Translations under genes and position numbers: made by a program | Shown: positions 1 to 64,000 of the stretch, one piece after another | How positions within the stretch are numbered: the stretch's first letter is position 1 | Layout: the number at the start of each line of letters is the position of its first letter | Notes under the pieces: generated by a model | Database searches by the model: none | Told to the model about the DNA's origin: nothing | What the model saw: the letters and a program-made list of their open reading frames with translations, nothing else | From: Comamonadaceae bacterium | GTDB taxonomy: Bacteria > Pseudomonadota > Gammaproteobacteria > Burkholderiales > Burkholderiaceae_C | Length of the DNA: 64,000 nucleotides | Assembly (NCBI GenBank): GCA_027484105.1 | Contig: JAIXUG010000014.1 | Span: 1 to 64,000 of the forward strand | Direction: 5' to 3'

Positions 1-928
<928 letters not shown>

Positions 929-969
929 GCAGGGGATCACCCGCGCCCCGCATCCGGAGCACTCACCGC

Positions 970-1917
970 ATGGCCCTGGATACTTATGAGCGCAGCGCCC
1001 CGCCGATTTTTCGGCAGGGCTTGTCCACAACCACCAAACTCATTTTGCTGAGCCTGGTGTCGTTGATGTTGATGGCCGCTGACCATCGCTTGCAGATTTC
1101 ACAACCCCTGCGTGCGGGGGTGGCATTTGCCTTGTCGCCTTTGCAATGGCTGTCATTGCAGCCCGCCCGCTTATGGGACGTGGCAGGCAATTACCTCAGT
1201 GGTGTGGAGTCTGCACGCGATGCCGCCTTGTCGTATGAAGCCCGAACCATTGCCCAGGCCCAACGGCTGCAGCAAGTCGAACAATTGAGCCAAGAAAACG
1301 CCAACCTGCGCCAACTGCTCGAACTGCGCTCGAGCGTCGCAGGTCCAAGCAAAGCGGTTGAGGTTTTGTACGACACGGCCGATCCCTATTCGCGTCGGCT
1401 GGTGGTCGACCGCGGCCAGCTGGCTGGCATCGTGACAGGCTCTGCCGTCATCGATGCTGCCGGCGTGGTCGGTCAGGTCACTCGGGTCTACCCACTGGTG
1501 AGCGAAGTCACCTTGCTGACGGATCGCCAGCAAAACATTCCGGTCATCAATGCCCGTTCGGGCAGTCGTCATGTGGCCAGCGGCAGTCCTCTGTCGGCGG
1601 GCGGTCCGATCGAACTGAAGTTTGTGCCCTCGGGCACCGACATGCAAAAGGGCGACCTGTTGACCACCAGTGGCATTGACGGCATTTACCCTCCAGGCCT
1701 GCATGTCGGGCGCATCACGCAAATCGACCGCCGGGTGGACGGCTCTTTTGCGACCGTGCATGCTGAACCCACCGCCAGTGAACGTGGGCGCCACTTGCTG
1801 GTCTTGTTACCCGTCAAGGACTGGCCCGCCAGACCAGCGGCCGACAAGGCCCCTGACACCAAAGGCAAAACACCCAACAAAGGTGCACAAAGCAATACCT
1901 CAGGAGCCAAGCCATGA
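970..1917 (+). CDS. mreC: Cell-shape protein MreC
   Basis: Bitopic inner-membrane protein that links MreB filaments to the periplasmic synthesis machinery and activates PBP2. The 315-aa product has a short cytoplasmic N-terminus, one membrane segment at about residues 18-36, a coiled-coil stretch around 75-115 (QRLQQVEQLSQENANLRQLL) and the beta-rich MreC domain. It ends in a Lys/Pro-rich tail of about 35 residues. ATG 970 was chosen because GGAGC sits about 10 bp upstream and the frame gives a normal MreC N-terminus; an upstream in-frame extension would run back into mreB. The stop overlaps the mreD start (ATGA), implying translational coupling. Confidence 0.95.
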   Translation: MALDTYERSAPPIFRQGLSTTTKLILLSLVSLMLMAADHRLQISQPLRAGVAFALSPLQWLSLQPARLWDVAGNYLSGVESARDAALSYEARTIAQAQRLQQVEQLSQENANLRQLLELRSSVAGPSKAVEVLYDTADPYSRRLVVDRGQLAGIVTGSAVIDAAGVVGQVTRVYPLVSEVTLLTDRQQNIPVINARSGSRHVASGSPLSAGGPIELKFVPSGTDMQKGDLLTTSGIDGIYPPGLHVGRITQIDRRVDGSFATVHAEPTASERGRHLLVLLPVKDWPARPAADKAPDTKGKTPNKGAQSNTSGAKP

Positions 1918-2435
1918 TCATGCCGGCTGGACGTCCTCTGCTCTTGCCTGCCAACCCCCGGTTCATCGGATTGAGTCTGGTGCTGGCCTTGCTCTTGCAC
2001 ATGCTGCTGGGCCTTTGGGGACAAGACTGGGTACCCGATGTGCTGGCGATCGCCATGGTGTTTTGGACCGTCCACCAGCCACGCAAAGTCGGGCTGGTAC
2101 TGGCCTTTTTCATGGGCTTGATGGTGGACGTGCACGAATCGGCCTTGCTGGGTCAAAACGCACTGTCTTATGTGGTGCTGTGCGGCTTGGCCACCGCCAC
2201 ACAGCGGCGCATGCTGTGGTTTCCGCTGGGCGAACAAGCGCTGCAAATTCTGCCTCTGTTCATCGCAGCCTCAGTGGTCGAGTGGCTGACCCGGTTGTTG
2301 GTGCACGACGCTTGGCCCAGCTGGTCGATGCTGCTGGCGCCTGCGCTCCAAGCCGGTCTTTGGCCCTTGATCGGTGCCTTGCTGCTGGCGCCTCAACGCC
2401 GGGCTTTTCAGCGCGATGACATCCGGCCACTTTGA
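1914..2435 (+). CDS. mreD: Rod-shape determining membrane protein MreD
   Basis: Polytopic inner-membrane component of the elongasome. The 173-aa product is almost entirely hydrophobic, with about five membrane segments (for example LVLALLLHMLLGLWG and LVLAFFMGLMVDV), as expected for MreD (~160-175 aa). The start overlaps the mreC stop by four bases and the next gene begins within a few bases of the mreD stop. Assignment rests on position between mreC and mrdA as well as hydrophobic character, because MreD is poorly conserved. Confidence 0.93.
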   Translation: MIMPAGRPLLLPANPRFIGLSLVLALLLHMLLGLWGQDWVPDVLAIAMVFWTVHQPRKVGLVLAFFMGLMVDVHESALLGQNALSYVVLCGLATATQRRMLWFPLGEQALQILPLFIAASVVEWLTRLLVHDAWPSWSMLLAPALQAGLWPLIGALLLAPQRRAFQRDDIRPL

Positions 2436-2437
2436 GC

Positions 2438-4444
2438 ATGTCACTGCACCTGCCCTCACTCGCGGAATTGCGCGACACCCGCGCTGAAATTGACCGCTTT
2501 CAAACGCGGGTAGTCATCGTTCAGTGGGCGATCCTGCTGTGTTTTATCCTCCTCGCTTCACGACTGATTTATCTGCAGGTCATTCGGCACGATGACCTGA
2601 TGACCCAAGCAGAAAGCAACCGCACGGCCATCTTGCCGACGGTGCCGCCACGCGGCAACATCCTGGACCGCAATGGCGTCGTGCTGGCCAACAACTACTC
2701 GGCCTACACACTGGAGATCACGCCCTCCAAAGTGAAAGATCTGGAAGCCACCATCGACGCACTGGCCGAACTGGTGGACATCCAGACCAAAGACCGCCGT
2801 CGCTTCAAGCGTTTGCGTGAAGAGTCCAAAAGCTTTGATTCCCTGCCCATTCGGAACCGACTCAGCGACGAAGAAGTCGCCCGTTTCAGTGCGCAGAGTT
2901 ACCGATTCCCGGGGGTAGAAATCAAGGCCCGGCTGTTCAGGCAATACCCCTATGGCGAGCTGGCCAGCCACGTGATTGGCTACATCGGCCGCATCAACCA
3001 GCGTGACAAGGAAATGCTGGAGGAAAACGACGACCTCGCCAATTACCGCGGCACCGAATACATCGGCAAGCTGGGTGTCGAGCAGCGCTACGAACGCGAG
3101 CTGCACGGCATCACGGGCGTCAACCAGGTCGAGACTTCGGCGGGTGGTCGGGCCATTCGCAGCCTGTCGAACCGGCCTGCCACACCAGGCCAAAACGTGG
3201 TCTTGTCGATCGACATCCAGCTGCAAAAGATGACCGAAGACCTGTTCGGCAACCGCCGAGGCGCCTTGGTCGCGCTGGACCCGCAAACCGGCGAAGTGCT
3301 GGCCTTTGTGAGTAAGCCCACCTTCGACCCCAACTGGTTCGTCGACGGCATTGATGTTGAAAACTGGCAAATGCTCAATGGCTCGATCGACAAGCCCTTG
3401 CTCAACCGTGCCCTGCGCGGCACCTACCCTCCAGGCTCGACCTACAAACCTTTCATGGCCCTGGCTGCATTGACCACCGGTAAACGCACCGCCAGCGCCA
3501 TCACACAGGACTCAGGTTCATGGACGTATGGCGGTCACACGTTCCGCAGCCATGGCGACCATGGCCTGGGAGCCGTGGACATGGTTCGGTCCATTGTGTC
3601 GTCGAGCAATGTGTACTACTACTCGCTGGCCAATGACATGGGGGTGGACGCCATCCATGATTTCATGAAGCCCTTGTGGTTTGGCCAGTTCACAGGCATC
3701 GACTTGCCTGGCGAGGTGCGCGGCATCCTGCCCAGCACCGAATGGAAGCGCAACTATTTCAAAAAGCCCGAACAAAAGAAATGGTTTGGCGGCGAGACCA
3801 TTTCGCTGGGCATTGGCCAGGGCTACAACACCTTCACCATGCTGCAATTGGCTTCGGCCACAGCCACCTTGGCCAACCGGGGTGTGCAATTCAAGCCGCG
3901 CGTGGTCACCGCCACACAAGACGCTCTGACCCATGCCCAAACGCAAGTGGCCGCGCAAGCACCGTTGAATTTGGGCTACCAAGCCGAGCACCTGGATGTG
4001 GTGCACAAAGGGCTGGTGGGCGTGGTGACTTCGGGCACCTCGGCCCGGGTGTTTGCGGGGGCAGGCTACACCAGCGCCGGCAAAACCGGTACGGCGCAAG
4101 CGGTGACGATTGGGCAAAAAGAAAAATACGATGCAGCCAAGTTGTCCGAATACCAGCGTGACCACTCGCTGTACATGGCCTATGCCCCTGCAGAATCCCC
4201 AAGAATCGCGGTCGCTGTGGTGGTTGAAAACGCAGGCTTTGGTGCCGCCGCGGCGGCACCCATTGCTCGACGGGTGTTTGACTATTGGTTGATGGGGCAT
4301 TACCCCAGTGAAGAAGACATGGCCGCGACGCAAAGAGGTCAATCGTCCAGCCCGATCGGCAAACCCCGGGCCAAGAAAGATGTGCCGCTGCTGAACCCCA
4401 AAGCAGTGTCCGCCGACAGGGCGCTGGAAGCCGTCAAGCCGTGA
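2438..4444 (+). CDS. mrdA: Penicillin-binding protein 2 (peptidoglycan DD-transpeptidase)
   Basis: Monofunctional class B transpeptidase that cross-links peptidoglycan during elongation. The 668-aa product has one N-terminal membrane anchor (about residues 25-45), the PBP dimerisation domain, and a transpeptidase domain with all three motifs: S334-T-Y-K337 in PGSTYKPF, SSN in SSSNVYYYS, and KTG in SAGKTGTAQ. ATG 2438 was preferred; a TTG at 2432 overlapping the mreD stop would add two residues and cannot be excluded. rodA, commonly next to mrdA, is absent; the next gene is convergent. Confidence 0.96.
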   Translation: MSLHLPSLAELRDTRAEIDRFQTRVVIVQWAILLCFILLASRLIYLQVIRHDDLMTQAESNRTAILPTVPPRGNILDRNGVVLANNYSAYTLEITPSKVKDLEATIDALAELVDIQTKDRRRFKRLREESKSFDSLPIRNRLSDEEVARFSAQSYRFPGVEIKARLFRQYPYGELASHVIGYIGRINQRDKEMLEENDDLANYRGTEYIGKLGVEQRYERELHGITGVNQVETSAGGRAIRSLSNRPATPGQNVVLSIDIQLQKMTEDLFGNRRGALVALDPQTGEVLAFVSKPTFDPNWFVDGIDVENWQMLNGSIDKPLLNRALRGTYPPGSTYKPFMALAALTTGKRTASAITQDSGSWTYGGHTFRSHGDHGLGAVDMVRSIVSSSNVYYYSLANDMGVDAIHDFMKPLWFGQFTGIDLPGEVRGILPSTEWKRNYFKKPEQKKWFGGETISLGIGQGYNTFTMLQLASATATLANRGVQFKPRVVTATQDALTHAQTQVAAQAPLNLGYQAEHLDVVHKGLVGVVTSGTSARVFAGAGYTSAGKTGTAQAVTIGQKEKYDAAKLSEYQRDHSLYMAYAPAESPRIAVAVVVENAGFGAAAAAPIARRVFDYWLMGHYPSEEDMAATQRGQSSSPIGKPRAKKDVPLLNPKAVSADRALEAVKP

Positions 4445-4456
4445 AATGCGGTGGAT

Positions 4457-4870
4457 TCAGCTGGCGTAAACCGAATCGAAACTGGCAAAACCTTTGACCT
4501 CGATGGGGTTGCCAAACGGGTCCATGAAAAACATGGTCCATTGCTCACCAGGCTGCCCAGCAAAGCGCAGGTGGGGTTCGACCACAAACGCCATGTTGCT
4601 GGATTTCAGGCGCTCGGCCAGCGCATGCCAGTCGGCCTCCTGCAAGACCAGACCGAAATGCGGCATGGGCACCAGATGATCCCCCACGTGGCCCGTCAAG
4701 CTGGTCTTGAAAGGCTCACCCAGATGCAGCGAGATCTGGTGCGAAAAAAAGTCAAAGTCAACCCAGGTGTCGGTCGATCGGCCCTCTTTGCAACCGAGCA
4801 CATCGCCATAAAAGCGACGCGCTTCATCGAGGTCTGTGACGTGAAAAGCGAAATGAAAAAGGCTGTGCAT
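4457..4870 (-). CDS. VOC (glyoxalase/bleomycin resistance/dioxygenase) family protein
   Basis: Small metalloprotein of the vicinal-oxygen-chelate superfamily; the substrate cannot be inferred. The 137-aa product begins with a typical VOC strand-helix unit (FHFAFHVTDLDEARRFY), has the mid-domain HFGLVL strand and ends in FMDPFGNPIEVKGF, where the Asn-Pro-Glu region forms the last metal-binding strand. ATG 4870 was chosen because the fold starts immediately after it; an ATG four codons upstream (4882) is also possible. It is convergent with mrdA, 12 bp apart, with no obvious terminator between them. Confidence 0.85.
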   Translation of the reverse strand: MHSLFHFAFHVTDLDEARRFYGDVLGCKEGRSTDTWVDFDFFSHQISLHLGEPFKTSLTGHVGDHLVPMPHFGLVLQEADWHALAERLKSSNMAFVVEPHLRFAGQPGEQWTMFFMDPFGNPIEVKGFASFDSVYAS

Positions 4871-4962
4871 GACCCCAAGCATAGCAGCGCCAACCCCCCC
4901 AAACCATGGGTGAAAACCGCGATTGGCCAACCTAGAAAGGGCGGGGTCGGTTGCCAAAATGT

Positions 4963-5334
4963 TCAGCGGCCTTGTTCCTTGCGGGTCTGGCAGACGATGC
5001 AGCGTTTGGCGGTGGGGTATGCGTTCAGGCGTGCAGAGGGTATGCCCACGCCGCAGTCGGTGCACAGGGCATAGGTGCCCGCCTGAATGCGCTCGAGTGC
5101 GGCGTCGATGTCTCCCAGCTCGGCGGTTGCGTGTTCGTTCATGGCGAATTCGTCGTCACGCTCGGAAATGGCCTGGGCCCGGTTTTCAAAACTGCGCACA
5201 TCGTGCTCGGAAGCCATGTCCGCACGCGAGACCAAACCGCCACGCTGTTGAGCAATGCGTTCCAGCAGTGAAGCACGCTCACGCAAGAGGCGTTCGCGGT
5301 AGAGGGTGAGGCTTGGGGTGTCGGATGAAGTCAT
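4963..5334 (-). CDS. TraR/DksA family zinc-finger protein
   Basis: Short DksA-like protein expected to bind the RNA polymerase secondary channel or act as a general regulator. The 123-aa product has a Glu/Arg-rich helical N-terminal half (RERLLRERASLLERIAQQ) and a four-cysteine zinc finger near the C-terminus, CTDC then CIVC with 17 residues between the pairs. The acidic tip expected for a DksA coiled coil is not obvious, so it is more likely a DksA paralogue or TraR-like protein than the housekeeping DksA. The gene is transcribed alone, between the VOC and GST genes on the same strand. Confidence 0.85.
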   Translation of the reverse strand: MTSSDTPSLTLYRERLLRERASLLERIAQQRGGLVSRADMASEHDVRSFENRAQAISERDDEFAMNEHATAELGDIDAALERIQAGTYALCTDCGVGIPSARLNAYPTAKRCIVCQTRKEQGR

Positions 5335-5449
5335 GGTTTCATCCTAGGCGACTGCAGTGACGCAGCATTGATGTGGGTCAACCCCGGCTGCCGCAAGGCC
5401 GCAGCCTTGGGCAAGGGGTGCTGCGCATCATGTACTCAAGCGCACAGGC

Positions 5450-6100
5450 TCAGCTCTTGGCTTTCATGCGTGACATCATCAATTCCATATTGGCCTTGCG
5501 GTCCGCGTTGACCGTCTGCATGTGGGGACGCTCGCCCATCATCTTGAGATAGTCGCGCACAGGCAGTTCGGCCAGGAAGTCTTTGCCGTAAACCAGCTTG
5601 GTGGCACCAGACACCAAGGGCAAGTGCGTCACGGCAGCGCAGTCGGCCAGAGTCAAACTGTCGCCCGCGACGAAGGGCGAGAACTTGGCCAACTTGGCAA
5701 AGGCCGCCACGCTCTTTTCGAGTTGCGCTGCGGTTTTCTCTTTGACCGAATCGCTCACCTTGCCACCAAAAAAGGCTTCGGGGTACAGGTTGCGCGCGAC
5801 CAGCTCCAGGTGCAGGTCGAGAAACAGCGCCAACTCGCGCACCTTGGCAGCGGCAAAAGGGTCGGCAGGGATCAAGGGGTTTTGCGGGTATTTTTGCTCG
5901 ATGTATTCCAGCATCACGGCCGACTCACACACTGCGCCCTCTGGCGTCTTGAGGTAAGGCACTTTGCCCAAAGGGCTGGCTTGGGCATCTGTCCCACCCA
6001 CCCAGGCCAGCTCTTCTGTGAAGGGGACGCCTTTTTCGAGCAAGGCCAATTTGACTTTGTTGTAGTAATTGCTGGCAGAAAAGCCGCAGAGAGTGAGCAT
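5450..6100 (-). CDS. Glutathione S-transferase family protein
   Basis: Cytosolic GST that would conjugate or reduce electrophiles with glutathione. The 216-aa product has the thioredoxin-like N-terminal domain (SNYYNKVKLALLEKG), the cis-proline loop GKVPYL, the glutathione-contacting ESAVMLEYIE segment and an all-helical C-terminal domain with the conserved LTLADCA N-capping box. The start at 6100 is supported by GGAG a few bases upstream; an upstream in-frame ATG (6133) lacks such a site. It is divergent from the BLUF gene across 159 bp that must hold both promoters. Confidence 0.92.
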   Translation of the reverse strand: MLTLCGFSASNYYNKVKLALLEKGVPFTEELAWVGGTDAQASPLGKVPYLKTPEGAVCESAVMLEYIEQKYPQNPLIPADPFAAAKVRELALFLDLHLELVARNLYPEAFFGGKVSDSVKEKTAAQLEKSVAAFAKLAKFSPFVAGDSLTLADCAAVTHLPLVSGATKLVYGKDFLAELPVRDYLKMMGERPHMQTVNADRKANMELMMSRMKAKS

Positions 6101-6259
6101 GGGAATCTCCGAAAGAAGTTTGAACAAGACCAAAGGTTAGCCCAAGGGCGGCAGCAACCGGGTCACACAGTTGACCGGGCCCCCAAGAGACGGGGTTTGG
6201 CTTGTAAGGCTCATATCAAACGTTTCGTCAAGAATGTCGGGCCTTTATTTGGAGCCCCA

Positions 6260-6655
6260 ATGCTGGAACGCCTTGTTTACCGATCAAAAGCCACCCACAA
6301 GCTGGGCAGTTTGCATTTGTCCAATTTGCTGTTGCAGTGTCGCAAACGCAACCGCGAACTGGGCATCACCGGGCATTTGCTTTACACCGAAGAGGTATTT
6401 GTCCAATGCATTGAAGGGCCCACCGAGTCCATCGAAGCTGTTTGGCAAAGCTTGCAGCGCGACGAACGTCACCATGACCTGCAATTGCTGTCACGACACC
6501 CTGAAACCACCCGAAGGTTTGCCGAGTGGTCCATGGCGTTTTCTTCGTATGCACATTTCAACAAGTACGACATTCCTGGCTTTTTCCCGGTCGATCATGA
6601 CGGGATGACTCAAGCCGCCGAGCGTTGTGCCAATTCAACGGTATCGCTGGTTTAG
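6260..6655 (+). CDS. Short BLUF-domain blue-light sensor
   Basis: FAD-binding photoreceptor domain with no attached output domain. The 131-aa product carries the flavin-switch residues: Y7 (LVYRS), Q49 (FVQCIEGP) and W90 (FAEWSMAF), with N31 in the flavin-contacting helix. Length matches short BLUF proteins such as PixD/YcgF-type stand-alone domains. GGAG ends 6 bp before ATG 6260. The partner protein is unknown; neither neighbour is an EAL/GGDEF protein or obvious regulator. Confidence 0.93.
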   Translation: MLERLVYRSKATHKLGSLHLSNLLLQCRKRNRELGITGHLLYTEEVFVQCIEGPTESIEAVWQSLQRDERHHDLQLLSRHPETTRRFAEWSMAFSSYAHFNKYDIPGFFPVDHDGMTQAAERCANSTVSLV

Positions 6656-6690
6656 ACCCGGTTTTTCAGCCGGTGCCATAATCACGGCCC

Positions 6691-7056
6691 ATGTCCATCC
6701 TGCAGACTCTGCGCAACGCCCATCGCCTCACCCGCTTCGTGCTGGTGTGGTTTGCGTTGTTCTTGGGCGTTGCAGTGGCGTCTCCAGTGATCAACCCCGA
6801 AAGCCTGCAGCTGGTCTGCACCTCGGCGGGCAATGTGAAACTGGTTGTAGCGGCCAATGATGGTCAGGATGGTTCTGACAAAAGCCACAGCCTGGACTGC
6901 CCCCTGTGCTTGCCCATGGTCGCGCCCTTGGCAGCATCTGTCCAGACACCCGGTCACACCGGATTGTCTTTTGCGCTGACCCCTCTCGAGCAGGCACGCC
7001 TGGCCTCGCTCATCGGCCTGCCATGGCAGGCCCGAGCCCCTCCCTCTTTGTCCTGA
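6691..7056 (+). CDS. DUF2946 family protein (first copy in copper locus)
   Basis: Small exported or membrane-anchored protein of the DUF2946 family, often found in bacterial copper loci; function undefined. The 121-aa product has an N-terminal hydrophobic segment (FVLVWFALFLGVAVAS), the CTSAGNVKLV signature and a paired-cysteine motif CPLC. The cysteines could bind metal, but this is inference. No clear ribosome-binding site precedes ATG 6691, and a CATAAT element lies 9 bp upstream, so a near-leaderless transcript is possible. It is the first of nine same-strand genes. Confidence 0.8.
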   Translation: MSILQTLRNAHRLTRFVLVWFALFLGVAVASPVINPESLQLVCTSAGNVKLVVAANDGQDGSDKSHSLDCPLCLPMVAPLAASVQTPGHTGLSFALTPLEQARLASLIGLPWQARAPPSLS

Positions 7057-7186
7057 TCCCGCAGTCTGTTGACGCTCAGCTGGACCTGCCTTTTGCCGGT
7101 CGGTGGCTGATAGCACCTGCTGACGACTGGCGCCTGCCCCATGGGGCTCAGCCAAACCTTTTCCATTTTTTCTACTGGAGTTCACC

Positions 7187-7654
7187 ATGAAACGTGTTGT
7201 GATGTCTTTGGCCGCCATCGTGCTGGCCAGTGCTGCCCAAGCCCAAGTGACCGTGAAAGACGCTTGGGTGCGCGCCACCGTACCCCAGCAAAAGGCCACG
7301 GGTGCCTTCATGCAGCTGCAATCGGCGCAAGACGCCAAATTGGTCTCGGCCCAATCGCCTGTGGCGGGTGTGGTCGAGGTGCATGAAATGAGCATGGACG
7401 GCGGCGTCATGAAAATGCGTGCCATCCCCAGTCTGGACTTGCCTGCAGGCAAGGCCGTCGAACTCAAGCCTGGCGGTTTCCACGTCATGCTGATGGACCT
7501 GAAGGCCCAAGTCAAAGACGGTGACACCGTGCCGGTGACCCTGGTGGTGGAAGGCAAGGACGGCAAGCGCCAGTCGCTGGAGCTGAAAGTGCCTGCCCGC
7601 ACCGCCGCTGCACCGGCCATGAAGCACGGCGAAGGCCACAAGCACAAGCACTGA
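7187..7654 (+). CDS. Periplasmic PCu(A)C copper chaperone (first copy)
   Basis: Secreted Cu(I) chaperone of the PCu(A)C family, which delivers copper to the CuA/CuB sites of cytochrome oxidase. The 155-aa product has a Sec signal peptide (about residues 1-20, ending ASAAQA), and the family metal motif: H and M in VHEMSMDGGVMKM, then HVMLM about 20 residues later. The C-terminus is His/Lys-rich (HGEGHKHKH) and could hold extra copper. It lies 130 bp after the DUF2946 gene with ACTGGAG as a ribosome-binding site. Confidence 0.93.
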   Translation: MKRVVMSLAAIVLASAAQAQVTVKDAWVRATVPQQKATGAFMQLQSAQDAKLVSAQSPVAGVVEVHEMSMDGGVMKMRAIPSLDLPAGKAVELKPGGFHVMLMDLKAQVKDGDTVPVTLVVEGKDGKRQSLELKVPARTAAAPAMKHGEGHKHKH

Positions 7655-7704
7655 AACAGCCTCGTGCACGCTCTCAAATCCTGATCCTTTCCATTTAAGG
7701 GGGC

Positions 7705-8319
7705 ATGGATGAAATCACTGGAGATCCATTGATGGATTTTTTATCCCACATCCCTGTGACGAACACCATTGATGTGCCACGTGGTCAACTCTTAATGCAC
7801 GCCGGCTGCAGTGGGCCTCTATGGCGTGTGACGCATGGTGTTTTCAAACTCGTGCGTCACGGCCAAGATGGCGACACCCTGGTGCAGTTAGCCCAGACAG
7901 GCGATCTGATCGGTGTAGAGGCTCTGTGCGCCTCACCCTATGCATTCACCGCTATTGCACTGGTGACGGCACAGGTTCAATCTGTTGGAATGCCCAATAG
8001 CTTGGATGCCTACGAGACGATGTCAGTAGGTTTTGTGCAGCAACAGCGCCAAACCTGCGACATGTTGCGTTTGCGAACGGGGCCGATTGCCCAACGCCTG
8101 TCTTGCTTATTGCAAATACTGGGCAAACAAGCCGATGGTCGGATTCTGCGTGTGCAACGCAAAGAACTTCCCACTTTGAAGGAAATGGCCCGCGTGGTTG
8201 ACGCAAGTTTTGAAACGGTTTGTCGCGAGCTCAACTCTCTGATGCCTGAGCACAAACGGGTCCAAAAACGAGTCACTACAAAATGGATCAGACCCTGCCC
8301 CTTTGCTGTATCGGTCTGA
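7705..8319 (+). CDS. Crp/Fnr family transcriptional regulator
   Basis: Helix-turn-helix regulator with an N-terminal cyclic-nucleotide-like beta domain. The 204-aa product shows the beta-roll glycine pattern (VTHGVFKLVRHG, TGDLIG), a dimerisation helix around 115-145 and a C-terminal winged HTH (LPTLKEMARVVDASFETVCREL). The N-terminal cysteine cluster of FNR is absent, so it should not carry an FNR-type Fe-S cluster; the ligand is unknown. AAGGGGG precedes ATG 7705. A sampled line (8161-8220) is 47% GC against 62% in a neighbouring copper-gene line (8641-8700), suggesting separate acquisition. Position implies control of the copper genes. Confidence 0.88.
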   Translation: MDEITGDPLMDFLSHIPVTNTIDVPRGQLLMHAGCSGPLWRVTHGVFKLVRHGQDGDTLVQLAQTGDLIGVEALCASPYAFTAIALVTAQVQSVGMPNSLDAYETMSVGFVQQQRQTCDMLRLRTGPIAQRLSCLLQILGKQADGRILRVQRKELPTLKEMARVVDASFETVCRELNSLMPEHKRVQKRVTTKWIRPCPFAVSV

Positions 8320-8328
8320 TGGCACACC

Positions 8329-8871
8329 ATGCAGATGAACAAACTTGTCGCTTGTCAGCACCGATCAAAAACCAGCTTGATCGCAAGCGTGATTTTTAGC
8401 AGCTTGTTGCTGGGGGGCTTGGCACTGTCATTCAACCTGGCACACGCCCACGACTTCAAGCTGGGCGATCTGTTGATCGACCATCCCTATGCCACGCCCA
8501 GCCTGGCTGGCACACGCAACGGCAGCGTGTACTTCAAAGGCCTGCGCAACCGAGGCGGCCAAGCCGACCGCTTGATCGCCGCCAAAAGCGCCGTGGCCGA
8601 ACGTGTCGAGCTGCACCAGATGCAGATGGACGGGACCATCATGCGCATGCGTGAAGTGCCCGCCATCGAACTGCCTGCACGCACCGAAGTCAATCTGCGC
8701 CACGGTGGTGCGGGCACACACCACCTGATGCTGCACGGTCTGAAACAGCCTTTAAAAGACGGCGACCGCTTCGACCTGGAGCTGGTCTTTGAAAAAGCCG
8801 GAACACGCAAAGTCAATGTCTGGGTGCAAACACCGCGCTCAGGCAACGCCACCCATACACATCCACACTAA
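8329..8871 (+). CDS. Periplasmic PCu(A)C copper chaperone (second copy)
   Basis: Second copper chaperone of the same family, 180 aa, with a longer N-terminal signal/anchor (SVIFSSLLLGGLALSFNLAHA) ending just before the mature domain. The metal motif is present: HQMQMDGTIMRM and, downstream, HHLMLHGL. The C-terminus ends in HTHPH. It starts 9 bp after the Crp gene stop and is followed 18 bp later by the MbnP-like gene. Two divergent PCu(A)C proteins in one operon suggests separate client proteins, which is inference. Confidence 0.9.
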   Translation: MQMNKLVACQHRSKTSLIASVIFSSLLLGGLALSFNLAHAHDFKLGDLLIDHPYATPSLAGTRNGSVYFKGLRNRGGQADRLIAAKSAVAERVELHQMQMDGTIMRMREVPAIELPARTEVNLRHGGAGTHHLMLHGLKQPLKDGDRFDLELVFEKAGTRKVNVWVQTPRSGNATHTHPH

Positions 8872-8889
8872 AACCTTTTAGGAGTCCCC

Positions 8890-9771
8890 ATGAAAACCCT
8901 CCTCATCACAGCCGCCGCCCTGGCACTCGCCGCGTGCAGTACGGTGCCCAACGCGCCCAAAACCGCGCAGGTATCGCTGAACTTTGCGGCGCAAATCAAC
9001 GGCCAGCCTTTTGCCTGCGGCCAGCGTTACGACGGCGTGGGCACCACACGTTCGAGCATCACGCCCAGTGACTTTCGCATGTATGTGAGCGAGGTGAAGT
9101 TGTTGCGTCAAGACGGCAGCGCCGTGCCGGTGCAATTGGCGCAAGACGGCATTTGGCAGCACCAAAACGTGGCCCTGATCGATTTTGAAAACGGCACCGG
9201 CCCCTGCCGCAATGGCACCACCGCCACCAACACCGCTGTGCGGGGCCAAGTACCTGCAGGCAACTATGTGGGCGTGGAACTCACCGTGGGCGTGCCCTTT
9301 GCACAAAACCACCAGGACCCCACCGTGGCCCCCGCACCGCTCAACTCCACCGCCATGTTCTGGAACTGGCAAGGCGGCTACAAGTTCATCAAGTTTGACA
9401 CCACCAGCAGCGGCATCAACGAGCAACAGCCTGCTGGTGCCAATGCCATGGGCCCCATCACGCGTTACTCGGTGCACCTGGGCAGCACTGCATGCGCAAG
9501 CGAGAGCCGAACCCAATCCCCCAGTGCTTGCCAAAACCCCAACCGCATGACCGTGCGCCTGAACCAATTTGACCTGGCCAAAAACACCGTGGTGGTGGAC
9601 ATGGGCGCTGTTTTGGCGCAGGCCAATGTGGACGTGAACGCCAAAGGCACATCGCCTGGCTGCATGAGCTTTCCCAAAGATGCCGACTGCACACCCGTGA
9701 TGAACGCCCTGGGCCTGGCCTATGACGGTGTGCCCGCCAATGGGGCGCAACGCCTGTTGTCCAAGCGTTGA
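8890..9771 (+). CDS. mbnP: MbnP-like lipoprotein (metallo-mystery pair four-Cys family)
   Basis: Periplasmic protein related to MbnP, the copper-binding partner of the di-heme enzyme MbnH, known from methanobactin operons and other bacteria. The 293-aa product has a lipobox (LAAC, Cys16). Cysteines of the four-Cys pattern are visible in FACGQ, GPCRNG, TACAS/SACQN and PGCMS/ADCTP. The conserved aromatic strand MFWNWQGGYKFIKFD contains tryptophans; MbnH is known to oxidise a Trp of MbnP to kynurenine, but which Trp would be used here cannot be told by eye. The paired di-heme gene follows after 6 bp. Confidence 0.88.
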   Translation: MKTLLITAAALALAACSTVPNAPKTAQVSLNFAAQINGQPFACGQRYDGVGTTRSSITPSDFRMYVSEVKLLRQDGSAVPVQLAQDGIWQHQNVALIDFENGTGPCRNGTTATNTAVRGQVPAGNYVGVELTVGVPFAQNHQDPTVAPAPLNSTAMFWNWQGGYKFIKFDTTSSGINEQQPAGANAMGPITRYSVHLGSTACASESRTQSPSACQNPNRMTVRLNQFDLAKNTVVVDMGAVLAQANVDVNAKGTSPGCMSFPKDADCTPVMNALGLAYDGVPANGAQRLLSKR

Positions 9772-9777
9772 TCGGTC

Positions 9778-10926
9778 ATGAAGCGCTTGCCTCGCATCTT
9801 GGTGTTGTTGCCCGCTTTGGTGTTGGGCTGGGTGTTGCTGAGCGGCAGCGCCTTGCAGGCGTACCACTGGGGCCTGCCGGCCTGGGTGCCTCGCCCGGTA
9901 GAGCCCGCTGACAACCCCATGAGTGCGGCCAAGGTCGAGCTGGGCCGGCACTTGTTTTATGACCAACGCCTGTCGGCCGACAACAGCATGTCGTGCGCCA
10001 GCTGCCACCATCAGGACAAGGCCTTCACCGACGGGCGGGCCTTGTCCGAAGGTGTAACGAAGGAGTTGAGTAGCAGAAGTGCAATGTCTTTGGCCAATGT
10101 GGCGTATTTGCCCGTGCTCACCTGGGCCAACCCCAACCTGACTGCGCTGGAGGTGCAAGCCTTGCTGCCCCTGTTTGGCGAACACCCGGTCGAGATGGGC
10201 ATGGCGGGGCGCGAAAAAGAGCTGTTTGCACGCCTGCAAGCCGATGCACGATACCGCGAACTGTTTGCCAAAGCCTTCCCAGCCGAGGCGCGTCAAGGGT
10301 CTGAGGCACTTTTTTCTTTGAGCACACTGACCAAGGCTCTTGCCAGTTTTCAGCGCAGCCTGCTGTCGTTTGACAGCCCGTATGACCGCTACAAATACGG
10401 TGGGCAAACCCATGCGATCAGTGCCTCGGCCAAGCGCGGCGAAGCGCTGTTCTTTGGCGAAAAAATGGAGTGCTACCACTGCCACGGCAGTTTCACCTTC
10501 ACGGACAATATCCGCCACAAAAAACTGCCTTTAGCCGAGCAGGGCTTTCACAACACAGGTCTCTATAACCTGGACGGCCGAGGCGCATATCCGGCCGACA
10601 ACATCGGCATCAGCGAGCTGACGGGTAACCCTGACGACATGGGCCAGTTCCGCACGCCCACGCTGCGCAACGTGGCGCTGACCGCGCCCTACATGCACGA
10701 CGGCTCGATCCCGACACTGCAGCAAGTCATTCGCGAGCACTACGCCCAAGCGGGCCGCGCCGGCAACACGCCTAAAGGGCCCAACCCCATGCGCAGTTCG
10801 CTGATCGCGGGGTTTGAAGTGAGCGAGCAAGAAGTCACCGACTTGGTGGCGTTCTTGAATGCACTGACGGACAAGACATTCGTTCAGAACCCTCGGCATG
10901 CCAATCCATGGGTTATGAATCGCTGA
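9778..10926 (+). CDS. mbnH: MbnH-like di-heme peroxidase (MauG/CCP superfamily)
   Basis: Periplasmic di-heme c enzyme of the bacterial cytochrome c peroxidase/MauG superfamily, MbnH branch, which modifies a tryptophan on its partner MbnP. The 382-aa product has a signal anchor (about residues 5-22) and two heme c motifs, CASCH (about residue 78) and CYHCH (about residue 232). It also has the MHDGS and TPTLRNVALTAPYMHDG segments typical of the superfamily near the C-terminus. Adjacent position after the MbnP-like gene (6-bp gap) strongly supports MbnH over a generic cytochrome c peroxidase. No methanobactin precursor or mbnB/C gene is visible nearby. Confidence 0.9.
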   Translation: MKRLPRILVLLPALVLGWVLLSGSALQAYHWGLPAWVPRPVEPADNPMSAAKVELGRHLFYDQRLSADNSMSCASCHHQDKAFTDGRALSEGVTKELSSRSAMSLANVAYLPVLTWANPNLTALEVQALLPLFGEHPVEMGMAGREKELFARLQADARYRELFAKAFPAEARQGSEALFSLSTLTKALASFQRSLLSFDSPYDRYKYGGQTHAISASAKRGEALFFGEKMECYHCHGSFTFTDNIRHKKLPLAEQGFHNTGLYNLDGRGAYPADNIGISELTGNPDDMGQFRTPTLRNVALTAPYMHDGSIPTLQQVIREHYAQAGRAGNTPKGPNPMRSSLIAGFEVSEQEVTDLVAFLNALTDKTFVQNPRHANPWVMNR

Positions 10927-10939
10927 AATCGAGCGCGCC

Positions 10940-11302
10940 ATGTTCATCCCTCCTTCAAATTTGTGTCGTCTCGCCCGCCTGGTGCTGGCCTGGTACATCT
11001 TGTTTGTCGGCGTGTCGGTTCTGGCTTCAACGCTGCAGCCCAAAACCATGGAAGTGGTGTGCTCCAGCATGGGCATCATGAAACTGGTGGTGCAGGGCGA
11101 GGGGGGTGATGCCCAGGCGCGCAGCAGCATGGACTGCTCCCTTTGTGCCCACGCCACGCCCGCCTTGCCGCCGCCCTCGGTAGCCCATCTGGCCCATGTG
11201 CCTGATGCACGCTCGCACATCGTGCAGCGTCTGCCTGAAGCTGTGCTGATCGCACGCACGGCCCCGCCTTTGCCCTCTCGCGGGCCACCTGAACTGATCT
11301 GA
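10940..11302 (+). CDS. DUF2946 family protein (second copy in copper locus)
   Basis: Paralogue of the first gene of the locus: 120 aa, N-terminal hydrophobic segment (LVLAWYILFVGVSVLAS), the CSSMGIMKLV signature and a CSLC motif. It begins 13 bp after the di-heme gene and precedes the TonB-dependent receptor. The two copies bracket the chaperone and MbnP/MbnH genes, so a shared role in periplasmic copper handling is likely, although the biochemical function of DUF2946 is unknown. Confidence 0.8.
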   Translation: MFIPPSNLCRLARLVLAWYILFVGVSVLASTLQPKTMEVVCSSMGIMKLVVQGEGGDAQARSSMDCSLCAHATPALPPPSVAHLAHVPDARSHIVQRLPEAVLIARTAPPLPSRGPPELI

Positions 11303-11394
11303 GGCTGCAAGGCCAATTCGCTTCACCCGAATTTGTCGGGGTGATCTCTTTTCGCGTGTACGACTGTGTCTGCACGCACAGATTTGTTCAATTC

Positions 11395-13494
11395 ATGAAA
11401 ACAAAATTCAACCTCTCATCGACTGCGATGGCCACCTTGGCTTGCTGCAGCACTTTGGCGCAAGCCCAACTCCAGACCATCGAAGTCACCGCTGCCAAGG
11501 ACCGCTACACCCCCATGCAGACGCAGGCTGCGACACGCTCGCCTGTTCCTGTCGAGCAGGTGCCCCAGAGCGTGGTCAGCATTCCTCGGTCCATCATTGA
11601 AGACCAAGCCAGCAAAACCGTTTCGGATGTGCTGCGGAACGTGAGCAACGTCAATGAGATTGACCCACGCGACAGCAACAACGTAGGGTTCAAAGTTCGC
11701 GGCTTCAATGCGGCCATGGTGATCGATGGCGTGTCTGTGCCTGGCTGGTTTCAGAACCAGGAAAGCTTGGTGGGCGTACAACAGATCGATGTGATCAAGG
11801 GCCCCGCCGGTGGCTTGTATGGCAGCGGCCAGGCCATTGGCAACTATTCCACGGTGGGCGGCACCATCGCTGTGACCACCAAACGCCCGGAGGCCAAGGC
11901 TTACCGCGAAGTCGGCATCAAGGCGGGCACCTATGGTCGACGCCAAGCGCATTTCGACCTCAATCAGCCACTGAACAATGCATGGGCTTTCAGAATCAAT
12001 GGCGAAACTGACCGATCTGACAGCGAAACCCAGGGCGTGTTTTTCCGCAAGACCGCCTTGAACCCCAGCCTGGCATGGTCACCTGACGCCAAAACCAAAG
12101 TGGTCATCAAGGCCCGCATGTTGGACAACACCACCGTGGATTTTTCGGGCTTGCCCCGCGCCAGTGCGAATTCACATGAGCCCGCAGCCGGTTTGTCGCG
12201 CAGCACCTTTGTGACGGTAACAGGCTTGCCTGACACCACGCAAAAATCACGCGGATTGAATGTCCAGTGGACGCAAGTCCTGAATGACGATTGGACATTC
12301 AAGGCATTGGCTGCGCACAACACCGCCGAGGTGGATCAACGTGGGGTGTTTCCGTTTCCATATGGTCGAGCAGGCGGCTTCGGTACCAACGTGGTGCTCA
12401 GCGGCGCACGCCTTTGGGAAAAACTAACGTCCGACACGCTTCAACTGAGTCTGACTACAGCCGTTAAATCCGGTAACGCATTGCATCGCATGAGCTTCGG
12501 AATTGACCGGGACGAAACCCGCGATGATGGATTCATGGCATTTGCCAACCTGCCATTCGTCATGACCGATCTGTCCAGCAATGTACGCCCGGCTTGGGGA
12601 GAGCCAGCGGTACCTGCGGCTGCAAACCAGCAACGAAACAGCAGCACATCCACCGTTGTGTATGTGCAAGACCAAATCCAAATGGGCGCCCTGCACTTGC
12701 ATGGCAGCTTGCGCCACACACGCACGGAAGCCAAGGACCGCTATCTTGACTGGGGTATCAATAATCAGAGCACCAACAATAAAGTGACGCCTCGATTGGG
12801 CGCGGTTTTCAACGCAAGCGATGTCTTGTCGTTTTTCGGCGGCTACAGTCAGATGGCACGCGTACCGTTTGGATCGTTGTTCAGCGTGGCTCCAAAAATG
12901 GAGGAAGCCGAACAGAAAGAGCTGGGCTTGCGCATCAAAGGCTGGAACGGCGTCAGTGCTACAGCAGCCTTGTTTGACATCCAACGAAAAAATGCCGCCG
13001 TGGCTGATCCTGTGAACATGGGCCTTTCCGTACAAACAGGTGTTCAGCAAGCCAAAGGGCTGGACCTTGACCTGCGCTGGCAAGCGTCGCCTTCGCTGGC
13101 CTGGATTGCAGCATTCACCCACCAAACAGCAGAAATCACGCAAGACACCAACGCGGCTTGGGTGGGTAAACGCTTGTTCAATGTGCCCGAGCAAACACTG
13201 CGCGTAGCCGCCCGATACGACGTGCGCCAGGGCGATTGGCGCGGCCTGGGCTTGGGCTTGGGCGCAACACATCGGTCCAGCTTGGCAGGGGACACCAGCA
13301 ACACGTTTTTCACGCCGGCAGTCACCTTGGTGGATGCTCAGGCCAGCTACAAGCGCGGCAACATGCGGTACAGCGCCAGTCTGACCAACTTGCTCAACAA
13401 GCAGTATTTCGCGCCCATGGCCTATTTTGGCGGAGGCCAAGTGGTGCCCGGTATGCCGCGCAGCCTGGTGGTCGGCGTCAGCACACATTTCTGA
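11395..13494 (+). CDS. TonB-dependent outer-membrane receptor, siderophore-receptor type
   Basis: Outer-membrane gated beta-barrel for uptake of a chelated metal, energised by TonB-ExbBD. The 699-aa product has a signal peptide (ending STLAQA), a plug domain with VPQSVVSIPRSIIEDQ and the DVIKGPAGGLYGSGQAIGNY segment, and a barrel ending in aromatic F (VGVSTHF). It looks like FpvA/FhuE-type siderophore receptors, but its place after PCu(A)C, MbnP/MbnH and DUF2946 genes suggests a copper-chelate substrate; this is inference. ATG 11395 directly precedes the signal peptide. Low-complexity extra N-terminal signalling domain is absent, so FecIR-type signalling is unlikely. Confidence 0.92.
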   Translation: MKTKFNLSSTAMATLACCSTLAQAQLQTIEVTAAKDRYTPMQTQAATRSPVPVEQVPQSVVSIPRSIIEDQASKTVSDVLRNVSNVNEIDPRDSNNVGFKVRGFNAAMVIDGVSVPGWFQNQESLVGVQQIDVIKGPAGGLYGSGQAIGNYSTVGGTIAVTTKRPEAKAYREVGIKAGTYGRRQAHFDLNQPLNNAWAFRINGETDRSDSETQGVFFRKTALNPSLAWSPDAKTKVVIKARMLDNTTVDFSGLPRASANSHEPAAGLSRSTFVTVTGLPDTTQKSRGLNVQWTQVLNDDWTFKALAAHNTAEVDQRGVFPFPYGRAGGFGTNVVLSGARLWEKLTSDTLQLSLTTAVKSGNALHRMSFGIDRDETRDDGFMAFANLPFVMTDLSSNVRPAWGEPAVPAAANQQRNSSTSTVVYVQDQIQMGALHLHGSLRHTRTEAKDRYLDWGINNQSTNNKVTPRLGAVFNASDVLSFFGGYSQMARVPFGSLFSVAPKMEEAEQKELGLRIKGWNGVSATAALFDIQRKNAAVADPVNMGLSVQTGVQQAKGLDLDLRWQASPSLAWIAAFTHQTAEITQDTNAAWVGKRLFNVPEQTLRVAARYDVRQGDWRGLGLGLGATHRSSLAGDTSNTFFTPAVTLVDAQASYKRGNMRYSASLTNLLNKQYFAPMAYFGGGQVVPGMPRSLVVGVSTHF

Positions 13495-13543
13495 TCATCC
13501 ATCACGACCGAGGGGGCATCCGCAAGGGTGCCCTTTGAACCCC

Positions 13544-14422
13544 ATGAACCGTCGCTATTTTTCCCGTTTGTTGTCTTGGCCTTCTGTGCTGTTGGGGGCT
13601 TCTGCTGTCTCCGTGTCAACCGCATCGGCCAAACAGCCTGCTGCGGTTGCCGCACCGTCCAAACAAGCTGCTGATGAACACCATTTGGCCACCATGGACC
13701 GTTATGCGCCCCTCATCGGAGGCCCCAAGATCACCATTGGCATGTTGGTGTATCCCGGCATGTTTTTGCAGGATTTGGTGGGGCCATTGACGGTATTTGA
13801 GGCCTTGATGAACAAGGAGATCCATCTGCTGTGGAAAAACCTGGAACCCGTCGGAAACGAAGGGGATGGTCCTGCCGCCCTGATCCCGGTCAAGCCCACA
13901 ACTACTTTCGCGCAATGCCCCGAACAACTGGATGTGTTGTTTGTGCCGGGTGGCATTCCAGGTACTTTCACCATGATGGAAGACCCCGAAGTTTTAGCGT
14001 TCCTCAAAGCCAAAGGCCAGACGGCACGTTATGTGACCAGTGTGTGCACGGGTTCACTGATTTTGGGCGCAGCTGGGTTGCTCAAGGGCTACAAGGCCAC
14101 GTCGTACTGGGACACTCGAGACGTGCTGAAAGAGTTGGGAGCCATCCCCACAAAAGGACGCATTGTGGTGGACCGCAACCGCATCACGGGCGGTGGCGTG
14201 ACCGCTGGCATTGACTTTGGCTTAAAGCTGGTGGCCAGACTCAAAAGCCGTGTTTATGCCGAGGCGGTGCAGCTGTATTTGGAATACGACCCGCAACCAC
14301 CTTTCAATGCCGGGTCGCCCGAAAAAGCGCATCCTTTGGCAAGGCGGTTTCTGAAAGACATGTTTGCGGGGATGAGGGCCAATGCTTTTGCGACAGCCAA
14401 AAGGGCGATGCAGCGTTTGTGA
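13544..14422 (+). CDS. Exported DJ-1/PfpI family protein, isonitrile hydratase-like
   Basis: 292-aa class I glutamine-amidotransferase-like protein. The N-terminus has a twin-arginine-like signal (RRYFSRLLS, then a hydrophobic stretch to about residue 29), so it should act in the periplasm. The core begins about residue 62. The nucleophile elbow is TSVCTGS with C168-T169, and D78 lies in DLVGP. In characterised isonitrile hydratases Asp17, Cys101 and Thr102 are essential, and all three equivalents appear here. This points to hydration of an isonitrile to an N-formamide, but other DJ-1/PfpI activities are possible. It is the last gene of the copper locus, 49 bp after the receptor. Confidence 0.82.
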   Translation: MNRRYFSRLLSWPSVLLGASAVSVSTASAKQPAAVAAPSKQAADEHHLATMDRYAPLIGGPKITIGMLVYPGMFLQDLVGPLTVFEALMNKEIHLLWKNLEPVGNEGDGPAALIPVKPTTTFAQCPEQLDVLFVPGGIPGTFTMMEDPEVLAFLKAKGQTARYVTSVCTGSLILGAAGLLKGYKATSYWDTRDVLKELGAIPTKGRIVVDRNRITGGGVTAGIDFGLKLVARLKSRVYAEAVQLYLEYDPQPPFNAGSPEKAHPLARRFLKDMFAGMRANAFATAKRAMQRL

Positions 14423-14495
14423 ATTTTTTATCGCGCAAATGGGCATCTTTCATTTCTCTGACCGACATACCGACACAGGATCTTAAAAAGCGCCC

Positions 14496-14533
14496 GGGAA
14501 AAATCCATGCCGATCCAGCGATAGATTTTTCCC
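14496..14533. repeat. Perfect inverted repeat upstream of the interrupted sbp copy
   Basis: Arms GGGAAAAATC (14496-14505) and GATTTTTCCC (14524-14533) match over all ten bases and flank an 18-base loop. It lies 74 bp after the DJ-1 gene stop and about 100 bp before the sbp start. It could be an operator or an RNA hairpin that ends transcription of the copper locus; no T-run follows, so it is not a clear intrinsic terminator. Confidence 0.5.
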
Positions 14534-14580
14534 TCATGAACACATAGCCAAACAGTCGTTTGCGTTTTGCGGACTCACTT

Positions 14581-14620
14581 CCAGAATCCAGCTCATCAAA
14601 TTTTTGATGTGCATTTCTGG
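14581..14620. promoter_or_regulatory. Nested inverted repeats overlapping the sbp leader and ribosome-binding site
   Basis: Outer arms CCAGAA (14581-14586) and TTCTGG (14615-14620) enclose inner arms CATCAAA (14594-14600) and TTTGATG (14603-14609). The 3' outer arm runs into the GGAG (14619-14622) of the following gene, so the folded RNA could mask translation initiation; as DNA, the inner ATCAAA..TTTGAT dyad resembles a LysR-type (CysB-like) site. The regulator is not identified. Confidence 0.4.
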
Positions 14621-14630
14621 AGTGATTCAA

Positions 14631-15641
14631 ATGAAAAACAAAAACCGTTTCATGGGCCTGCTGGCCAGCTTGGCGCTCGCATTGGCCGTTGGGTCCGCGC
14701 AGGCGCAAGCCCCGGTGTCTTTGCTCAACGTGTCGTATGACCCGACCCGTGAGCTGTACGCCGAATTCAACCAAGCCTTTGCCAAACACTGGAAAGCCAA
14801 GACGGGGCAGGACGTGTCGATCCGGCAGTCACACGGTGGCTCTGGCAAGCAGGCCCGCTCGGTGATCGATGGCAACGATGCCGATGTCGTCACGCTGGCT
14901 CTGGCGGGGGATGTGGATGCCCTGCATACCAACGGCAAGCTGATTCCCAAAGACTGGCAAAAGCGTTTGCCGCACAACAGCTCGCCCTACACCTCCACCA
15001 TCGTGCTGGTGGTGCGCGCGGGCAACCCCAAGGGCATCAAGGATTGGGATGATTTGGTGCGCCCTGACATCAAGGTCATCACCCCCAACCCCAAAACTTC
15101 GGGCGGTGCGCGCTGGAATTATTTGGCCGCCTGGGAGTTCGCCAAACGCCAATACGGCAGCGATGCCAAAGCCCGAGCCTTTGTGGCCAATCTCTACAAA
15201 AACGTGCCCGTGCTGGACACCGGGGCGCGCGGCTCGTCGGTGACTTTTGCGCAGCGCAACCAAGGCGATGTGTTCATTTCTTGGGAAAACGAGGCGCACT
15301 TGCTGGAGAAAGAATTTGGCAACCGGGTGGACATCGTCTACCCCTCGCTGTCGATCCTGGCCGAGCCGCCCGTAGCTTTGGTCGACAAAAACGTGGACCG
15401 CAAAGGCACACGCGCCGTGGCATAGGCTTATCTGGAATACCTCTACAGCGATGAGGCGCAAGACTTGGCGGGCAAGCATTTTTACCGCCCCCGCCATGAA
15501 AAATTCCTGGCCAAGTACGCCGCCAAGCTGCCCAAAATGCAGCTGTTCACCCTGGAAAAAGCCTTTGGCAGCTGGGAGCAAGTGGGCAAAGAACACTTTG
15601 CCGATGGCGGCATCTTCGACCAGATTTACAGCCGCCCATGA
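14631..15641 (+). pseudogene. sbp: Sulfate-binding protein copy 1, interrupted by in-frame amber codon
   Basis: Periplasmic sulfate/thiosulfate-binding protein of an ABC importer, with signal peptide ending GSAQA. The frame reads normally for 264 codons, then TAG at 15423-15425, then 71 further sense codons in the same frame that complete the family C-terminus (AYLEYLYSDEAQ through GGIFDQIYSRP) to TGA 15639-15641. The intact paralogue downstream has AAG (Lys) at this place, so one A-to-T change explains the stop. Full length would be 336 aa. No frameshift or second stop is present, pointing to a very recent mutation, a sequence error or read-through. Confidence 0.85.
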
Positions 15642-15708
15642 GCGTCTATAGTCAGTTATTGGCATAAGCAAACAACGAATGATTCGTTTGAGATTTAAAG
15701 AGACGCTC
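15640..15708. promoter_or_regulatory. Nested inverted repeat before intact sbp, candidate CysB-type operator
   Basis: Outer arms GAGCGTCT (15640-15647) and AGACGCTC (15701-15708) enclose a perfect dyad AACGAA-TGA-TTCGTT (15674-15688) in an AT-richer stretch (GGCATAAGCAAACAACGAAT). It sits about 100 bp before the start of sbp-cysTWA, where the sulfur-starvation promoter should be. A CysB/Cbl-family LysR regulator is the expected ligand; this is inferred from the pathway, not from a matched matrix. Confidence 0.5.
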
Positions 15709-15805
15709 TCACAATCGCGGCCATGACGGGATGGCCTTGGGCCCCAAGGCTCAGCCAGACCCGTCAAGACTCAACACGTCTCGCCCTCTATCAGACCGAA
15801 TCACC

Positions 15806-16798
15806 ATGAAAAAACTCACGCACATCGCATTGGCCACCACCCTGGCCTTGACCGGCTTTGCAGCCAGCGCCCAAAACTTGCTCAACGCCTCGTACGACGT
15901 GGCCCGAGAGTTCTACAAGGACTACAACGCCGCTTTCGTGGCGCATTACAAGAAGACCACCGGCAGAGACATCAAGATCGACCAGGCCCATGGCGGCTCC
16001 AGCGCGCAAGCACGTGCCGTCAACGACGGGCTGGACGCCGATGTGGTGACCATGAACACCACCACCGATGTGGACTTTTTGGCGGGCACCGGCGTGGTGG
16101 CCAAGGACTGGAACAAGCGCTTCCCGCACAACGCGGCGCCCACCACATCGACCATGCTGTTCCTGACCCGCAACGGCAACCCCAAGAACATCAAGGACTG
16201 GGACGACCTGGTCAAGCCTGGCATCCAGGTGATCGTGGTCAACCCCAAGACCGGTGGCAACGGCCGCATGGCCTATTTGGCGGCTTGGGGTTACGCCAAG
16301 AAAAAGGGCGCGAACGATGCACAAGCCGCCGAGTTCGTCAGCAAGCTCTACAAGAACGTGCCGGTGCTTGCCAAGGGCGGGCGCGATGCGACCACCATCT
16401 TCTTGCAGCGCAACATCGGTGACGTGCTGGTGACCTTTGAATCCGAAGTGGTCTCGGTCGACCGCGAATTTGGCGCGGGCAAGGTCGATGCAATTCACCC
16501 ATCCATCAGCATCGTGGCCGAGAACCCGGTGGCGGTGGTGGAGCGCACCGTGGCCAAAAAAGGCACGGGCGCCGTGGCCAAGGCCTACCTGGATTACCTG
16601 TACTCTGAAGAAGCCCAAGAAATCGCGGCCAAACACGCGCTGCGTCCACGCTCGCAGGCCGTACTCAGAAAGCACGCCCAAACCTTCAAGCCTTTGCAGC
16701 TGTTCACGGTGGACGAAGTGTTTGGCTCCTTTGCCGAAGCGCAGCGGTTGCACTTCAACGACGGCGGTCAGTTCGACAAGATTTACACCGTCAAATAA
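15806..16798 (+). CDS. sbp: Sulfate ABC transporter substrate-binding protein (intact copy)
   Basis: Periplasmic receptor that delivers sulfate to CysTWA. The 330-aa product has a Sec signal peptide ending FAASA, the ligand-binding segment AHGGSSAQARAV and the conserved NPKTGGNGR loop that wraps the anion. It ends in GGQFDKIYTVK. ATG 15806 directly precedes the signal peptide. cysT begins 9 bp after its stop, so the four genes form an operon. It is a diverged paralogue of the interrupted copy upstream. Confidence 0.96.
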   Translation: MKKLTHIALATTLALTGFAASAQNLLNASYDVAREFYKDYNAAFVAHYKKTTGRDIKIDQAHGGSSAQARAVNDGLDADVVTMNTTTDVDFLAGTGVVAKDWNKRFPHNAAPTTSTMLFLTRNGNPKNIKDWDDLVKPGIQVIVVNPKTGGNGRMAYLAAWGYAKKKGANDAQAAEFVSKLYKNVPVLAKGGRDATTIFLQRNIGDVLVTFESEVVSVDREFGAGKVDAIHPSISIVAENPVAVVERTVAKKGTGAVAKAYLDYLYSEEAQEIAAKHALRPRSQAVLRKHAQTFKPLQLFTVDEVFGSFAEAQRLHFNDGGQFDKIYTVK

Positions 16799-16807
16799 GT
16801 TCCCGCC

Positions 16808-17671
16808 ATGACCGCATTGCCCATCGCGGCGCCTGCCCCACGGCGGGTGCCCGCCAGGGTGTTGCCCGGGTTCAACCTGACCCTCGGCTTCACCCTGTTT
16901 TACCTGTGCTTGATCGTGCTGATCCCGCTGTCTGCCCTGGTCTTCAAAACCTTCACCTTGAGCTGGGACCAGTTCTGGGTGGCCGTGACGAGCCCGCGCG
17001 TCATGGCGTCTTACCGGCTGACCTTTGGCGCGTCGCTGATCGCCGCATTGGTCAATGTGTTTTTTGGCCTGCTGGTGGCCTGGGTGCTGGTGCGTTATGA
17101 CTTCTTTGGCAAAAAGATCGTGGATGCCTTGGTCGATTTGCCTTTTGCTTTGCCCACGGCCGTGGCGGGCATTTCGCTGACGGCTTTGCTGGCGGGCAAT
17201 GGTTGGATTGGCCAGTACCTGGAGCCTTGGGGCATTCAGCTGGCCTTCAACCCCAATGGCGTGGTGATTGCGCTGATCTTCATTGGCTTGCCCTTTGTGG
17301 TACGAACGGTGCAGCCGGTGCTGGAAGACGCCGAGAAAGAGCTGGAAGAAGCGGCCACTTGCCTGGGCGCCACGCGTTGGCAAACCTTCAGCAAAGTGAT
17401 TTTCCCGAGCATTGCGCCTGCGCTGCTGACCGGCTTTGCCATGGCTTTTGCCCGGGCCATCGGTGAGTATGGTTCGGTCATTTTCATCGCCGGCAACATG
17501 CCCATGGTGTCCGAGATCACGCCGCTGATCATCATCGGCAAGCTGGAGCAATACGACTACGCGGGTGCCACCGCTGTGGCCTTGGTGATGTTGGTCATCT
17601 CCTTCATGTTGCTCTTGGTCATCAACGCTTTGCAAACCTGGCAGCGCCGCCGTTCGGGAGCTTCGTCATGA
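16808..17671 (+). CDS. cysT: Sulfate ABC transporter permease CysT (CysU)
   Basis: One of two inner-membrane permease subunits for sulfate/thiosulfate import. The 287-aa product has about six membrane segments and the EAA loop that contacts the ATPase ([18 protein letters not shown]). The stop overlaps the cysW start by four bases (ATGA), consistent with equimolar synthesis of the two permeases. Operon order sbp-cysT-cysW-cysA is the standard one in betaproteobacteria. Confidence 0.96.
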
Positions 17672-18555
17672 GCACAACCCTCACCGCCAACAAGGTCCAG
17701 GCGGGCACCACCGAGGCCCGATGGATTCGCCGTGGCCTGATTGGCCTGGCGCTGCTGTTCATGTTTTTGTTTCTGGTCTTGCCTTTGGCGGCGGTGTTCA
17801 CCGAAGCCCTGCGCAAAGGTCTGGATGCTTATCTGGAGGCGCTCAAGGAGCCCGATGCCTGGTCAGCGATCCGCCTCACTTTGATCGTGGCGGCTGTAGC
17901 CGTACCGCTCAATTTGTTGTTTGGCGTGGCAGCGGCCTGGGCCATTGCCAAGTACGAGTTCAAGGGCAAGTCACTGTTGACCACGCTGGTGGACTTGCCG
18001 TTTTCGGTGTCCCCGGTGGTGGCGGGCTTGGTCTATGTGCTGGTGTTTGGGGCCCATGGCTGGTTTGGCCCTTGGCTGCAAGCCAACGACATCAAGATCG
18101 TGTTCGCGGTGCCGGGCATCATCTTGGCCACCGTGTTTGTCACCTTTCCCTTCATTGCGCGCGAGCTGATTCCCCTCATGCAAGCGCAAGGAAGCGAAGA
18201 AGAGCAAGCGGCCATCGTGTTGGGCGCCACGGGGTGGCAAACCTTTTGGCGGGTCACTTTGCCCAACATCAAATGGGGCCTGCTGTACGGCGTCATCTTG
18301 TGCAACGCACGCGCCATGGGCGAGTTCGGTGCGGTGTCGGTGGTGTCGGGCCACATCCGTGGACAGACCAACACCATGCCCTTGCATGTGGAGATCCTCT
18401 ACAACGAATACCAGTCGGTGGCCGCTTTTGCGGTGGCCTCGCTATTGGCTTTGCTGGCCCTGGTCACCCTGGCCATCAAGTCGTTCATTGAATGGCGTCA
18501 TGCCCAAGAAATGCAAGCCTCGGCCAACACCCCGCCCGAGCAGCCTGTCCACTGA
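17668..18555 (+). CDS. cysW: Sulfate ABC transporter permease CysW
   Basis: Second permease subunit, 295 aa, about six membrane segments, with the EAA loop [19 protein letters not shown]. It overlaps cysT and is followed 27 bp later by cysA. The C-terminal tail after the last membrane helix ([18 protein letters not shown]) is cytoplasmic and poorly conserved. Confidence 0.96.
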
Positions 18556-18582
18556 CTTCACCTTGAGATACTGGTTTGAAAC

Positions 18583-19677
18583 ATGAGCATCGAAATCCGC
18601 AACGTCCACAAACAGTTTGGTGACTTCACCGCGCTGAACAAGGTCAGCCTTGACATCGAGTCGGGGGAACTCGTCGCCTTGCTGGGGCCATCGGGCTGCG
18701 GCAAAACCACGCTGCTGCGCATCATCGCGGGACTGGAAACAGCCGACCAGGGCACCATCGCCTTCAGTGGCGAAGACACCACCCATGTGCATGTGCGCGA
18801 ACGCCAGGTGGGTTTTGTGTTCCAGCACTACGCGCTGTTCCGCCACATGACGGTGTTCGAAAACGTGGCCTTTGGCCTGCGCGTCAAGCCGCGCAACCAG
18901 CGCCCCCCAGAATCCGAAATCAAACGCAAGGTGCATGAGCTTTTGGGCTTGGTGCAACTCGACTGGCTGGCCGACCGTTACCCCTCGCAGTTGTCGGGCG
19001 GTCAACGCCAACGCATCGCGCTGGCCCGTGCGCTGGCAGTGGAGCCCAAGGTGCTGCTGCTGGACGAGCCCTTTGGCGCGCTCGACGCCAAGGTGCGCAA
19101 GGAACTGCGCCGCTGGCTGCGCCGCCTGCACGACGAGCTGCATGTGACCAGCATCTTTGTGACGCACGACCAGGAAGAAGCCCTGGAGGTGGCCGACCGC
19201 GTGGTGCTGATGAACAAGGGCAACATCGAGCAGATCGGTTCACCCCAACAGGTTTGGGACCAACCGGCCAGCCCCTTTGTGTATGGCTTTTTGGGTGATG
19301 TGAACCTGTTCCATGGCCGCGCCCACGAGGGCGAGATGCTGATTGGTGCCGACCAACACGCCATCCGCCTGGAAAGCCCCGAACACGGCCAAGTGCAAGA
19401 CGCCAAGGCCTTTGCCTATGTGCGCCCGCACGACCTGGATGTGACACGTTACGCAGCGGGCACGACCCACACCGGCATCGTGGCCAAACTGACCCGCGCC
19501 ATTGTGGTGGGCCCTGTGGCACGGCTGGAATTGGAGCCGGTGGAAGCGGGCATGTTTGGCAAGGATGCAGTGATTGAAGCGCAGTTGTCGGCATCGCAAT
19601 ACCGCCAGCAAGACTTCAAGGAAGGGGAGACGCTGGTACTCACGCCCCGAAAGGCGCGGGTGTTTGTGGAGGGCTGA
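18583..19677 (+). CDS. cysA: Sulfate/thiosulfate import ATPase CysA
   Basis: ATPase subunit of the CysTWA importer. The 364-aa product has Walker [10 protein letters not shown] (about residues 34-42), Q-loop VFQHYALF, the signature LSGGQRQR, Walker [13 protein letters not shown] and the switch histidine in [11 protein letters not shown]-terminal TOBE-like regulatory region occupies about residues 240-364. It closes the sulfate operon. Confidence 0.97.
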
Positions 19678-19722
19678 AGTCTCTTGGGGTAAGCTTTGCA
19701 GACCTCTTTACAAGGAACTGCC

Positions 19723-20547
19723 ATGAGTGACCCTTCTGCTTTCGGGTTTGGCCAATTTGTGCCGGGTTTTGATTTTTTGCAAAACCTCTCCAAAACCGCA
19801 TCGACCGCCCAACCCACCGCAGCGGCCGGCATGCCAGGGATGGCCAGCTGGGTGGCGCCCACGCTCAGCGTTGAAGACATCGACAAGCGGATTCAAGAAC
19901 TCAAATCGGTGCTGTTCTGGCTCGAGCAAAACACCACGGCGCTCAAGGCGACCATCCAGGCCATGGAAGTCCAGAAGATGACCTTGACCACCTTGCAAAG
20001 CATGAACGTGAACATGGCCGATCTGGCCAAGGCTTTCACGGCCAGGCCACCCCGCACAAGCTCTGAAGCCACCGGCACTGCCTCCAGCACGGCGTCATCT
20101 GCCAACCCTGCCTCGCCCCCCAAAACCTCGCTCTTCACACCCAAGCCCGAGGCCCCAAGCCCCAGCACGCCGCCTTCGACTGCGCAAGCCTCGGCACATG
20201 CATCAGCCGACCCCACCCAAGCCGAGCCTGCTCAAGACAGCAGCAAAGTCGCGGTGGACCCCATGCAATGGTGGGGCGCCTTGACACAACAGTTTCAGGG
20301 CATTGCCGCTGCCGCCCTCAAAGACGTGGCCGGTGAAGCCTTGAAGGCAGGGGTCAAAGCACCCAGCGTCAAAGCGCGCAAAGCATCAACAGGCACCCGC
20401 AAGCGGACCGCCCAGGCCCGCAGCCCAGCCGCCGCCAAAACGAGCGCGGCCTCACGCTCTGCCGCCAAAGCCAACAAAACCCCGAGCGCCAGGTCCAAAC
20501 CCGGTCCAAGCGCTGGACGCAAGACCCCGTCAAAATCAATTCCATGA
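19723..20547 (+). CDS. phaM: PhaM-type polyhydroxyalkanoate granule regulator
   Basis: PHA granule-associated protein that in Ralstonia binds PHA synthase and DNA, activating the synthase and helping distribute granules to daughter cells. The 274-aa product has the conserved N-terminal domain to about residue 105 (TLSVEDIDKRIQELKSVLFW and LKATIQAMEVQKMTLTTL) and a long Ala/Pro/Ser/Lys-rich tail with basic repeats (KARKAS, RKRTAQAR, KTSAASRSAAK), fitting a DNA- or granule-binding tail. AAGGAA precedes ATG 19723. The stop overlaps the next gene by four bases. Confidence 0.85.
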   Translation: MSDPSAFGFGQFVPGFDFLQNLSKTASTAQPTAAAGMPGMASWVAPTLSVEDIDKRIQELKSVLFWLEQNTTALKATIQAMEVQKMTLTTLQSMNVNMADLAKAFTARPPRTSSEATGTASSTASSANPASPPKTSLFTPKPEAPSPSTPPSTAQASAHASADPTQAEPAQDSSKVAVDPMQWWGALTQQFQGIAAAALKDVAGEALKAGVKAPSVKARKASTGTRKRTAQARSPAAAKTSAASRSAAKANKTPSARSKPGPSAGRKTPSKSIP

Positions 20548-21791
20548 AGCTGTTTCCTTGTGGGCATGCCACCCATCCCCAGTGGCGCATGGCGGCCAAC
20601 CTGGTGCTGGCCCAGCTGCAGGCCCAAATGGCTTTGCCAGACTACGCCAGCCAGCCGCGCTTGGGGCTGCTGTACATCACCGACCACTTCGCCTCAGACG
20701 CTCAGGACTTGCTCGACCACTTGCGCCAAGCCCTGCCGGGCGTGACCGATTGGGCTGGCACGGTTGGCATTGGCGTGGCCGTGAACAACGCCGAGTACTT
20801 TGACGAGCCCGCCATGGCCCTCATGTTGTGTGATGTGTCACCCACGCAATACCGGGTGTTTTCTGGCGTGTCACCGCTGCCTGCCGGTTGGGCCGATGCC
20901 GCCCTGGTTCATGCCGACCCGCACACCCCCGAGCTGACCGAATTGATCAGCGAAATGGCAGCGCGCACCCAGCAGGGGTATTTGTTTGGCGGACTCAGCG
21001 CCAGCCGTTCGCGCAGCATGCAGTTTGCGGTGCGGGCCGATGACGCCGGTGGTCCGCAGGTGCATGGCGGCGTGCTTGAAGGGGGCTTGAGCGGCGTCGC
21101 TTTTTCGCCCCAAGTGAAGCTGATGTCACGGGTCACGCAAGGCTGCCAGCCCATTGCCCCCGAGCGCGAAATCACCCAAGCCGAAGGCCATGTGGTGTTG
21201 CAACTCGGAGGCGAACCTGCCCTCGATGTGATGCTGGCCGATTTGGGCATCAGCCTGAGCGAGCCCCAAAAAGCCATCGCGGTGGTGCGCTCGACCTTGG
21301 TGGGGCTGAGCGCAGCAGGGCAAACCGGTGTGGGCCGCACTGGCCATCTGGGCCACGATGTGCGTGTGCGCCACATCATTGGCCTGGACCCGCTGCGTCA
21401 CGGTGTGGCCATTGCCGAACATCTGCAAGCGGGCATGCGCCTGGCTTTTTGTCGGCGTGATGTGCAAGCAGCACGTGCCGACTTGGTGCGTGTGTGTGCC
21501 GAAATTCGTGAAGAACTCGAGCCAGAGTCGCTGTCCATCGAGGCCATCAATGCCTTGAGCGATGACCCTTTGCCCACCACGCCCCCTGCGGGCCGGCGCA
21601 TCGCTGGCGCGGTGTATGTGAGCTGCACAGGCCGCGGTGGCCCACACTTTGGCGGGCCCAATGCCGAATTGCACATCATCCGGCACGCGCTGGGTGATGT
21701 GCCCTTGGTGGGCTTTTTTGCAGCCGGTGAAATCGCGCGCCAACAACTGTACGGCTACACCGGGGTGTTGACGGTTTTCACCACCGATTGA
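20544..21791 (+). CDS. FIST N/C domain sensory protein
   Basis: 415-aa protein with a FIST N domain (about 20-230) followed by FIST C (about 240-395), a pairing proposed to bind small ligands such as amino acids in signal-transduction proteins. Visible signatures are YLFGGLSASRS in the N domain and VYVSCTGRGGPHFGGPNAE and GFFAAGEIARQQLYGYTGVL in the C domain. No kinase, HTH or membrane segment is attached. The ATGA overlap with phaM implies co-translation, linking it by context to PHA storage. Confidence 0.88.
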   Translation: MKLFPCGHATHPQWRMAANLVLAQLQAQMALPDYASQPRLGLLYITDHFASDAQDLLDHLRQALPGVTDWAGTVGIGVAVNNAEYFDEPAMALMLCDVSPTQYRVFSGVSPLPAGWADAALVHADPHTPELTELISEMAARTQQGYLFGGLSASRSRSMQFAVRADDAGGPQVHGGVLEGGLSGVAFSPQVKLMSRVTQGCQPIAPEREITQAEGHVVLQLGGEPALDVMLADLGISLSEPQKAIAVVRSTLVGLSAAGQTGVGRTGHLGHDVRVRHIIGLDPLRHGVAIAEHLQAGMRLAFCRRDVQAARADLVRVCAEIREELEPESLSIEAINALSDDPLPTTPPAGRRIAGAVYVSCTGRGGPHFGGPNAELHIIRHALGDVPLVGFFAAGEIARQQLYGYTGVLTVFTTD

Positions 21792-21821
21792 CAGGCCGCT
21801 TTTGCTGCCCGCCACGGGCCA

Positions 21822-22730
21822 TCAAGCCTGCGGCCATTTGCGCCGCCCAACTTCGTGGATCATGTGCTTCTTGAAGGCCAAGGCCAGAGGCGACAGCCTT
21901 TTGCTGGCCGGGTGGACGATGTGCCAGGCCGATGACACCGGGAAGCCCTCCATGTCGATCACGCTTACGCCGTTTTCCTTTTTGAGCCCGTGCAGGGCGT
22001 GGCGAGACACCACGCCCAAACCCAGACCACCGGCGACCGACTCCTTGACGGCTTCGTTGCTGCCCAACTCCAGCCGCACATCCGGGCGAAATTTCATTTT
22101 TCGGAAAAATTGATCGGCCGCCATGCGCGTGCCGGAGCCTTTTTCGCGAACGATGAAACGGCGCTGCGCCAATTCGTGCAAGGGCACCTGGGTGCGTTTG
22201 GCCAAAGGGTCGGCGCTGGGCGCAATCAACACAATTGGATTGGGCATGAAAGCCTCGTCCCCCAAATCCATGTCTTTGGGGGGCATGGACATGATGTACA
22301 GGTCGTCGAGGTTTTCGCGCAAGCGTTGCACCACCCCGTCACGGTTGAGGATTTCGAGCGACACATCTATGGCCGGGTGCTTGGTACAAAAACTGCCAAT
22401 CAGGTGCGGCATGAAATATTTGGCCGTGCTCACCACCGCCACCCGCAACTTGCCCCGGGACAATCCTTTGGCCGCATCGACGTTTTGCTCAAAGGCGTCC
22501 CAAGTCTGGGCCACCGCACGGGCCGTAACGGCCAGCTCTTTGCCCACATCGGTGAGGTAAATCCTTTTGCCGACCACTTCATACAAAGCCAGCCCCACCG
22601 ACAAGCTCATTTCCTTGAGTTGCATGGAGGCCGTGGGTTGGGTCACATGCATCACCTTGGCCGCAGCACTCACGCTGCCGGTTTCGGCCAAAGCCAAAAA
22701 CAAACGCAACTGGCGAAAAGTCACATTCAT
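21822..22730 (-). CDS. LysR family regulator, CbbR/CmpR-like
   Basis: 302-aa LysR-type regulator with the N-terminal winged HTH (FLALAETGSVSAAAKVMHVTQPTASMQL, read in two parts) and a C-terminal co-inducer domain from about residue 90. It is divergent from the SbtA-type bicarbonate transporter, sharing an 83-bp AT-rich intergenic region, the usual arrangement for a LysR regulator and its target. The transporter context suggests a CbbR/CmpR-like role responding to carbon status; this is inference. Confidence 0.88.
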   Translation of the reverse strand: MNVTFRQLRLFLALAETGSVSAAAKVMHVTQPTASMQLKEMSLSVGLALYEVVGKRIYLTDVGKELAVTARAVAQTWDAFEQNVDAAKGLSRGKLRVAVVSTAKYFMPHLIGSFCTKHPAIDVSLEILNRDGVVQRLRENLDDLYIMSMPPKDMDLGDEAFMPNPIVLIAPSADPLAKRTQVPLHELAQRRFIVREKGSGTRMAADQFFRKMKFRPDVRLELGSNEAVKESVAGGLGLGVVSRHALHGLKKENGVSVIDMEGFPVSSAWHIVHPASKRLSPLALAFKKHMIHEVGRRKWPQA

Positions 22731-22813
22731 AGATATTTACCTATACATGCATATTGAAGAATCGATTTTACAAGAATGGTACAAATTTTTATGATCGGCA
22801 AAAGGAATAAGAA
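22731..22813. promoter_or_regulatory. Divergent promoter region between LysR gene and sbtA
   Basis: An 83-bp AT-rich stretch separating the two start codons, containing ATGCAT and several T-N11-A arrangements of the kind LysR proteins bind. AAAGGAATAAG directly before ATG 22814 is a strong ribosome-binding site for sbtA. Exact promoter elements cannot be assigned with confidence. Confidence 0.45.
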
Positions 22814-23806
22814 ATGCAAAACCTGATCGATCCCGCCATCCTCTTTTTCATCTTTGGTGTGCTGGCCGGCACCGTCAAATCCAACCTGGAAATCCCCCCG
22901 GCCATTTCCCGCTTCTTGTCGCTGTACCTGCTAATGGCCTTGGGCCTGAAGGGCGGCTTTGCGCTGTCCCAGTCGGGTCTGACCGCCAGCGTGGGCATCA
23001 GCTTGGCCGCCGCCGTCGGCCTGGCCATCGTCATCCCCTTGATCGGATACACCCTCTTGCGGCGCTTTGTGTCGGGCTTTGATGCGGCTGCGGTGGCAGC
23101 CACCTATGGCTCCGTGAGCGCGGTGACCTTTGTGACGGCCGTGCAATACCTCGAAAACCAGGACATCGCCTATGGGGGTCACATGGCCGCTGCCATGGCT
23201 TTGATGGAGTCACCCGCCATCATCTTGGCGGTGGTGTTTGCTAACTCTTTGCGACAGAAGGCGGCCAAAGGCACGCAGCTGGCGAGCGATGGCGCGACTG
23301 CGCCCAAAACGGGCGTATCGGTGGGCAAAATCCTGCATGAATCCTTCACCGATGGGGCGCAATTGCTGCTCTTGGGCGCCATGGCGATTGGCATGATCAC
23401 GGGCGATGCCGGCAAGTCGGCGATGCAGCCTTTCTCGGTCGATTTGTTCAAGGGCATGTTGGCCTTCTTCTTGCTGGACATGGGTTTGATGGCCGCGCGC
23501 AACCTGCCGCAGGTCAAGGGCAAGTCCCCGGTCTTGATTGCCTACGCGGTCATCGGCCCCATGGCACATGCCTGCTTGGCTTTGGGGCTGGCATTTCTGC
23601 TAAATTTGTCGGCTGGCAATGGTGCCTTGCTCATAGTGTTGGCCGCGAGTGCTTCCTACATTGCGGTCCCGGCTGTGCTGCGCTATGCGCTGCCCGAAGC
23701 CAACCCTTCGCTGTATTTCGGTTTGAGCCTGGGCATCACCTTCCCTTTGAACATTGTGTTCGGAATCCCCATCTATGTGGCGATCGCCCAGGGGGTCCTG
23801 ATGTAA
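22814..23806 (+). CDS. sbtA: SbtA-type sodium-dependent bicarbonate transporter
   Basis: Polytopic inner-membrane protein of the SbtA family, which in cyanobacteria imports bicarbonate with sodium. The 330-aa product has about ten membrane segments in two inverted halves; conserved SbtA features include PAISRFLSLYLLMALGLKGG near the N-terminus and ATYGSVSAVTFVTA in the first half. A cytosolic loop (about residues 145-175) separates the halves. No SbtB (PII-like) gene follows; a DUF6671 gene starts 7 bp downstream instead. Substrate specificity is inferred from family. Confidence 0.9.
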   Translation: MQNLIDPAILFFIFGVLAGTVKSNLEIPPAISRFLSLYLLMALGLKGGFALSQSGLTASVGISLAAAVGLAIVIPLIGYTLLRRFVSGFDAAAVAATYGSVSAVTFVTAVQYLENQDIAYGGHMAAAMALMESPAIILAVVFANSLRQKAAKGTQLASDGATAPKTGVSVGKILHESFTDGAQLLLLGAMAIGMITGDAGKSAMQPFSVDLFKGMLAFFLLDMGLMAARNLPQVKGKSPVLIAYAVIGPMAHACLALGLAFLLNLSAGNGALLIVLAASASYIAVPAVLRYALPEANPSLYFGLSLGITFPLNIVFGIPIYVAIAQGVLM

Positions 23807-23813
23807 GGCTTGC

Positions 23814-24671
23814 ATGGACAGATCGGATCGAAACGCAGGACAAACACGCCGTGTGGCATTTCTCACGCAACACGGCAAACAGGATTTGGTTCGCGGCCCT
23901 CTGGAGGCCGCTTTGGGGTGTGAGCTGGTGCACACCGATGCCTACGACACCGACCAACTGGGCACCTACACCCGCGAAGTCGCGCGCCCTGGCTCACAAC
24001 TGGATGCGGCCCGACGCAAAGCCCAAATCGGGATGCGCTTGACGGATGCCCCTATCGGCATCGCCAGCGAAGGCTCCTTCGGCTCAGACCCCTTTGGGGG
24101 CTTCATGCCCTGGAACACCGAATTGCTGCTTTGGGTCGACCCCAGTCAGAACCTGGAAGTCACCGGATTCGCTCACGGCCCCGCGCAAAGCCTGCACAGG
24201 AACGTCAAGACCCTGGACGAGTTGATGGCGTTTGCCCAAGAGGCCCGCTTCCCCGAACACCACCTAGTGATGCGCCCGGGTCATGAGGACCACCCCCACA
24301 TCATCAAGAACATCCACGATGAGTCCACGTTGCGGCAAGCCTTTGCGCAGCTTCAGGGCGAGTCAGGCAGTGGCTTGGTTTTCGTGGAAAACGACCTGCG
24401 GGCCTTTTGCAACCCCACCAGACAAGGCGTCATCCGCCAAGCTTGCGAGGACCTGATTCGCAAATTGCAGTCCACCTGCCCACAGTGCCAAAGTCCTGGG
24501 TTCTGGGTGAAGTCGCGCGTCGCAGGGCTGCCGTGCCGGGTCTGCGGTCAAAAGACACGCCTGCCCATTGGCGAGATTTGGCACTGCGCGCAATGCCAGC
24601 ACGAAGAACAACGCGCCACACCCACACAAGCCTGGGCCGACCCCAGCCGCTGCGACTTTTGCAACCCCTGA
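23814..24671 (+). CDS. DUF6671 family protein with C-terminal zinc ribbons
   Basis: 285-aa soluble protein of unknown function. The N-terminal two thirds has conserved segments (FLTQHGKQ, ASEGSFGSDPFGG, PWNTELLLW, MRPGHED) typical of DUF6671. The C-terminal third is a double zinc ribbon: CPQC with CRVC, and CAQC with CDFC. No membrane segment or signal peptide is seen. It starts 7 bp after sbtA, so the two are probably co-expressed. Confidence 0.75.
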   Translation: MDRSDRNAGQTRRVAFLTQHGKQDLVRGPLEAALGCELVHTDAYDTDQLGTYTREVARPGSQLDAARRKAQIGMRLTDAPIGIASEGSFGSDPFGGFMPWNTELLLWVDPSQNLEVTGFAHGPAQSLHRNVKTLDELMAFAQEARFPEHHLVMRPGHEDHPHIIKNIHDESTLRQAFAQLQGESGSGLVFVENDLRAFCNPTRQGVIRQACEDLIRKLQSTCPQCQSPGFWVKSRVAGLPCRVCGQKTRLPIGEIWHCAQCQHEEQRATPTQAWADPSRCDFCNP

Positions 24672-24698
24672 GTGGGCTGCAGTCGGTCCGGGGCCCGC

Positions 24699-25400
24699 TC
24701 AAACGGAGCGCATGAGCCCCCCATCGATGCGGATGTTTTGGCCCGTGATGTAGGCCCCGCCCTCTGAAGCCAAAAAAGCAATGGTGGCCGCCACTTCTTC
24801 GCTGGTGCCATAGCGCTGCATGGGCACACTTTGTCGGCGCTGTTCCTGGGCCGGCAAACTGTCGATCCAGCCTGGCAGCACATTGTTCATGCGCACTTGG
24901 TGGACCGCATGCTCGTCGGCAAAGAGCTTGGTGAAGGCAGCCAGCCCAGCGCGCGCCACCGCCGAGGTGGGAAACATCGCACTGGGCTCATCCACCCATG
25001 CACTGGAGATGTTGACGATGGCGCCGGTTTTTTGCTGAACCATGATGGGGGCCGCCAGCCGCACGGCGCGCACCACATTCAAGAAATACATGTCGAAGCC
25101 CAAATGCCACTGCGCATCGGTCAACTCCAGCACCGGGCCTTTGGGACCATGGCCCGCACTGTTGACCAGCACATCGATGCGGCCCCAGCGCGCCATGGTT
25201 TGGTCAACCAGCTTTTGCAGGTCTTCGGATGATTGGTTCGAGCCCGTCAGCCCCAAACCGCCCAACTCAAGGCCCAAAGCCTCGCCTTTGCCAGACGAGG
25301 ACAACACCGCCACCTGGTAACCGTCTTGCGCCAATTTGCGGGCCGCCGCAGCGCCGATGCCACTGCCTCCGCCCACCACCACTGCAACTTTGTTGCTCAT
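24699..25400 (-). CDS. SDR-family protein with altered catalytic residues
   Basis: 233-aa classical short-chain dehydrogenase/reductase fold: Rossmann dinucleotide motif GGGSGIGAAAA (about 10-20), NSAG (80-83) and active-site serines in NISSAW (130-135). The family Tyr-x-x-x-Lys is replaced: aligning on the following AGLAAFTK, the Tyr position is S146 and the Lys position is R150. Normal hydride-transfer catalysis is therefore doubtful. GGAGA lies just before ATG 25400. The start overlaps the stop of the RND pump gene, so the two are translationally coupled. Confidence 0.88.
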   Translation of the reverse strand: MSNKVAVVVGGGSGIGAAAARKLAQDGYQVAVLSSSGKGEALGLELGGLGLTGSNQSSEDLQKLVDQTMARWGRIDVLVNSAGHGPKGPVLELTDAQWHLGFDMYFLNVVRAVRLAAPIMVQQKTGAIVNISSAWVDEPSAMFPTSAVARAGLAAFTKLFADEHAVHQVRMNNVLPGWIDSLPAQEQRRQSVPMQRYGTSEEVAATIAFLASEGGAYITGQNIRIDGGLMRSV

Positions 25401-28400
25401 GCATGTCTCCTTGCTTGTGTGAGTTTTCTGTAGATACGGCCTGACCACTGGCCCAAATCGTCCAGGTAGGTGAAGACCACCGGGATCACCAACAGGCTGA
25501 GCACGGTGCTGGTCATCAGGCCGCCAATGACGGCAATGGCCATGGGCGAGCGAAAGCTCGCGTCGGCCGCGCCCCAACCCACGGCAATGGGCAGCATGCC
25601 AGCGCCCATGGCAATCGTCGTCATGACGATGGGCCTGGCACGCTTGTGGCAAGCGTCCATCAGCGCGTCCCAGCGGTTCATGCCGGGCACAGCGGGACGA
25701 TCGCCCTCGGCGGGTTTGCCGCGCCGCGCTTCGATGGCATATTCAACCAGCAAGATCGAGTTTTTGGTGGCGATGCCCATGAGCATGATCAGGCCAATCA
25801 ATGAGGGCATGGAAAAGCTCTTTTGCGCGATCAGCAGGCCCACAAAAGCACCGCCCAGCGACAGGGGCAATGCAGCCAGAATCGTCACAGGATGCAAGAA
25901 GCCCTTGAACAACAACACCAGCACGATGTAAATGCACAGCACGCCGATCGTCATGGCCAAACCAAAGCTGGCAAAGAGTTCGCCCATGACTTCGGCATCG
26001 CCAATTTCCACGACCTTCACCCCTGGTGGCAGGCTTTGCAAGGCAGGCAACTGTTGCACCGCCAGGGTCACATCACCCAGCGGCATGCCGGACAACTCGA
26101 TCTCGAGGTTGATGTTGCGTTGCCGGTCATAGCGGTCGATCACAGCAGGGCCACCCGCCACCTCGATGCTGGCCACCTGGCTCAACATGACCGGGCCTCG
26201 GCTGCCGGGCACCATCAAACGCTCCAAGGTGCCCAGGTCATGGCGCGCATCGGCGTCCAGCTTGACCACAATGGGCACCTGCCGTTCAGACAGATTGAAC
26301 TTGGGAAGCGCCGCGTCGTAGTCACCCAGTGTGGCCACACGCAAGGTGTCGCTGATGGCTGCGCTCGTCACGCCCAGATCGGCGGCCTTGGCAAAGTCAG
26401 GCCGCACCGCGATTTCGGGGCGCACCAGGCTGGCCGTGGAGGCGATGGAGCCCAACCCAGGGATGGTGCGCAGGTCGCGCTCCACCGCCATGGCGGCGCT
26501 TTGCAGGGCCTGTGGGTCTTCACCGGTGAGCACCAACACGTACTTTTCACCAGAGCCGCCCAAACCCACCTTGGTGCGCACGCCCGGCAATGGTTGCAGC
26601 GCTGTGCGGATGTCGTTTTCAATGGCTTGTTTGCGCGGGCGCGTGCCGCGTTCGCTCAGCTGGATGGTGAGCGTGGCCTTGCGCACTTCAGCGGCACCGC
26701 CAGCGGCAAACGGGTCAGAACCCGCGCTGCCGCCTCCTATCGTGGTGTAAACACTCTGAACCGTTGGCACCTGCATCACCAACTGGCGGGCGTGGTCTGC
26801 GCTGGCCTGGGTTTGAGCGAGTGTGGCACCGGGCGGCAATTCCACATAGACCTGGGTTTGCGAGTTGTCGTCGGGCGGAATGAAGCCCTTGGGCAAAAGC
26901 GGCACCAACATCAAGGAGCCGATGAAAAAAAGCGTGGCCATGAGCATGGTCTTGCCCCGATGCCGCATGCACCAGGCCACCCACACCATGTAGTGTTGCA
27001 ACCATTTCGGTTCTCGCTCGGCCGCCACTATGGGCTTCATCAAATAAGCCGCCATCATGGGCGTGAGCACTCGCGCCACCACCAAAGAGGCGAACACCGC
27101 CAGTGAGGCGGTCCAGCCAAACTGCTTGAAAAACTTGCCCGGAATGCCGCTCATGAAAGCGGTGGGCAAAAACACCGCAATCAAGGTGAAGGTGGTGGCG
27201 ATCACGGCCAGGCCAATCTCGTCAGCGGCTTCCATGGCGGCTTGGTAAGGTGTTTTGCCCATGCGCAAATGGCGCACGATGTTTTCCACCTCGACAATCG
27301 CATCGTCCACCAAAATGCCGATCACCAGCGACAGCGCGAGCAAGGTCACCACGTTGATGGAAAACCCCAAATAAGCCATGCCGATGAAGGCCGGGATGAC
27401 CGACAAAGGCAGCGCCACCGCCGAGACAAAGGTGGCCCGAAAGTCGCGCAGGAACAACCACACCACCAGCACCGCCAGCGCCGCGCCCTCATAGAGCAAA
27501 ACCAAAGAGCCGTTGTATTCCTCTTCCACCGGGGTCACAAAGTCAAAGGCTTCGGTGATCTCGATGTCGGGGTTTTGCAGTCGGTATTCGGCCAAGGCCT
27601 GGCGCACCAGCTGTCCCACGGCCACTTCGCTTTCACCCCGGCTGCGCACCACCTCAAAACCTACCACCGGCGCGCCGTTCAGGCTGGCCGCCGAGCGCGG
27701 ATCGGCCAGCGTGTCGCTGACCGTGGCCACCTGGTTCAGGCGAATGCTGCCACCACGGGCGGTGGCCAACTCGATCTGCCCCACCTCTTGCGCACTTTTG
27801 ACGGTGGCCAGGGTGCGCACAGCTTGCTCGCCCACACCCAACTCCATGCGTCCACCCGAGCCCTCTTGCTGCACCTGTTTGAGCTGACGTGACACCTCAG
27901 CGGCCGTGATGCCCAGCGCCTGCAGGCGATTCACGTCGAGGGCCACGCGCACCTCGCGCGTCACGCCACCCACGCGGTTGACGGCACCCACACCGCGCAG
28001 TGACAAGAGCTTGCGCGTGATGTCCTTGTCCACCAGCCAGGACAAGGCCTCGTCGTCCATGCGTGTCGAGCGCACGGTGTAGGCCAACACGGGCGTGCCC
28101 GCCAGGTTGAGCTTTTTGACCACCGGGTCGCGCAGGTCACTGGGCAGGTCGGCACGCACGCCTTGAATGGCCGAGCGCACATCGTCCACCGCTTCCTGCA
28201 CCGGCTTTTCCATGCGGAATTCGGCGGTGATCGACACCACACCGTCCTGCACTTTGGTGGTGATGTGCTTCAAGCCCTGCAGCGGGGCCAGCGCGTTTTC
28301 GAGCTTGCGCGCCACATCGGTTTCCAGCTGTGAGGGTGCTGCACCCGGCAAAGTCGCTGTCACCGTGATGGTGGGCAAATCCAAATCGGGAAAGTTTTGC

Positions 28401-28504
28401 ACCTTCATCGAACCGAAAGCGATGAAGCCTGCCACCGTCAGCAGCACAAACAGCATGAGGGCAGGAATGGGGTTGCGGATCGACCACGACGAGACGTTGA
28501 GCAT
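25397..28504 (-). CDS. RND efflux pump inner-membrane subunit, AcrB/MdtB-like (HAE type)
   Basis: Proton-driven trimeric exporter for hydrophobic compounds. The 1035-aa product has the classical layout of 12 membrane helices with two large periplasmic loops. The proton-relay acidic pair is in helix 4 (VIGILVDDAIVEVEN, two adjacent Asp), the HAE rather than heavy-metal signature. The N-terminus (SWSIRNPIPALMLF) and the GGAFVGLL/GIATKNSILLVEYA segments are typical. It follows the adaptor gene by 9 bp and overlaps the SDR gene. No outer-membrane TolC partner is in this operon. Confidence 0.95.
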   Translation of the reverse strand: MLNVSSWSIRNPIPALMLFVLLTVAGFIAFGSMKVQNFPDLDLPTITVTATLPGAAPSQLETDVARKLENALAPLQGLKHITTKVQDGVVSITAEFRMEKPVQEAVDDVRSAIQGVRADLPSDLRDPVVKKLNLAGTPVLAYTVRSTRMDDEALSWLVDKDITRKLLSLRGVGAVNRVGGVTREVRVALDVNRLQALGITAAEVSRQLKQVQQEGSGGRMELGVGEQAVRTLATVKSAQEVGQIELATARGGSIRLNQVATVSDTLADPRSAASLNGAPVVGFEVVRSRGESEVAVGQLVRQALAEYRLQNPDIEITEAFDFVTPVEEEYNGSLVLLYEGAALAVLVVWLFLRDFRATFVSAVALPLSVIPAFIGMAYLGFSINVVTLLALSLVIGILVDDAIVEVENIVRHLRMGKTPYQAAMEAADEIGLAVIATTFTLIAVFLPTAFMSGIPGKFFKQFGWTASLAVFASLVVARVLTPMMAAYLMKPIVAAEREPKWLQHYMVWVAWCMRHRGKTMLMATLFFIGSLMLVPLLPKGFIPPDDNSQTQVYVELPPGATLAQTQASADHARQLVMQVPTVQSVYTTIGGGSAGSDPFAAGGAAEVRKATLTIQLSERGTRPRKQAIENDIRTALQPLPGVRTKVGLGGSGEKYVLVLTGEDPQALQSAAMAVERDLRTIPGLGSIASTASLVRPEIAVRPDFAKAADLGVTSAAISDTLRVATLGDYDAALPKFNLSERQVPIVVKLDADARHDLGTLERLMVPGSRGPVMLSQVASIEVAGGPAVIDRYDRQRNINLEIELSGMPLGDVTLAVQQLPALQSLPPGVKVVEIGDAEVMGELFASFGLAMTIGVLCIYIVLVLLFKGFLHPVTILAALPLSLGGAFVGLLIAQKSFSMPSLIGLIMLMGIATKNSILLVEYAIEARRGKPAEGDRPAVPGMNRWDALMDACHKRARPIVMTTIAMGAGMLPIAVGWGAADASFRSPMAIAVIGGLMTSTVLSLLVIPVVFTYLDDLGQWSGRIYRKLTQARRHA

Positions 28505-28513
28505 GGCGTCCCT

Positions 28514-29638
28514 TTATTTGACGGCAGTGGCAGCGGGTACAGCAGGAGCAGCTGGCGTGTCCACCACACGCACTGTGTCACCGTGGTTCAAAAACGCACC
28601 CCCGCTGGCCACCACGCGGGCATCGGCTTTGAGGCCGCTGGTCACCTCGACGCGGTCGCCGCTTTGGCGTCCGGTTTGCACTTTGAGCTGGCTGACTTTC
28701 TGGTCGGCGCCCACGGTGTAAACGTAACTGAAACCGTCGCGCACCACCACGGCCGTTTGTGGCACGGTGAGTGCCTGACTTTGGCCCAGCGCGATCTCGC
28801 CCTGGGCGTACATGCCTGCGCGGGCGCTACCGGTGGCCGCTGGCAAGTCCACATAAACGATGGCGTTGCGGGTTTGGGCATCGACCGAGGGTGCGACCAT
28901 GCGCACTTTGCCTTGCAACTGTTGGCCGCTGGCGGCCTTGATTTGGACAGGCGCGCCGACCTGAATGCGGCCAATCTCGGCGGCTGTGACTTCAGCGCGC
29001 CACTCGATGCGGCCTTGCCGGATCAGCCGGAACAACTCGGTGCCCGCGCCCACCACGCTGCCCACCGTAGCCTGCCGCGCCGAAATCACGCCCGCATCGG
29101 GCGCGCGCACCTGGGTTTGCGACAGGCGCACGTTTTGCAGCTGGACCAAGGCGCGGGCCGACTGCACACGCGCCTGTGCCGACGCATCGGCGGCCAGGGT
29201 CTGGCTCAGTTGCGCGTTGCTGAAAAAGCCCTGCTGCTGCAAGCTGCGCGCGCGGTCCGATTGGGCTTTGGCTTCTTGCGCACTTGCCGTGGCTTCGGCC
29301 AAGGCCGCTTCAGCCTGCGCCAGCTCCGCGCGCAAAGTGTCGCTTTGTAAAGTGGCCAGCACGTCACCGCGCTGGACCCGGTCACCCACGTTAACCCGCA
29401 CTTCTGCGATCTTCAGACCATTGGCCTCAGCCCCAATGATGGCCTCCTGCCAAGCGGCCAGGCTGCCGTTGGCCCTGATTTTTTGGGGCAGCATGGCTGT
29501 TTGTGGGGTGGCGACCACAACGGTCAGAGATGGTTTCCCGGCTGATGGTACCGATGGGCCTTCAGCCGCTCGCGCGCCCCCCACCATTGCAAGACATAGG
29601 CAAACCACCGACAAGACCCAAGAACCGCTTCTTCGCAT
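28514..29638 (-). CDS. RND efflux periplasmic adaptor (membrane fusion protein)
   Basis: 374-aa HlyD/AcrA-type adaptor that bridges the RND pump and an outer-membrane channel. It has an N-terminal signal (VLSVVCLCLAMVGGARA), a lipoyl-like half (EVRVNVGDRVQRGDVLATL), a coiled-coil hairpin rich in Ala/Gln (about 100-165), the second lipoyl half (VRAPDAGVISARQATVG) and beta-barrel and proximal domains. ATG 29638 gives a normal n-region (MRR); an ATG four codons upstream is also possible. No lipobox cysteine is seen. Confidence 0.93.
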   Translation of the reverse strand: MRRSGSWVLSVVCLCLAMVGGARAAEGPSVPSAGKPSLTVVVATPQTAMLPQKIRANGSLAAWQEAIIGAEANGLKIAEVRVNVGDRVQRGDVLATLQSDTLRAELAQAEAALAEATASAQEAKAQSDRARSLQQQGFFSNAQLSQTLAADASAQARVQSARALVQLQNVRLSQTQVRAPDAGVISARQATVGSVVGAGTELFRLIRQGRIEWRAEVTAAEIGRIQVGAPVQIKAASGQQLQGKVRMVAPSVDAQTRNAIVYVDLPAATGSARAGMYAQGEIALGQSQALTVPQTAVVVRDGFSYVYTVGADQKVSQLKVQTGRQSGDRVEVTSGLKADARVVASGGAFLNHGDTVRVVDTPAAPAVPAATAVK

Positions 29639-29739
29639 GAAACATCTCATTTTTGAATGCCATTTTTGACTTTCATTGAGTTTAGCGGGTGGGGGTTTCC
29701 TGGGCGTAATGGGGCCATCCATCTGTCCTGCAAAGGTGA

Positions 29740-32526
29740 TCAGAAACGGTAAGTCATCCCCACCTGAACAGTTCGGCCCAACAAGCTGCTGTTTTGGCTA
29801 TTGACACCCCAAACAGCTGTGGTGGGTGAGTAAAACGACAAGGGCGGTTGACGATCTGTCAAGTTGGCAATGCCAATTCGTACCCTGGTCGATGGCGTCA
29901 ACTGATAAATACCGAACAAATCCCAAGTGAGGTAACTGCCCACTTTTCGACCCGCGATCGTCTCGGTACGGGAAGTCTCCAGGTTGAAAGCACTGATGTT
30001 TCGGTCGCGGTATGCGCTGTTGAAATTGGCATTCAGTTGCCAATTCATGTTGAGCTTTTCCAAATTGAACATCAGACGTCCCCGCATTCTGGGCGTCACC
30101 AGGTCAGTGATCGCAGAGTAAGCGGCCAAGTCGGAGGACCATTGAGCGTTAGGGCTGATTTTTTCTTTGGACGTCAGCATGTGGGTCGCTTGGGCCCCGA
30201 TCATTAAACGACCCCAATCGGTGGGCATTCGATAACGCACGTCAATGTCTACCCCCTCTTTGACAGACGCACCGAGGTTTTGCATCTTGAGCAAGAAACC
30301 GAGGTAGTGAAAACTCTCCGTGCCAAAGTTACGCGTGACCACACTGGGGTCAACCATGTAGGCCGATGCAAAGCGATCCGGATCGGCCAATGCAGCGCTC
30401 AAACTTTCAAATTGCAATGTGTCTCGCATGTCAACTCGCCAGTAGTCGGCCGACATGCTGAGGTTGCGAAAAGGCATGAATGCCAAGCCCAGTGAGGCTT
30501 GCGTGGATTTTTCCGGACGCAAACCCCCGTTGCCGTTGGTAAAAATTCGTGCTGGACCATTGGCTGGACAGACCACCGGAAAACCCGTGCTTGGCACCAA
30601 TTGGCTGGTTCTGGCCAACATGGCGGTTGTACATTCAGCCAAAGTGAATGTTGAGTGTCTGAATGGTGCGTTGGCCACATGCATTTGTCCGATTGATGGC
30701 GCTCTGAACCCCGTTCCAACTGAACCTCGGAATGCCAAACTGGAGTTCATGGCCCATCGTGTGGCCAGTTTGGCATTGTGGGTTGAACCCACATCGTTGT
30801 AGTGATCACTGCGCAATGCAGCAATCACATCCCAATCAGGCCTAACTGGAATCTGCAACTCAGCATAAGCGGCCGTGTTTCGACGTTTCCCTTGGAAACC
30901 AGGTTGTGCAGCGGTCGCGTTCACAACCGATTCAGCCCGTTCATGGCGCGCCTCGATGCCCCAGCCCAACATAACATCCTTGCCCTGTATTTCAAAAAGT
31001 GGGCGCGATGCTCGAAACTCAGTGGCGGTAAATGACGTTTGACCACTGGCCTGCTGATCCCAATATCGGGCATTCAACAATTGCGCGGTCAGCGTATTCT
31101 GCTCATCCAGCGGCCTTAACAGGCGCGCATCCAAGAGTGGAGACGAAGGTCCGGTATTGGTGATGCCAAGATCGTTGTAATTGCCCATTTCTTGGTTCTG
31201 AACGACCCTAGATGTGCTTTGGTAAATGTTCGCGTGGTAATCCCATGGGCCCCACTCCCCGCGAAGTCCGGCAACGGCACGCATTTGTGATTTGTCAAAG
31301 TTTTGTCTGAGCGCCCTCAAATTTGGCTGCCAGAAATAAAAGCCAAAGCCCGGATTCATGCCATTGGCCACCATCTCGGCATAGCCTACAGATCCCGGTG
31401 TATTGACAATGCGTCCGGACAAGGGGCGCCAATCGTTGATGGCCAACTCTTCAGTTTGTTTGCCATACAGCAACTCGGTGTAGAAGGTGGTCGTCGGATT
31501 CAAGCTCTTTTCCCCAAGCACATGAATCCTTTGACCACTCCTTTCGGGGTAGATATCGTAGGTTGGCAATAGGTTTTGCCGGCAAGTACCCGGAAATCCA
31601 CGGTAGCTCCAAGTGCCTGCGGTGCATGCCCCGTCTACGAACAGGCCCGAATAAGCTTGCTGCGATGTCCGCGGAGAGTACAACCAGGCAGGCGCTGAGA
31701 AGGCGGCCAGCTTGGGACTTTCCGCCTCAAAAGACTTTCCTTCGTGTGTAAAGCCAAGCCGACCTTGTGACGCGCGCGGGCGGTCGACAGTTCGCAAGGC
31801 ATCGTATTGATCAAACTCAGCTGCCACGCGCAGATTAAAGCCATCTCTGGCCAATTGACCATGCCCCCAATTGAGGCTCAATATCGCTCCCTGACCGGCG
31901 CCCGCTGCAGGTCTGCTGTGGTTCACACTCAGCTCCACGCCCTTGAATTCGCTGCGCGTGATGATGTTGATGACACCTGCGATGGCGTCGGTGCCATACA
32001 AAGTAGACGCGCCATCGCTCAATACTTCAATGCGCTCCACCGAAGACAAGGGAATCAGACCCAAATCCACACTGCTGCGTTCTTTGCCTGAAATGGTTTG
32101 AATGCCATAAGGTGCCAAGCGTTTGCCATTCAGCAAGACCAATGTGCCATTGGGCATGCCGTGCAATGCCGCCGTTGTCATCGCACCCTGATTCAAGCCC
32201 ACCTGTGGGAAATCAAGTCCATTGAATACGGCCATCAACCCCTGCACCACTTCGGTCAGACTCACCGCTCCTCTGCGTTGAATATCTTGACGACTGATCA
32301 CCTGAACGGGCAAGGCCTGGGTCTGTTCTTTCCGAACAATGGAGGAGCCGGTGATTTCCACCTTTTCAAACTGGCGATACTCCACAGCTGAATCTTGGAT
32401 GTGAACCGTCGGGTAATTCGTCTGTGGCACAGATGGGATTTGGGCCATGACACTGACCGCGGGAAAAAGCCAAGCCCCAATAAGCCAATGGCACATTTGA
32501 ATCTGCGGCCGTGATGAATTATTCAT
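29740..32526 (-). CDS. TonB-dependent outer-membrane receptor (large, unassigned substrate)
   Basis: 928-aa receptor with signal peptide (GAWLFPAVSVMA), a plug (VISRQDIQRRGAVSLTEVVQ; LVLLNGKRLAPYG; RIEVLSDGASTLYGTDAIAG) and a barrel ending in the aromatic F (VGMTYRF). The TLYGTDAIAGVINIITR form is that of receptors for organic substrates in Proteobacteria more than of siderophore receptors. Its sequence appears less GC-rich than the flanking genes. It lies upstream of the RND adaptor-pump-SDR genes on the same strand, with a 101-bp gap. CCAGGAG precedes ATG 32526. Confidence 0.9.
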   Translation of the reverse strand: MNNSSRPQIQMCHWLIGAWLFPAVSVMAQIPSVPQTNYPTVHIQDSAVEYRQFEKVEITGSSIVRKEQTQALPVQVISRQDIQRRGAVSLTEVVQGLMAVFNGLDFPQVGLNQGAMTTAALHGMPNGTLVLLNGKRLAPYGIQTISGKERSSVDLGLIPLSSVERIEVLSDGASTLYGTDAIAGVINIITRSEFKGVELSVNHSRPAAGAGQGAILSLNWGHGQLARDGFNLRVAAEFDQYDALRTVDRPRASQGRLGFTHEGKSFEAESPKLAAFSAPAWLYSPRTSQQAYSGLFVDGACTAGTWSYRGFPGTCRQNLLPTYDIYPERSGQRIHVLGEKSLNPTTTFYTELLYGKQTEELAINDWRPLSGRIVNTPGSVGYAEMVANGMNPGFGFYFWQPNLRALRQNFDKSQMRAVAGLRGEWGPWDYHANIYQSTSRVVQNQEMGNYNDLGITNTGPSSPLLDARLLRPLDEQNTLTAQLLNARYWDQQASGQTSFTATEFRASRPLFEIQGKDVMLGWGIEARHERAESVVNATAAQPGFQGKRRNTAAYAELQIPVRPDWDVIAALRSDHYNDVGSTHNAKLATRWAMNSSLAFRGSVGTGFRAPSIGQMHVANAPFRHSTFTLAECTTAMLARTSQLVPSTGFPVVCPANGPARIFTNGNGGLRPEKSTQASLGLAFMPFRNLSMSADYWRVDMRDTLQFESLSAALADPDRFASAYMVDPSVVTRNFGTESFHYLGFLLKMQNLGASVKEGVDIDVRYRMPTDWGRLMIGAQATHMLTSKEKISPNAQWSSDLAAYSAITDLVTPRMRGRLMFNLEKLNMNWQLNANFNSAYRDRNISAFNLETSRTETIAGRKVGSYLTWDLFGIYQLTPSTRVRIGIANLTDRQPPLSFYSPTTAVWGVNSQNSSLLGRTVQVGMTYRF

Positions 32527-32581
32527 GACAAACTCCTGGAGTTACCTACAACTCAGAACAACAGGATTTTGTCATCAATAG

Positions 32582-32602
32582 AACTTTTTAGTTATAAAAG
32601 TT
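32582..32602. promoter_or_regulatory. AT-rich inverted repeat upstream of the large TonB receptor gene
   Basis: Arms AACTTTT (32582-32588) and AAAAGTT (32596-32602) match perfectly around a 7-base loop, 56 bp before the receptor start in the only AT-rich stretch of the 138-bp gap between glnE and the receptor gene. It may be an operator or overlap the promoter; no regulator gene is adjacent. Confidence 0.35.
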
Positions 32603-32663
32603 TATTTCCCCCAATTAAAGCTCGGGTGTTCAAGAGGACTGGCTGCTGGCGATCGCCACACAA

Positions 32664-35438
32664 TCAGCCCATCACCCGTTGCCAGAGCATCACCAGCGCA
32701 TTGCGCTCCTCCACACATTGACAGGTGGGGACGTCGGTTGGCTCTTCGTTCAGACGGGCATGGTGCTGAATCCGGCGCATCTCCCGATAAGCGTTGGCTG
32801 AAGACTCACCCATGCCCGCGGGCAGCAAGCCCGCTTTTTCAGCCCGCTGCAGCAGGGCGATATTGCCCACGTTGTCCGCCAACTCCGGGTGGGCCGCCGT
32901 GTGCAACAGCACCAGGTATTGCACCGCAAACTCGGCGTCCACCATGCCACCGGGGCTGTGTTTCACGTCAAAACGGTCCGGCTTGACCGGGTGGGCCTGG
33001 CGCACCCGCTCGCGCATGCCCACGATCTCGGCCTTCAGGCTGACCGCGTCACGCGGGGCGCTGATGACGGCGTGGCGCACGGCGTCAAAGCGCGCTGCCA
33101 AGCTGGGCCATCCCATGACAAAGCGGGCGCGCGTCATGGCCTGGTGTTCCCAGGTCCAGGCGGTGTTGCTGCCGCGTTGTTGCTGGTAGTCGGCATAGGC
33201 CTCAAAACGCGTGACAAGCAGGCCCGAGTTGCCGTTGGGGCGCAACGCAGTGTCGATCTCGTACAAATCTCCGTCGGCGGTTTTCACCGTCATCCAGTTG
33301 ATGATTTTGCGGACATACGCGGCGTAAATTTCCTGGGCGTGCTCGTCTTCGTCGTCGTACACGAACACAATGTCCAGGTCGCTGCCATAGCCCAGCTCCT
33401 TGCCGCCCAGCTTGCCGTAGCCAATGATGGCCATGGCCGGTTCTTCACGGTGGCGGTTTTTCAGGCGGCTCCAACACCAGCGCGACGTCACACGCAACAC
33501 GGCGTCGGCCAGTGCACTCAAGTCATCGGCCACTTGCTCTACTGTGAGCACGCCCTCCACATCGCGCGCCAGCGTGCGAAACTGCTCCGCATGGTGCGCA
33601 CGGCGCAGCAGGTTCATCAGGCTTTCTTCATCGTCTTCACCTGTGCGTTGCAGGGCCAGGCGCCGGGCCTGCAACTCGGCTTCAAATTCAGCCGCATCAA
33701 AGCGGGTCTGAAACAAATTGCCCCCGGCCAGCTCATCGATCACGCCTGGGTGTTGCAACAAGTAGCGCGCCGGCCATTTGGCCGCACCCAACAGGCGCAA
33801 CAGGCGTTCGTAGACCGATGGGCGCTCCAGCATCAAGGCCAGATAACTTTCTCGGCGCAGCAAAGGCTCGATCCAATCGGCCATGCGCAGCACCGCCACT
33901 TCAGTGATGCGGCCCTCGGTCAGCCACTGCGCGGTGCGCTGCAACAACCGTGTGAGCCGCCCGCGCGCGTCTTCGCGCAAGGCCAACACACGAGGGCTGT
34001 CGCCCCACTGCGCCAAACGTTCACGCACCGGCCCCTCGAATTCACCGAGGACGGATTCCAGCTCGGCGTGTTCGCGGCCATTGCCGTTTTTTCCATTCTT
34101 GCTGTTGCAGGTTTTGCAATCGCGGTCACTGCCAAGCAAGGTGTCGAACTCTTGCGCCACCACTTCGCGGTGCGCGTCCAAGGCGCTCAAAAAATCACAG
34201 GTACCCGCAAAACCCAGCGTCTGGGCCATCCAGGCCAGGTCGTCATCACGGGTCGGCAACACGTGGGTTTGCTGATCATCCAGGTACTGGATGCGGTGCT
34301 CCACCTGGCGCAAAAACACATAAGCGGCCCCCAGCGCGTCGGCTGTGGCCTGCGGCATGAGACCGGCTTTGGCCACGCGCTGCAACGCGTCCATCGTGGG
34401 ACGGGTGCGCAATTCAGGAAACTGCCCGCCCCGCACCACCTGCAAAAGCTGCACGGTGAATTCGATTTCGCGGATGCCCCCGCGCGACAGCTTGACGTCG
34501 TTGGCGCGCTCAGGGTGGCCGGCGCTGCGTTTGGCCGCATGGTCGCGGATTTGCTGGTGCAGCGTGCGCAAGGACTCGAACACGTTGTAATCCAAATAAC
34601 GGCGAAAGACAAAAGGCAGCACCACGCCGCGCAGTGCCTGGGCCGATCCATTGAGCACCGCGCTGCGGGGGGCAACCACCCGGCTTTTCATCCAGGCAAA
34701 ACGCTCCCATTCACGGCCCTGCACGAGCAAATACTCTTCCAAGGCATCAAGCGAGACCACACTGGGCCCAGAGTTGCCGTTCGGTCGCAGGGCCAAGTCG
34801 ACCCGGAACACAAAGCCGTGCTCCGTGGTGTCACCAATCAAGGCGTACATGCGCTTGACGGCGCGGGTGAAGTATTCCTGACACGACACTTTGTTGCGGC
34901 CTTCGCTGTTGCCCAGCGTCTCGCCGTCTTCGTCGTACACATAAATCAGGTCGATGTCGCTCGACACATTCAGCTCGCGCGCACCCAGTTTGCCCATGCC
35001 CACGATCCACATTTCGGCCCGTTGGCCATTGGCTTTGGTGGGCCCACCATGCAGCGCATCCAGATCGGCCGAGACCTGCTGCCAGGCGATGTCGAGGGTG
35101 ACTTCGGCCAACCAAGTCATGCTCCGGGTCACTTGGTCCAGGGTCAGGCGCCCCGCGCAATCGAGCTGGGCCAGTCGCTCCAGGGTGAGTTGACGCAAGA
35201 CCCGCAGTGCTGCACTGGTGTCCAAATGGGCCGCCGTCAAGGCCTGAAATGCCGATTGCAGGGTTTCGCGGCTCGGTACACCGGGGGCCAAGAAAGGCAA
35301 AAAGTCACCATAACGGCGGTGCAGACGCTGAACAAAACGGGCGTAAAGGTGCACATCGATACGGCCTGCTTGTGGGGCATCCATCACTCGCGAGGGCTCT
35401 AACGGGGCATTGCTTTGCGTCGTTGGACTGCGGGTCAT
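32664..35438 (-). CDS. glnE: Bifunctional glutamine synthetase adenylyltransferase/adenylyl-removing enzyme
   Basis: Regulates glutamine synthetase by adding and removing AMP, under control of PII. The 924-aa product carries two nucleotidyltransferase domains: the N-terminal adenylyl-removase (GKLGARELNVSSDIDLIYVY) and the C-terminal adenylyltransferase (GYGKLGGKELGYGSDLDIVF), separated by a helical linker. A short Asn/Lys/Gly-rich stretch (CKTCNSKNGKNGNG) lies in the linker and is unusual. ATG 35438 gives the usual length; an ATG seven codons upstream (35459) is possible. It is divergent from yhdP with only about 30 bp between the starts. Confidence 0.95.
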   Translation of the reverse strand: MTRSPTTQSNAPLEPSRVMDAPQAGRIDVHLYARFVQRLHRRYGDFLPFLAPGVPSRETLQSAFQALTAAHLDTSAALRVLRQLTLERLAQLDCAGRLTLDQVTRSMTWLAEVTLDIAWQQVSADLDALHGGPTKANGQRAEMWIVGMGKLGARELNVSSDIDLIYVYDEDGETLGNSEGRNKVSCQEYFTRAVKRMYALIGDTTEHGFVFRVDLALRPNGNSGPSVVSLDALEEYLLVQGREWERFAWMKSRVVAPRSAVLNGSAQALRGVVLPFVFRRYLDYNVFESLRTLHQQIRDHAAKRSAGHPERANDVKLSRGGIREIEFTVQLLQVVRGGQFPELRTRPTMDALQRVAKAGLMPQATADALGAAYVFLRQVEHRIQYLDDQQTHVLPTRDDDLAWMAQTLGFAGTCDFLSALDAHREVVAQEFDTLLGSDRDCKTCNSKNGKNGNGREHAELESVLGEFEGPVRERLAQWGDSPRVLALREDARGRLTRLLQRTAQWLTEGRITEVAVLRMADWIEPLLRRESYLALMLERPSVYERLLRLLGAAKWPARYLLQHPGVIDELAGGNLFQTRFDAAEFEAELQARRLALQRTGEDDEESLMNLLRRAHHAEQFRTLARDVEGVLTVEQVADDLSALADAVLRVTSRWCWSRLKNRHREEPAMAIIGYGKLGGKELGYGSDLDIVFVYDDEDEHAQEIYAAYVRKIINWMTVKTADGDLYEIDTALRPNGNSGLLVTRFEAYADYQQQRGSNTAWTWEHQAMTRARFVMGWPSLAARFDAVRHAVISAPRDAVSLKAEIVGMRERVRQAHPVKPDRFDVKHSPGGMVDAEFAVQYLVLLHTAAHPELADNVGNIALLQRAEKAGLLPAGMGESSANAYREMRRIQHHARLNEEPTDVPTCQCVEERNALVMLWQRVMG

Positions 35439-35469
35439 AATTCCTGCTGACTTTCTCATTTGTACGTTT

Positions 35470-38400
35470 GTGCCGCATCCACCCGTTTTACCCTCGCGCG
35501 AATCTCGCCCACAGCGCTGGCTGGCCGGGCTGGTTCGGCTGTTTTTATGGGTGTTGCTGATCGCCGGTCTGGTGCTGGCTTTGGCCTGGGCAAGCTTGCA
35601 TTTTTGGATTGTGCCGCGAATCGATGAATTTCGCCCCGGGCTCGAACGCCTTGCCCGGCAATCTCTGGGTGTACCCATGCGCATTGGCAGTTTGTCTGCT
35701 CAAAGCACCGGCTGGGTCCCTTCTTTTGAACTGCGCGACTTGGAGTTGCTCGACGATCAAGGGCGCTCGGGATTGCGTTTGCCCAAGGTGCTCATCGCCT
35801 TGAGCCTGCGTTCAGCCATGGGTTTGAAACTGGACCAACTGGTCCTGGACGCACCCGAATTGGCGGTCCGGCAAACCAGCGAAGGCCATTGGCAGGTGGC
35901 TGGCATGGATTGGGGAACTGCACTGCAAGGCAACTCCGTGGCCGCCGATTGGCTGTTTTCCCAAAGGGAAATCATCGTCCGTGGCGGGGTGCTGCGGTGG
36001 CATGCCGCCCCCTTGGCCGATCCGCAAAACGAGCCCTCGCAAGCGCTGCAACTGCAGGATGTGGACTTGGTGATCCGCAATTCGGCGCGAACGCACAGTC
36101 TGCGCCTGGACGCCACGCCACCGCTTGGCTGGGGCGAACGCTTTGTCCTGATGGGGCAATTCAAGCGCAAACTTTTATCCATCCGCGCTGGACGTCATGC
36201 GGACTGGTCGGGTCAAGCCTATGCCTATTTCCCACAGGCCGATCTGGCCCAATTGCGTGCCGCCGCACCCGCACAATGGGCGCGCGAGTGGGGGCCCGTT
36301 CAGGGTGAAGGCGTACTTCGACTTTGGGCCGATGTGGACCAAGGTCAATGGCGCGGCGGGGTGGCCGACCTGAGCCTGGTCGGCTTGCGGGCACGCCTGA
36401 ATGAACAAGGCTTGCCACTGGCGTTTGAACGCCTGTCGGGACGGGTGGGCGTTCAGGTCCATGAAGACGGGTTTATGGCCAGCACACAGGGCCTGTCTTT
36501 CGTCAACAACGAAGGGCTGCGCTGGCCCGGCGGCAACGTGTCACTGGACTACACGCGGGCAGCGGATTCACGGCCCGCCCGGGGCGTTTTACAAGCCGAC
36601 CAACTCGATTTGCACGCTTTGCGCGAGCTGGCCTTGCGTTTGCCGCACGCCGCAGCCATTCATCCCGCCTTGCAGGCGCGTGACATCGCCGGGCAGGTGA
36701 GCCACTTGCACCTGCGCTGGCAAGGCGAATGGCCTCAGCCCGACACCTATGAGGCCAAAGCCAGCATTCAAGGGCTGCGTTGGCAACCCGACGCGACACA
36801 CCCGGCCACACCCCCTGGCCAGATGGGCGCCCATTGGCCAGGCTTGCGGGGCGCCGATATGAATGTGGAGTGGCGACACGACGGCGGTCAGATCGGGGTG
36901 CGCATGGGCCAAAACAGCGCACTGTGGCTGCCAGGGGTGTTGTTGCCCGCAGAGGTCCCCCTCCAAAACCTGCAAGCCAATGCGCGTTGGGAGCGGCGCA
37001 GCAAGGCCCAGGGCGAGGGCTGGCGGGTGCCGAAATGGGATCTCAAAATGGCCAATGCCGACCTGAGTGGCGAATGGCGCGGCCAATGGCAAAGCTTGCC
37101 CGAGGGGCCCGGCGTTTTGACGCTGGACGGGACACTTGAAAAGGCCAACGCGTCCGCAGCCTACCGGTATTTGCCCCTCAGCCTGCCTGCTTCGGTTCGG
37201 GACTACTTGCGCGACGCCCTGGTCCAAGGCAGCTACAACAATGTGAGCGTCAAAATCAAGGGCGATTTGGCGAAATTGCCTTTTGCCAACCCCCAAGATG
37301 GTGAGTTTCGTTTTTCGGGGCGCGTCAAAGACATCCTCTTTGACATGGTGCCAGCGTCCATCTTGCCGGCCGGTCGCCCCAGCTGGCCGCGCTTGCACGG
37401 CCTGCAGGGTCAACTGATTTTTGACCGCTTGGGCATGCGGCTCAAGGACGCCAGCGCCCGCACCGGGGAAGCCGCCAACGCTGTGGTGCTGACAGCACCC
37501 CTGGTGGAAATCGCCGACATGAGCCGACAAGCCCTGCTGCAGGTGCGCGCAGAAAGCAAAAGCAGCGCCCCTGAAGTCTTGAAGCTGATCCAACAATCGG
37601 CCCTGAACCCCCTGTTGTCCAACGCGCTGCAAGAAGCGCAAGTGCGTGGCGAGCTGCAAACACAGTTTGACTTGCGCTTGCCTTTGCTCAACCTGGCTCA
37701 ATCCAAAGTGCAAGGGCATGTGGTGTTCAACAACACCGATTTGCGCCTGCTGCCCGACACACCCTGGTTGGAAAAAATCCAAGGGCAACTGCAATTTCAT
37801 GAATCGGGCTTTGGCTTGCAACAAATACAGGCCCAACTGTGGGGCGGGCCGGTGGCCATCGATGGGGGCATGCGCCCCTCCAATGCCGCATCTGCGCCCA
37901 CCATCGAATTTCAAGCGCGTGGGCGCGTGGGTGCGGAAGGCCTGCGAACGGCCAAGGAGTTCTACCCACTGGACTGGTTGGCACAACATGCGCAAGGCAG
38001 CACCGCCTACAACGCCAGCCTGGCCTGGCGAGAAGGCCAGCCGGATCTGCTTGTGCAAAGCAGGCTCGAAGGCATGGCCGTGAACATGCCTGCCCCTTTG
38101 GGCAAAACCGCCAAGAGTGCCAGCCCCCTGAACGTGCGGATACGCACGCGCTCGGTCCCCAGCGGCCCACAAGACCATATTCAAGTCCAGCTCGCAGACA
38201 GCGTGCGCGTTGAATACGTGCGCAGTTTGTCAGGCAAAGTGCCCGAAGTTTTGCGTGGGGTTTGGGGCGTCGGCATACCCTCCAACCAAATGCCCACCTT
38301 GCCCGAGTCGGGGGTCACCGCACAAGTGGTCATGGATCGCCTGGATGTCGACGAGTGGCTGGCCCTGTTGCCCGAGCCCCAAACAGCGCCTGCCGGTCAA

Positions 38401-39555
38401 GCTGCACGCGCCGCCCCCGGCATGGGCACAGCCCCCGTCTGGCAAAGCTATTTGCCCACACGCATGGGGCTGAAGACCCAGACCTTGACCGTCAATGACC
38501 GCAGTTTGCACCAGGTGAACGCCGGGGGAACCCGCGACGGCGCCCAATGGCGCAGCACGATTGAAGCCAAAGAAATGGCCGGATATGTCACATTCCAGCA
38601 GTCTTTCACCGGTCAACCGGGCCAGCTTTTTGCCCGTTTGAGTCGGCTGAGCTTGCCACCCGCAGAGCTGGCCCAAGTCGAGGCCTTGCTGGAAGCTCCA
38701 CCGACACAGCTGCCCGCCCTGGACATCGTGGTCGACGCATTGGAGTTGCGCGGCATTCAAATGGGCCGCGTCGAAATTGAAGCCATCAACCAGGAGGCCT
38801 CCAAAGCCCGATCCGCTGCTGCCCCTGAATGGCAACTGAACAAGTTCAACATCTTTTTGCCCGAAGCACAAATGAAGAGCACAGGCCGGTGGTTGACCGC
38901 CAGAGATGGCGGGCCGCTGCGCAAAACCGAAATGAACTTTGTTTTGGACATTCAGGATGCAGGCGCCTTGCTGAATCGGCTGGGCACACCCGATGCCCTG
39001 CGTGGTGGAGTGGGACAACTGTCTGGCGCCATCCATTGGCAAGGCTCGCCTTTGGCCCTGGATTACCCCAGCATGAATGGGCAGATGGAGGTCCGCATGG
39101 GCCGGGGCCAATTCCTCAAGGCCGATGCTGGCGCAGCCAAATTGCTGGGTGTCTTGAGCCTGCAAGCGCTGCCCCGGCGCTTGTTGCTCGATTTCAGGGA
39201 TGTCTTTGCCGAAGGCTTCGCCTTTGACTCGGTGCGCGGCGATGTCACGATCCACAAGGGCACGGCCCAAACACGCAATCTGCAAATCAAAGGAGTCAAC
39301 GCACTGGTCTTGTTGGACGGAGAAGCCAGTCTTGCCCAAGAAACCCAAAACCTGAAGGTTCACATCTTGCCCCTTGTGGACACGGGCACCACGTCCTTGT
39401 TGGCGGGCATGGCCCTCAACCCGGCGGTGGGGCTGACGGCATTTGTCGCGCAATGGCTTTTGAAAAACCCTCTGGCCCGCGCTTCAAGCCAAGAGTTCTT
39501 GATCGATGGCAGCTGGGCCAATCCCCGCGTCACGCGCATCGACAAACGCCCATGA
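35470..39555 (+). CDS. yhdP: YhdP-family envelope protein (AsmA-like, lipid transport)
   Basis: Very large inner-membrane-anchored periplasmic protein of the AsmA-like/YhdP family, which in E. coli moves phospholipid to the outer membrane. The ~1361-aa product has one N-terminal membrane helix (LFLWVLLIAGLVLALAWASL) and a long beta-rich body with a C-terminal AsmA-like region (VGLTAFVAQWLLKNPL). The start is uncertain: GTG 35470 leaves the glnE start free, whereas ATG 35410 would overlap glnE by 29 bases; neither has a clear ribosome-binding site. Its stop overlaps the kinase gene (ATGA). Confidence 0.88.
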   Translation: MPHPPVLPSRESRPQRWLAGLVRLFLWVLLIAGLVLALAWASLHFWIVPRIDEFRPGLERLARQSLGVPMRIGSLSAQSTGWVPSFELRDLELLDDQGRSGLRLPKVLIALSLRSAMGLKLDQLVLDAPELAVRQTSEGHWQVAGMDWGTALQGNSVAADWLFSQREIIVRGGVLRWHAAPLADPQNEPSQALQLQDVDLVIRNSARTHSLRLDATPPLGWGERFVLMGQFKRKLLSIRAGRHADWSGQAYAYFPQADLAQLRAAAPAQWAREWGPVQGEGVLRLWADVDQGQWRGGVADLSLVGLRARLNEQGLPLAFERLSGRVGVQVHEDGFMASTQGLSFVNNEGLRWPGGNVSLDYTRAADSRPARGVLQADQLDLHALRELALRLPHAAAIHPALQARDIAGQVSHLHLRWQGEWPQPDTYEAKASIQGLRWQPDATHPATPPGQMGAHWPGLRGADMNVEWRHDGGQIGVRMGQNSALWLPGVLLPAEVPLQNLQANARWERRSKAQGEGWRVPKWDLKMANADLSGEWRGQWQSLPEGPGVLTLDGTLEKANASAAYRYLPLSLPASVRDYLRDALVQGSYNNVSVKIKGDLAKLPFANPQDGEFRFSGRVKDILFDMVPASILPAGRPSWPRLHGLQGQLIFDRLGMRLKDASARTGEAANAVVLTAPLVEIADMSRQALLQVRAESKSSAPEVLKLIQQSALNPLLSNALQEAQVRGELQTQFDLRLPLLNLAQSKVQGHVVFNNTDLRLLPDTPWLEKIQGQLQFHESGFGLQQIQAQLWGGPVAIDGGMRPSNAASAPTIEFQARGRVGAEGLRTAKEFYPLDWLAQHAQGSTAYNASLAWREGQPDLLVQSRLEGMAVNMPAPLGKTAKSASPLNVRIRTRSVPSGPQDHIQVQLADSVRVEYVRSLSGKVPEVLRGVWGVGIPSNQMPTLPESGVTAQVVMDRLDVDEWLALLPEPQTAPAGQAARAAPGMGTAPVWQSYLPTRMGLKTQTLTVNDRSLHQVNAGGTRDGAQWRSTIEAKEMAGYVTFQQSFTGQPGQLFARLSRLSLPPAELAQVEALLEAPPTQLPALDIVVDALELRGIQMGRVEIEAINQEASKARSAAAPEWQLNKFNIFLPEAQMKSTGRWLTARDGGPLRKTEMNFVLDIQDAGALLNRLGTPDALRGGVGQLSGAIHWQGSPLALDYPSMNGQMEVRMGRGQFLKADAGAAKLLGVLSLQALPRRLLLDFRDVFAEGFAFDSVRGDVTIHKGTAQTRNLQIKGVNALVLLDGEASLAQETQNLKVHILPLVDTGTTSLLAGMALNPAVGLTAFVAQWLLKNPLARASSQEFLIDGSWANPRVTRIDKRP

Positions 39556-41639
39556 CACCCACCGCATTGACGCACTGGCTGCATGCACTTGAACTGCGCA
39601 CCACCGCCGGGTGGAGCACATTCAAGGAAGCTTTGTCCTCAGGGCGTGGCAAGGGCGCTTTGTGGATTGCCCTGATCGCTTTGGTGATGGCGGTGTTGAC
39701 CACCTTGGTTTGGTTGGCGGGTCGTTACGAAACGAGTCAATTGCAAGCCGAATTGGAAAGTGACACGGCTGAGGCCGTGGGTGATTTGCGGCGTCAATTG
39801 GCACGCCAATCGCAAAGCCTGCAAGGCTTGCAATCGAACACGCCGGCGGAAGCTTTCTGGAGCAACGAGGCGCAAGCCCTTTTGCGTGAACACCGCGAAT
39901 GGCTACGCATCGAGTCGCGCGACCTGGGAATGAAACTCAAAAACCAGGTCGACACGCCCTTGCGCAAACCCATTTTTGAACGCACCCCGCGCATCGATTC
40001 ACTCAACGAAACCGTACAAGCCTGTTCCAAAGCCCGCCGCATCAACGGTCCGAGTTATTCCAGCTCTTACTTTTTGCCACAAAGCGATGGCGTGGGTTTT
40101 GAGGTCATGGAAATGTGTCTGCCCCAAACAGAAGACGGGGTGCTGATCGGCTTCACCATCGTGACCTATGGTCTGCAAGAGTTGCTCAATGAGCTCTTGG
40201 GCAACAGCTTTGGTCGGCGCAACGAGATTTCTTTCACAGAACCCGATGGAACACGTCTGGCCATTGCCGGCAGCCAAAGTCGAGGCCTTCGGGTCTTCAC
40301 CTCTCAACAACTCGTAAACCTGCCTGGCAACACGCTGGTGTTTCGCATGGATGGTCGTCGCGGCGAAGCCCATCTTTTTCCCAATGTCTTGACCGCCTTG
40401 GTCACAGGCATGTCGATGGCCCTGATCACGGTGATGATTTTGTTGGCCAAGGACTCTCGCCGCCGCTTAAAGGCTGAACGCGACCTGGCCGAAGCCTTGG
40501 CTTTTCGCAAAGCCATGGAGGACTCGCTGGTCACCGGACTTCGGGCGCGCGATCTGGAAGGGCGCATCACCTATGTGAACCCTGCTTTTTGCCAAATGGT
40601 CGGCTTTGAGCCCGACATGCTGACTGGAAAAAATGCACCCATGCCCTATTGGCCACCCGAGATGGTGGACGAGTACAGGCAACGCCAAGCGATTCGGCTG
40701 GCAGGCAATGTCCCGCCCCGCGAGGGCTTTGAGTCGGTGTTCATGCGGCAGGACGGCACGCGTTTTCCGGTGCTCATCATCGAAGCGCCCCTGATCAGCG
40801 TGCAAGGCGAACAAACCGGCTGGATGGGCGCCGTGATTGACATCAGCGAGCAGCGCCGCATCGAAGAGGTCTCCAGGGCAAGCCAAGAGCGCCTGCAAGC
40901 GACGGCTCGCCTGACCACGGTGGGTGAAATGGCCTCGTTACTGAGCCACGAACTGAACCAACCGCTGGCCGCCATTTCGAGCTATGCCAATGGCTCGCTC
41001 AACCTGCTCAATGACCCGCAGGCCGAACCCCAAACCATGAATGATGTGCACATGGCGCTGCGTCGGATTGCCGAGCAAGCCGAACGCGCCGGGCGCGTCA
41101 TCAACAGCGTGCACGACTTCGTGCGCCGACGCGATCAGGCGCGCGAGCCCCTGCCGCCCCATGCCCTGTTCGATGCCGTGGCCCCTCTGGTCCAACTGCA
41201 AGCGCGCAAATTACAAGTGATTGTTCAGACCCAGATCGACCCCCACCTGCCGGAGGTGATGTGTGACCGCACCATGGTCGAGCAGGTTTTGCTGAACCTG
41301 GCACGCAACGGCATGCAGGCCATGGACAAGCCCGGATGCAACGATCGAAGGCTGCTGCTCAAAGCCCGCCGCGCGGCGTCCAATGCCGATCAAGCCTGGG
41401 TCGAATTCTCTGTGACCGATGTCGGGGAGGGCATCAGTGAATCGGTGGCACAGCAATTGTTCACGCCTTTTTTCACCACCAAGAGCGAAGGCATGGGCCT
41501 GGGCTTGAGCCTGTGCCGAACCGTGGTGGAACAACACGGCGGCCACCTGGAGTTTGAAGCATTCATGCCCAAAGGCACCGTGTTCCGCTTTACCTTGCCG
41601 GTCAAGACGCCCCCTGTTTTGGATAAGATCCGCGCATGA
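39552..41639 (+). CDS. Membrane PAS-domain sensor histidine kinase
   Basis: 695-aa kinase with a periplasmic sensor region (about 60-285) between two membrane helices (LWIALIALVMAVLTTLVWLA and VTGMSMALITVMILLA), then a PAS domain (ITYVNPAFCQMVGFEPDMLT) with PAC segment, a HisKA domain with H466 (LLSHELNQPLAAISSY) and an HATPase domain with the N-box (NLARNGMQAM), DVGEGI and GMGLGLSL. The HELNQPL form is that of FixL/TtrS/DctB-like kinases paired with FixJ-type regulators. It overlaps yhdP and the regulator gene by four bases each. Confidence 0.93.
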   Translation: MTPTALTHWLHALELRTTAGWSTFKEALSSGRGKGALWIALIALVMAVLTTLVWLAGRYETSQLQAELESDTAEAVGDLRRQLARQSQSLQGLQSNTPAEAFWSNEAQALLREHREWLRIESRDLGMKLKNQVDTPLRKPIFERTPRIDSLNETVQACSKARRINGPSYSSSYFLPQSDGVGFEVMEMCLPQTEDGVLIGFTIVTYGLQELLNELLGNSFGRRNEISFTEPDGTRLAIAGSQSRGLRVFTSQQLVNLPGNTLVFRMDGRRGEAHLFPNVLTALVTGMSMALITVMILLAKDSRRRLKAERDLAEALAFRKAMEDSLVTGLRARDLEGRITYVNPAFCQMVGFEPDMLTGKNAPMPYWPPEMVDEYRQRQAIRLAGNVPPREGFESVFMRQDGTRFPVLIIEAPLISVQGEQTGWMGAVIDISEQRRIEEVSRASQERLQATARLTTVGEMASLLSHELNQPLAAISSYANGSLNLLNDPQAEPQTMNDVHMALRRIAEQAERAGRVINSVHDFVRRRDQAREPLPPHALFDAVAPLVQLQARKLQVIVQTQIDPHLPEVMCDRTMVEQVLLNLARNGMQAMDKPGCNDRRLLLKARRAASNADQAWVEFSVTDVGEGISESVAQQLFTPFFTTKSEGMGLGLSLCRTVVEQHGGHLEFEAFMPKGTVFRFTLPVKTPPVLDKIRA

Positions 41640-42301
41640 ATTTCACCGACACGCCCACCGTTTTCATTGTGGATGACGACGCGAGCGTTCGCGAGGGCAT
41701 GGCCTGGCTGTTGCGCACCCGGCGTTTGCTCAGCGAGTCATTTGAAAGTGCCGAGTCTTTCCTGAACATGTTGGAAACGAATTTTCAGGACACCGACAAG
41801 GGTTCCCGGTCTGAACACAACTGGCCCCGGCAAGCCGCCTGCATTTTGCTGGACGTGCGCATGCCCTCCATGAGTGGTTTGGCGCTGTTTGAACAACTGC
41901 TGAACAACGGCATCGCCCACGCATGGCCTGTGATTTTCCTGACCGGTCATGCCGATGTGCCCACCGCTGTGGACAGCGTCAAACGGGGGGCCTTTGACTT
42001 CTGTGAAAAACCGTTCTCTGACAACGCGCTGGTCGACCGTGTGGAACAAGCGCTGCTCTTGTCGCACGAGCGTTTGAGCGCCCGCCATGAACAGCTGCGC
42101 TTGCAAGCGCGCCTGATGGAGCTGACCGATCGAGAGCGGGATGTGATGCGACTGGTGGTCGAAGGCCTGCCCAACAAACTGATTGCGGACCAACTGGACA
42201 TCAGTGTGCGCACGGTGGAAGTGCACCGCGCGCGCGTGTTTGACAAAATGGAAGTCAAATCGGCTGTGGAACTGGCCAATTTGATGCGGAGCCTGACGTG
42301 A
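41636..42301 (+). CDS. FixJ-type response regulator (REC + LuxR HTH)
   Basis: Cognate regulator of the preceding kinase. The 221-aa product has a receiver domain with the acidic pocket in IVDDDAS, phospho-acceptor D73 (CILLDVRMPSMSG), T in FLTGHAD and K in CEKPFSD, then a LuxR/FixJ HTH (LTDRERDVMRLVVEG, SVRTVEVHRARV). The receiver has an insertion of about 12 residues (NFQDTDKGSRSEHNWP) before the acceptor strand. It overlaps the kinase and the following NlpC/P60 gene by four bases each. Confidence 0.94.
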   Translation: MNFTDTPTVFIVDDDASVREGMAWLLRTRRLLSESFESAESFLNMLETNFQDTDKGSRSEHNWPRQAACILLDVRMPSMSGLALFEQLLNNGIAHAWPVIFLTGHADVPTAVDSVKRGAFDFCEKPFSDNALVDRVEQALLLSHERLSARHEQLRLQARLMELTDRERDVMRLVVEGLPNKLIADQLDISVRTVEVHRARVFDKMEVKSAVELANLMRSLT

Positions 42302-42849
42302 CAACAGGCCACGCCACCCGGCAGGCTCACGAGACCCAAGACCCCTTGCACCACCGACGGCGCATGCTGACGGGCTTGGGACTGGCCTGGGTCGGTTTGA
42401 TCTCGGCCTGCTCCACCACACCGGTTTCACGGCCTGCCGAGCCTGCACCTCGAACCCCTGTGCCTTACAACACGGTGCGCAACGACTTGGCCTTGTTTGC
42501 TTTGTCCTTGCTGGACACGCCCTACAAATGGGGCGGTCGCGGCCCGGCCACCGGATTTGATTGTTCGGGCTTGGTGGCGCACATCTACCGGGAAGGGGGC
42601 GGCATCGTCGTCAAAGGCACTTCGGCCGAGCTAGGACGCAAATCACGGCCCATCGCACGATCGGCCTTGCTGCCGGGTGATCTGGTTTTTTTCAACACCT
42701 TGGGGACACGTCACTCGCACGTGGGGGTGTATGTGGGCGACGGGCGCTTTGTGCATGCCAGCAACCCTCGCACTGGCGTTCGCGTCGATCACCTGAGTCA
42801 CCGCTATTACGCCCAACGCTTTGAAGGTGCACACACCTTGCTCGACTGA
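42298..42849 (+). CDS. NlpC/P60 (C40) peptidoglycan endopeptidase lipoprotein
   Basis: Cell-wall cysteine peptidase that would cut muropeptide stems. The 183-aa product starts at GTG 42298 overlapping the regulator stop; an ATG at 42364 is the alternative. The n-region HHRRRMLTG leads to a lipobox (LISAC). The catalytic Cys is in FDCSGLV, the His in RHSHVGVYVGD, and the third polar residue is likely the His of FVHASN. It is the fourth member of the overlapping yhdP-kinase-regulator chain, so envelope maintenance is a plausible theme of the operon. Confidence 0.92.
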   Translation: MTTGHATRQAHETQDPLHHRRRMLTGLGLAWVGLISACSTTPVSRPAEPAPRTPVPYNTVRNDLALFALSLLDTPYKWGGRGPATGFDCSGLVAHIYREGGGIVVKGTSAELGRKSRPIARSALLPGDLVFFNTLGTRHSHVGVYVGDGRFVHASNPRTGVRVDHLSHRYYAQRFEGAHTLLD

Positions 42850-42859
42850 AGTCCTGCGC

Positions 42860-43009
42860 TCACTTTTTGGACTCGTCTGAAGAAGCGCCTGGGGGCTTCG
42901 ATTCACCCGGAGGCAATTCACCTTTGTTGCGGCCGGAAAACATCGTCCACCAGACAATACCCACCAAAATCACCAAGGCCAGCAACGCTTCGAGCAGAAT
43001 CAGACCCAT
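42860..43009 (-). CDS. 49-aa single-pass membrane protein (unannotated-size small gene)
   Basis: Short frame encoding a typical small membrane protein: an N-terminal hydrophobic helix (LLEALLALVILVGIVWWTMF, residues 5-24), a basic GRNKG boundary and a hydrophilic Pro/Ser/Lys tail ending DESKK. A good ribosome-binding site (GGGGAG) lies 6 bases before its ATG at 43009. The start codon and that of mltA on the other strand share the CATG at 43007-43010. The function is unknown; positive-inside charge predicts the tail in the cytoplasm. It also lies tail-to-tail 10 bp from the NlpC/P60 gene. Confidence 0.75.
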   Translation of the reverse strand: MGLILLEALLALVILVGIVWWTMFSGRNKGELPPGESKPPGASSDESKK

Positions 43010-44174
43010 GCAAGCTCCCCGTTATTTGTCCCGCCGACCGCCATGGTCTGGCTTGTTTGTGGCCGCGATTGTAGGCACCTTGAGCGCTTGCTCGGTGGCC
43101 CCTGTGCTGCATGACCCTGAACCTGCAAGTCCATCGGTTCAAGCAACCGCCCCTGCGGAAATCGCACGCCCTTTGCCCGCGCCCATGGTCCGCGAACAAA
43201 GCCGTTGGATTCCCGTGCCTTGGTCTGAACTGCCAGGCCTGAACACCGACGCCATCAACGAGGCCTGGCCCGCTTGGCTGCAAAGTTGCCAAAAACCCGG
43301 TCCCACTTGGAAAGCCCTGTGCCCCGAGATCGCCAAACTGGCCAACGCCCCGGTCGAACAACAACGCCGTTGGATGCGCGACAACCTGCAGCCCTTCCGC
43401 GTGGAGTCGCATGATCAACGTCCCTCCGGCTTGCTCACGGGCTATTACGAACCCGCACTGGTGGGCTCGCGCCAAGCGCAAGGCCACTTCAAAGTGCCCT
43501 TGTATGCGCCCCCCGCCCAATTGGGCCAACGCAAGCCTTGGTACACCCGCCAAGAGATCGACACCTTGCCCGCCGCCCGCGCAGCCTTGCGCGGCAAAGA
43601 ACTGCTGTACTTGGCCGATCCGGTGGACGCGATGGTGTTGCACATCCAAGGCTCGGGCCTGGTGAATGTGACCGAGCCCGACGGCCGCCAGCGCTGGGTG
43701 CGCATGGCCTATGCGGCCACCAACGACCAGCCCTACATCAGCATTGGCCGCTGGTTGCTGGACCGCAAGCTCATCACCGACGCGAGCTGGCCCGGCATCA
43801 AGGCCTGGATCGACCGCAACCCGTCACGGGTCAATGAACTGCTGTGGCAAAACCCGCGCGTGGTGTTTTTCCGCGAAGAGGCCTTGCCCGTGGGCAGCAC
43901 CCCGCCTGGCCCCAAAGGGGCGCAAGGCGTGCCGCTCACCGCCGAGCGTTCGATCGCGGTGGACCGCCGCAGCATCCCCTATGGCACGCCGGTGTGGATG
44001 AAATCCACCGGGCCACAAACTTCTTTTGACCGCCTGGTGCTGGCCCAAGACACCGGCACCGCCATCGTGGGCGCGGTGCGGGCCGACTATTACGCGGGCT
44101 CTGGCCCGGCAGCGGGCGAATTGGCGGGGCGCCTCAAGCAGCCCCTGCAAATGTGGGCCTTGTGGCCACGCTGA
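43008..44174 (+). CDS. mltA: Membrane-bound lytic murein transglycosylase A
   Basis: Outer-membrane lipoprotein that cleaves peptidoglycan glycan strands to anhydro-muropeptides. The 388-aa product has a lipoprotein signal ([14 protein letters not shown]), the MltA domain ([25 protein letters not shown]) and the C-terminal 3D domain ([36 protein letters not shown]) whose aspartates include the catalytic one. ATG 43008 is the last ATG that retains the signal peptide; no strong ribosome-binding site is visible. The start overlaps that of the divergent 49-aa gene. Confidence 0.94.
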
Positions 44175-44193
44175 GCCGAATGCCATTGACCGG

Positions 44194-44466
44194 ATGACTT
44201 TGACCTGCCGCCCCGGCTGCGCCGCTTGCTGCACCGCGCCGTCCATCTCCTCGCCCATCCCCGGCATGCCCCAAGGCAAACCGGCGGGCGTGCCGTGCGT
44301 GCAACTGGATGCACAGTTGCGCTGCAAAATTTTTGGTCAGCCCGAACGCCCGGTTGTGTGCGGGCAACTGCAAGCCTCCTTGGACATGTGCGGTCCACAC
44401 GACGATGGCGGACGGTTTGCACGGCTGTACCTCACGCGTTTGGAAGAAATGACACGCCCCACATGA
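44194..44466 (+). CDS. YkgJ-family cysteine-cluster protein
   Basis: 90-aa protein of the YkgJ/UPF0153-type zinc- or iron-chelating cysteine-cluster family. The N-terminal cluster is CRPGCAACC, followed by GVPC, LRCKIF and [10 protein letters not shown], the spacing expected for the short form of the family. Function is not established; some members bind Fe-S or zinc. It begins 19 bp after mltA and may be co-transcribed. Confidence 0.82.
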
Positions 44467-44554
44467 GCGAGCACTTCGCTCCAGCAGTCACCTGCAGGTC
44501 ATCTGGCCCACAGCCGATCGCATAAGCTGTCATCTTTGACTTGGAGCCCGTGCC

Positions 44555-45340
44555 ATGGCGTTTGAGATTCCTTCTTTGAAAGACAGCGTTCACCCTGACG
44601 AGTGGCAGCTTCGCCTGGACCTGGCGGCGTGCTACCGGCTGGTGGCGCTGTACGGCTGGAGCGACCTGGTGTTCACCCACATCAGCGCCAAACTGCCGCA
44701 TTCGGTGGCGGGTGACGAGCATCAGTTTCTGATCAACCCCTACGGCCTGATGTTTGACGAGATCACCGCATCCAGCCTGGTGAAGGTGGACATGCAGTGC
44801 AACAAGTTGCACGACACTCCGTATCCGGTGAACCCGGCGGGCTTTGTGATCCACAGCGCGGTGCACGAAGCCAGGCCCGACGCGGGTTGCGTTTTGCACA
44901 CCCACACGCGGGCTGGCGTGGCCGTGAGCGCTCAAGCACACGGCGTGCTGCCCATCAGCCAGCAAAGCACTTTTGTGCTGGCCTCGTTGGCCTACCACGG
45001 CTACGAGGGCGTGGCCATCCATGACGAAGAAAAGCTGCGCCTGCAAGCCGATTTGGGGCAGGCCAACTTCCTGATGCTGCGCAACCACGGCTTGCTCACG
45101 GTGGGCAAAACCATTGCCGATGCCTTCTTGTCGATGTACACCTTTGAGAACACTTGCCGCATCCAGGTCGATGCGCTGGCCGGGCAATCCGGCCCCAAGG
45201 ATCTGACCGCGGTCGACCCGCAAATCCTGAACGGCGTGGCCCATGCGATGCGGGTGCAAACCGGAGGCTTGGGCGGCGCTTTTGTCTGGCCCTCATTGCT
45301 GCGCAAGCTGCAGCGTGAAAACCCGGGGTTTGATGGCTGA
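44555..45340 (+). CDS. Class II aldolase/adducin family protein
   Basis: 261-aa cytosolic protein with the class II aldolase fold. Zinc-ligand histidines lie in LHTHTRAG (His-x-His) and the third in LRNHGLLTVG; the N-terminal FTHISAKLP segment is the phosphate/backbone loop. Members of this length often act on small hydroxy-aldehydes or ketones; the substrate cannot be told. The gene stands alone, 88 bp after the YkgJ-type gene. Confidence 0.88.
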   Translation: MAFEIPSLKDSVHPDEWQLRLDLAACYRLVALYGWSDLVFTHISAKLPHSVAGDEHQFLINPYGLMFDEITASSLVKVDMQCNKLHDTPYPVNPAGFVIHSAVHEARPDAGCVLHTHTRAGVAVSAQAHGVLPISQQSTFVLASLAYHGYEGVAIHDEEKLRLQADLGQANFLMLRNHGLLTVGKTIADAFLSMYTFENTCRIQVDALAGQSGPKDLTAVDPQILNGVAHAMRVQTGGLGGAFVWPSLLRKLQRENPGFDG

Positions 45341-45360
45341 TGCCATCAGCCGCCCCGCTT

Positions 45361-46761
45361 TCAAAGGCGTGGCGGCGCTTCCAACTGCAGGCTCACCTTG
45401 AGTCCGCAAGCGCCATCCGGCGTGGACAAGGACAAGCGCGCACCCAGGATGCGGGCATATTCGGCCACGATGGCCAGCCCCAGACCCGAGCCCTCTTTCA
45501 AAAGTTCGCCCTCAGCCCCCTGGGCCCAGCGGGTGAGCACACGTTCTCGTTGAGCGTCCGAAATACCGGGGCCATTGTCCTGCACAGACAGCACCACTTG
45601 CCCGGCTTGCGATCTCTCGGCAATTTCCACCGTGACGGTTCTCGCGGCACCATCGGGCGCAAGACCATAGCGCAATGCGTTGTCGATCAAGTTGTCCAGC
45701 ACACCCTCGAGCAATGCGCGGTGGGCTTGAACGTACACCGGGGCATCCAGCCCGCGCGCACCCAAATCCACACCCAGAGCATCCGCCCGGTGCAGATAGC
45801 GCATGAGGCAGTCACGCACCACCTCATCCAGCGCTAAACGTTGGGTTTGAAACGAATGTTGGGCCTCTTCGGCCAAAGCCAAAGCCAACAGCTGGTCTAT
45901 CAGGTGGCTGGCACGCTCCTGACTTTTGGCAATGTTGCGCAGCTGCTCATGCCACACCTGGGGATCGGGCTGCGATAGCCCGTACTCGGCCAAAGCGCGC
46001 AAACCCGCCAAGGGTGTGCGCAGCTCATGGGCCACATTGCCCGCAAATTCTTTTTGTGCCCGCACGCTTTGACCAATGCGCAGCAACAAAGCATTGATGG
46101 CTTCGCTCAGGTGTTGCACCTCGCTTGAACGGTGGGGCACGTCGATTGGCGTCAGGTCACGAAAATCGCGCCGCGCCACATCATTGGCCAGGCTCGTCAG
46201 TGGCTGCAAGTCTTTCTGAACCATGCGCCGCAGCCAGCCGGCCAGACCCAACAACAAAATCAGCTGAGGCACCAAAGAAAAGACCAACAGCCTTTCAAAC
46301 AATTGCTCCTGGCTTCGCGTCGTCTGGGCCACCACCACCTTGTAAGCCGCCGGGTTCTGGCGTGAAAGCACAACGGCCCGCAAGCTCTGATTCTGAAACA
46401 GTACTTCCGTGAAAAAATAAACCTTGTCTACGTCGGCCACGGGCAAAGGTAAGCCCGGATGACCCACCAGCAAGCGCCCATCTTCTTGGTACACCGCGAA
46501 ATAAAAACGCTCCTTCTGGTCAAACAACAAGGTGTCCATTTCGTTGGGGCTCATGCCCAGGGTGAGCCCCCCGTCTTCTGCATGGCGTACACGGCTGGCC
46601 AATGCAAAGGCGTCGTCCAGCAAAGCCCGGTCAAATGCCTGTTGCGTGAAGTTGCGGGCAACGCCAAACGCGAGGAGCGAGCCCAGCAACCAAGTGACTG
46701 CCAGCGGCCATATCACGCTTTGCAACAAGCGCTGGCGCAAGGAGCGGACGTGCACGCTCAC
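45361..46761 (-). CDS. TctE/QseC-like sensor histidine kinase
   Basis: 466-aa membrane kinase: two helices (about 15-37 and 157-177) flank a periplasmic 2CSK-type sensor domain, followed by HAMP, HisKA with H245 (NVAHELRTPLAGL) and an HATPase with NLIDNALRYG, DNGPGI and GSGLGLAI. The start overlaps the stop of the response regulator gene by four bases. The pair is divergent from CzcCBA-like efflux genes, so metal sensing is likely by context, although the TctE family also includes tricarboxylate sensors. Confidence 0.93.
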   Translation of the reverse strand: MSVHVRSLRQRLLQSVIWPLAVTWLLGSLLAFGVARNFTQQAFDRALLDDAFALASRVRHAEDGGLTLGMSPNEMDTLLFDQKERFYFAVYQEDGRLLVGHPGLPLPVADVDKVYFFTEVLFQNQSLRAVVLSRQNPAAYKVVVAQTTRSQEQLFERLLVFSLVPQLILLLGLAGWLRRMVQKDLQPLTSLANDVARRDFRDLTPIDVPHRSSEVQHLSEAINALLLRIGQSVRAQKEFAGNVAHELRTPLAGLRALAEYGLSQPDPQVWHEQLRNIAKSQERASHLIDQLLALALAEEAQHSFQTQRLALDEVVRDCLMRYLHRADALGVDLGARGLDAPVYVQAHRALLEGVLDNLIDNALRYGLAPDGAARTVTVEIAERSQAGQVVLSVQDNGPGISDAQRERVLTRWAQGAEGELLKEGSGLGLAIVAEYARILGARLSLSTPDGACGLKVSLQLEAPPRL

Positions 46762-47450
46762 GGACGCTCTTCTTCCATCAAATACCCCAAACCGCGCAAG
46801 GTGCGAATGAATGCGCCAGAGTGGAGCAGTTTTTTGCGCAGGCGTGAAATAAAGGCCTCGAGGGCGTTGTCGACCAAGGCATCGTCAAAGCCAGACAATT
46901 TGCTCGACAGGTCTTTTTTGCTGACCGTGCGACCCGGAGGGGTCATCAGTTCCGAAAGGACCGCAAATTCACGTGCGGGCAAAACAAGCTCTTGCCCATG
47001 AATCAACACACGGCAAGCCTTGCGATCTAGCACCAATTGGCCCACCTGGGTCAGGTCATCGGTGCCCTGACTGCGCCGAACCAGCGCCCGCAACCGGGCT
47101 TCCACCTCGGCCAGATCGAAGGGCTTGCCCAAATAATCATCGGCCCCAGCATCCAAGCCGGCAATGCGCTCATCTGTCCGGTTGCGGGCCGTGAGCACCA
47201 GCACCGGCGTTTTGTCCCCTCGCGCGCGACGCTCACGCAAAAGGCTGAGGCTGTTGGTCATCACGGCATCGGTGCGTGCCGACAAAGGCAAATTCAAGTC
47301 CAACAACACCGCGTCATAAATTTGCACATGCCAAAAGTGTTGCGCCGCAGCCAGGTCACCCGCGGCATCGATGCGGTGCCCGGCATCGGTCAAGCTTCGC
47401 TGCATCACACCCCGCAACACAAGATCGTCTTCTACCAACAGTATGCGCAT
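46758..47450 (-). CDS. OmpR-family response regulator (TctD-like)
   Basis: 230-aa regulator with receiver domain (VEDD pocket, acceptor D51 in AVLLDLNLPL, T in VLTARN, K in YLGKPFDL) and a winged-helix Trans_reg_C domain (VSKKDLSSKLSG, DNALEAFISRLRKKL, IRTLRGLGYL). ATG 47450 gives the canonical MRILLVEDD; a longer upstream extension is not conserved. Probable target is the divergent efflux operon starting 90 bp away. Confidence 0.94.
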   Translation of the reverse strand: MRILLVEDDLVLRGVMQRSLTDAGHRIDAAGDLAAAQHFWHVQIYDAVLLDLNLPLSARTDAVMTNSLSLLRERRARGDKTPVLVLTARNRTDERIAGLDAGADDYLGKPFDLAEVEARLRALVRRSQGTDDLTQVGQLVLDRKACRVLIHGQELVLPAREFAVLSELMTPPGRTVSKKDLSSKLSGFDDALVDNALEAFISRLRKKLLHSGAFIRTLRGLGYLMEEERP

Positions 47451-47540
47451 GTGTCCTGACTTTTTGCGTTGGAGGCCGGCTTCCACACCTTGACTGTGCT
47501 GGTCAGGTGCTGGTCAGGCCCCATCACCGATAAAAGAGTG

Positions 47541-48884
47541 ATGAGCATACGACACTTGTATCTTGGACTCGGCATGGCCGGGCTGACCAGCCTGGTCACG
47601 GGGCCGCTGTGGACGCCTGCTTGCGCCGCCGACACCCTGCCTGCCTTCACCATGGCGACGCCCGCCGCCCCGAACCCGCCCATTGCCTTGAGCTTGGCCC
47701 AGGTGCTGGAGGCGGTTCAGGGCAACCCCGATGTGCTGGTCGCTTTGCGCAACCTGGATGCGGCCCAGGCGGATGTGTTGTCCGCCAAACGCATGCCGGC
47801 CCCGGTTTTCTCAACGGGCGTGTCCTCCATCGACCTGCATAACGGCGTTGGCGGCGGTTCGCTGGTCACCCAAAAACGTCTCGACAAATCCCTGGGCGTG
47901 GACTGGACCTGGGAACGCGGCAACAAACGGGCGCTGCGGACCGAACAGGCCGAACGGCTGGTGCTGGCTGCCCAAGCAGACAGCCATGAAACTTTGGTAT
48001 TGCAAAAAATCGGCGCGCTCGCTGCTTTTTATGACCTGCAGGCGGCACAACAACGTCTGCAAACCCTGCAAAACCTGGCGCAAAGCGCAGAAAAGCTGGC
48101 ACAAACAGCCGAGCGACGATTGAAAGCCGGGGACCTGTCGGCACAAGACACTGCACGAACGCAAATTGAGGCGGCCCGCACCCAGGCGGATTTGAAAACC
48201 GCCCAACTCGAACGCCAACAAGCCGCCCAATGGCTCAGCACCTGGACGGGCCTGACGGTCCCAGCGGCGGGCTGGCAAATCCAAAGCGACTGGCCCGCCA
48301 ATGCGACAGGACCCCTGCCTACTGCAGACCAAATCGACGCCTTGGTGGAACTGCGCAGCGACGTGATGGCTGCGCGCACGCGCTTGGCCGCAGCGCAAAC
48401 CGCCGTGGAATCGGCCCAGGCCTTGCGCATCACGGACCCCACCTTGGGCAGCACCTTTGACCACATTCCCAACGCATTGGGCAACACCACCCGTCTTCTG
48501 GCGTTTCGCATATCCATGCCGCTGACAACAGGACACCGGTTCGATGGAGAAATAGGCCGGGCCACGGCACAAGAAGCCCAAAGCCGTGATGTGCTGAAAA
48601 AAACCCAGATCAAAGCGCGCGCTGAATTGACCACCCTGGTTCAGGCTTGGCAGGCCAGCCAAGCGCGTCTGAAGATTTACGAGGACAGCATCCTGCCACA
48701 GGCCATCCGCGTCGCCACACAAGCAGAGACAGCCTACAACAAAGGCGGGTTGACCCTGACCGACCTGCTGGACGCGCGCCGAACCCTGCAGATCACCCAA
48801 CTCGACGCACTCGCTGTGCGCAGCGAACACGCCAAAGCCCAAGGGGCCTGGCTGTTGCGCCAAAGTGCGCAAGTCGCGCCCTGA
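47541..48884 (+). CDS. TolC/CzcC-like outer-membrane efflux channel
   Basis: 447-aa outer-membrane factor for a heavy-metal RND pump. It has a signal peptide (ending PACAA) and two OEP repeats of long amphipathic helices rich in Ala/Gln (for example LQTLQNLAQSAEKLAQTAER and AYNKGGLTLTDLLDARRTL, the latter a CzcC-family hallmark). ATG 47541 follows AAAGAG. It starts the three-gene efflux operon; the adaptor gene begins 31 bp after its stop. Confidence 0.9.
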   Translation: MSIRHLYLGLGMAGLTSLVTGPLWTPACAADTLPAFTMATPAAPNPPIALSLAQVLEAVQGNPDVLVALRNLDAAQADVLSAKRMPAPVFSTGVSSIDLHNGVGGGSLVTQKRLDKSLGVDWTWERGNKRALRTEQAERLVLAAQADSHETLVLQKIGALAAFYDLQAAQQRLQTLQNLAQSAEKLAQTAERRLKAGDLSAQDTARTQIEAARTQADLKTAQLERQQAAQWLSTWTGLTVPAAGWQIQSDWPANATGPLPTADQIDALVELRSDVMAARTRLAAAQTAVESAQALRITDPTLGSTFDHIPNALGNTTRLLAFRISMPLTTGHRFDGEIGRATAQEAQSRDVLKKTQIKARAELTTLVQAWQASQARLKIYEDSILPQAIRVATQAETAYNKGGLTLTDLLDARRTLQITQLDALAVRSEHAKAQGAWLLRQSAQVAP

Positions 48885-48915
48885 ACGATCCATTGAAGAA
48901 CTCTAAAGCGAGTGT

Positions 48916-50088
48916 ATGACCGTGAAATTTCGACACGCATCGATCACCCCCATGGCACTGGCTGTGCTGGCCCTGCTCAGCGCTTGCCAAGAGCCACCCA
49001 GCGAACCGTTGGTGACGAGCACTTCGCCCATCATCCAGAACCAAGAACTGCGCTACCCGGCCGATCATCCCCAGTTGCTGCTGCTGACCACCACACCCGC
49101 AACCCGGGCCCAAGACATGGCGGTCGAATTGCCAGCCCGCTTTGTTTGGAACGAAGAAAAAACCCAACGCATTTACCCGGCTTTTGCTGGCCGCGTGACG
49201 CACATCAAAGCCGACATCGGGCAATCGGTGAACGCTGGGCAAGAACTGGCTCTTTTGGCCTCACCCGAGTTTGGTGCCGCCCAAGCGGACACCTCGCGTG
49301 CCCGGATCGATGCCCAACTGGCCCAAAAAGCTTTGGCCAGACAGCGCGAACTGTTTGACGCCGGCGTCGTGGCCCGCAAAGACCTGGAGCAAGCCGAGGC
49401 CGAGGCCGCCAGAGCCCAAGCCGATGTGACCCGCGCACAAGCACGCACCAGCTTGTACGGCAGCACCTCGGGCGTGACGCTGCAGTTGGGCCTGCGCAGT
49501 GACATCCGCGGCGTGGTGGTCGAGCGCAACCTCAACCCCGGTCAAGAGGTGCGACCCGAGTCTGTCAATGCCCCCTTGTTCGTGGTCTCGGACCCCACAA
49601 GCTTGTGGGCCCAAATCGATGCACAGGAGGCGGACGTGCCCGATCTGCGGCCGGGCGCCAAGGTGGTTCTGATCGTTCCGACACTGCCAGATCGACGGTT
49701 TGAGGCCACCATTGCCGCGGTGACGGACCAAATCGATCCCACCACCCGAACCATCAAAATCCGAGCCGTGGTGGCCAATCCACAGCGCCTGCTCAAAAAC
49801 GAAATGCTGGCGAAGGTGCACTACCAAAGAAAAGTCGCCCCCGGTGTTGAAGTGCCCGCCAGTGCGGTTTTTTTGCGTGGCAACCAACACTACGTCTTTG
49901 TGAAAAGTGACCTGGGCTTGTTTTCACCACGCGACGTCAAGCTCTCCTACGAAGGCCCCAAAACCGTGCTGCTGAGTGAAGGCCTGAAAGAAGGCGAGCA
50001 GGTGGTGATTCAAAACGGCTTGCTGCTGGCCCGTGAACTGCGCATTGCCCAAGAAGCCGCGCACACCATTCAAGCCGCCAAGCCATGA
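48916..50088 (+). CDS. CzcB-like efflux adaptor lipoprotein
   Basis: 390-aa periplasmic adaptor of a heavy-metal RND pump. It has a lipobox (LLSAC, Cys24), lipoyl halves (GRVTHIKADIGQSVNAGQEL and LRSDIRGVVVERNLNPGQEV), a short coiled-coil hairpin (about 120-165), and beta-barrel and proximal domains. The short hairpin is typical of metal-exporting adaptors. The stop overlaps the pump gene start by four bases. Confidence 0.93.
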   Translation: MTVKFRHASITPMALAVLALLSACQEPPSEPLVTSTSPIIQNQELRYPADHPQLLLLTTTPATRAQDMAVELPARFVWNEEKTQRIYPAFAGRVTHIKADIGQSVNAGQELALLASPEFGAAQADTSRARIDAQLAQKALARQRELFDAGVVARKDLEQAEAEAARAQADVTRAQARTSLYGSTSGVTLQLGLRSDIRGVVVERNLNPGQEVRPESVNAPLFVVSDPTSLWAQIDAQEADVPDLRPGAKVVLIVPTLPDRRFEATIAAVTDQIDPTTRTIKIRAVVANPQRLLKNEMLAKVHYQRKVAPGVEVPASAVFLRGNQHYVFVKSDLGLFSPRDVKLSYEGPKTVLLSEGLKEGEQVVIQNGLLLARELRIAQEAAHTIQAAKP

Positions 50089-53000
50089 AAAAGATCATCC
50101 ACTATGCACTGAACCAACCGTTGTTCATCGTGCTGGGCACCTTGCTCTTTGTCTTGGCCGGTGTGATTGCCTTCAAAAATTTGTCGGTGGAGGCTTTTCC
50201 CGATGTCACAGACACGCAAGTGACCGTGATCGCGCTGTACCCGGGCCGTGCAGCCGAAGAGGTTGAAAAGCAGGTCACCCTGCCCATTGAAGTCGCGCTG
50301 GCAGGCCTGCCCCATTCGATTCGGGTGTTTTCGCATACCCAGTTTGGCCTGTCATTCACGGTCGTCACCTACAACGACAAAGCCGATGTCAACACCGCAC
50401 GTCAACAGGTCAACGAACGGTTGGGGGGCATCCATCTGCCTGCAGGGGTGGAAGCCAACATCGCCCCGAATGCCACACCGGTCGGCGAAATCATGCGGTA
50501 CCGATTGCGCGGCGACGGTCAAACCACAACGGAGCTGCGCACCCTACAAGACTGGGTGGTCGAGCGCAGCTTAAGACAAGTGCCCGGTGTGGCCGATGTG
50601 GTGGCCATGGGCGGCTTCATCAAGCAATACGAGGTACAGCCTGACCTGGAAAAACTGCGCGCCCACAAATTGACTTTGCAAAACCTGCTCGAAGCCCTGG
50701 GCCGAAGCAGCTCCAATGCCGGAGGCAGTTATGTGGGCCAAGGTTTGCAGCAGTTCGCCATCCGCGGCATTGGCCTGCTGAGCTCACCCGAAGAAATCGG
50801 TCAAGTGGTGGTGGCCACCCGCAACTCCACACCCATCTTGGTGCGCGATGTGGCGACGGTCAAAATTGGCGCCATGCCTCGCTTGGGGACGGTCGGCCAG
50901 GATCTGGATGACGACATCGTGACCGGGATTGTGGTCATGCGCAAAGGCGAGAACCCGAGCTTTGTTCTCAAGGGCGTGAAGGAAAAACTTCGAGAGCTCA
51001 ACGAAAGAGGGCTGCCCAAAGGGGTTCAGGTGGTGCCGTTTTACGACCGCACTTGGTTGATGGACAAAACGCTGACCACGGTTTTCAAAAATCTGGTGGA
51101 AGGCGCCTTGCTGGTATCGCTGGTTCTTTATATTTTTCTGTCCAATTTGCGTGCCAGCTTGGCGGTGGTGGTGGTGATTCCGCTGGCTTTGCTGTCCACC
51201 TTCATGGGCCTCAAAGTCATGGGGATACCGGCAAACCTGCTGGCATTGGGCGCGATTGATTTCGGCATCATCGTCGATGGTGCGGTGATTGTGATTGAGA
51301 ACATCATGCGGCGCCTGGCCGAGCGCGGTGAGGGCATGAGCGACAAAGAACGAAAGGCCGTGATCACCGAAGCGGCCAACGAGGTGGCGCGACCGACCGT
51401 TTTTTCCATGTTGATCATCATCGCTGCACACATTCCGATTTTTGCTCTCGAACGCCATGAAGGCCGCATCTTTCAACCCATGGCCTTGTCGGTCACCGCC
51501 GCATTGATGGGTGCACTGGTTTTTTCCCTCACCTTGGTGCCTTTGCTCAGTTATTGGATGTTGCGAAGGAAAGTGCCCCACGAAGACAACCGCGTGGTCA
51601 CAAAAGCCAAACAAATCTACATTCCAACGCTCGATTGGGCCTTGGGCCATCGCCGCAAAGTTGTCGCGCTCGCCATCGCCTGTTTTGCACTGGCCATGCT
51701 GGCCGCTTCCAAGCTGGGCTCAGAGTTTTTGCCCGAACTGAACGAAGGAACCATTTGGGTTAATGTCCGCCTGCCTTCTAGTGTCGCCAATGAGGAGGCC
51801 ACCCAAATTTTGAAACAGGTGCGTCTGGCGCTCAGCCGTGTGCCCGAGGTTCGCACCACCGTTTCCAAAGCCGGTCAGCCCGAGGACGGCACCGATCCCA
51901 AAACCATCAGCATGGCCGAGGTTTTTGTCGATCTGAAACCGCCCGAGGCGTGGCGAAAAGGCTTGACGCGTGAACAACTCATTGAAGAAATGGAGCAAGC
52001 CGTTTCGGCCTTGCCCGGTATGGAACCCACGTTCTCACAGCCCATCCGGGACAACGTTTTGGAATCGATCTCGCAAATTGATGGCCAAATCGTGATCAAA
52101 GTCGCTGGCGACGATTTGGTGGTTCTGAAAAATGTCACCGAAGCCATTGAGCGCGAGATCAGACAAGTCAAAGGGGTCAGCCGCTCCGAAATCAACCGGC
52201 AAGGTGAGTTGCCGCAGTTGCTGATCAACATCCAGCGAGAGCAGGCCGCGCGTTACGGCTTGAATGTGGGGGACATCCAGGATGTGATTGAAGCTGCGCT
52301 GGCAGGCAAGGGCGCAACCATGTTGTGGGACGGTGAAAGGCGTTTTGATGTGGCCGTGCGTTTGCCGCAAGAGCGCCGCAGCATTGCCGAATTGGCCTTC
52401 ATCCCCATCCCCAGACCCGATGGCGGTTATGTCAATTTGGGCGCTGTCAGCAAAATTGAACAAGCCAGCGGCGCCATGAACATCGCGCGCGAGTCCGGTC
52501 GGCGCACCATGGCGATCGGCATCTTCATCAAAGGCCGTGACATGGGGTCGGTCGTGGCCGACATGAAAAAACTGGTGGATTCGCGCGTCACGATTCCTGC
52601 CAATTACAGCGTCAGCTGGTCGGGGGAGTTTGAAAATCAGGAGCGGGCCATGAAACGCCTGTCCTTGGTGGTGCCCATTTCATTGCTGCTGATTTTTGTC
52701 CTGTTGGTGGACGCCTTCGGCTCATTCAAAAGCGCCGCGCTGATACTGATCAACGTCCCATTGGCCCTGATTGGTGGCTTTGTGGCCCTGTGGATTTTCA
52801 AAATCCCCCTGTCCGTGTCTGCGGCCATCGGCTTCATTGCCTTGTCAGGCCAAGCGGTGCTCAATGGGGTCGTGATGCTTTCGGTGTTTCAACAACTGCG
52901 CAATGCGGGCTGCACCGTCATCGATGCCATCAAGCAAGGCGCACAGCAGCGTTTGCGCACCGTGCTGATGACGGCCATGCTGGCGGCTTTGGGTTTGCTG

Positions 53001-53177
53001 CCCATGGCCCTGAGCCGTGAAATCGGTGCAGAAACCCAGCGACCATTGGCCATTGTGGTGATTGGCGGCCTGATCACGGCGACATTGCTCACCTTGGTGG
53101 TATTGCCGGTGCTTTACGCGTCTTGGTTCGAAAAAGACCGGGCGCCCAACGCTTCAGCAACAAGGCGTTGGCCATGA
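50085..53177 (+). CDS. CzcA-like heavy-metal RND efflux pump (HME type)
   Basis: 1030-aa proton-driven exporter of divalent metal ions from periplasm or cytoplasm. Helix 4 contains [15 protein letters not shown]; the Asp-Asp-Glu pattern is that of the Co/Zn/Cd/Ni pumps (CzcA/CnrA), not of copper/silver CusA, so a divalent cation is the likelier substrate. The N-terminus ([16 protein letters not shown]) and [11 protein letters not shown]-like segment ([15 protein letters not shown]) are standard. The 3' end overlaps the convergent copA gene by 89 bases. Confidence 0.94.
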
Positions 53178-55341
53178 CACTGACCGAGCTGAGCGCCATG
53201 GCCGCGCCCGCCATCATGGGGTTGAGGTAGCCCAACGCCGCCAAGGGAATGCCCGCCACGTTGTAGGCAAAGGCCCAAAACAGGTTTTGCCGGATCTTGG
53301 CCACGGTGCGTGCCGAGATGTCGAGCGCCGCGCCCACTAAAGCCACATCGCCGCGCATCAGGGTGATGCCCGCCGCGTGCATGGCCACATCGGTGCCGTT
53401 GCCCATGGCCATGCCCACATCGGCAGCGGCCAAGGCGGGTGCGTCGTTCACCCCATCGCCCACCATGGCCACCACTTGGCCGTTGGTGCGCAGTTGTTGC
53501 ACCTGCGCTGACTTGTCACCGGGCAGCACATCGGCCAGCACCTCACTCGCTTCGGGGCGCAACCCCAAGCGGCGCGCCATGGCTTCGGCCGCGGCTTGGT
53601 TGTCACCCGAGATCATCACCAACTTCAGCCCGCGTTCGCGCAAAGCGCTCAAGGCTTGTGCGGCACCCACTTTGGGCTCGTCGCCAAAGCCCATCAGCAG
53701 CAGGGCGTGCAAACCGTTGTGGGTGCGCTCGGCCAAGGCCGACAGGCTGGCGCCTTGCGCTTGCAAGGCTTCGATGTCTGGCTGCCAAACGCCGATGTCC
53801 AGACCCTCTTCTTGCAACCAGCGCAAACTGCCCAGCATCAGCTGCCGACCATCCAGCTTGGCCAACACGCCTTTGCCGGGCACCGCCTGCAGGTCTTGGG
53901 CCGCGGGGCCTGCCAGGCCCTGCCGTTCAGCTGCGTTCACCACCGCACGCGCCAAGGGATGTTCACTGCCGCTCTGTACGCGTGCGGCTAAAGCCAAGGC
54001 TGACACCGCATCGTGTCCAGGGGCGGGCACATGGGCCAACAAGCGCGGTTGCCCCACGGTGAGCGTGCCGGTTTTGTCAAAGGCCACGGTTTGCACGCGG
54101 TGGGCCAATTCCAGCGCCTGCACGTCCTTGATCAAGATGCCGTGCTTGGCCGCCACACCCGTGCCCGCCATGATGGCCACAGGCGTGGCCAGGCCCAGCG
54201 CACAAGGGCAGGCGATGACCAGCACAGCCACCGCATGGACGAGGGCGGTTTCAAAGTCAGCCCCCACCACCATCCAGGCCCCCAGGGTGAACAAGGCGAT
54301 CAGCAAGACCACGGGCACAAACACTTCAGCCACTTTGTCCACCAACCGCTGAATCGGTGCTTTGGCCGCTTGCGCATCTTCGACCAGGCGGATGATGTGC
54401 GAGAGCACAGTTTCATGGCCCACCGCCGTCACGCGCATCAGCACACGCCCTTCGCCGTTGATGGAGCCGCCGGTCAAAGCCGCACCCGGTGCCTTGGCCA
54501 CGGGCAAGGGTTCTCCGGTCAGCATGGATTCGTCCACCTGGGTTTGCCCTTCCACCAAGACGCCATCCAGTGGAAAACGCTCACCGGGCCGCACCACGAT
54601 CCGGTCACCCAGCAGAATTTCGTCCACGGGCACATCGACTTCGCCGTCTTCGCCCAGGCAATGCGCTTTGTCGGGGCGCAAGGCATGCAGGGCGCGGATC
54701 GCTTCGGTGGTTTGGCGTTTGGCACGCGTCTCCAGCCATTTGCCCAGCATCACTAAGGTGATGACCACGGCCGACCCTTCAAAGTACAGGTGCGGCGCGT
54801 GTCCTTCATGCGCCGTGAGCCACAACCAGACCGACAAAACCCAGCCGGCGGTGGTGCCCAGGGACACCAACAAATCCATATTGCCCGTGAGTTCCTTCAA
54901 AGCGTGCCAACCCGCCTTGTAAAAGCGTGCACCCAAGACAAATTGCACAGGGGTGGCCAGCGCAAATTGCAACCAAGCGGGCAGCATCCAGTGCTGGCCC
55001 CACAATTCGGCCAACATCGGCAAAACCAAAGGCGTGGTCAACAACAGGCCCACACCCACCGGCATGAACCCCGCCCACGGTGAATCACGGCCCACATCGG
55101 CCTGTGCTTCGGGTGTGCGGGGCTCATAACCTGCATCGCGCACAGCGCGGCGCAGGCGTGCATTGGTCACCTCATCCAATGCTACTTCGATGCGGGCCGA
55201 CTCGGTCGCCAAGTTGACCGTGGCACTGAGCACGCCGGGTACTTTTTTCAAGGCTTTTTCGACCCGGGCCACACACGAAGCGCAGGTCATCCCGCCGATG
55301 CCGATGTCGTGGGTCTGCGGTTCGTTTTTGATCTGGGTCAT
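53089..55341 (-). CDS. copA: Copper-exporting P1B-type ATPase
   Basis: 750-aa Cu(I) exporter in the inner membrane. It has one N-terminal metal-binding domain with GMTCASC (C20, C23), the transmembrane CPC motif ([11 protein letters not shown]), phosphorylation motif DKTGTLT, the SEHPLA histidine, the TGE of the actuator (MLTGEPLP) and the hinge [10 protein letters not shown]. The C-terminal tail after the last helix ([18 protein letters not shown]) overlaps the convergent pump gene. ATG 55341 is preferred over a TTG 33 bases upstream. It is divergent from copZ. Confidence 0.96.
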
Positions 55342-55365
55342 GGTTGGTGTGACGCGATGGACTAT

Positions 55366-55377
55366 GCTTTGCAAAGC
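55366..55377. promoter_or_regulatory. Palindrome in the copA-copZ divergent promoter region
   Basis: GCTTTGCAAAGC is a perfect 12-base palindrome in the 65-bp gap between the copA and copZ starts. It could be the operator of a copper regulator acting on both genes. It does not match the CueR ACCTTG..CAAGGT form closely, and no cueR gene is in the window, so the regulator is unknown. Confidence 0.35.
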
Positions 55378-55406
55378 GCGACAGGTCTTGGCGCAAAGGA
55401 AACATC

Positions 55407-55604
55407 ATGAACCAAATTTTTACCGTTGAGGGCATGACTTGTGGTCACTGCGAAAAAGCCGTGACGAAAGCCCTGTTGGCTTTGGATGCCCAGGCCAAAA
55501 TTGTGATCGACCGCACACACCATCTGGTGCAAGTCGATTCCGAGCAAAGCCGCCAGGCATTAGCCAAGGCCATCAGCGACGAAGGGTACCGCGTGACGGC
55601 TTGA
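55407..55604 (+). CDS. copZ: CopZ-like copper chaperone
   Basis: 65-aa cytosolic heavy-metal-associated domain with the Cu(I) site GMTCGHC (C12, C15) and the conserved DEGYRV C-terminal segment. AAAGGAAA precedes ATG 55407. It would ferry Cu(I) to the adjacent divergent CopA. Confidence 0.94.
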   Translation: MNQIFTVEGMTCGHCEKAVTKALLALDAQAKIVIDRTHHLVQVDSEQSRQALAKAISDEGYRVTA

Positions 55605-55702
55605 ATGGGTTCATGCTTCTTTACAAATCACTGCAAAGCATGCATGTGCCTGATACATGGGCGGATCAAACTTTGACATCCCATCAACCCAAGGATGTTT
55701 TT

Positions 55703-56200
55703 ATGAAATCGATTCGCACCACCCTCATGGCGGCCTCTTTGATGGCCGGACTTTCAGGCTTGGCCATGGCCCATTCGTCTAACGAGGGCTCCATACAGGG
55801 GCCATCCACCGAACGCATGGAAAGAATGCACGCCCAAATGGGCGAGCGCCATGCCAAACATTTGGCCGAATTCAAAAGCAAACTGAACTTGCAAGCTTCT
55901 CAAGAAAGCGCTTGGGCCCAATTTGCCCAGTCGATGCAAAGACCTGAACGCATGCCACGGCCAGACCGCGCCAGCATGGAAAAACTGAGCACGCCCGAGC
56001 GTCTGGACCGCATGCAAGCCATGATGGTTGAACGCCAAGCGCAGATGCAAAAACGCATCGAAGGCGCCAAAATTTTTTATGCCGGCTTGAGCACAGCCCA
56101 GCAACAAGTCTTTGACAAAGAATCTGCCCGTGCCATGGGTCGCATGGGTGGTGATGTTCACCGCATGCATCATGGTGGTGGGCACCACGGCAGACATTGA
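55703..56200 (+). CDS. Spy/CpxP-family periplasmic protein (LTXXQ motif)
   Basis: 165-aa periplasmic protein with a signal peptide (ending GLAMA), a Met/Arg/Glu-rich helical body, two LTXXQ-like motifs (STPERLDRMQ and LSTAQQQ) and a His-rich C-terminus (HRMHHGGGHHGRH). Spy/CpxP/ZraP relatives act as chaperones or metal-binding stress proteins; the many Met and His residues and the neighbouring copper genes favour metal binding. AAGGATG precedes ATG 55703. A strong terminator follows. Confidence 0.88.
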   Translation: MKSIRTTLMAASLMAGLSGLAMAHSSNEGSIQGPSTERMERMHAQMGERHAKHLAEFKSKLNLQASQESAWAQFAQSMQRPERMPRPDRASMEKLSTPERLDRMQAMMVERQAQMQKRIEGAKIFYAGLSTAQQQVFDKESARAMGRMGGDVHRMHHGGGHHGRH

Positions 56201-56219
56201 TCCATTCATTAAACCTTGC

Positions 56220-56243
56220 AAAGGGCTGCTTCGGCAGCCTTTT
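56220..56243 (+). terminator. Rho-independent terminator after the Spy-like gene
   Basis: Stem GGCTGC (56224-56229) and GCAGCC (56234-56239) closed by a TTCG tetraloop, extended by A-T pairs and followed by TTTT. It sits 20 bp after the stop of the Spy-like gene and ends the copper/metal transcription unit. Confidence 0.88.
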
Positions 56244-56297
56244 GCACATTTGATGCAGGTCAATTTTAAAAAAGCGCAGGGCGATAAGCTTCTTGGC

Positions 56298-57161
56298 ATG
56301 AACACTCAAGCCAAGCCCCCTTCTTTTCCACCCCAAAGGCCGCCTGGTGGATGGAAGTTGCCCGCTGTTTTGCCCATCACCTTCAAAAAACCTTTCGAAT
56401 GGTTGTGGATGGGGCTCAAAGACATGGGCCATTCGCCCTGGTTGAGCCTGATGCATGGCTTGGTGTTGGCATTGGGTGGTGGCTTGATCACTTGGCTGGC
56501 ACACGACCGGTTTTGGTTGCTGGCCGGTGCGGTATCGGGATTTTTGGTCGTGGCGCCGGTGTTGGCCACCAGTTTGTACGCGATGAGCCGCGCCATTGAG
56601 CGCAAGGAGGCTGTCAACTTCGGCTTGTTGATCCAAACCTGGACACGCTGGCAAACCCAGCGTTTCAATGAACCGGCAAGTTATTGGTGTCTGGTGCGCT
56701 TTGGGGTTTTGCTGGGCTTGGCCGGTACAGGCTGGGTGATGACCTCTTCGGCCTTGATCACCTTGTTGACACCCGAACCCGTTCAGACCCCCATGGATTT
56801 CATCCACCATGTGGTGCTCAGCCAAGAACACCATGTGTTTGAGTTGTGGTTGGTTCTGGGAGGCTTGCTGGCGGCTCCTGTTTTTGCGTCCAGTGTCGTG
56901 GCCATGCCTTTGCTGCTGGACCGCAAAGTCAACACTTTGCAAGCTGTCTTGATCAGTTGGAAAACGGCGTTGACCCACCCCTTGCCCATGGCTTTGTGGG
57001 CCCTGCTGATCATGGGCCTTAGTCTTTTTGGGGTGTTGATGCTGTTTGTGGGTCTGGTGCTGGTCGTGCCCATCCTAGGCCATGCGTCTTGGCACGCCTA
57101 CCGTGATTTGGTTGATACCAGCGATCTGGCCGAACGCACACCCAGCCAAGGGACCCTGTGA
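56298..57161 (+). CDS. DUF2189 family membrane protein
   Basis: 287-aa polytopic inner-membrane protein of unknown function. It has about six hydrophobic helices (for example LMHGLVLALGGGLITWLA, LLAGAVSGFLVVAPVLATSL, WALLIMGLSLFGVLMLFVGL) and the conserved PVLATSLYAMSRAIERKE and PILGHASWHAYRDLV segments of DUF2189. ATG 56298 was chosen as the first start after the terminator. The stop overlaps the next gene's start region. Confidence 0.88.
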   Translation: MNTQAKPPSFPPQRPPGGWKLPAVLPITFKKPFEWLWMGLKDMGHSPWLSLMHGLVLALGGGLITWLAHDRFWLLAGAVSGFLVVAPVLATSLYAMSRAIERKEAVNFGLLIQTWTRWQTQRFNEPASYWCLVRFGVLLGLAGTGWVMTSSALITLLTPEPVQTPMDFIHHVVLSQEHHVFELWLVLGGLLAAPVFASSVVAMPLLLDRKVNTLQAVLISWKTALTHPLPMALWALLIMGLSLFGVLMLFVGLVLVVPILGHASWHAYRDLVDTSDLAERTPSQGTL

Positions 57162-57370
57162 TGTGGGGTTTGACCGAGGAGCAATTTGCCTGGTTTGGTT
57201 TGACCATCGGTGTCACAGCTTTCATGCTGTACATGCTGTTCATCGTGCTGCAACTGGCTTGGGAATCTAAAGCTGGAAAATTTGGAACCTTTGTCATTTT
57301 CATTGGCTTGGCTTTTGGCATGTTGGGCTTTGTTGCCAAAGGCGTCATCCAGTGGTTGATTGACAAATAA
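57161..57370 (+). CDS. DUF2788 small membrane protein
   Basis: 69-aa protein with two membrane helices (FGLTIGVTAFMLYMLFIVLQL and FVIFIGLAFGMLGFVAKGV) around a short loop (ESKAGKFGT), the DUF2788 family layout; function unknown. ATG 57161 follows AGGGA; a GTG one codon earlier (57158) is the alternative. The A of its ATG is the last base of the DUF2189 stop codon, so the pair is coupled. Confidence 0.85.
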   Translation: MWGLTEEQFAWFGLTIGVTAFMLYMLFIVLQLAWESKAGKFGTFVIFIGLAFGMLGFVAKGVIQWLIDK

Positions 57371-57387
57371 TGGACACACAACAAGCC

Positions 57388-57602
57388 TGTGGATAGAAAC
57401 GGCATAACCAGCAACTTATCCACAGCTTGGTCCATTTTTCAAAAGTTGTTCATGAACCCACGACAGCACAAAAGCAGAGTCACACACAATTTCAAAAACC
57501 AGACAAGTGCTTGTCAATCATCAAGAAAAAGACCTTGTCCACAAGAACCTCCTGCCCCTACTACTACGACTAATTAAAGATATAAACCTATAGAGAGATA
57601 AC
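57388..57602. other. Candidate chromosomal replication origin (oriC)
   Basis: In the largest intergenic gap of the window: DnaA boxes TGTGGATAG (57388-57396, minus-strand box, one mismatch), TTATCCACA (57416-57424, perfect) and TTGTCCACA (57535-57543, one mismatch). After the last box come a GC-rich spacer (57547-57557), CTA-CTA-CTA-CGA-CTA trinucleotides (57558-57572) resembling DnaA-trios, and an AT-rich tract (57571-57602). This order (box, GC-rich, trios, AT-rich) is the basal unwinding layout described for bacterial origins. Sampled G/C counts change sign around this position. No dnaA, dnaN or gyrB is in the window. A DnaA-binding control site for min genes is the alternative. Confidence 0.6.
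57502..57515. repeat. Inverted repeat inside the oriC-like gap
   Basis: GACAAG-TG-CTTGTC, a 6-base inverted repeat with a two-base centre, 20 bp before the last DnaA box. The half GACAAGTG recurs at 57608-57615, upstream of minC. Role unknown; could be a regulator site for minC or an origin-binding protein. Confidence 0.35.
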
Positions 57603-57653
57603 AAGCGACAAGTGCACTGTTAAGATTTGCACCTTTCCAACCCCAACAGCACC

Positions 57654-58436
57654 ATGGCGATCGTTTCAGAAGACCCTTCCTCCAGCTGTTACGACATCAA
57701 AAGCGCAGATCTGTCCTTGGTGGCTTTGGTCCTCAAAACCCATGACGTGACGCTGGTGAATGCCGCTTTGAAGCGCCAAATGGACGAAAGTCCCGGGTTT
57801 TTTGACCAAGATCCTGTGTTGATCGATGTCAGCCACCTTGAAAGCGATCCCGAAGTCCAGGACTTGGCAACTTTGATGGGCGTCCTGCGTGACCATGGAT
57901 TGGTTCCTTTGGCCATCAAAGGGGCCAAAGGCGCGTTTTTGGAACAAGCCAGGGGTCTGGGCTTGGTTGATGCCTCAGATGCCCGCATTCGGCGTTCTGT
58001 TCAATTGGCCGACATGTCTGCACCCGCTGTGCAGGTGGAGCCCAGTGCTGCATCTCAGCCATCTTTGCCAGCAGCACCGCCCGTGGCTTTGGAAGCGATG
58101 GTGATCGACAAGCCTTTGCGCTCAGGTCAACAGGTGTATGCCAAAGGGCGTGACCTGATTGTCATGGCCATGGTCAATGCAGGGGCTGAAGTCATTGCCG
58201 ATGGGCATATCCATGTGTATGCCCCTTTGCGTGGCAAAGCCATTGCGGGTGCAAGAGGCAACACCCAAGCCAAAATTTTTGCTTTGGTCATGGAGCCTGA
58301 GCTCATTTCGATTGCGGGTGTTTACCGCACCAGTGAAAATCCGCTGTCCCAAGATGTTTTGGGCAAAACAGCCCAGGTCAGTTTGCAGTCGGGTCCTGAA
58401 GGGGACAAGTTGCTGATCAAACCATTGAACCCTTGA
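57654..58436 (+). CDS. minC: Septum site-determining protein MinC
   Basis: FtsZ polymerisation inhibitor that, with MinD and MinE, blocks division at the poles. The 260-aa product has an N-terminal FtsZ-binding domain (about 10-110), a Pro/Ala/Ser-rich linker (PSAASQPSLPAAPP) and a C-terminal beta-helix with the MinD-binding RSGQQVYAKGRDL and GAEVIADGHIHVY and GAR repeats. ATG 57654 gives normal length; the adjacent sequence upstream lacks a strong ribosome-binding site. minD follows after 36 bp. Confidence 0.95.
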   Translation: MAIVSEDPSSSCYDIKSADLSLVALVLKTHDVTLVNAALKRQMDESPGFFDQDPVLIDVSHLESDPEVQDLATLMGVLRDHGLVPLAIKGAKGAFLEQARGLGLVDASDARIRRSVQLADMSAPAVQVEPSAASQPSLPAAPPVALEAMVIDKPLRSGQQVYAKGRDLIVMAMVNAGAEVIADGHIHVYAPLRGKAIAGARGNTQAKIFALVMEPELISIAGVYRTSENPLSQDVLGKTAQVSLQSGPEGDKLLIKPLNP

Positions 58437-58472
58437 ATTCATCATTTTTATTGTGTCCAAGAAAGAATCCCC

Positions 58473-59288
58473 ATGACAAAAATCATTGTTGTGACTTCTG
58501 GCAAAGGCGGCGTGGGCAAAACCACGACCAGTGCCAGTTTTGCCTCTGGCCTGGCCTTGAGAGGTTTCAAGACCGCAGTCATTGACTTTGATGTGGGTTT
58601 GCGCAATCTGGACCTGATCATGGGATGTGAGCGCCGTGTGGTGTACGACCTGATCAATGTGATTCAGGGCGAAGCCAATTTGAACCAGGCACTGATCAAG
58701 GACAAGCAGTGCGATAACTTGTTTGTGTTGGCCGCTTCCCAAACCCGGGACAAGGATGCTTTGACCCAAGAAGGTGTTGAAAAAGTCTTGAACGATCTGA
58801 GTGGCATGGGTTTCGAGTACATCGTGTGTGACTCGCCAGCCGGCATTGAAACCGGTGCCTTGATGGCCATGCACTTTGCCGACGAAGCTTTGGTGGTGAC
58901 CAATCCTGAAGTGTCTTCGGTGCGCGACTCAGACCGCATTTTGGGCATGCTCGGCAGCAAGACCAAGCGTGCCATTGAGGGTCTGGAGCCCATCAAGGAG
59001 CATTTGCTCATCACGCGCTACAACCCCAGCCGCGTGGAAGAAGGTCAGATGCTGTCGCTGCAAGACATCCAGGACATCTTGCGCATCAAGCTTTTGGGTG
59101 TGATTCCCGAAAGCGAAAACGTTTTGCAGGCATCCAACCAGGGCACACCGGCTATCCACATGGCCAACAGCGATGTGTCTGAAGCCTACAAAGATGTGAT
59201 TGACCGCTTTTTGGGTGAAGACAAGCCGATGCGTTTCATTGACGCCGAGAAGCCCGGTTTCTTCAAACGTCTTTTTGGAGGCAAGTGA
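58473..59288 (+). CDS. minD: Septum site-determining ATPase MinD
   Basis: Membrane-cycling ATPase that recruits MinC. The 271-aa product has the deviant Walker A KGGVGKTT (K11 and K16), the switch I FDVGLRNLDL, the switch II CDSPAGIE and a C-terminal amphipathic membrane-targeting helix (FFKRLFGG). minE begins 3 bp after the stop. Confidence 0.98.
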   Translation: MTKIIVVTSGKGGVGKTTTSASFASGLALRGFKTAVIDFDVGLRNLDLIMGCERRVVYDLINVIQGEANLNQALIKDKQCDNLFVLAASQTRDKDALTQEGVEKVLNDLSGMGFEYIVCDSPAGIETGALMAMHFADEALVVTNPEVSSVRDSDRILGMLGSKTKRAIEGLEPIKEHLLITRYNPSRVEEGQMLSLQDIQDILRIKLLGVIPESENVLQASNQGTPAIHMANSDVSEAYKDVIDRFLGEDKPMRFIDAEKPGFFKRLFGGK

Positions 59289-59291
59289 GCC

Positions 59292-59552
59292 ATGTCTTTT
59301 CTTTCCTTCCTCCTGGGTGAAAAGAAGAAAACAGCGAGCGTCGCCAAAGAGCGCTTGCAAATCATCTTGGCCCATGAACGCAGTGGCCGCAATGTGGCCG
59401 AACCCGATTACCTGCCCGATTTGCAACGCGAATTGGTGGCCGTGATCAGCAAATACATCAAGATCAATCCGGATGACATCAAGGTCAATCTGGAGCGCCA
59501 GGACAACCTGGAGGTGCTCGAAGTCAAGATCGAATTGCCAGATGCCCGTTGA
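59292..59552 (+). CDS. minE: Cell division topological specificity factor MinE
   Basis: 86-aa activator of MinD ATPase that drives pole-to-pole oscillation. It has the N-terminal membrane-targeting segment ([13 protein letters not shown]), the MinD-contact helix ([15 protein letters not shown]) and the C-terminal topological domain ([16 protein letters not shown]). It ends the min operon and is followed by a strong terminator. Confidence 0.97.
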
Positions 59553-59597
59553 AATTTGATCGTTGATCGAGCTGGCCGCCAGAGTGGTGTGCAAAAC

Positions 59598-59632
59598 AAA
59601 AAAGCCACCTTTTCAGGTGGCTTTCTTTTTGT
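59598..59632. terminator. Bidirectional Rho-independent terminator between minE and ior
   Basis: Perfect 10-base stem AAAGCCACCT (59601-59610) and AGGTGGCTTT (59615-59624) with a TTTC loop, A-tract before and CTTTTT after. The A/T tracts on both sides make it work for minCDE and for the convergent indolepyruvate oxidoreductase gene, whose stop codon abuts it. Confidence 0.92.
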
Positions 59633-62600
59633 TAACGCTCAGCCAATGAAGCCCACAATGCCCTGGCGGCACGGATGTTGCGCTCTTTGACGTGACCAAA
59701 ACCCTTGATGGTTTCGGGCACACGGGCCACTTCCACGGCGTGGGCATGGGTGCTGTCCGACAACTTGCTCAGTACCCGGTCGATGTGCTGCATGTATTCA
59801 CGGATCAAGGCGCGTTCGGTCAAGCGTTCTTCGGTTTTGCCAAACACATCCAGCGCCGTGCCACGCAGGCCTTTGAGTTTGGCCAGAATTTTGAAGCCGG
59901 TCAGCATGGCAGGACCAAACTTGCGCTTGACCAGTTCACCCTTGTCATTGCGCTTGGACCACAGGGGTGGCGCCAAGTGGTAATTCACGGTGAAGTCGCC
60001 TTCAAAGCTGTCGTGGATGCGCTGTAAAAAACCAGTTTGGGTGTGCAAGCGGGCCACCTCGTACTCGTCTTTGTAGGCCATGAGTTTGTACAAATGGCGT
60101 GCCACGGTTTCGCTCAGGATGGTTTTGCCCAAAGGGGCTTCTGTGCTGCGCACGCGTTCCACAATGTTTTGGTAAAGCTGCGCATAGGTGGCGTTTTGGT
60201 AGTCCGTCAACCGTGCCATGCGGTTGGCCACGATGTCTTCCAGGCTGTCGCGCTTTTTGAAGTGGACCACTTGCGCTGGGCGCATGAGTTGCATCAAGGC
60301 ATCGGGTTGGTGCGCGGCATGGCGTCCCCACTCAAAGGCGGCCAGGTTGTTTTGGACCTGCACATCGTTGAGCTCGATGGCGCGCACCAGCGACTCGCGG
60401 TGCAAAGGCACCCAACCCTTTTGCCAGGCGTAGCCCAGGATCATCGGGTTGACGTAAATCGTGTCGCCCATGAGCTGTTTGGCCAGGGCATCGGCATCGA
60501 AGCTGCCCACACCGTCCAGGCCCACTTGTGCCGTGATTTCGGCCACGCATTGTTCGGCCGGGTTTTGCCAGTTGCCGTTTTTCACAAAGGCCGCGGTGGG
60601 GGTGCTGTTGCTGTTCAGCGCCACACGGGTGCGGCCCGCGCGCATGCGCAAGGTGGTTTCCTTGGACGCGCTGACGATCGGGTCACAGCCGATGATGAGA
60701 TCAGCCGCCGCCATGCTCACGCGGGTGGTGCGGATCTCGTTTTGCGTGTTGGCAATCAGGATGTGGCTCCAGGTCGCGCCGCCTTTTTGAGCCAGGCCCG
60801 CCGAGTCTTGCGTGACGATGCCTTTGCCTTCCATGTGCGCCGCCATGCCCAGCAACTGGCCGATGGTGATGACGCCGGTGCCACCCACCCCGGCGACCAC
60901 GGTGCCCCAAGGCACGGAGATGGTCGGCAAAATGGGCTCGGGCAAAACGCCCAAGCTGGCGGGGTTGATGGTGGTGGAGGCAGAGGCCGATTTCTTTTTG
61001 AAGGTCCCGCCTTCCACGGTCACAAAGCTCGGGCAAAAGCCCTTGAGGCAGCTGGTGTCCTTGTTGCAGGTGCTTTGGTTGATGGTGCGCTTGCGGCCAA
61101 GTTCTGTTTCCAGCGGTTCGACCGACAAACAGTTCGATTGCACGCCACAGTCGCCACAACCCTCGCACACTTCTTCGTTGATCATCACGCGCACGGCAGG
61201 GTCCACCATGGTGCCGCGCTTGCGTCGGCGGCGTTTTTCGGTGGCGCAGGTTTGGTCGTAAATGATGACGGTGGTGCCTTTGATCTCGCGCATTTCGCGC
61301 TGGATGCGGTCGAGTTCATCGCGGTGGAACACGCGCACACCTTCGGCCAAAGCGACGCCTTGGTATTTTTCGGGTTCGTCGGTCACCACCACAATGCGCT
61401 GTGCACCTTCGGCCTTCATGCTCATGGCGATTTGCACCACGCTGTGGCCTTCGGCGCGTTCACCGACGGGTTGGCCACCGGTCATGGCCACGGCGTCGTT
61501 GTACAAAATCTTGTAGGTGATGTTCACGCCCGAGGCGACGCTCTGGCGCACGGCCAGGATGCCGCTGTGAAAGTAGGTGCCGTCACCGATGTTGGCAAAG
61601 ATGTGCTGGTCGGTGCTGAAGGGTTGCTGGCCTGTCCAAGGCACACCTTCGCCGCCCATTTGTGTGAAGCCCACGGTGCTGCGGTCCATCCAGATGCTCA
61701 TGAAATGGCAGCCAATGCCCGCCATGGCGCGAGAACCTTCGGGCACCTTGGTGGAGGTGTTGTGTGGGCAGCCTGAGCAAAACCAGGGCTGGCGCTCGGC
61801 GGCCGCGCCCAGGGTGAGGGCTTTCATGGCCTGCTCTTTGCCATCCAGGATGGCCAAGTGCGCGTCGATGCGGGCGGTGGTGTCGGCATCGATGCCCAGC
61901 TTTTTCAGGCGCTTGGCGATGGCGCGCGCGATGATGGCGGGCGTCAGGTCGGCGTTGGCGCGCAGCAAGGTGCGTTCGGTCGGGTTGGGAATGGACCACT
62001 CGCCGCCAGACACATCGCCATCGGCTTCGTCGAACTTGCCCAAAATGTTTGGGCGCACATCGTCGCGCCAGTTGTACAGCTCTTCTTTGAGTTGGTATTC
62101 GATGACCTGGCGTTTTTCTTCGACCACCAAGATCTCGCGCAAGCCGGTGGCGAATTCGCGGGTGGTTTGCGCTTCGAGCGGCCAGACCACGCCCACCTTG
62201 TGCAAGCGGATGCCCAGGCGTTGGCAAGTGGCATCGTCCAGCCCCAGGTCGAGCAGTGCCTGGCGTGTGTCGTTGAAGGCCTTGCCGCTTGCAATCAAGC
62301 CGAACCTATCATTCTGGCCCTGGATGACGTTGTGGTTGAGCTTGTTGGCGCGGATGTAGGCGAGAGCCGCGTACCACTTGTAGTCAAACAAACGCGCCTC
62401 TTGTTCGAGCGCGGTGTCGGGCCAGCGGATGTGCACACCACCGGGGGGCATGGCGAATTCGGGCAAGACGATGTGCACCCGCTCGGGGTCGATGTGGGCT
62501 GTGGCACTGGACTCGACGATCTCTTGAATCGTCTTCATCCCCGACCAGATGCCGGCATAACGGCTCAGCGCAATGGCGTGCAGGCCCTGGTCGAGGATGT

Positions 62601-63168
62601 CTTGCACACTGGCCGGAAAGAACACAGGCAGACCGCAGGCCTTGAAGATGTGGTCGCTCTGGTGCGCGGCGGTGGAGCTTTTGGCCACATGGTCATCGCC
62701 CGCCACGGCCAACACGCCGCCCCAGGGCGTGGTGCCGGCCATGTTGGCGTGTTTGAACACGTCCGAGCAGCGGTCCACGCCGGGGCCTTTGCCGTACCAG
62801 ATGCCGAACACACCATCGAACTTGTTGGTGCCAGGCGGTGCAAAACCCAGTTGTTGCGTGCCCCACAAGGCGGTGGCGGCCAGCTCTTCGTTCACGCCGG
62901 GCTGGAACAGGATGTGCTGCGCCTTCAGGTGGTCTTTGGCTTTCCACAGCGACTGGTCGTAGCTGCCAAAGGGCGAGCCCCGGTAACCGCTGATGAACCC
63001 GGCGGTGTTTTTGCCTTGCAGCGCGTCGCGTTGGCGCTGCAGCATCGGCAGTTTGACCAAGGCTTGCACACCACTCATGAAAGCGCGGCCGACATCGAGG
63101 CTGTACTTGTCGTCCAGTGTCACCGTTTCAAGAGCTTGTCGAATCGAATCGGGCAAGGGGGCGTTCAT
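59632..63168 (-). CDS. Indolepyruvate ferredoxin oxidoreductase, fused single-chain form
   Basis: 1178-aa thiamine-diphosphate enzyme that oxidatively decarboxylates aryl-pyruvates to aryl-acetyl-CoA with ferredoxin, here with all domains in one chain. In order: N-terminal pyrimidine-type TPP domain (GFISGYRGSPFGSYD), C-terminal TPP domain with the GDGTYFH motif, an Fe-S cysteine cluster (CEGCGDC, then a CNKDTSCLKGFC group) and the gamma/POR domain (AGVGGTGVITIGQLLG; DSAGLAQKGGA). It is divergent from an Lrp-type regulator. ATG 63168 gives the conserved MNAPLP start; the open frame extends further but is not conserved. Confidence 0.93.
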   Translation of the reverse strand: MNAPLPDSIRQALETVTLDDKYSLDVGRAFMSGVQALVKLPMLQRQRDALQGKNTAGFISGYRGSPFGSYDQSLWKAKDHLKAQHILFQPGVNEELAATALWGTQQLGFAPPGTNKFDGVFGIWYGKGPGVDRCSDVFKHANMAGTTPWGGVLAVAGDDHVAKSSTAAHQSDHIFKACGLPVFFPASVQDILDQGLHAIALSRYAGIWSGMKTIQEIVESSATAHIDPERVHIVLPEFAMPPGGVHIRWPDTALEQEARLFDYKWYAALAYIRANKLNHNVIQGQNDRFGLIASGKAFNDTRQALLDLGLDDATCQRLGIRLHKVGVVWPLEAQTTREFATGLREILVVEEKRQVIEYQLKEELYNWRDDVRPNILGKFDEADGDVSGGEWSIPNPTERTLLRANADLTPAIIARAIAKRLKKLGIDADTTARIDAHLAILDGKEQAMKALTLGAAAERQPWFCSGCPHNTSTKVPEGSRAMAGIGCHFMSIWMDRSTVGFTQMGGEGVPWTGQQPFSTDQHIFANIGDGTYFHSGILAVRQSVASGVNITYKILYNDAVAMTGGQPVGERAEGHSVVQIAMSMKAEGAQRIVVVTDEPEKYQGVALAEGVRVFHRDELDRIQREMREIKGTTVIIYDQTCATEKRRRRKRGTMVDPAVRVMINEEVCEGCGDCGVQSNCLSVEPLETELGRKRTINQSTCNKDTSCLKGFCPSFVTVEGGTFKKKSASASTTINPASLGVLPEPILPTISVPWGTVVAGVGGTGVITIGQLLGMAAHMEGKGIVTQDSAGLAQKGGATWSHILIANTQNEIRTTRVSMAAADLIIGCDPIVSASKETTLRMRAGRTRVALNSNSTPTAAFVKNGNWQNPAEQCVAEITAQVGLDGVGSFDADALAKQLMGDTIYVNPMILGYAWQKGWVPLHRESLVRAIELNDVQVQNNLAAFEWGRHAAHQPDALMQLMRPAQVVHFKKRDSLEDIVANRMARLTDYQNATYAQLYQNIVERVRSTEAPLGKTILSETVARHLYKLMAYKDEYEVARLHTQTGFLQRIHDSFEGDFTVNYHLAPPLWSKRNDKGELVKRKFGPAMLTGFKILAKLKGLRGTALDVFGKTEERLTERALIREYMQHIDRVLSKLSDSTHAHAVEVARVPETIKGFGHVKERNIRAARALWASLAER

Positions 63169-63296
63169 GGTCTGTTCTGCAACTGAGATGGATGACACAG
63201 TGTAGGGCGGCACAGCCGACAAGTGCTTGCTTTGTGCGACAGGATTTGCCCTATGATTTGGAAGAATCTTGCTCAAAAGGTGGTGTTTTGGAAACA

Positions 63297-63764
63297 ATGG
63301 ATAAATTTGATTGGGCCATATTGAACGAACTTCAAAGCAATGGCCGCCTGACCAATGCCGAACTGGCACAGCGCGTGGGCTTGTCGGCGGCACCTTGTTG
63401 GCGGCGGGTGCGCGCCCTGGAGGAGTCGGGTGTGATCAAGGGCTACCGCGCCGAGATTGACCGGCAAAAGGTGGGGCTGGATGTGCTGGCCTTTGTGCGC
63501 CTGGATGCTGAGCGCAACCGGGGCGACATCACGCGCCAGTTGGAAGAAGCGATTCAGAAAATTCCCGAGGTGGTGTCTTGCCATTACATCAGCGGCACCG
63601 GCACCTTTGAGCTACAGGTGGTCAGCAAAGATCTGAACACCTTCAGCCAGTTTGCACGCGATGTGTTGATCAACTTGCCCAACGTGAAAGACCTGCACAC
63701 CAGCTTTTCATTGGGCGAGGTCAAGGCCTCAGGGGCCTTGCCTTTGCAGGGGAACAAACGGTGA
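63297..63764 (+). CDS. Lrp/AsnC family regulator
   Basis: 155-aa regulator with an N-terminal HTH (LTNAELAQRVGLSAAPCWRRVRAL) and a C-terminal RAM/ligand domain (VPEVVSCHYISGTGTF-like segment, here KIPEVVSCHYISGTGTF). ATG 63297 is used; a TTG nine bases upstream follows AAAGGTGG and may be the true start. It is divergent from the oxidoreductase gene across 128 bp, the usual arrangement for control of branched-chain or aromatic amino-acid catabolism by its adjacent regulator. Confidence 0.92.
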   Translation: MDKFDWAILNELQSNGRLTNAELAQRVGLSAAPCWRRVRALEESGVIKGYRAEIDRQKVGLDVLAFVRLDAERNRGDITRQLEEAIQKIPEVVSCHYISGTGTFELQVVSKDLNTFSQFARDVLINLPNVKDLHTSFSLGEVKASGALPLQGNKR

Positions 63765-63819
63765 TCAGGGCGACAAGCCCCGCAACTCACGCGCTTGCAA
63801 GATGCGTGAACACGCCACA

Positions 63820-63860
63820 CGCCGGCGCGCGAATGCACACCGCATCGGCGCCAGCCGGCG
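63820..63860. terminator. GC-rich hairpin between convergent regulator and Bug genes
   Basis: Arms CGCCGGC (63820-63826) and GCCGGCG (63854-63860) enclose a partly pairing interior (ATGC with GCAT). It lies in the 110-bp gap between two convergent genes and may end both transcripts, but no T-tract follows on either strand, so the call is weak. Confidence 0.35.
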
Positions 63861-63874
63861 CATGCTGAACGGAT

Positions 63875-64000
63875 TCAGTCGATGGTGGCGCCGGATTCCC
63901 TGACGATCCTGGCCCAGCGGGGCAAGTCGTCACGCACCAGTTGGGCAAACTGCTCGGGTGTGGACTTGTAGGCTTCGCAACCCACACCGGCCAGACGCTC
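63875..64000 (-). CDS. Bug/TctC-family periplasmic binding protein (C-terminal part only)
   Basis: The last 41 codons of a tripartite tricarboxylate transporter-type receptor (Bug family, abundant in Burkholderiales); the rest lies beyond the window's right edge. The visible C-terminus matches the family pattern: YKSTPEQFAQLVRDDLPRW followed by ARIVRESGATID. The substrate cannot be inferred. Confidence 0.85.
   Translation of the reverse strand, partial: ERLAGVGCEAYKSTPEQFAQLVRDDLPRWARIVRESGATID

Follow-up and report, generated by a model that had tools for sequence, protein, structure and literature searches.

Does the intergenic gap in front of minC in a freshwater bacterium hold the chromosomal replication origin, at a distance from dnaA, or a DnaA-dependent switch for the min genes? 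The gap lies in a window of 64,000 nucleotides (the whole stretch of DNA that we analysed), which is the first 64 kb of a 181-kb contig (C14) in a 3.10-Mb draft genome of 29 contigs. A search of a genome collection returned Limnohabitans as the closest named relatives of the minC of the window, and on this sequence evidence the source is a Limnohabitans-type freshwater bacterium. An initial annotation of the window had proposed an origin in the gap, with a switch for the min genes as the rival. Our comparisons indicate that the gap is very probably the oriC of this bacterium, located away from dnaA. The reading draws on the elements in the gap, their conservation, a switch in GC skew, nearby parS sites and the persistence of the module in genomes without min genes.

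Limnohabitans is a common freshwater genus, and placement of its origin beside minCDE, not dnaA, would change genome linearisation, metagenomic origin-to-terminus growth estimates and gene-dosage arguments for the genus. Origin-prediction software is described as using dnaA as its default indicator gene (PMC10225481). A search of the open-licence literature, by titles and the openings of abstracts, found no published work on the Limnohabitans origin or on moving origins in its family.

The gap before minC contains an ordered set of origin-like elements

The gap of 283 bp (57371–57653) separates a gene for a DUF2788 small protein (57158–57370, + strand; Pfam), the left neighbour of the origin module, from minC (57654–58436, + strand; TIGR01222, above cut-off), for which we chose the start at 57654 over the mechanical ORF start at 57627. 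It is followed by minD (58473–59288, + strand; TIGR01968, above cut-off), minE (59292–59552, + strand; Pfam PF03776) and, on the − strand, a gene of the indolepyruvate ferredoxin oxidoreductase family (IOR; 59632–63393; NCBIfam), which normally follows minE. There are no tRNA genes in the 64-kb window. The dnaA gene of the same genome (TIGR00362) lies on a separate 109-kb contig (C24), with dnaN (NCBIfam) behind it. Elsewhere in the genome (C10, 53375–54019) the DnaA model gives weak hits, one of them interrupted by a stop, perhaps from an Hda- or DnaA-like ATPase.

The gap contains three DnaA boxes. Box 1 (57388–57396, − strand, CTATCCACA, at most one mismatch) is the left arm of an inverted pair, and its position reads TTATCCACA in most loci of the genus. 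Box 2 (57416–57424, + strand) is a perfect TTATCCACA and starts 28 bp past the start of box 1, while box 3 (57535–57543, + strand, TTGTCCACA, at most one mismatch) adjoins the putative unwinding side. Box 3 is followed by a GC-rich spacer of 14 bases (57544–57557, + strand, AGAACCTCCTGCCC, GC 0.64), by DnaA-trios (57558–57572, + strand, CTACTACTACGACTA), which are 3′-GAT-5′ repeats on the opposite strand, and by an AT-rich tract (57573–57610, + strand, GC 0.29), which is probably the start of the unwound region. The one perfect and two near-perfect boxes, the GC-rich spacer, the CTA trios and the AT-rich tract reported in the initial annotation are all in place.

The rule published for searches of the basal unwinding system (BUS) specifies a spacer of at most 16 bases, most commonly 13, and at least three trios with the consensus 3′-GAT-5′ (PMC8287927). 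The gap, with a box, a 14-base spacer and at least three trios on the correct strand, conforms to this rule, so the earlier suggestion that the order of its elements matches the box, spacer and DnaA-trio unwinding module holds. The boxes form a cluster within an intergenic region, as in an oriC. A single box of this quality (no more than one mismatch) is nothing unusual: the window has 10, where 5.8 are expected, and 8 of 100 shuffles contain at least as many. The cluster is the rare feature, for none of 200 order-1 Markov simulations of the window placed three such boxes in 283 bp (31 of 200 had two), and none had a box with three CTA/TTA trios no more than 16 bases on.

To describe the module as a whole, we used a sequence-only model of 217 positions (R1), made from 28 aligned modules of which the window is one row. 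The match to R1 spans 57383–57597 (+ strand), and in the 3.10-Mb source genome this module (E = 5.8e-40) is the only match listed at E ≤ 0.001 under strict filters. The distances between box starts, 28 and 118–119 bp, are kept in most loci of the genus and in many loci of other genera.

The alignment suggests two further elements between box 2 and box 3. A possible weak DnaA box (57446–57454, + strand, TTGTTCATG) has four mismatches, and some aligned rows from other genera have TTATCCAGA, TTATCCCC or TTGTCCACA at this place. A possible IHF-type bending site (57504–57516, − strand; CAAGTGCTTGTCA as read on the + strand) has two mismatches to the IHF consensus, against which all modules were scored. 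At this fixed place, 22 of the 28 aligned modules have at most two mismatches and 9 have at most one; in other 14-offset blocks of the same alignment, the best IHF match averages 3.3–4.3 mismatches per row. The aligned modules have a YAANNNNTTG-type sequence in common, located between the weak box and box 3. We regard the IHF-like site as a possible lead.

The module is conserved in the genus and persists without min genes

From the genome collection we obtained 42 minC loci, 38 of Limnohabitans type and 4 distant. A box near the place of box 2 is present in 38 of the 38 Limnohabitans-type loci, as is a trio alongside this central box, and 34 of the 38 have all three boxes (at most one mismatch) together with the trio. 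Neither boxes nor trio were found in the 4 distant loci. In G087, of the same genus, the boxes lie at −1090, −1062 and −943. The comparison of the same gap among relatives, which the initial annotation had called for, shows that close relatives retain both boxes and trios.

Furthermore, the exact inverted box pair occurs in 75 of 90 genomes of the genus, and a reversed control pattern in 0 of 90. A MinD match (E ≤ 1e-60) is present in 64 of the 90. The pair and MinD occur together in 61 genomes. In 59 of these they share a contig, and there the pair without exception begins 1046–1117 bp upstream of minD; these 59 overlap with the 38 named loci, so that not all are independent. The position next to minC is common to the genus and not peculiar to the source genome.

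A constant position upstream of minC is also what a regulatory site would occupy. DnaA regulates genes in other bacteria, and through these boxes DnaA-ATP might turn minCDE down or up in the course of the cell cycle, with the origin elsewhere. The gap is the upstream region of minC, the pair stands before minC and minD in 59 of 59 testable genomes, and the exact pair is present in 61 of 64 genomes with MinD against 14 of 26 without. However, those 14 MinD-less genomes keep the exact pair, so the module is not restricted to the company of min genes, as a DnaA-regulated min promoter would be. Because genomes without minD retain the module, we consider a main role as a min switch, the rival named in the initial annotation, very unlikely; a dual role, of an origin that also affects min expression, is possible.

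The MinD-less genomes (no match at E ≤ 1e-60) number 26 of 90 in the genus and 12 of 56 among those of high quality, and 6 of these 12 keep the exact pair. In a search for the exact form only, the pair is absent from 15 of the 90 genomes, namely 3 of 64 with MinD and 12 of 26 without, which indicates that it is rarer or more diverged where min was lost. At five loci that we examined among the 14 MinD-less genomes with the exact pair (G128, G137, G145, G146 and G150), the IOR gene lies beside the module in every case, which again argues against a min switch. The DUF2788 gene is the left neighbour in 2 of the 5 within the flanks available, and the trio is present in 4 of 5, namely in all those whose relevant strand was read (all but G146). 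At these loci the min genes have apparently been lost from between the origin and the IOR gene. Since MinD-less loci keep the module, and since one of them (G128) has a skew turn and parS sites there, the module can persist without min genes; it is kept in relatives whatever the neighbouring genes, with the exact pair rarer in MinD-less genomes. Such genomes make it easier, even without experiment, to tell a role as origin from one in min regulation.

GC skew and parS sites point to the module and not to dnaA

In the source genome, the cumulative GC skew of contig C14 reaches its minimum at window position 56396, ~1 kb to the left of box 1, and climbs from there to ~110 kb. Beyond that point the skew is mixed, and strongly negative near 116–120 kb, possibly because of an inversion, acquired DNA or a join made in assembly. 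On contig C24 the skew is mostly negative on both sides of dnaA; it is positive locally, over the operon, and there is no lasting switch.

A negative-to-positive turn at the module is present in 6 of 6 Limnohabitans tested (the source genome, G127, G087, G128, G140 and G124, the last five judged by 20-kb flanks). No such turn occurs at dnaA in any of five (G127, G128, G140, G124 and, at the 20-kb scale, the source genome); G087 was left out of this count because just one stretch over its dnaA was read. In particular, G127, a single contig of 3,372,992 bp, has its module at 3.140 Mb and its dnaA at 2.852 Mb, 287 kb apart. In 20 sampled stretches, its skew is positive from the module onwards, where the samples reach 3.16 Mb, and again over the first 1.26 Mb of the contig; between 1.44 Mb and the module it is mostly negative (two samples about zero, one slightly positive). 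The flanks of its dnaA, +0.020 in the left 20 kb and −0.011 on the other side, turn in the wrong direction. In Limnohabitans strain T6-20, dnaA is likewise distant, at about 180 kb. In the single-contig genome G128, it is the module (−0.013 / +0.046), not dnaA, at which the skew turns; G128 is MinD-less, which counts against a min switch.

The named loci agree. Flanks that are negative on the left and positive on the right occur in 33 of 38 Limnohabitans-type loci; of the five that fail, the failing side is short in L084, L096 and L101 and not short in L085 and L104. The mean cumulative skew of the 26 full-length named loci is lowest ~1 kb left of the first box. A skew minimum lies at the site, as at an oriC, with the opposite, terminus side sampled in the single-contig genome G127. 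Near the origin, KOPS-like octamers are too few to be informative; they switch sides near the G127 terminus. The skew minimum at the locus of the window and the switch at the module, not at dnaA, in G127 support the origin proposed in the initial annotation, as does the position of dnaA on a contig with no lasting skew turn.

Sites for parS were scored against the parS consensus. The source genome has two perfect and two near-perfect 16-mers at C14 75195–76443, ~18 kb from the module, and none on its 109-kb dnaA contig. Three or four parS each lie within 7–11 kb of the module in G128, G140, G124, G087 and G127, those of G128 at 7–8 kb. Across these six Limnohabitans the distance from parS to module is 7–19 kb, and no parS was found in the dnaA stretches read. 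parS sites are described as located near oriC (PMC7022226), and the module has them in what would be its origin domain. A promoter switch for min would leave both the skew turn and the parS sites unexplained.

The same observations bear on a second alternative, that replication starts at dnaA and that the module before minC is a DnaA reservoir or reactivation site, of which datA and DARS are the E. coli examples. There is a perfect box upstream of dnaA in the source genome, and 15 of 23 dnaA loci have two boxes ~50–60 bp apart in front of the gene (C24, 90115 in the source genome); in 5 of the 8 others the upstream DNA is too short to judge. But none of the five Limnohabitans judged has a negative-to-positive skew switch at dnaA, and the dnaA stretches of six are free of parS. 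The upstream stretch in the source genome has, by eye, no run of CTA trios after a box, and R1 lists no second match in that genome. DnaA boxes upstream of dnaA fit autoregulation of the gene, which is probably what this pair serves. We regard an origin at dnaA as extremely unlikely.

Predicted initiation at the module and its likeness to known origins

If the gap is the oriC, binding of DnaA and IHF, unwinding and initiation at the module may be pictured by analogy with other bacteria. DnaA would bind the inverted box pair and box 3, and bending at the IHF-like site would perhaps bring the boxes together. An ATP-dependent DnaA filament would then start at box 3, cross the GC-rich spacer and reach the CTA trios. 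The AT-rich tract would open to the right, the helicase would be loaded, and replication would be bidirectional, with minCDE transcribed codirectionally with the right fork.

The elements can be compared with those of two known systems. With the BUS of bacterial oriC, as set out for B. subtilis and in a survey (PMC8287927), the gap shares the box, a spacer (here of 14 bases), at least three 3′-GAT-5′ trios on the matching strand and an AT-rich continuation. It differs from B. subtilis in having one strong box by the trios, not the pair #6/#7, with the inverted pair ~119 bp further off. The likeness to E. coli oriC lies in an origin apart from dnaA, in boxes of varied strength by an AT-rich region and in the possible IHF-type site between boxes. 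E. coli oriC lies between mioC and gidA, away from dnaA, whereas the neighbours here are the DUF2788 gene and minC, and the CTA trios lie to the right of box 3. In E. coli, IHF bending is described as bringing boxes to the unwinding region (PMC10225481).

The module occupies varied sites across the family

R1 matches were found in 284 of 299 family genomes and 135 of 141 genera. Matches to the rows of the model carry no weight, since it was built partly from loci of the genus; the matches in G127 (E = 4.6e-39), G128 (3.0e-31) and G124 (1.7e-35) come from genomes whose contigs correspond in length to none of those rows. All 40 near-complete family genomes (1–3 contigs) have a match. The module lies within 1 kb of dnaA in 13 of these, within 2 kb of minD in 9, including three Limnohabitans, and elsewhere in 18, including the MinD-less Limnohabitans G128. 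The count takes one copy per genome and linear distances, and in G209, G358 and G004 the copy is not the best-scoring one; with best-scoring copies, the numbers are 12, 8 and 20 of 40.

Because placement varies so widely over the 40 genomes, it is the module itself, and not a neighbouring gene, that is conserved. The expectation in the initial annotation that oriC stands beside dnaA in most related genomes does not agree with 13 of 40 (12 by best copy), and the 18 modules near neither min nor dnaA speak against a min switch. Where the module lies in the dnaA–dnaN gap, it is found by the same 217-position model; it stands there directly behind dnaA, and here before minC. Its function there would be that of an origin, though 7 of 8 such modules did not pass the local skew test.

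These local tests, made outside the genus with 20-kb flanks, gave a mixed picture. Of 8 genomes with the module away from dnaA, 5 have a skew turn at the module (G372, G072, G018, G007 and G079, but not G304, G026 and G003), and no negative-to-positive turn occurs at dnaA in any of 7 (G079, with one dnaA side read, left out). In genomes with the module at dnaA, it turns there in 1 of 8 (G262, but not G099, G017, G056, G049, G264, G091 and G358). In the first group, 4 of 8 have parS no more than 20 kb from the module (G372, G072, G026 and G079), and in the second none of 7 (G358 left out). Specifically, G079 has its module 138 kb from dnaA, a skew of −0.042 / +0.058, and parS 17–20 kb to the right. 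Among flanking genes in other genera, 8 of 10 had no match to an NCBIfam name.

We lean slightly towards the view that oriC in Comamonadaceae and their kin is a compact, portable module of ~215 bp with nearly fixed internal spacing, repeatedly relocated, mostly within 15–290 kb of dnaA, and placed behind dnaA, before minC or beside unrelated genes. Genomes with two complete modules, each maintained separately, would be intermediates or have bipartite origins, and Limnohabitans would be one settled outcome. Because the tests outside the genus are mixed, this family-wide claim is weaker than the claim for the genus. A family-wide module with varied sites and double copies offers a natural series for the study of origin movement.

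Two or three module matches occur in 15 of the 40 near-complete genomes. Together with the memory that skew retains of past origins, these would suit the idea that the module is the remnant of an earlier origin and that replication now begins at a different site that has gone unrecognised. This is scarcely credible, given boxes and trio that are conserved while many bases between them vary, the presence of the central box and a trio in all 38 loci, and one listed module in the source genome. We rejected a main role as a min switch, an origin at dnaA and a relic origin.

Within Limnohabitans, PBBC1 (L092) and WS1 (L115) have a second complete module on the other strand, ~5.56 kb left of the first and ~5.8 kb left of minC. 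The copies are 69% identical within a genome, and each is 97–98% identical to its counterpart in the other genome, which suggests that both are maintained. G130 and G133 have the same box pairs of 37 bases as PBBC1 and WS1 and are probably the same genomes. In G044 (contig C55), module matches at 68801–69015 (+ strand) and 72872–73085 (− strand) flank minD (70004–70816) on opposite strands.
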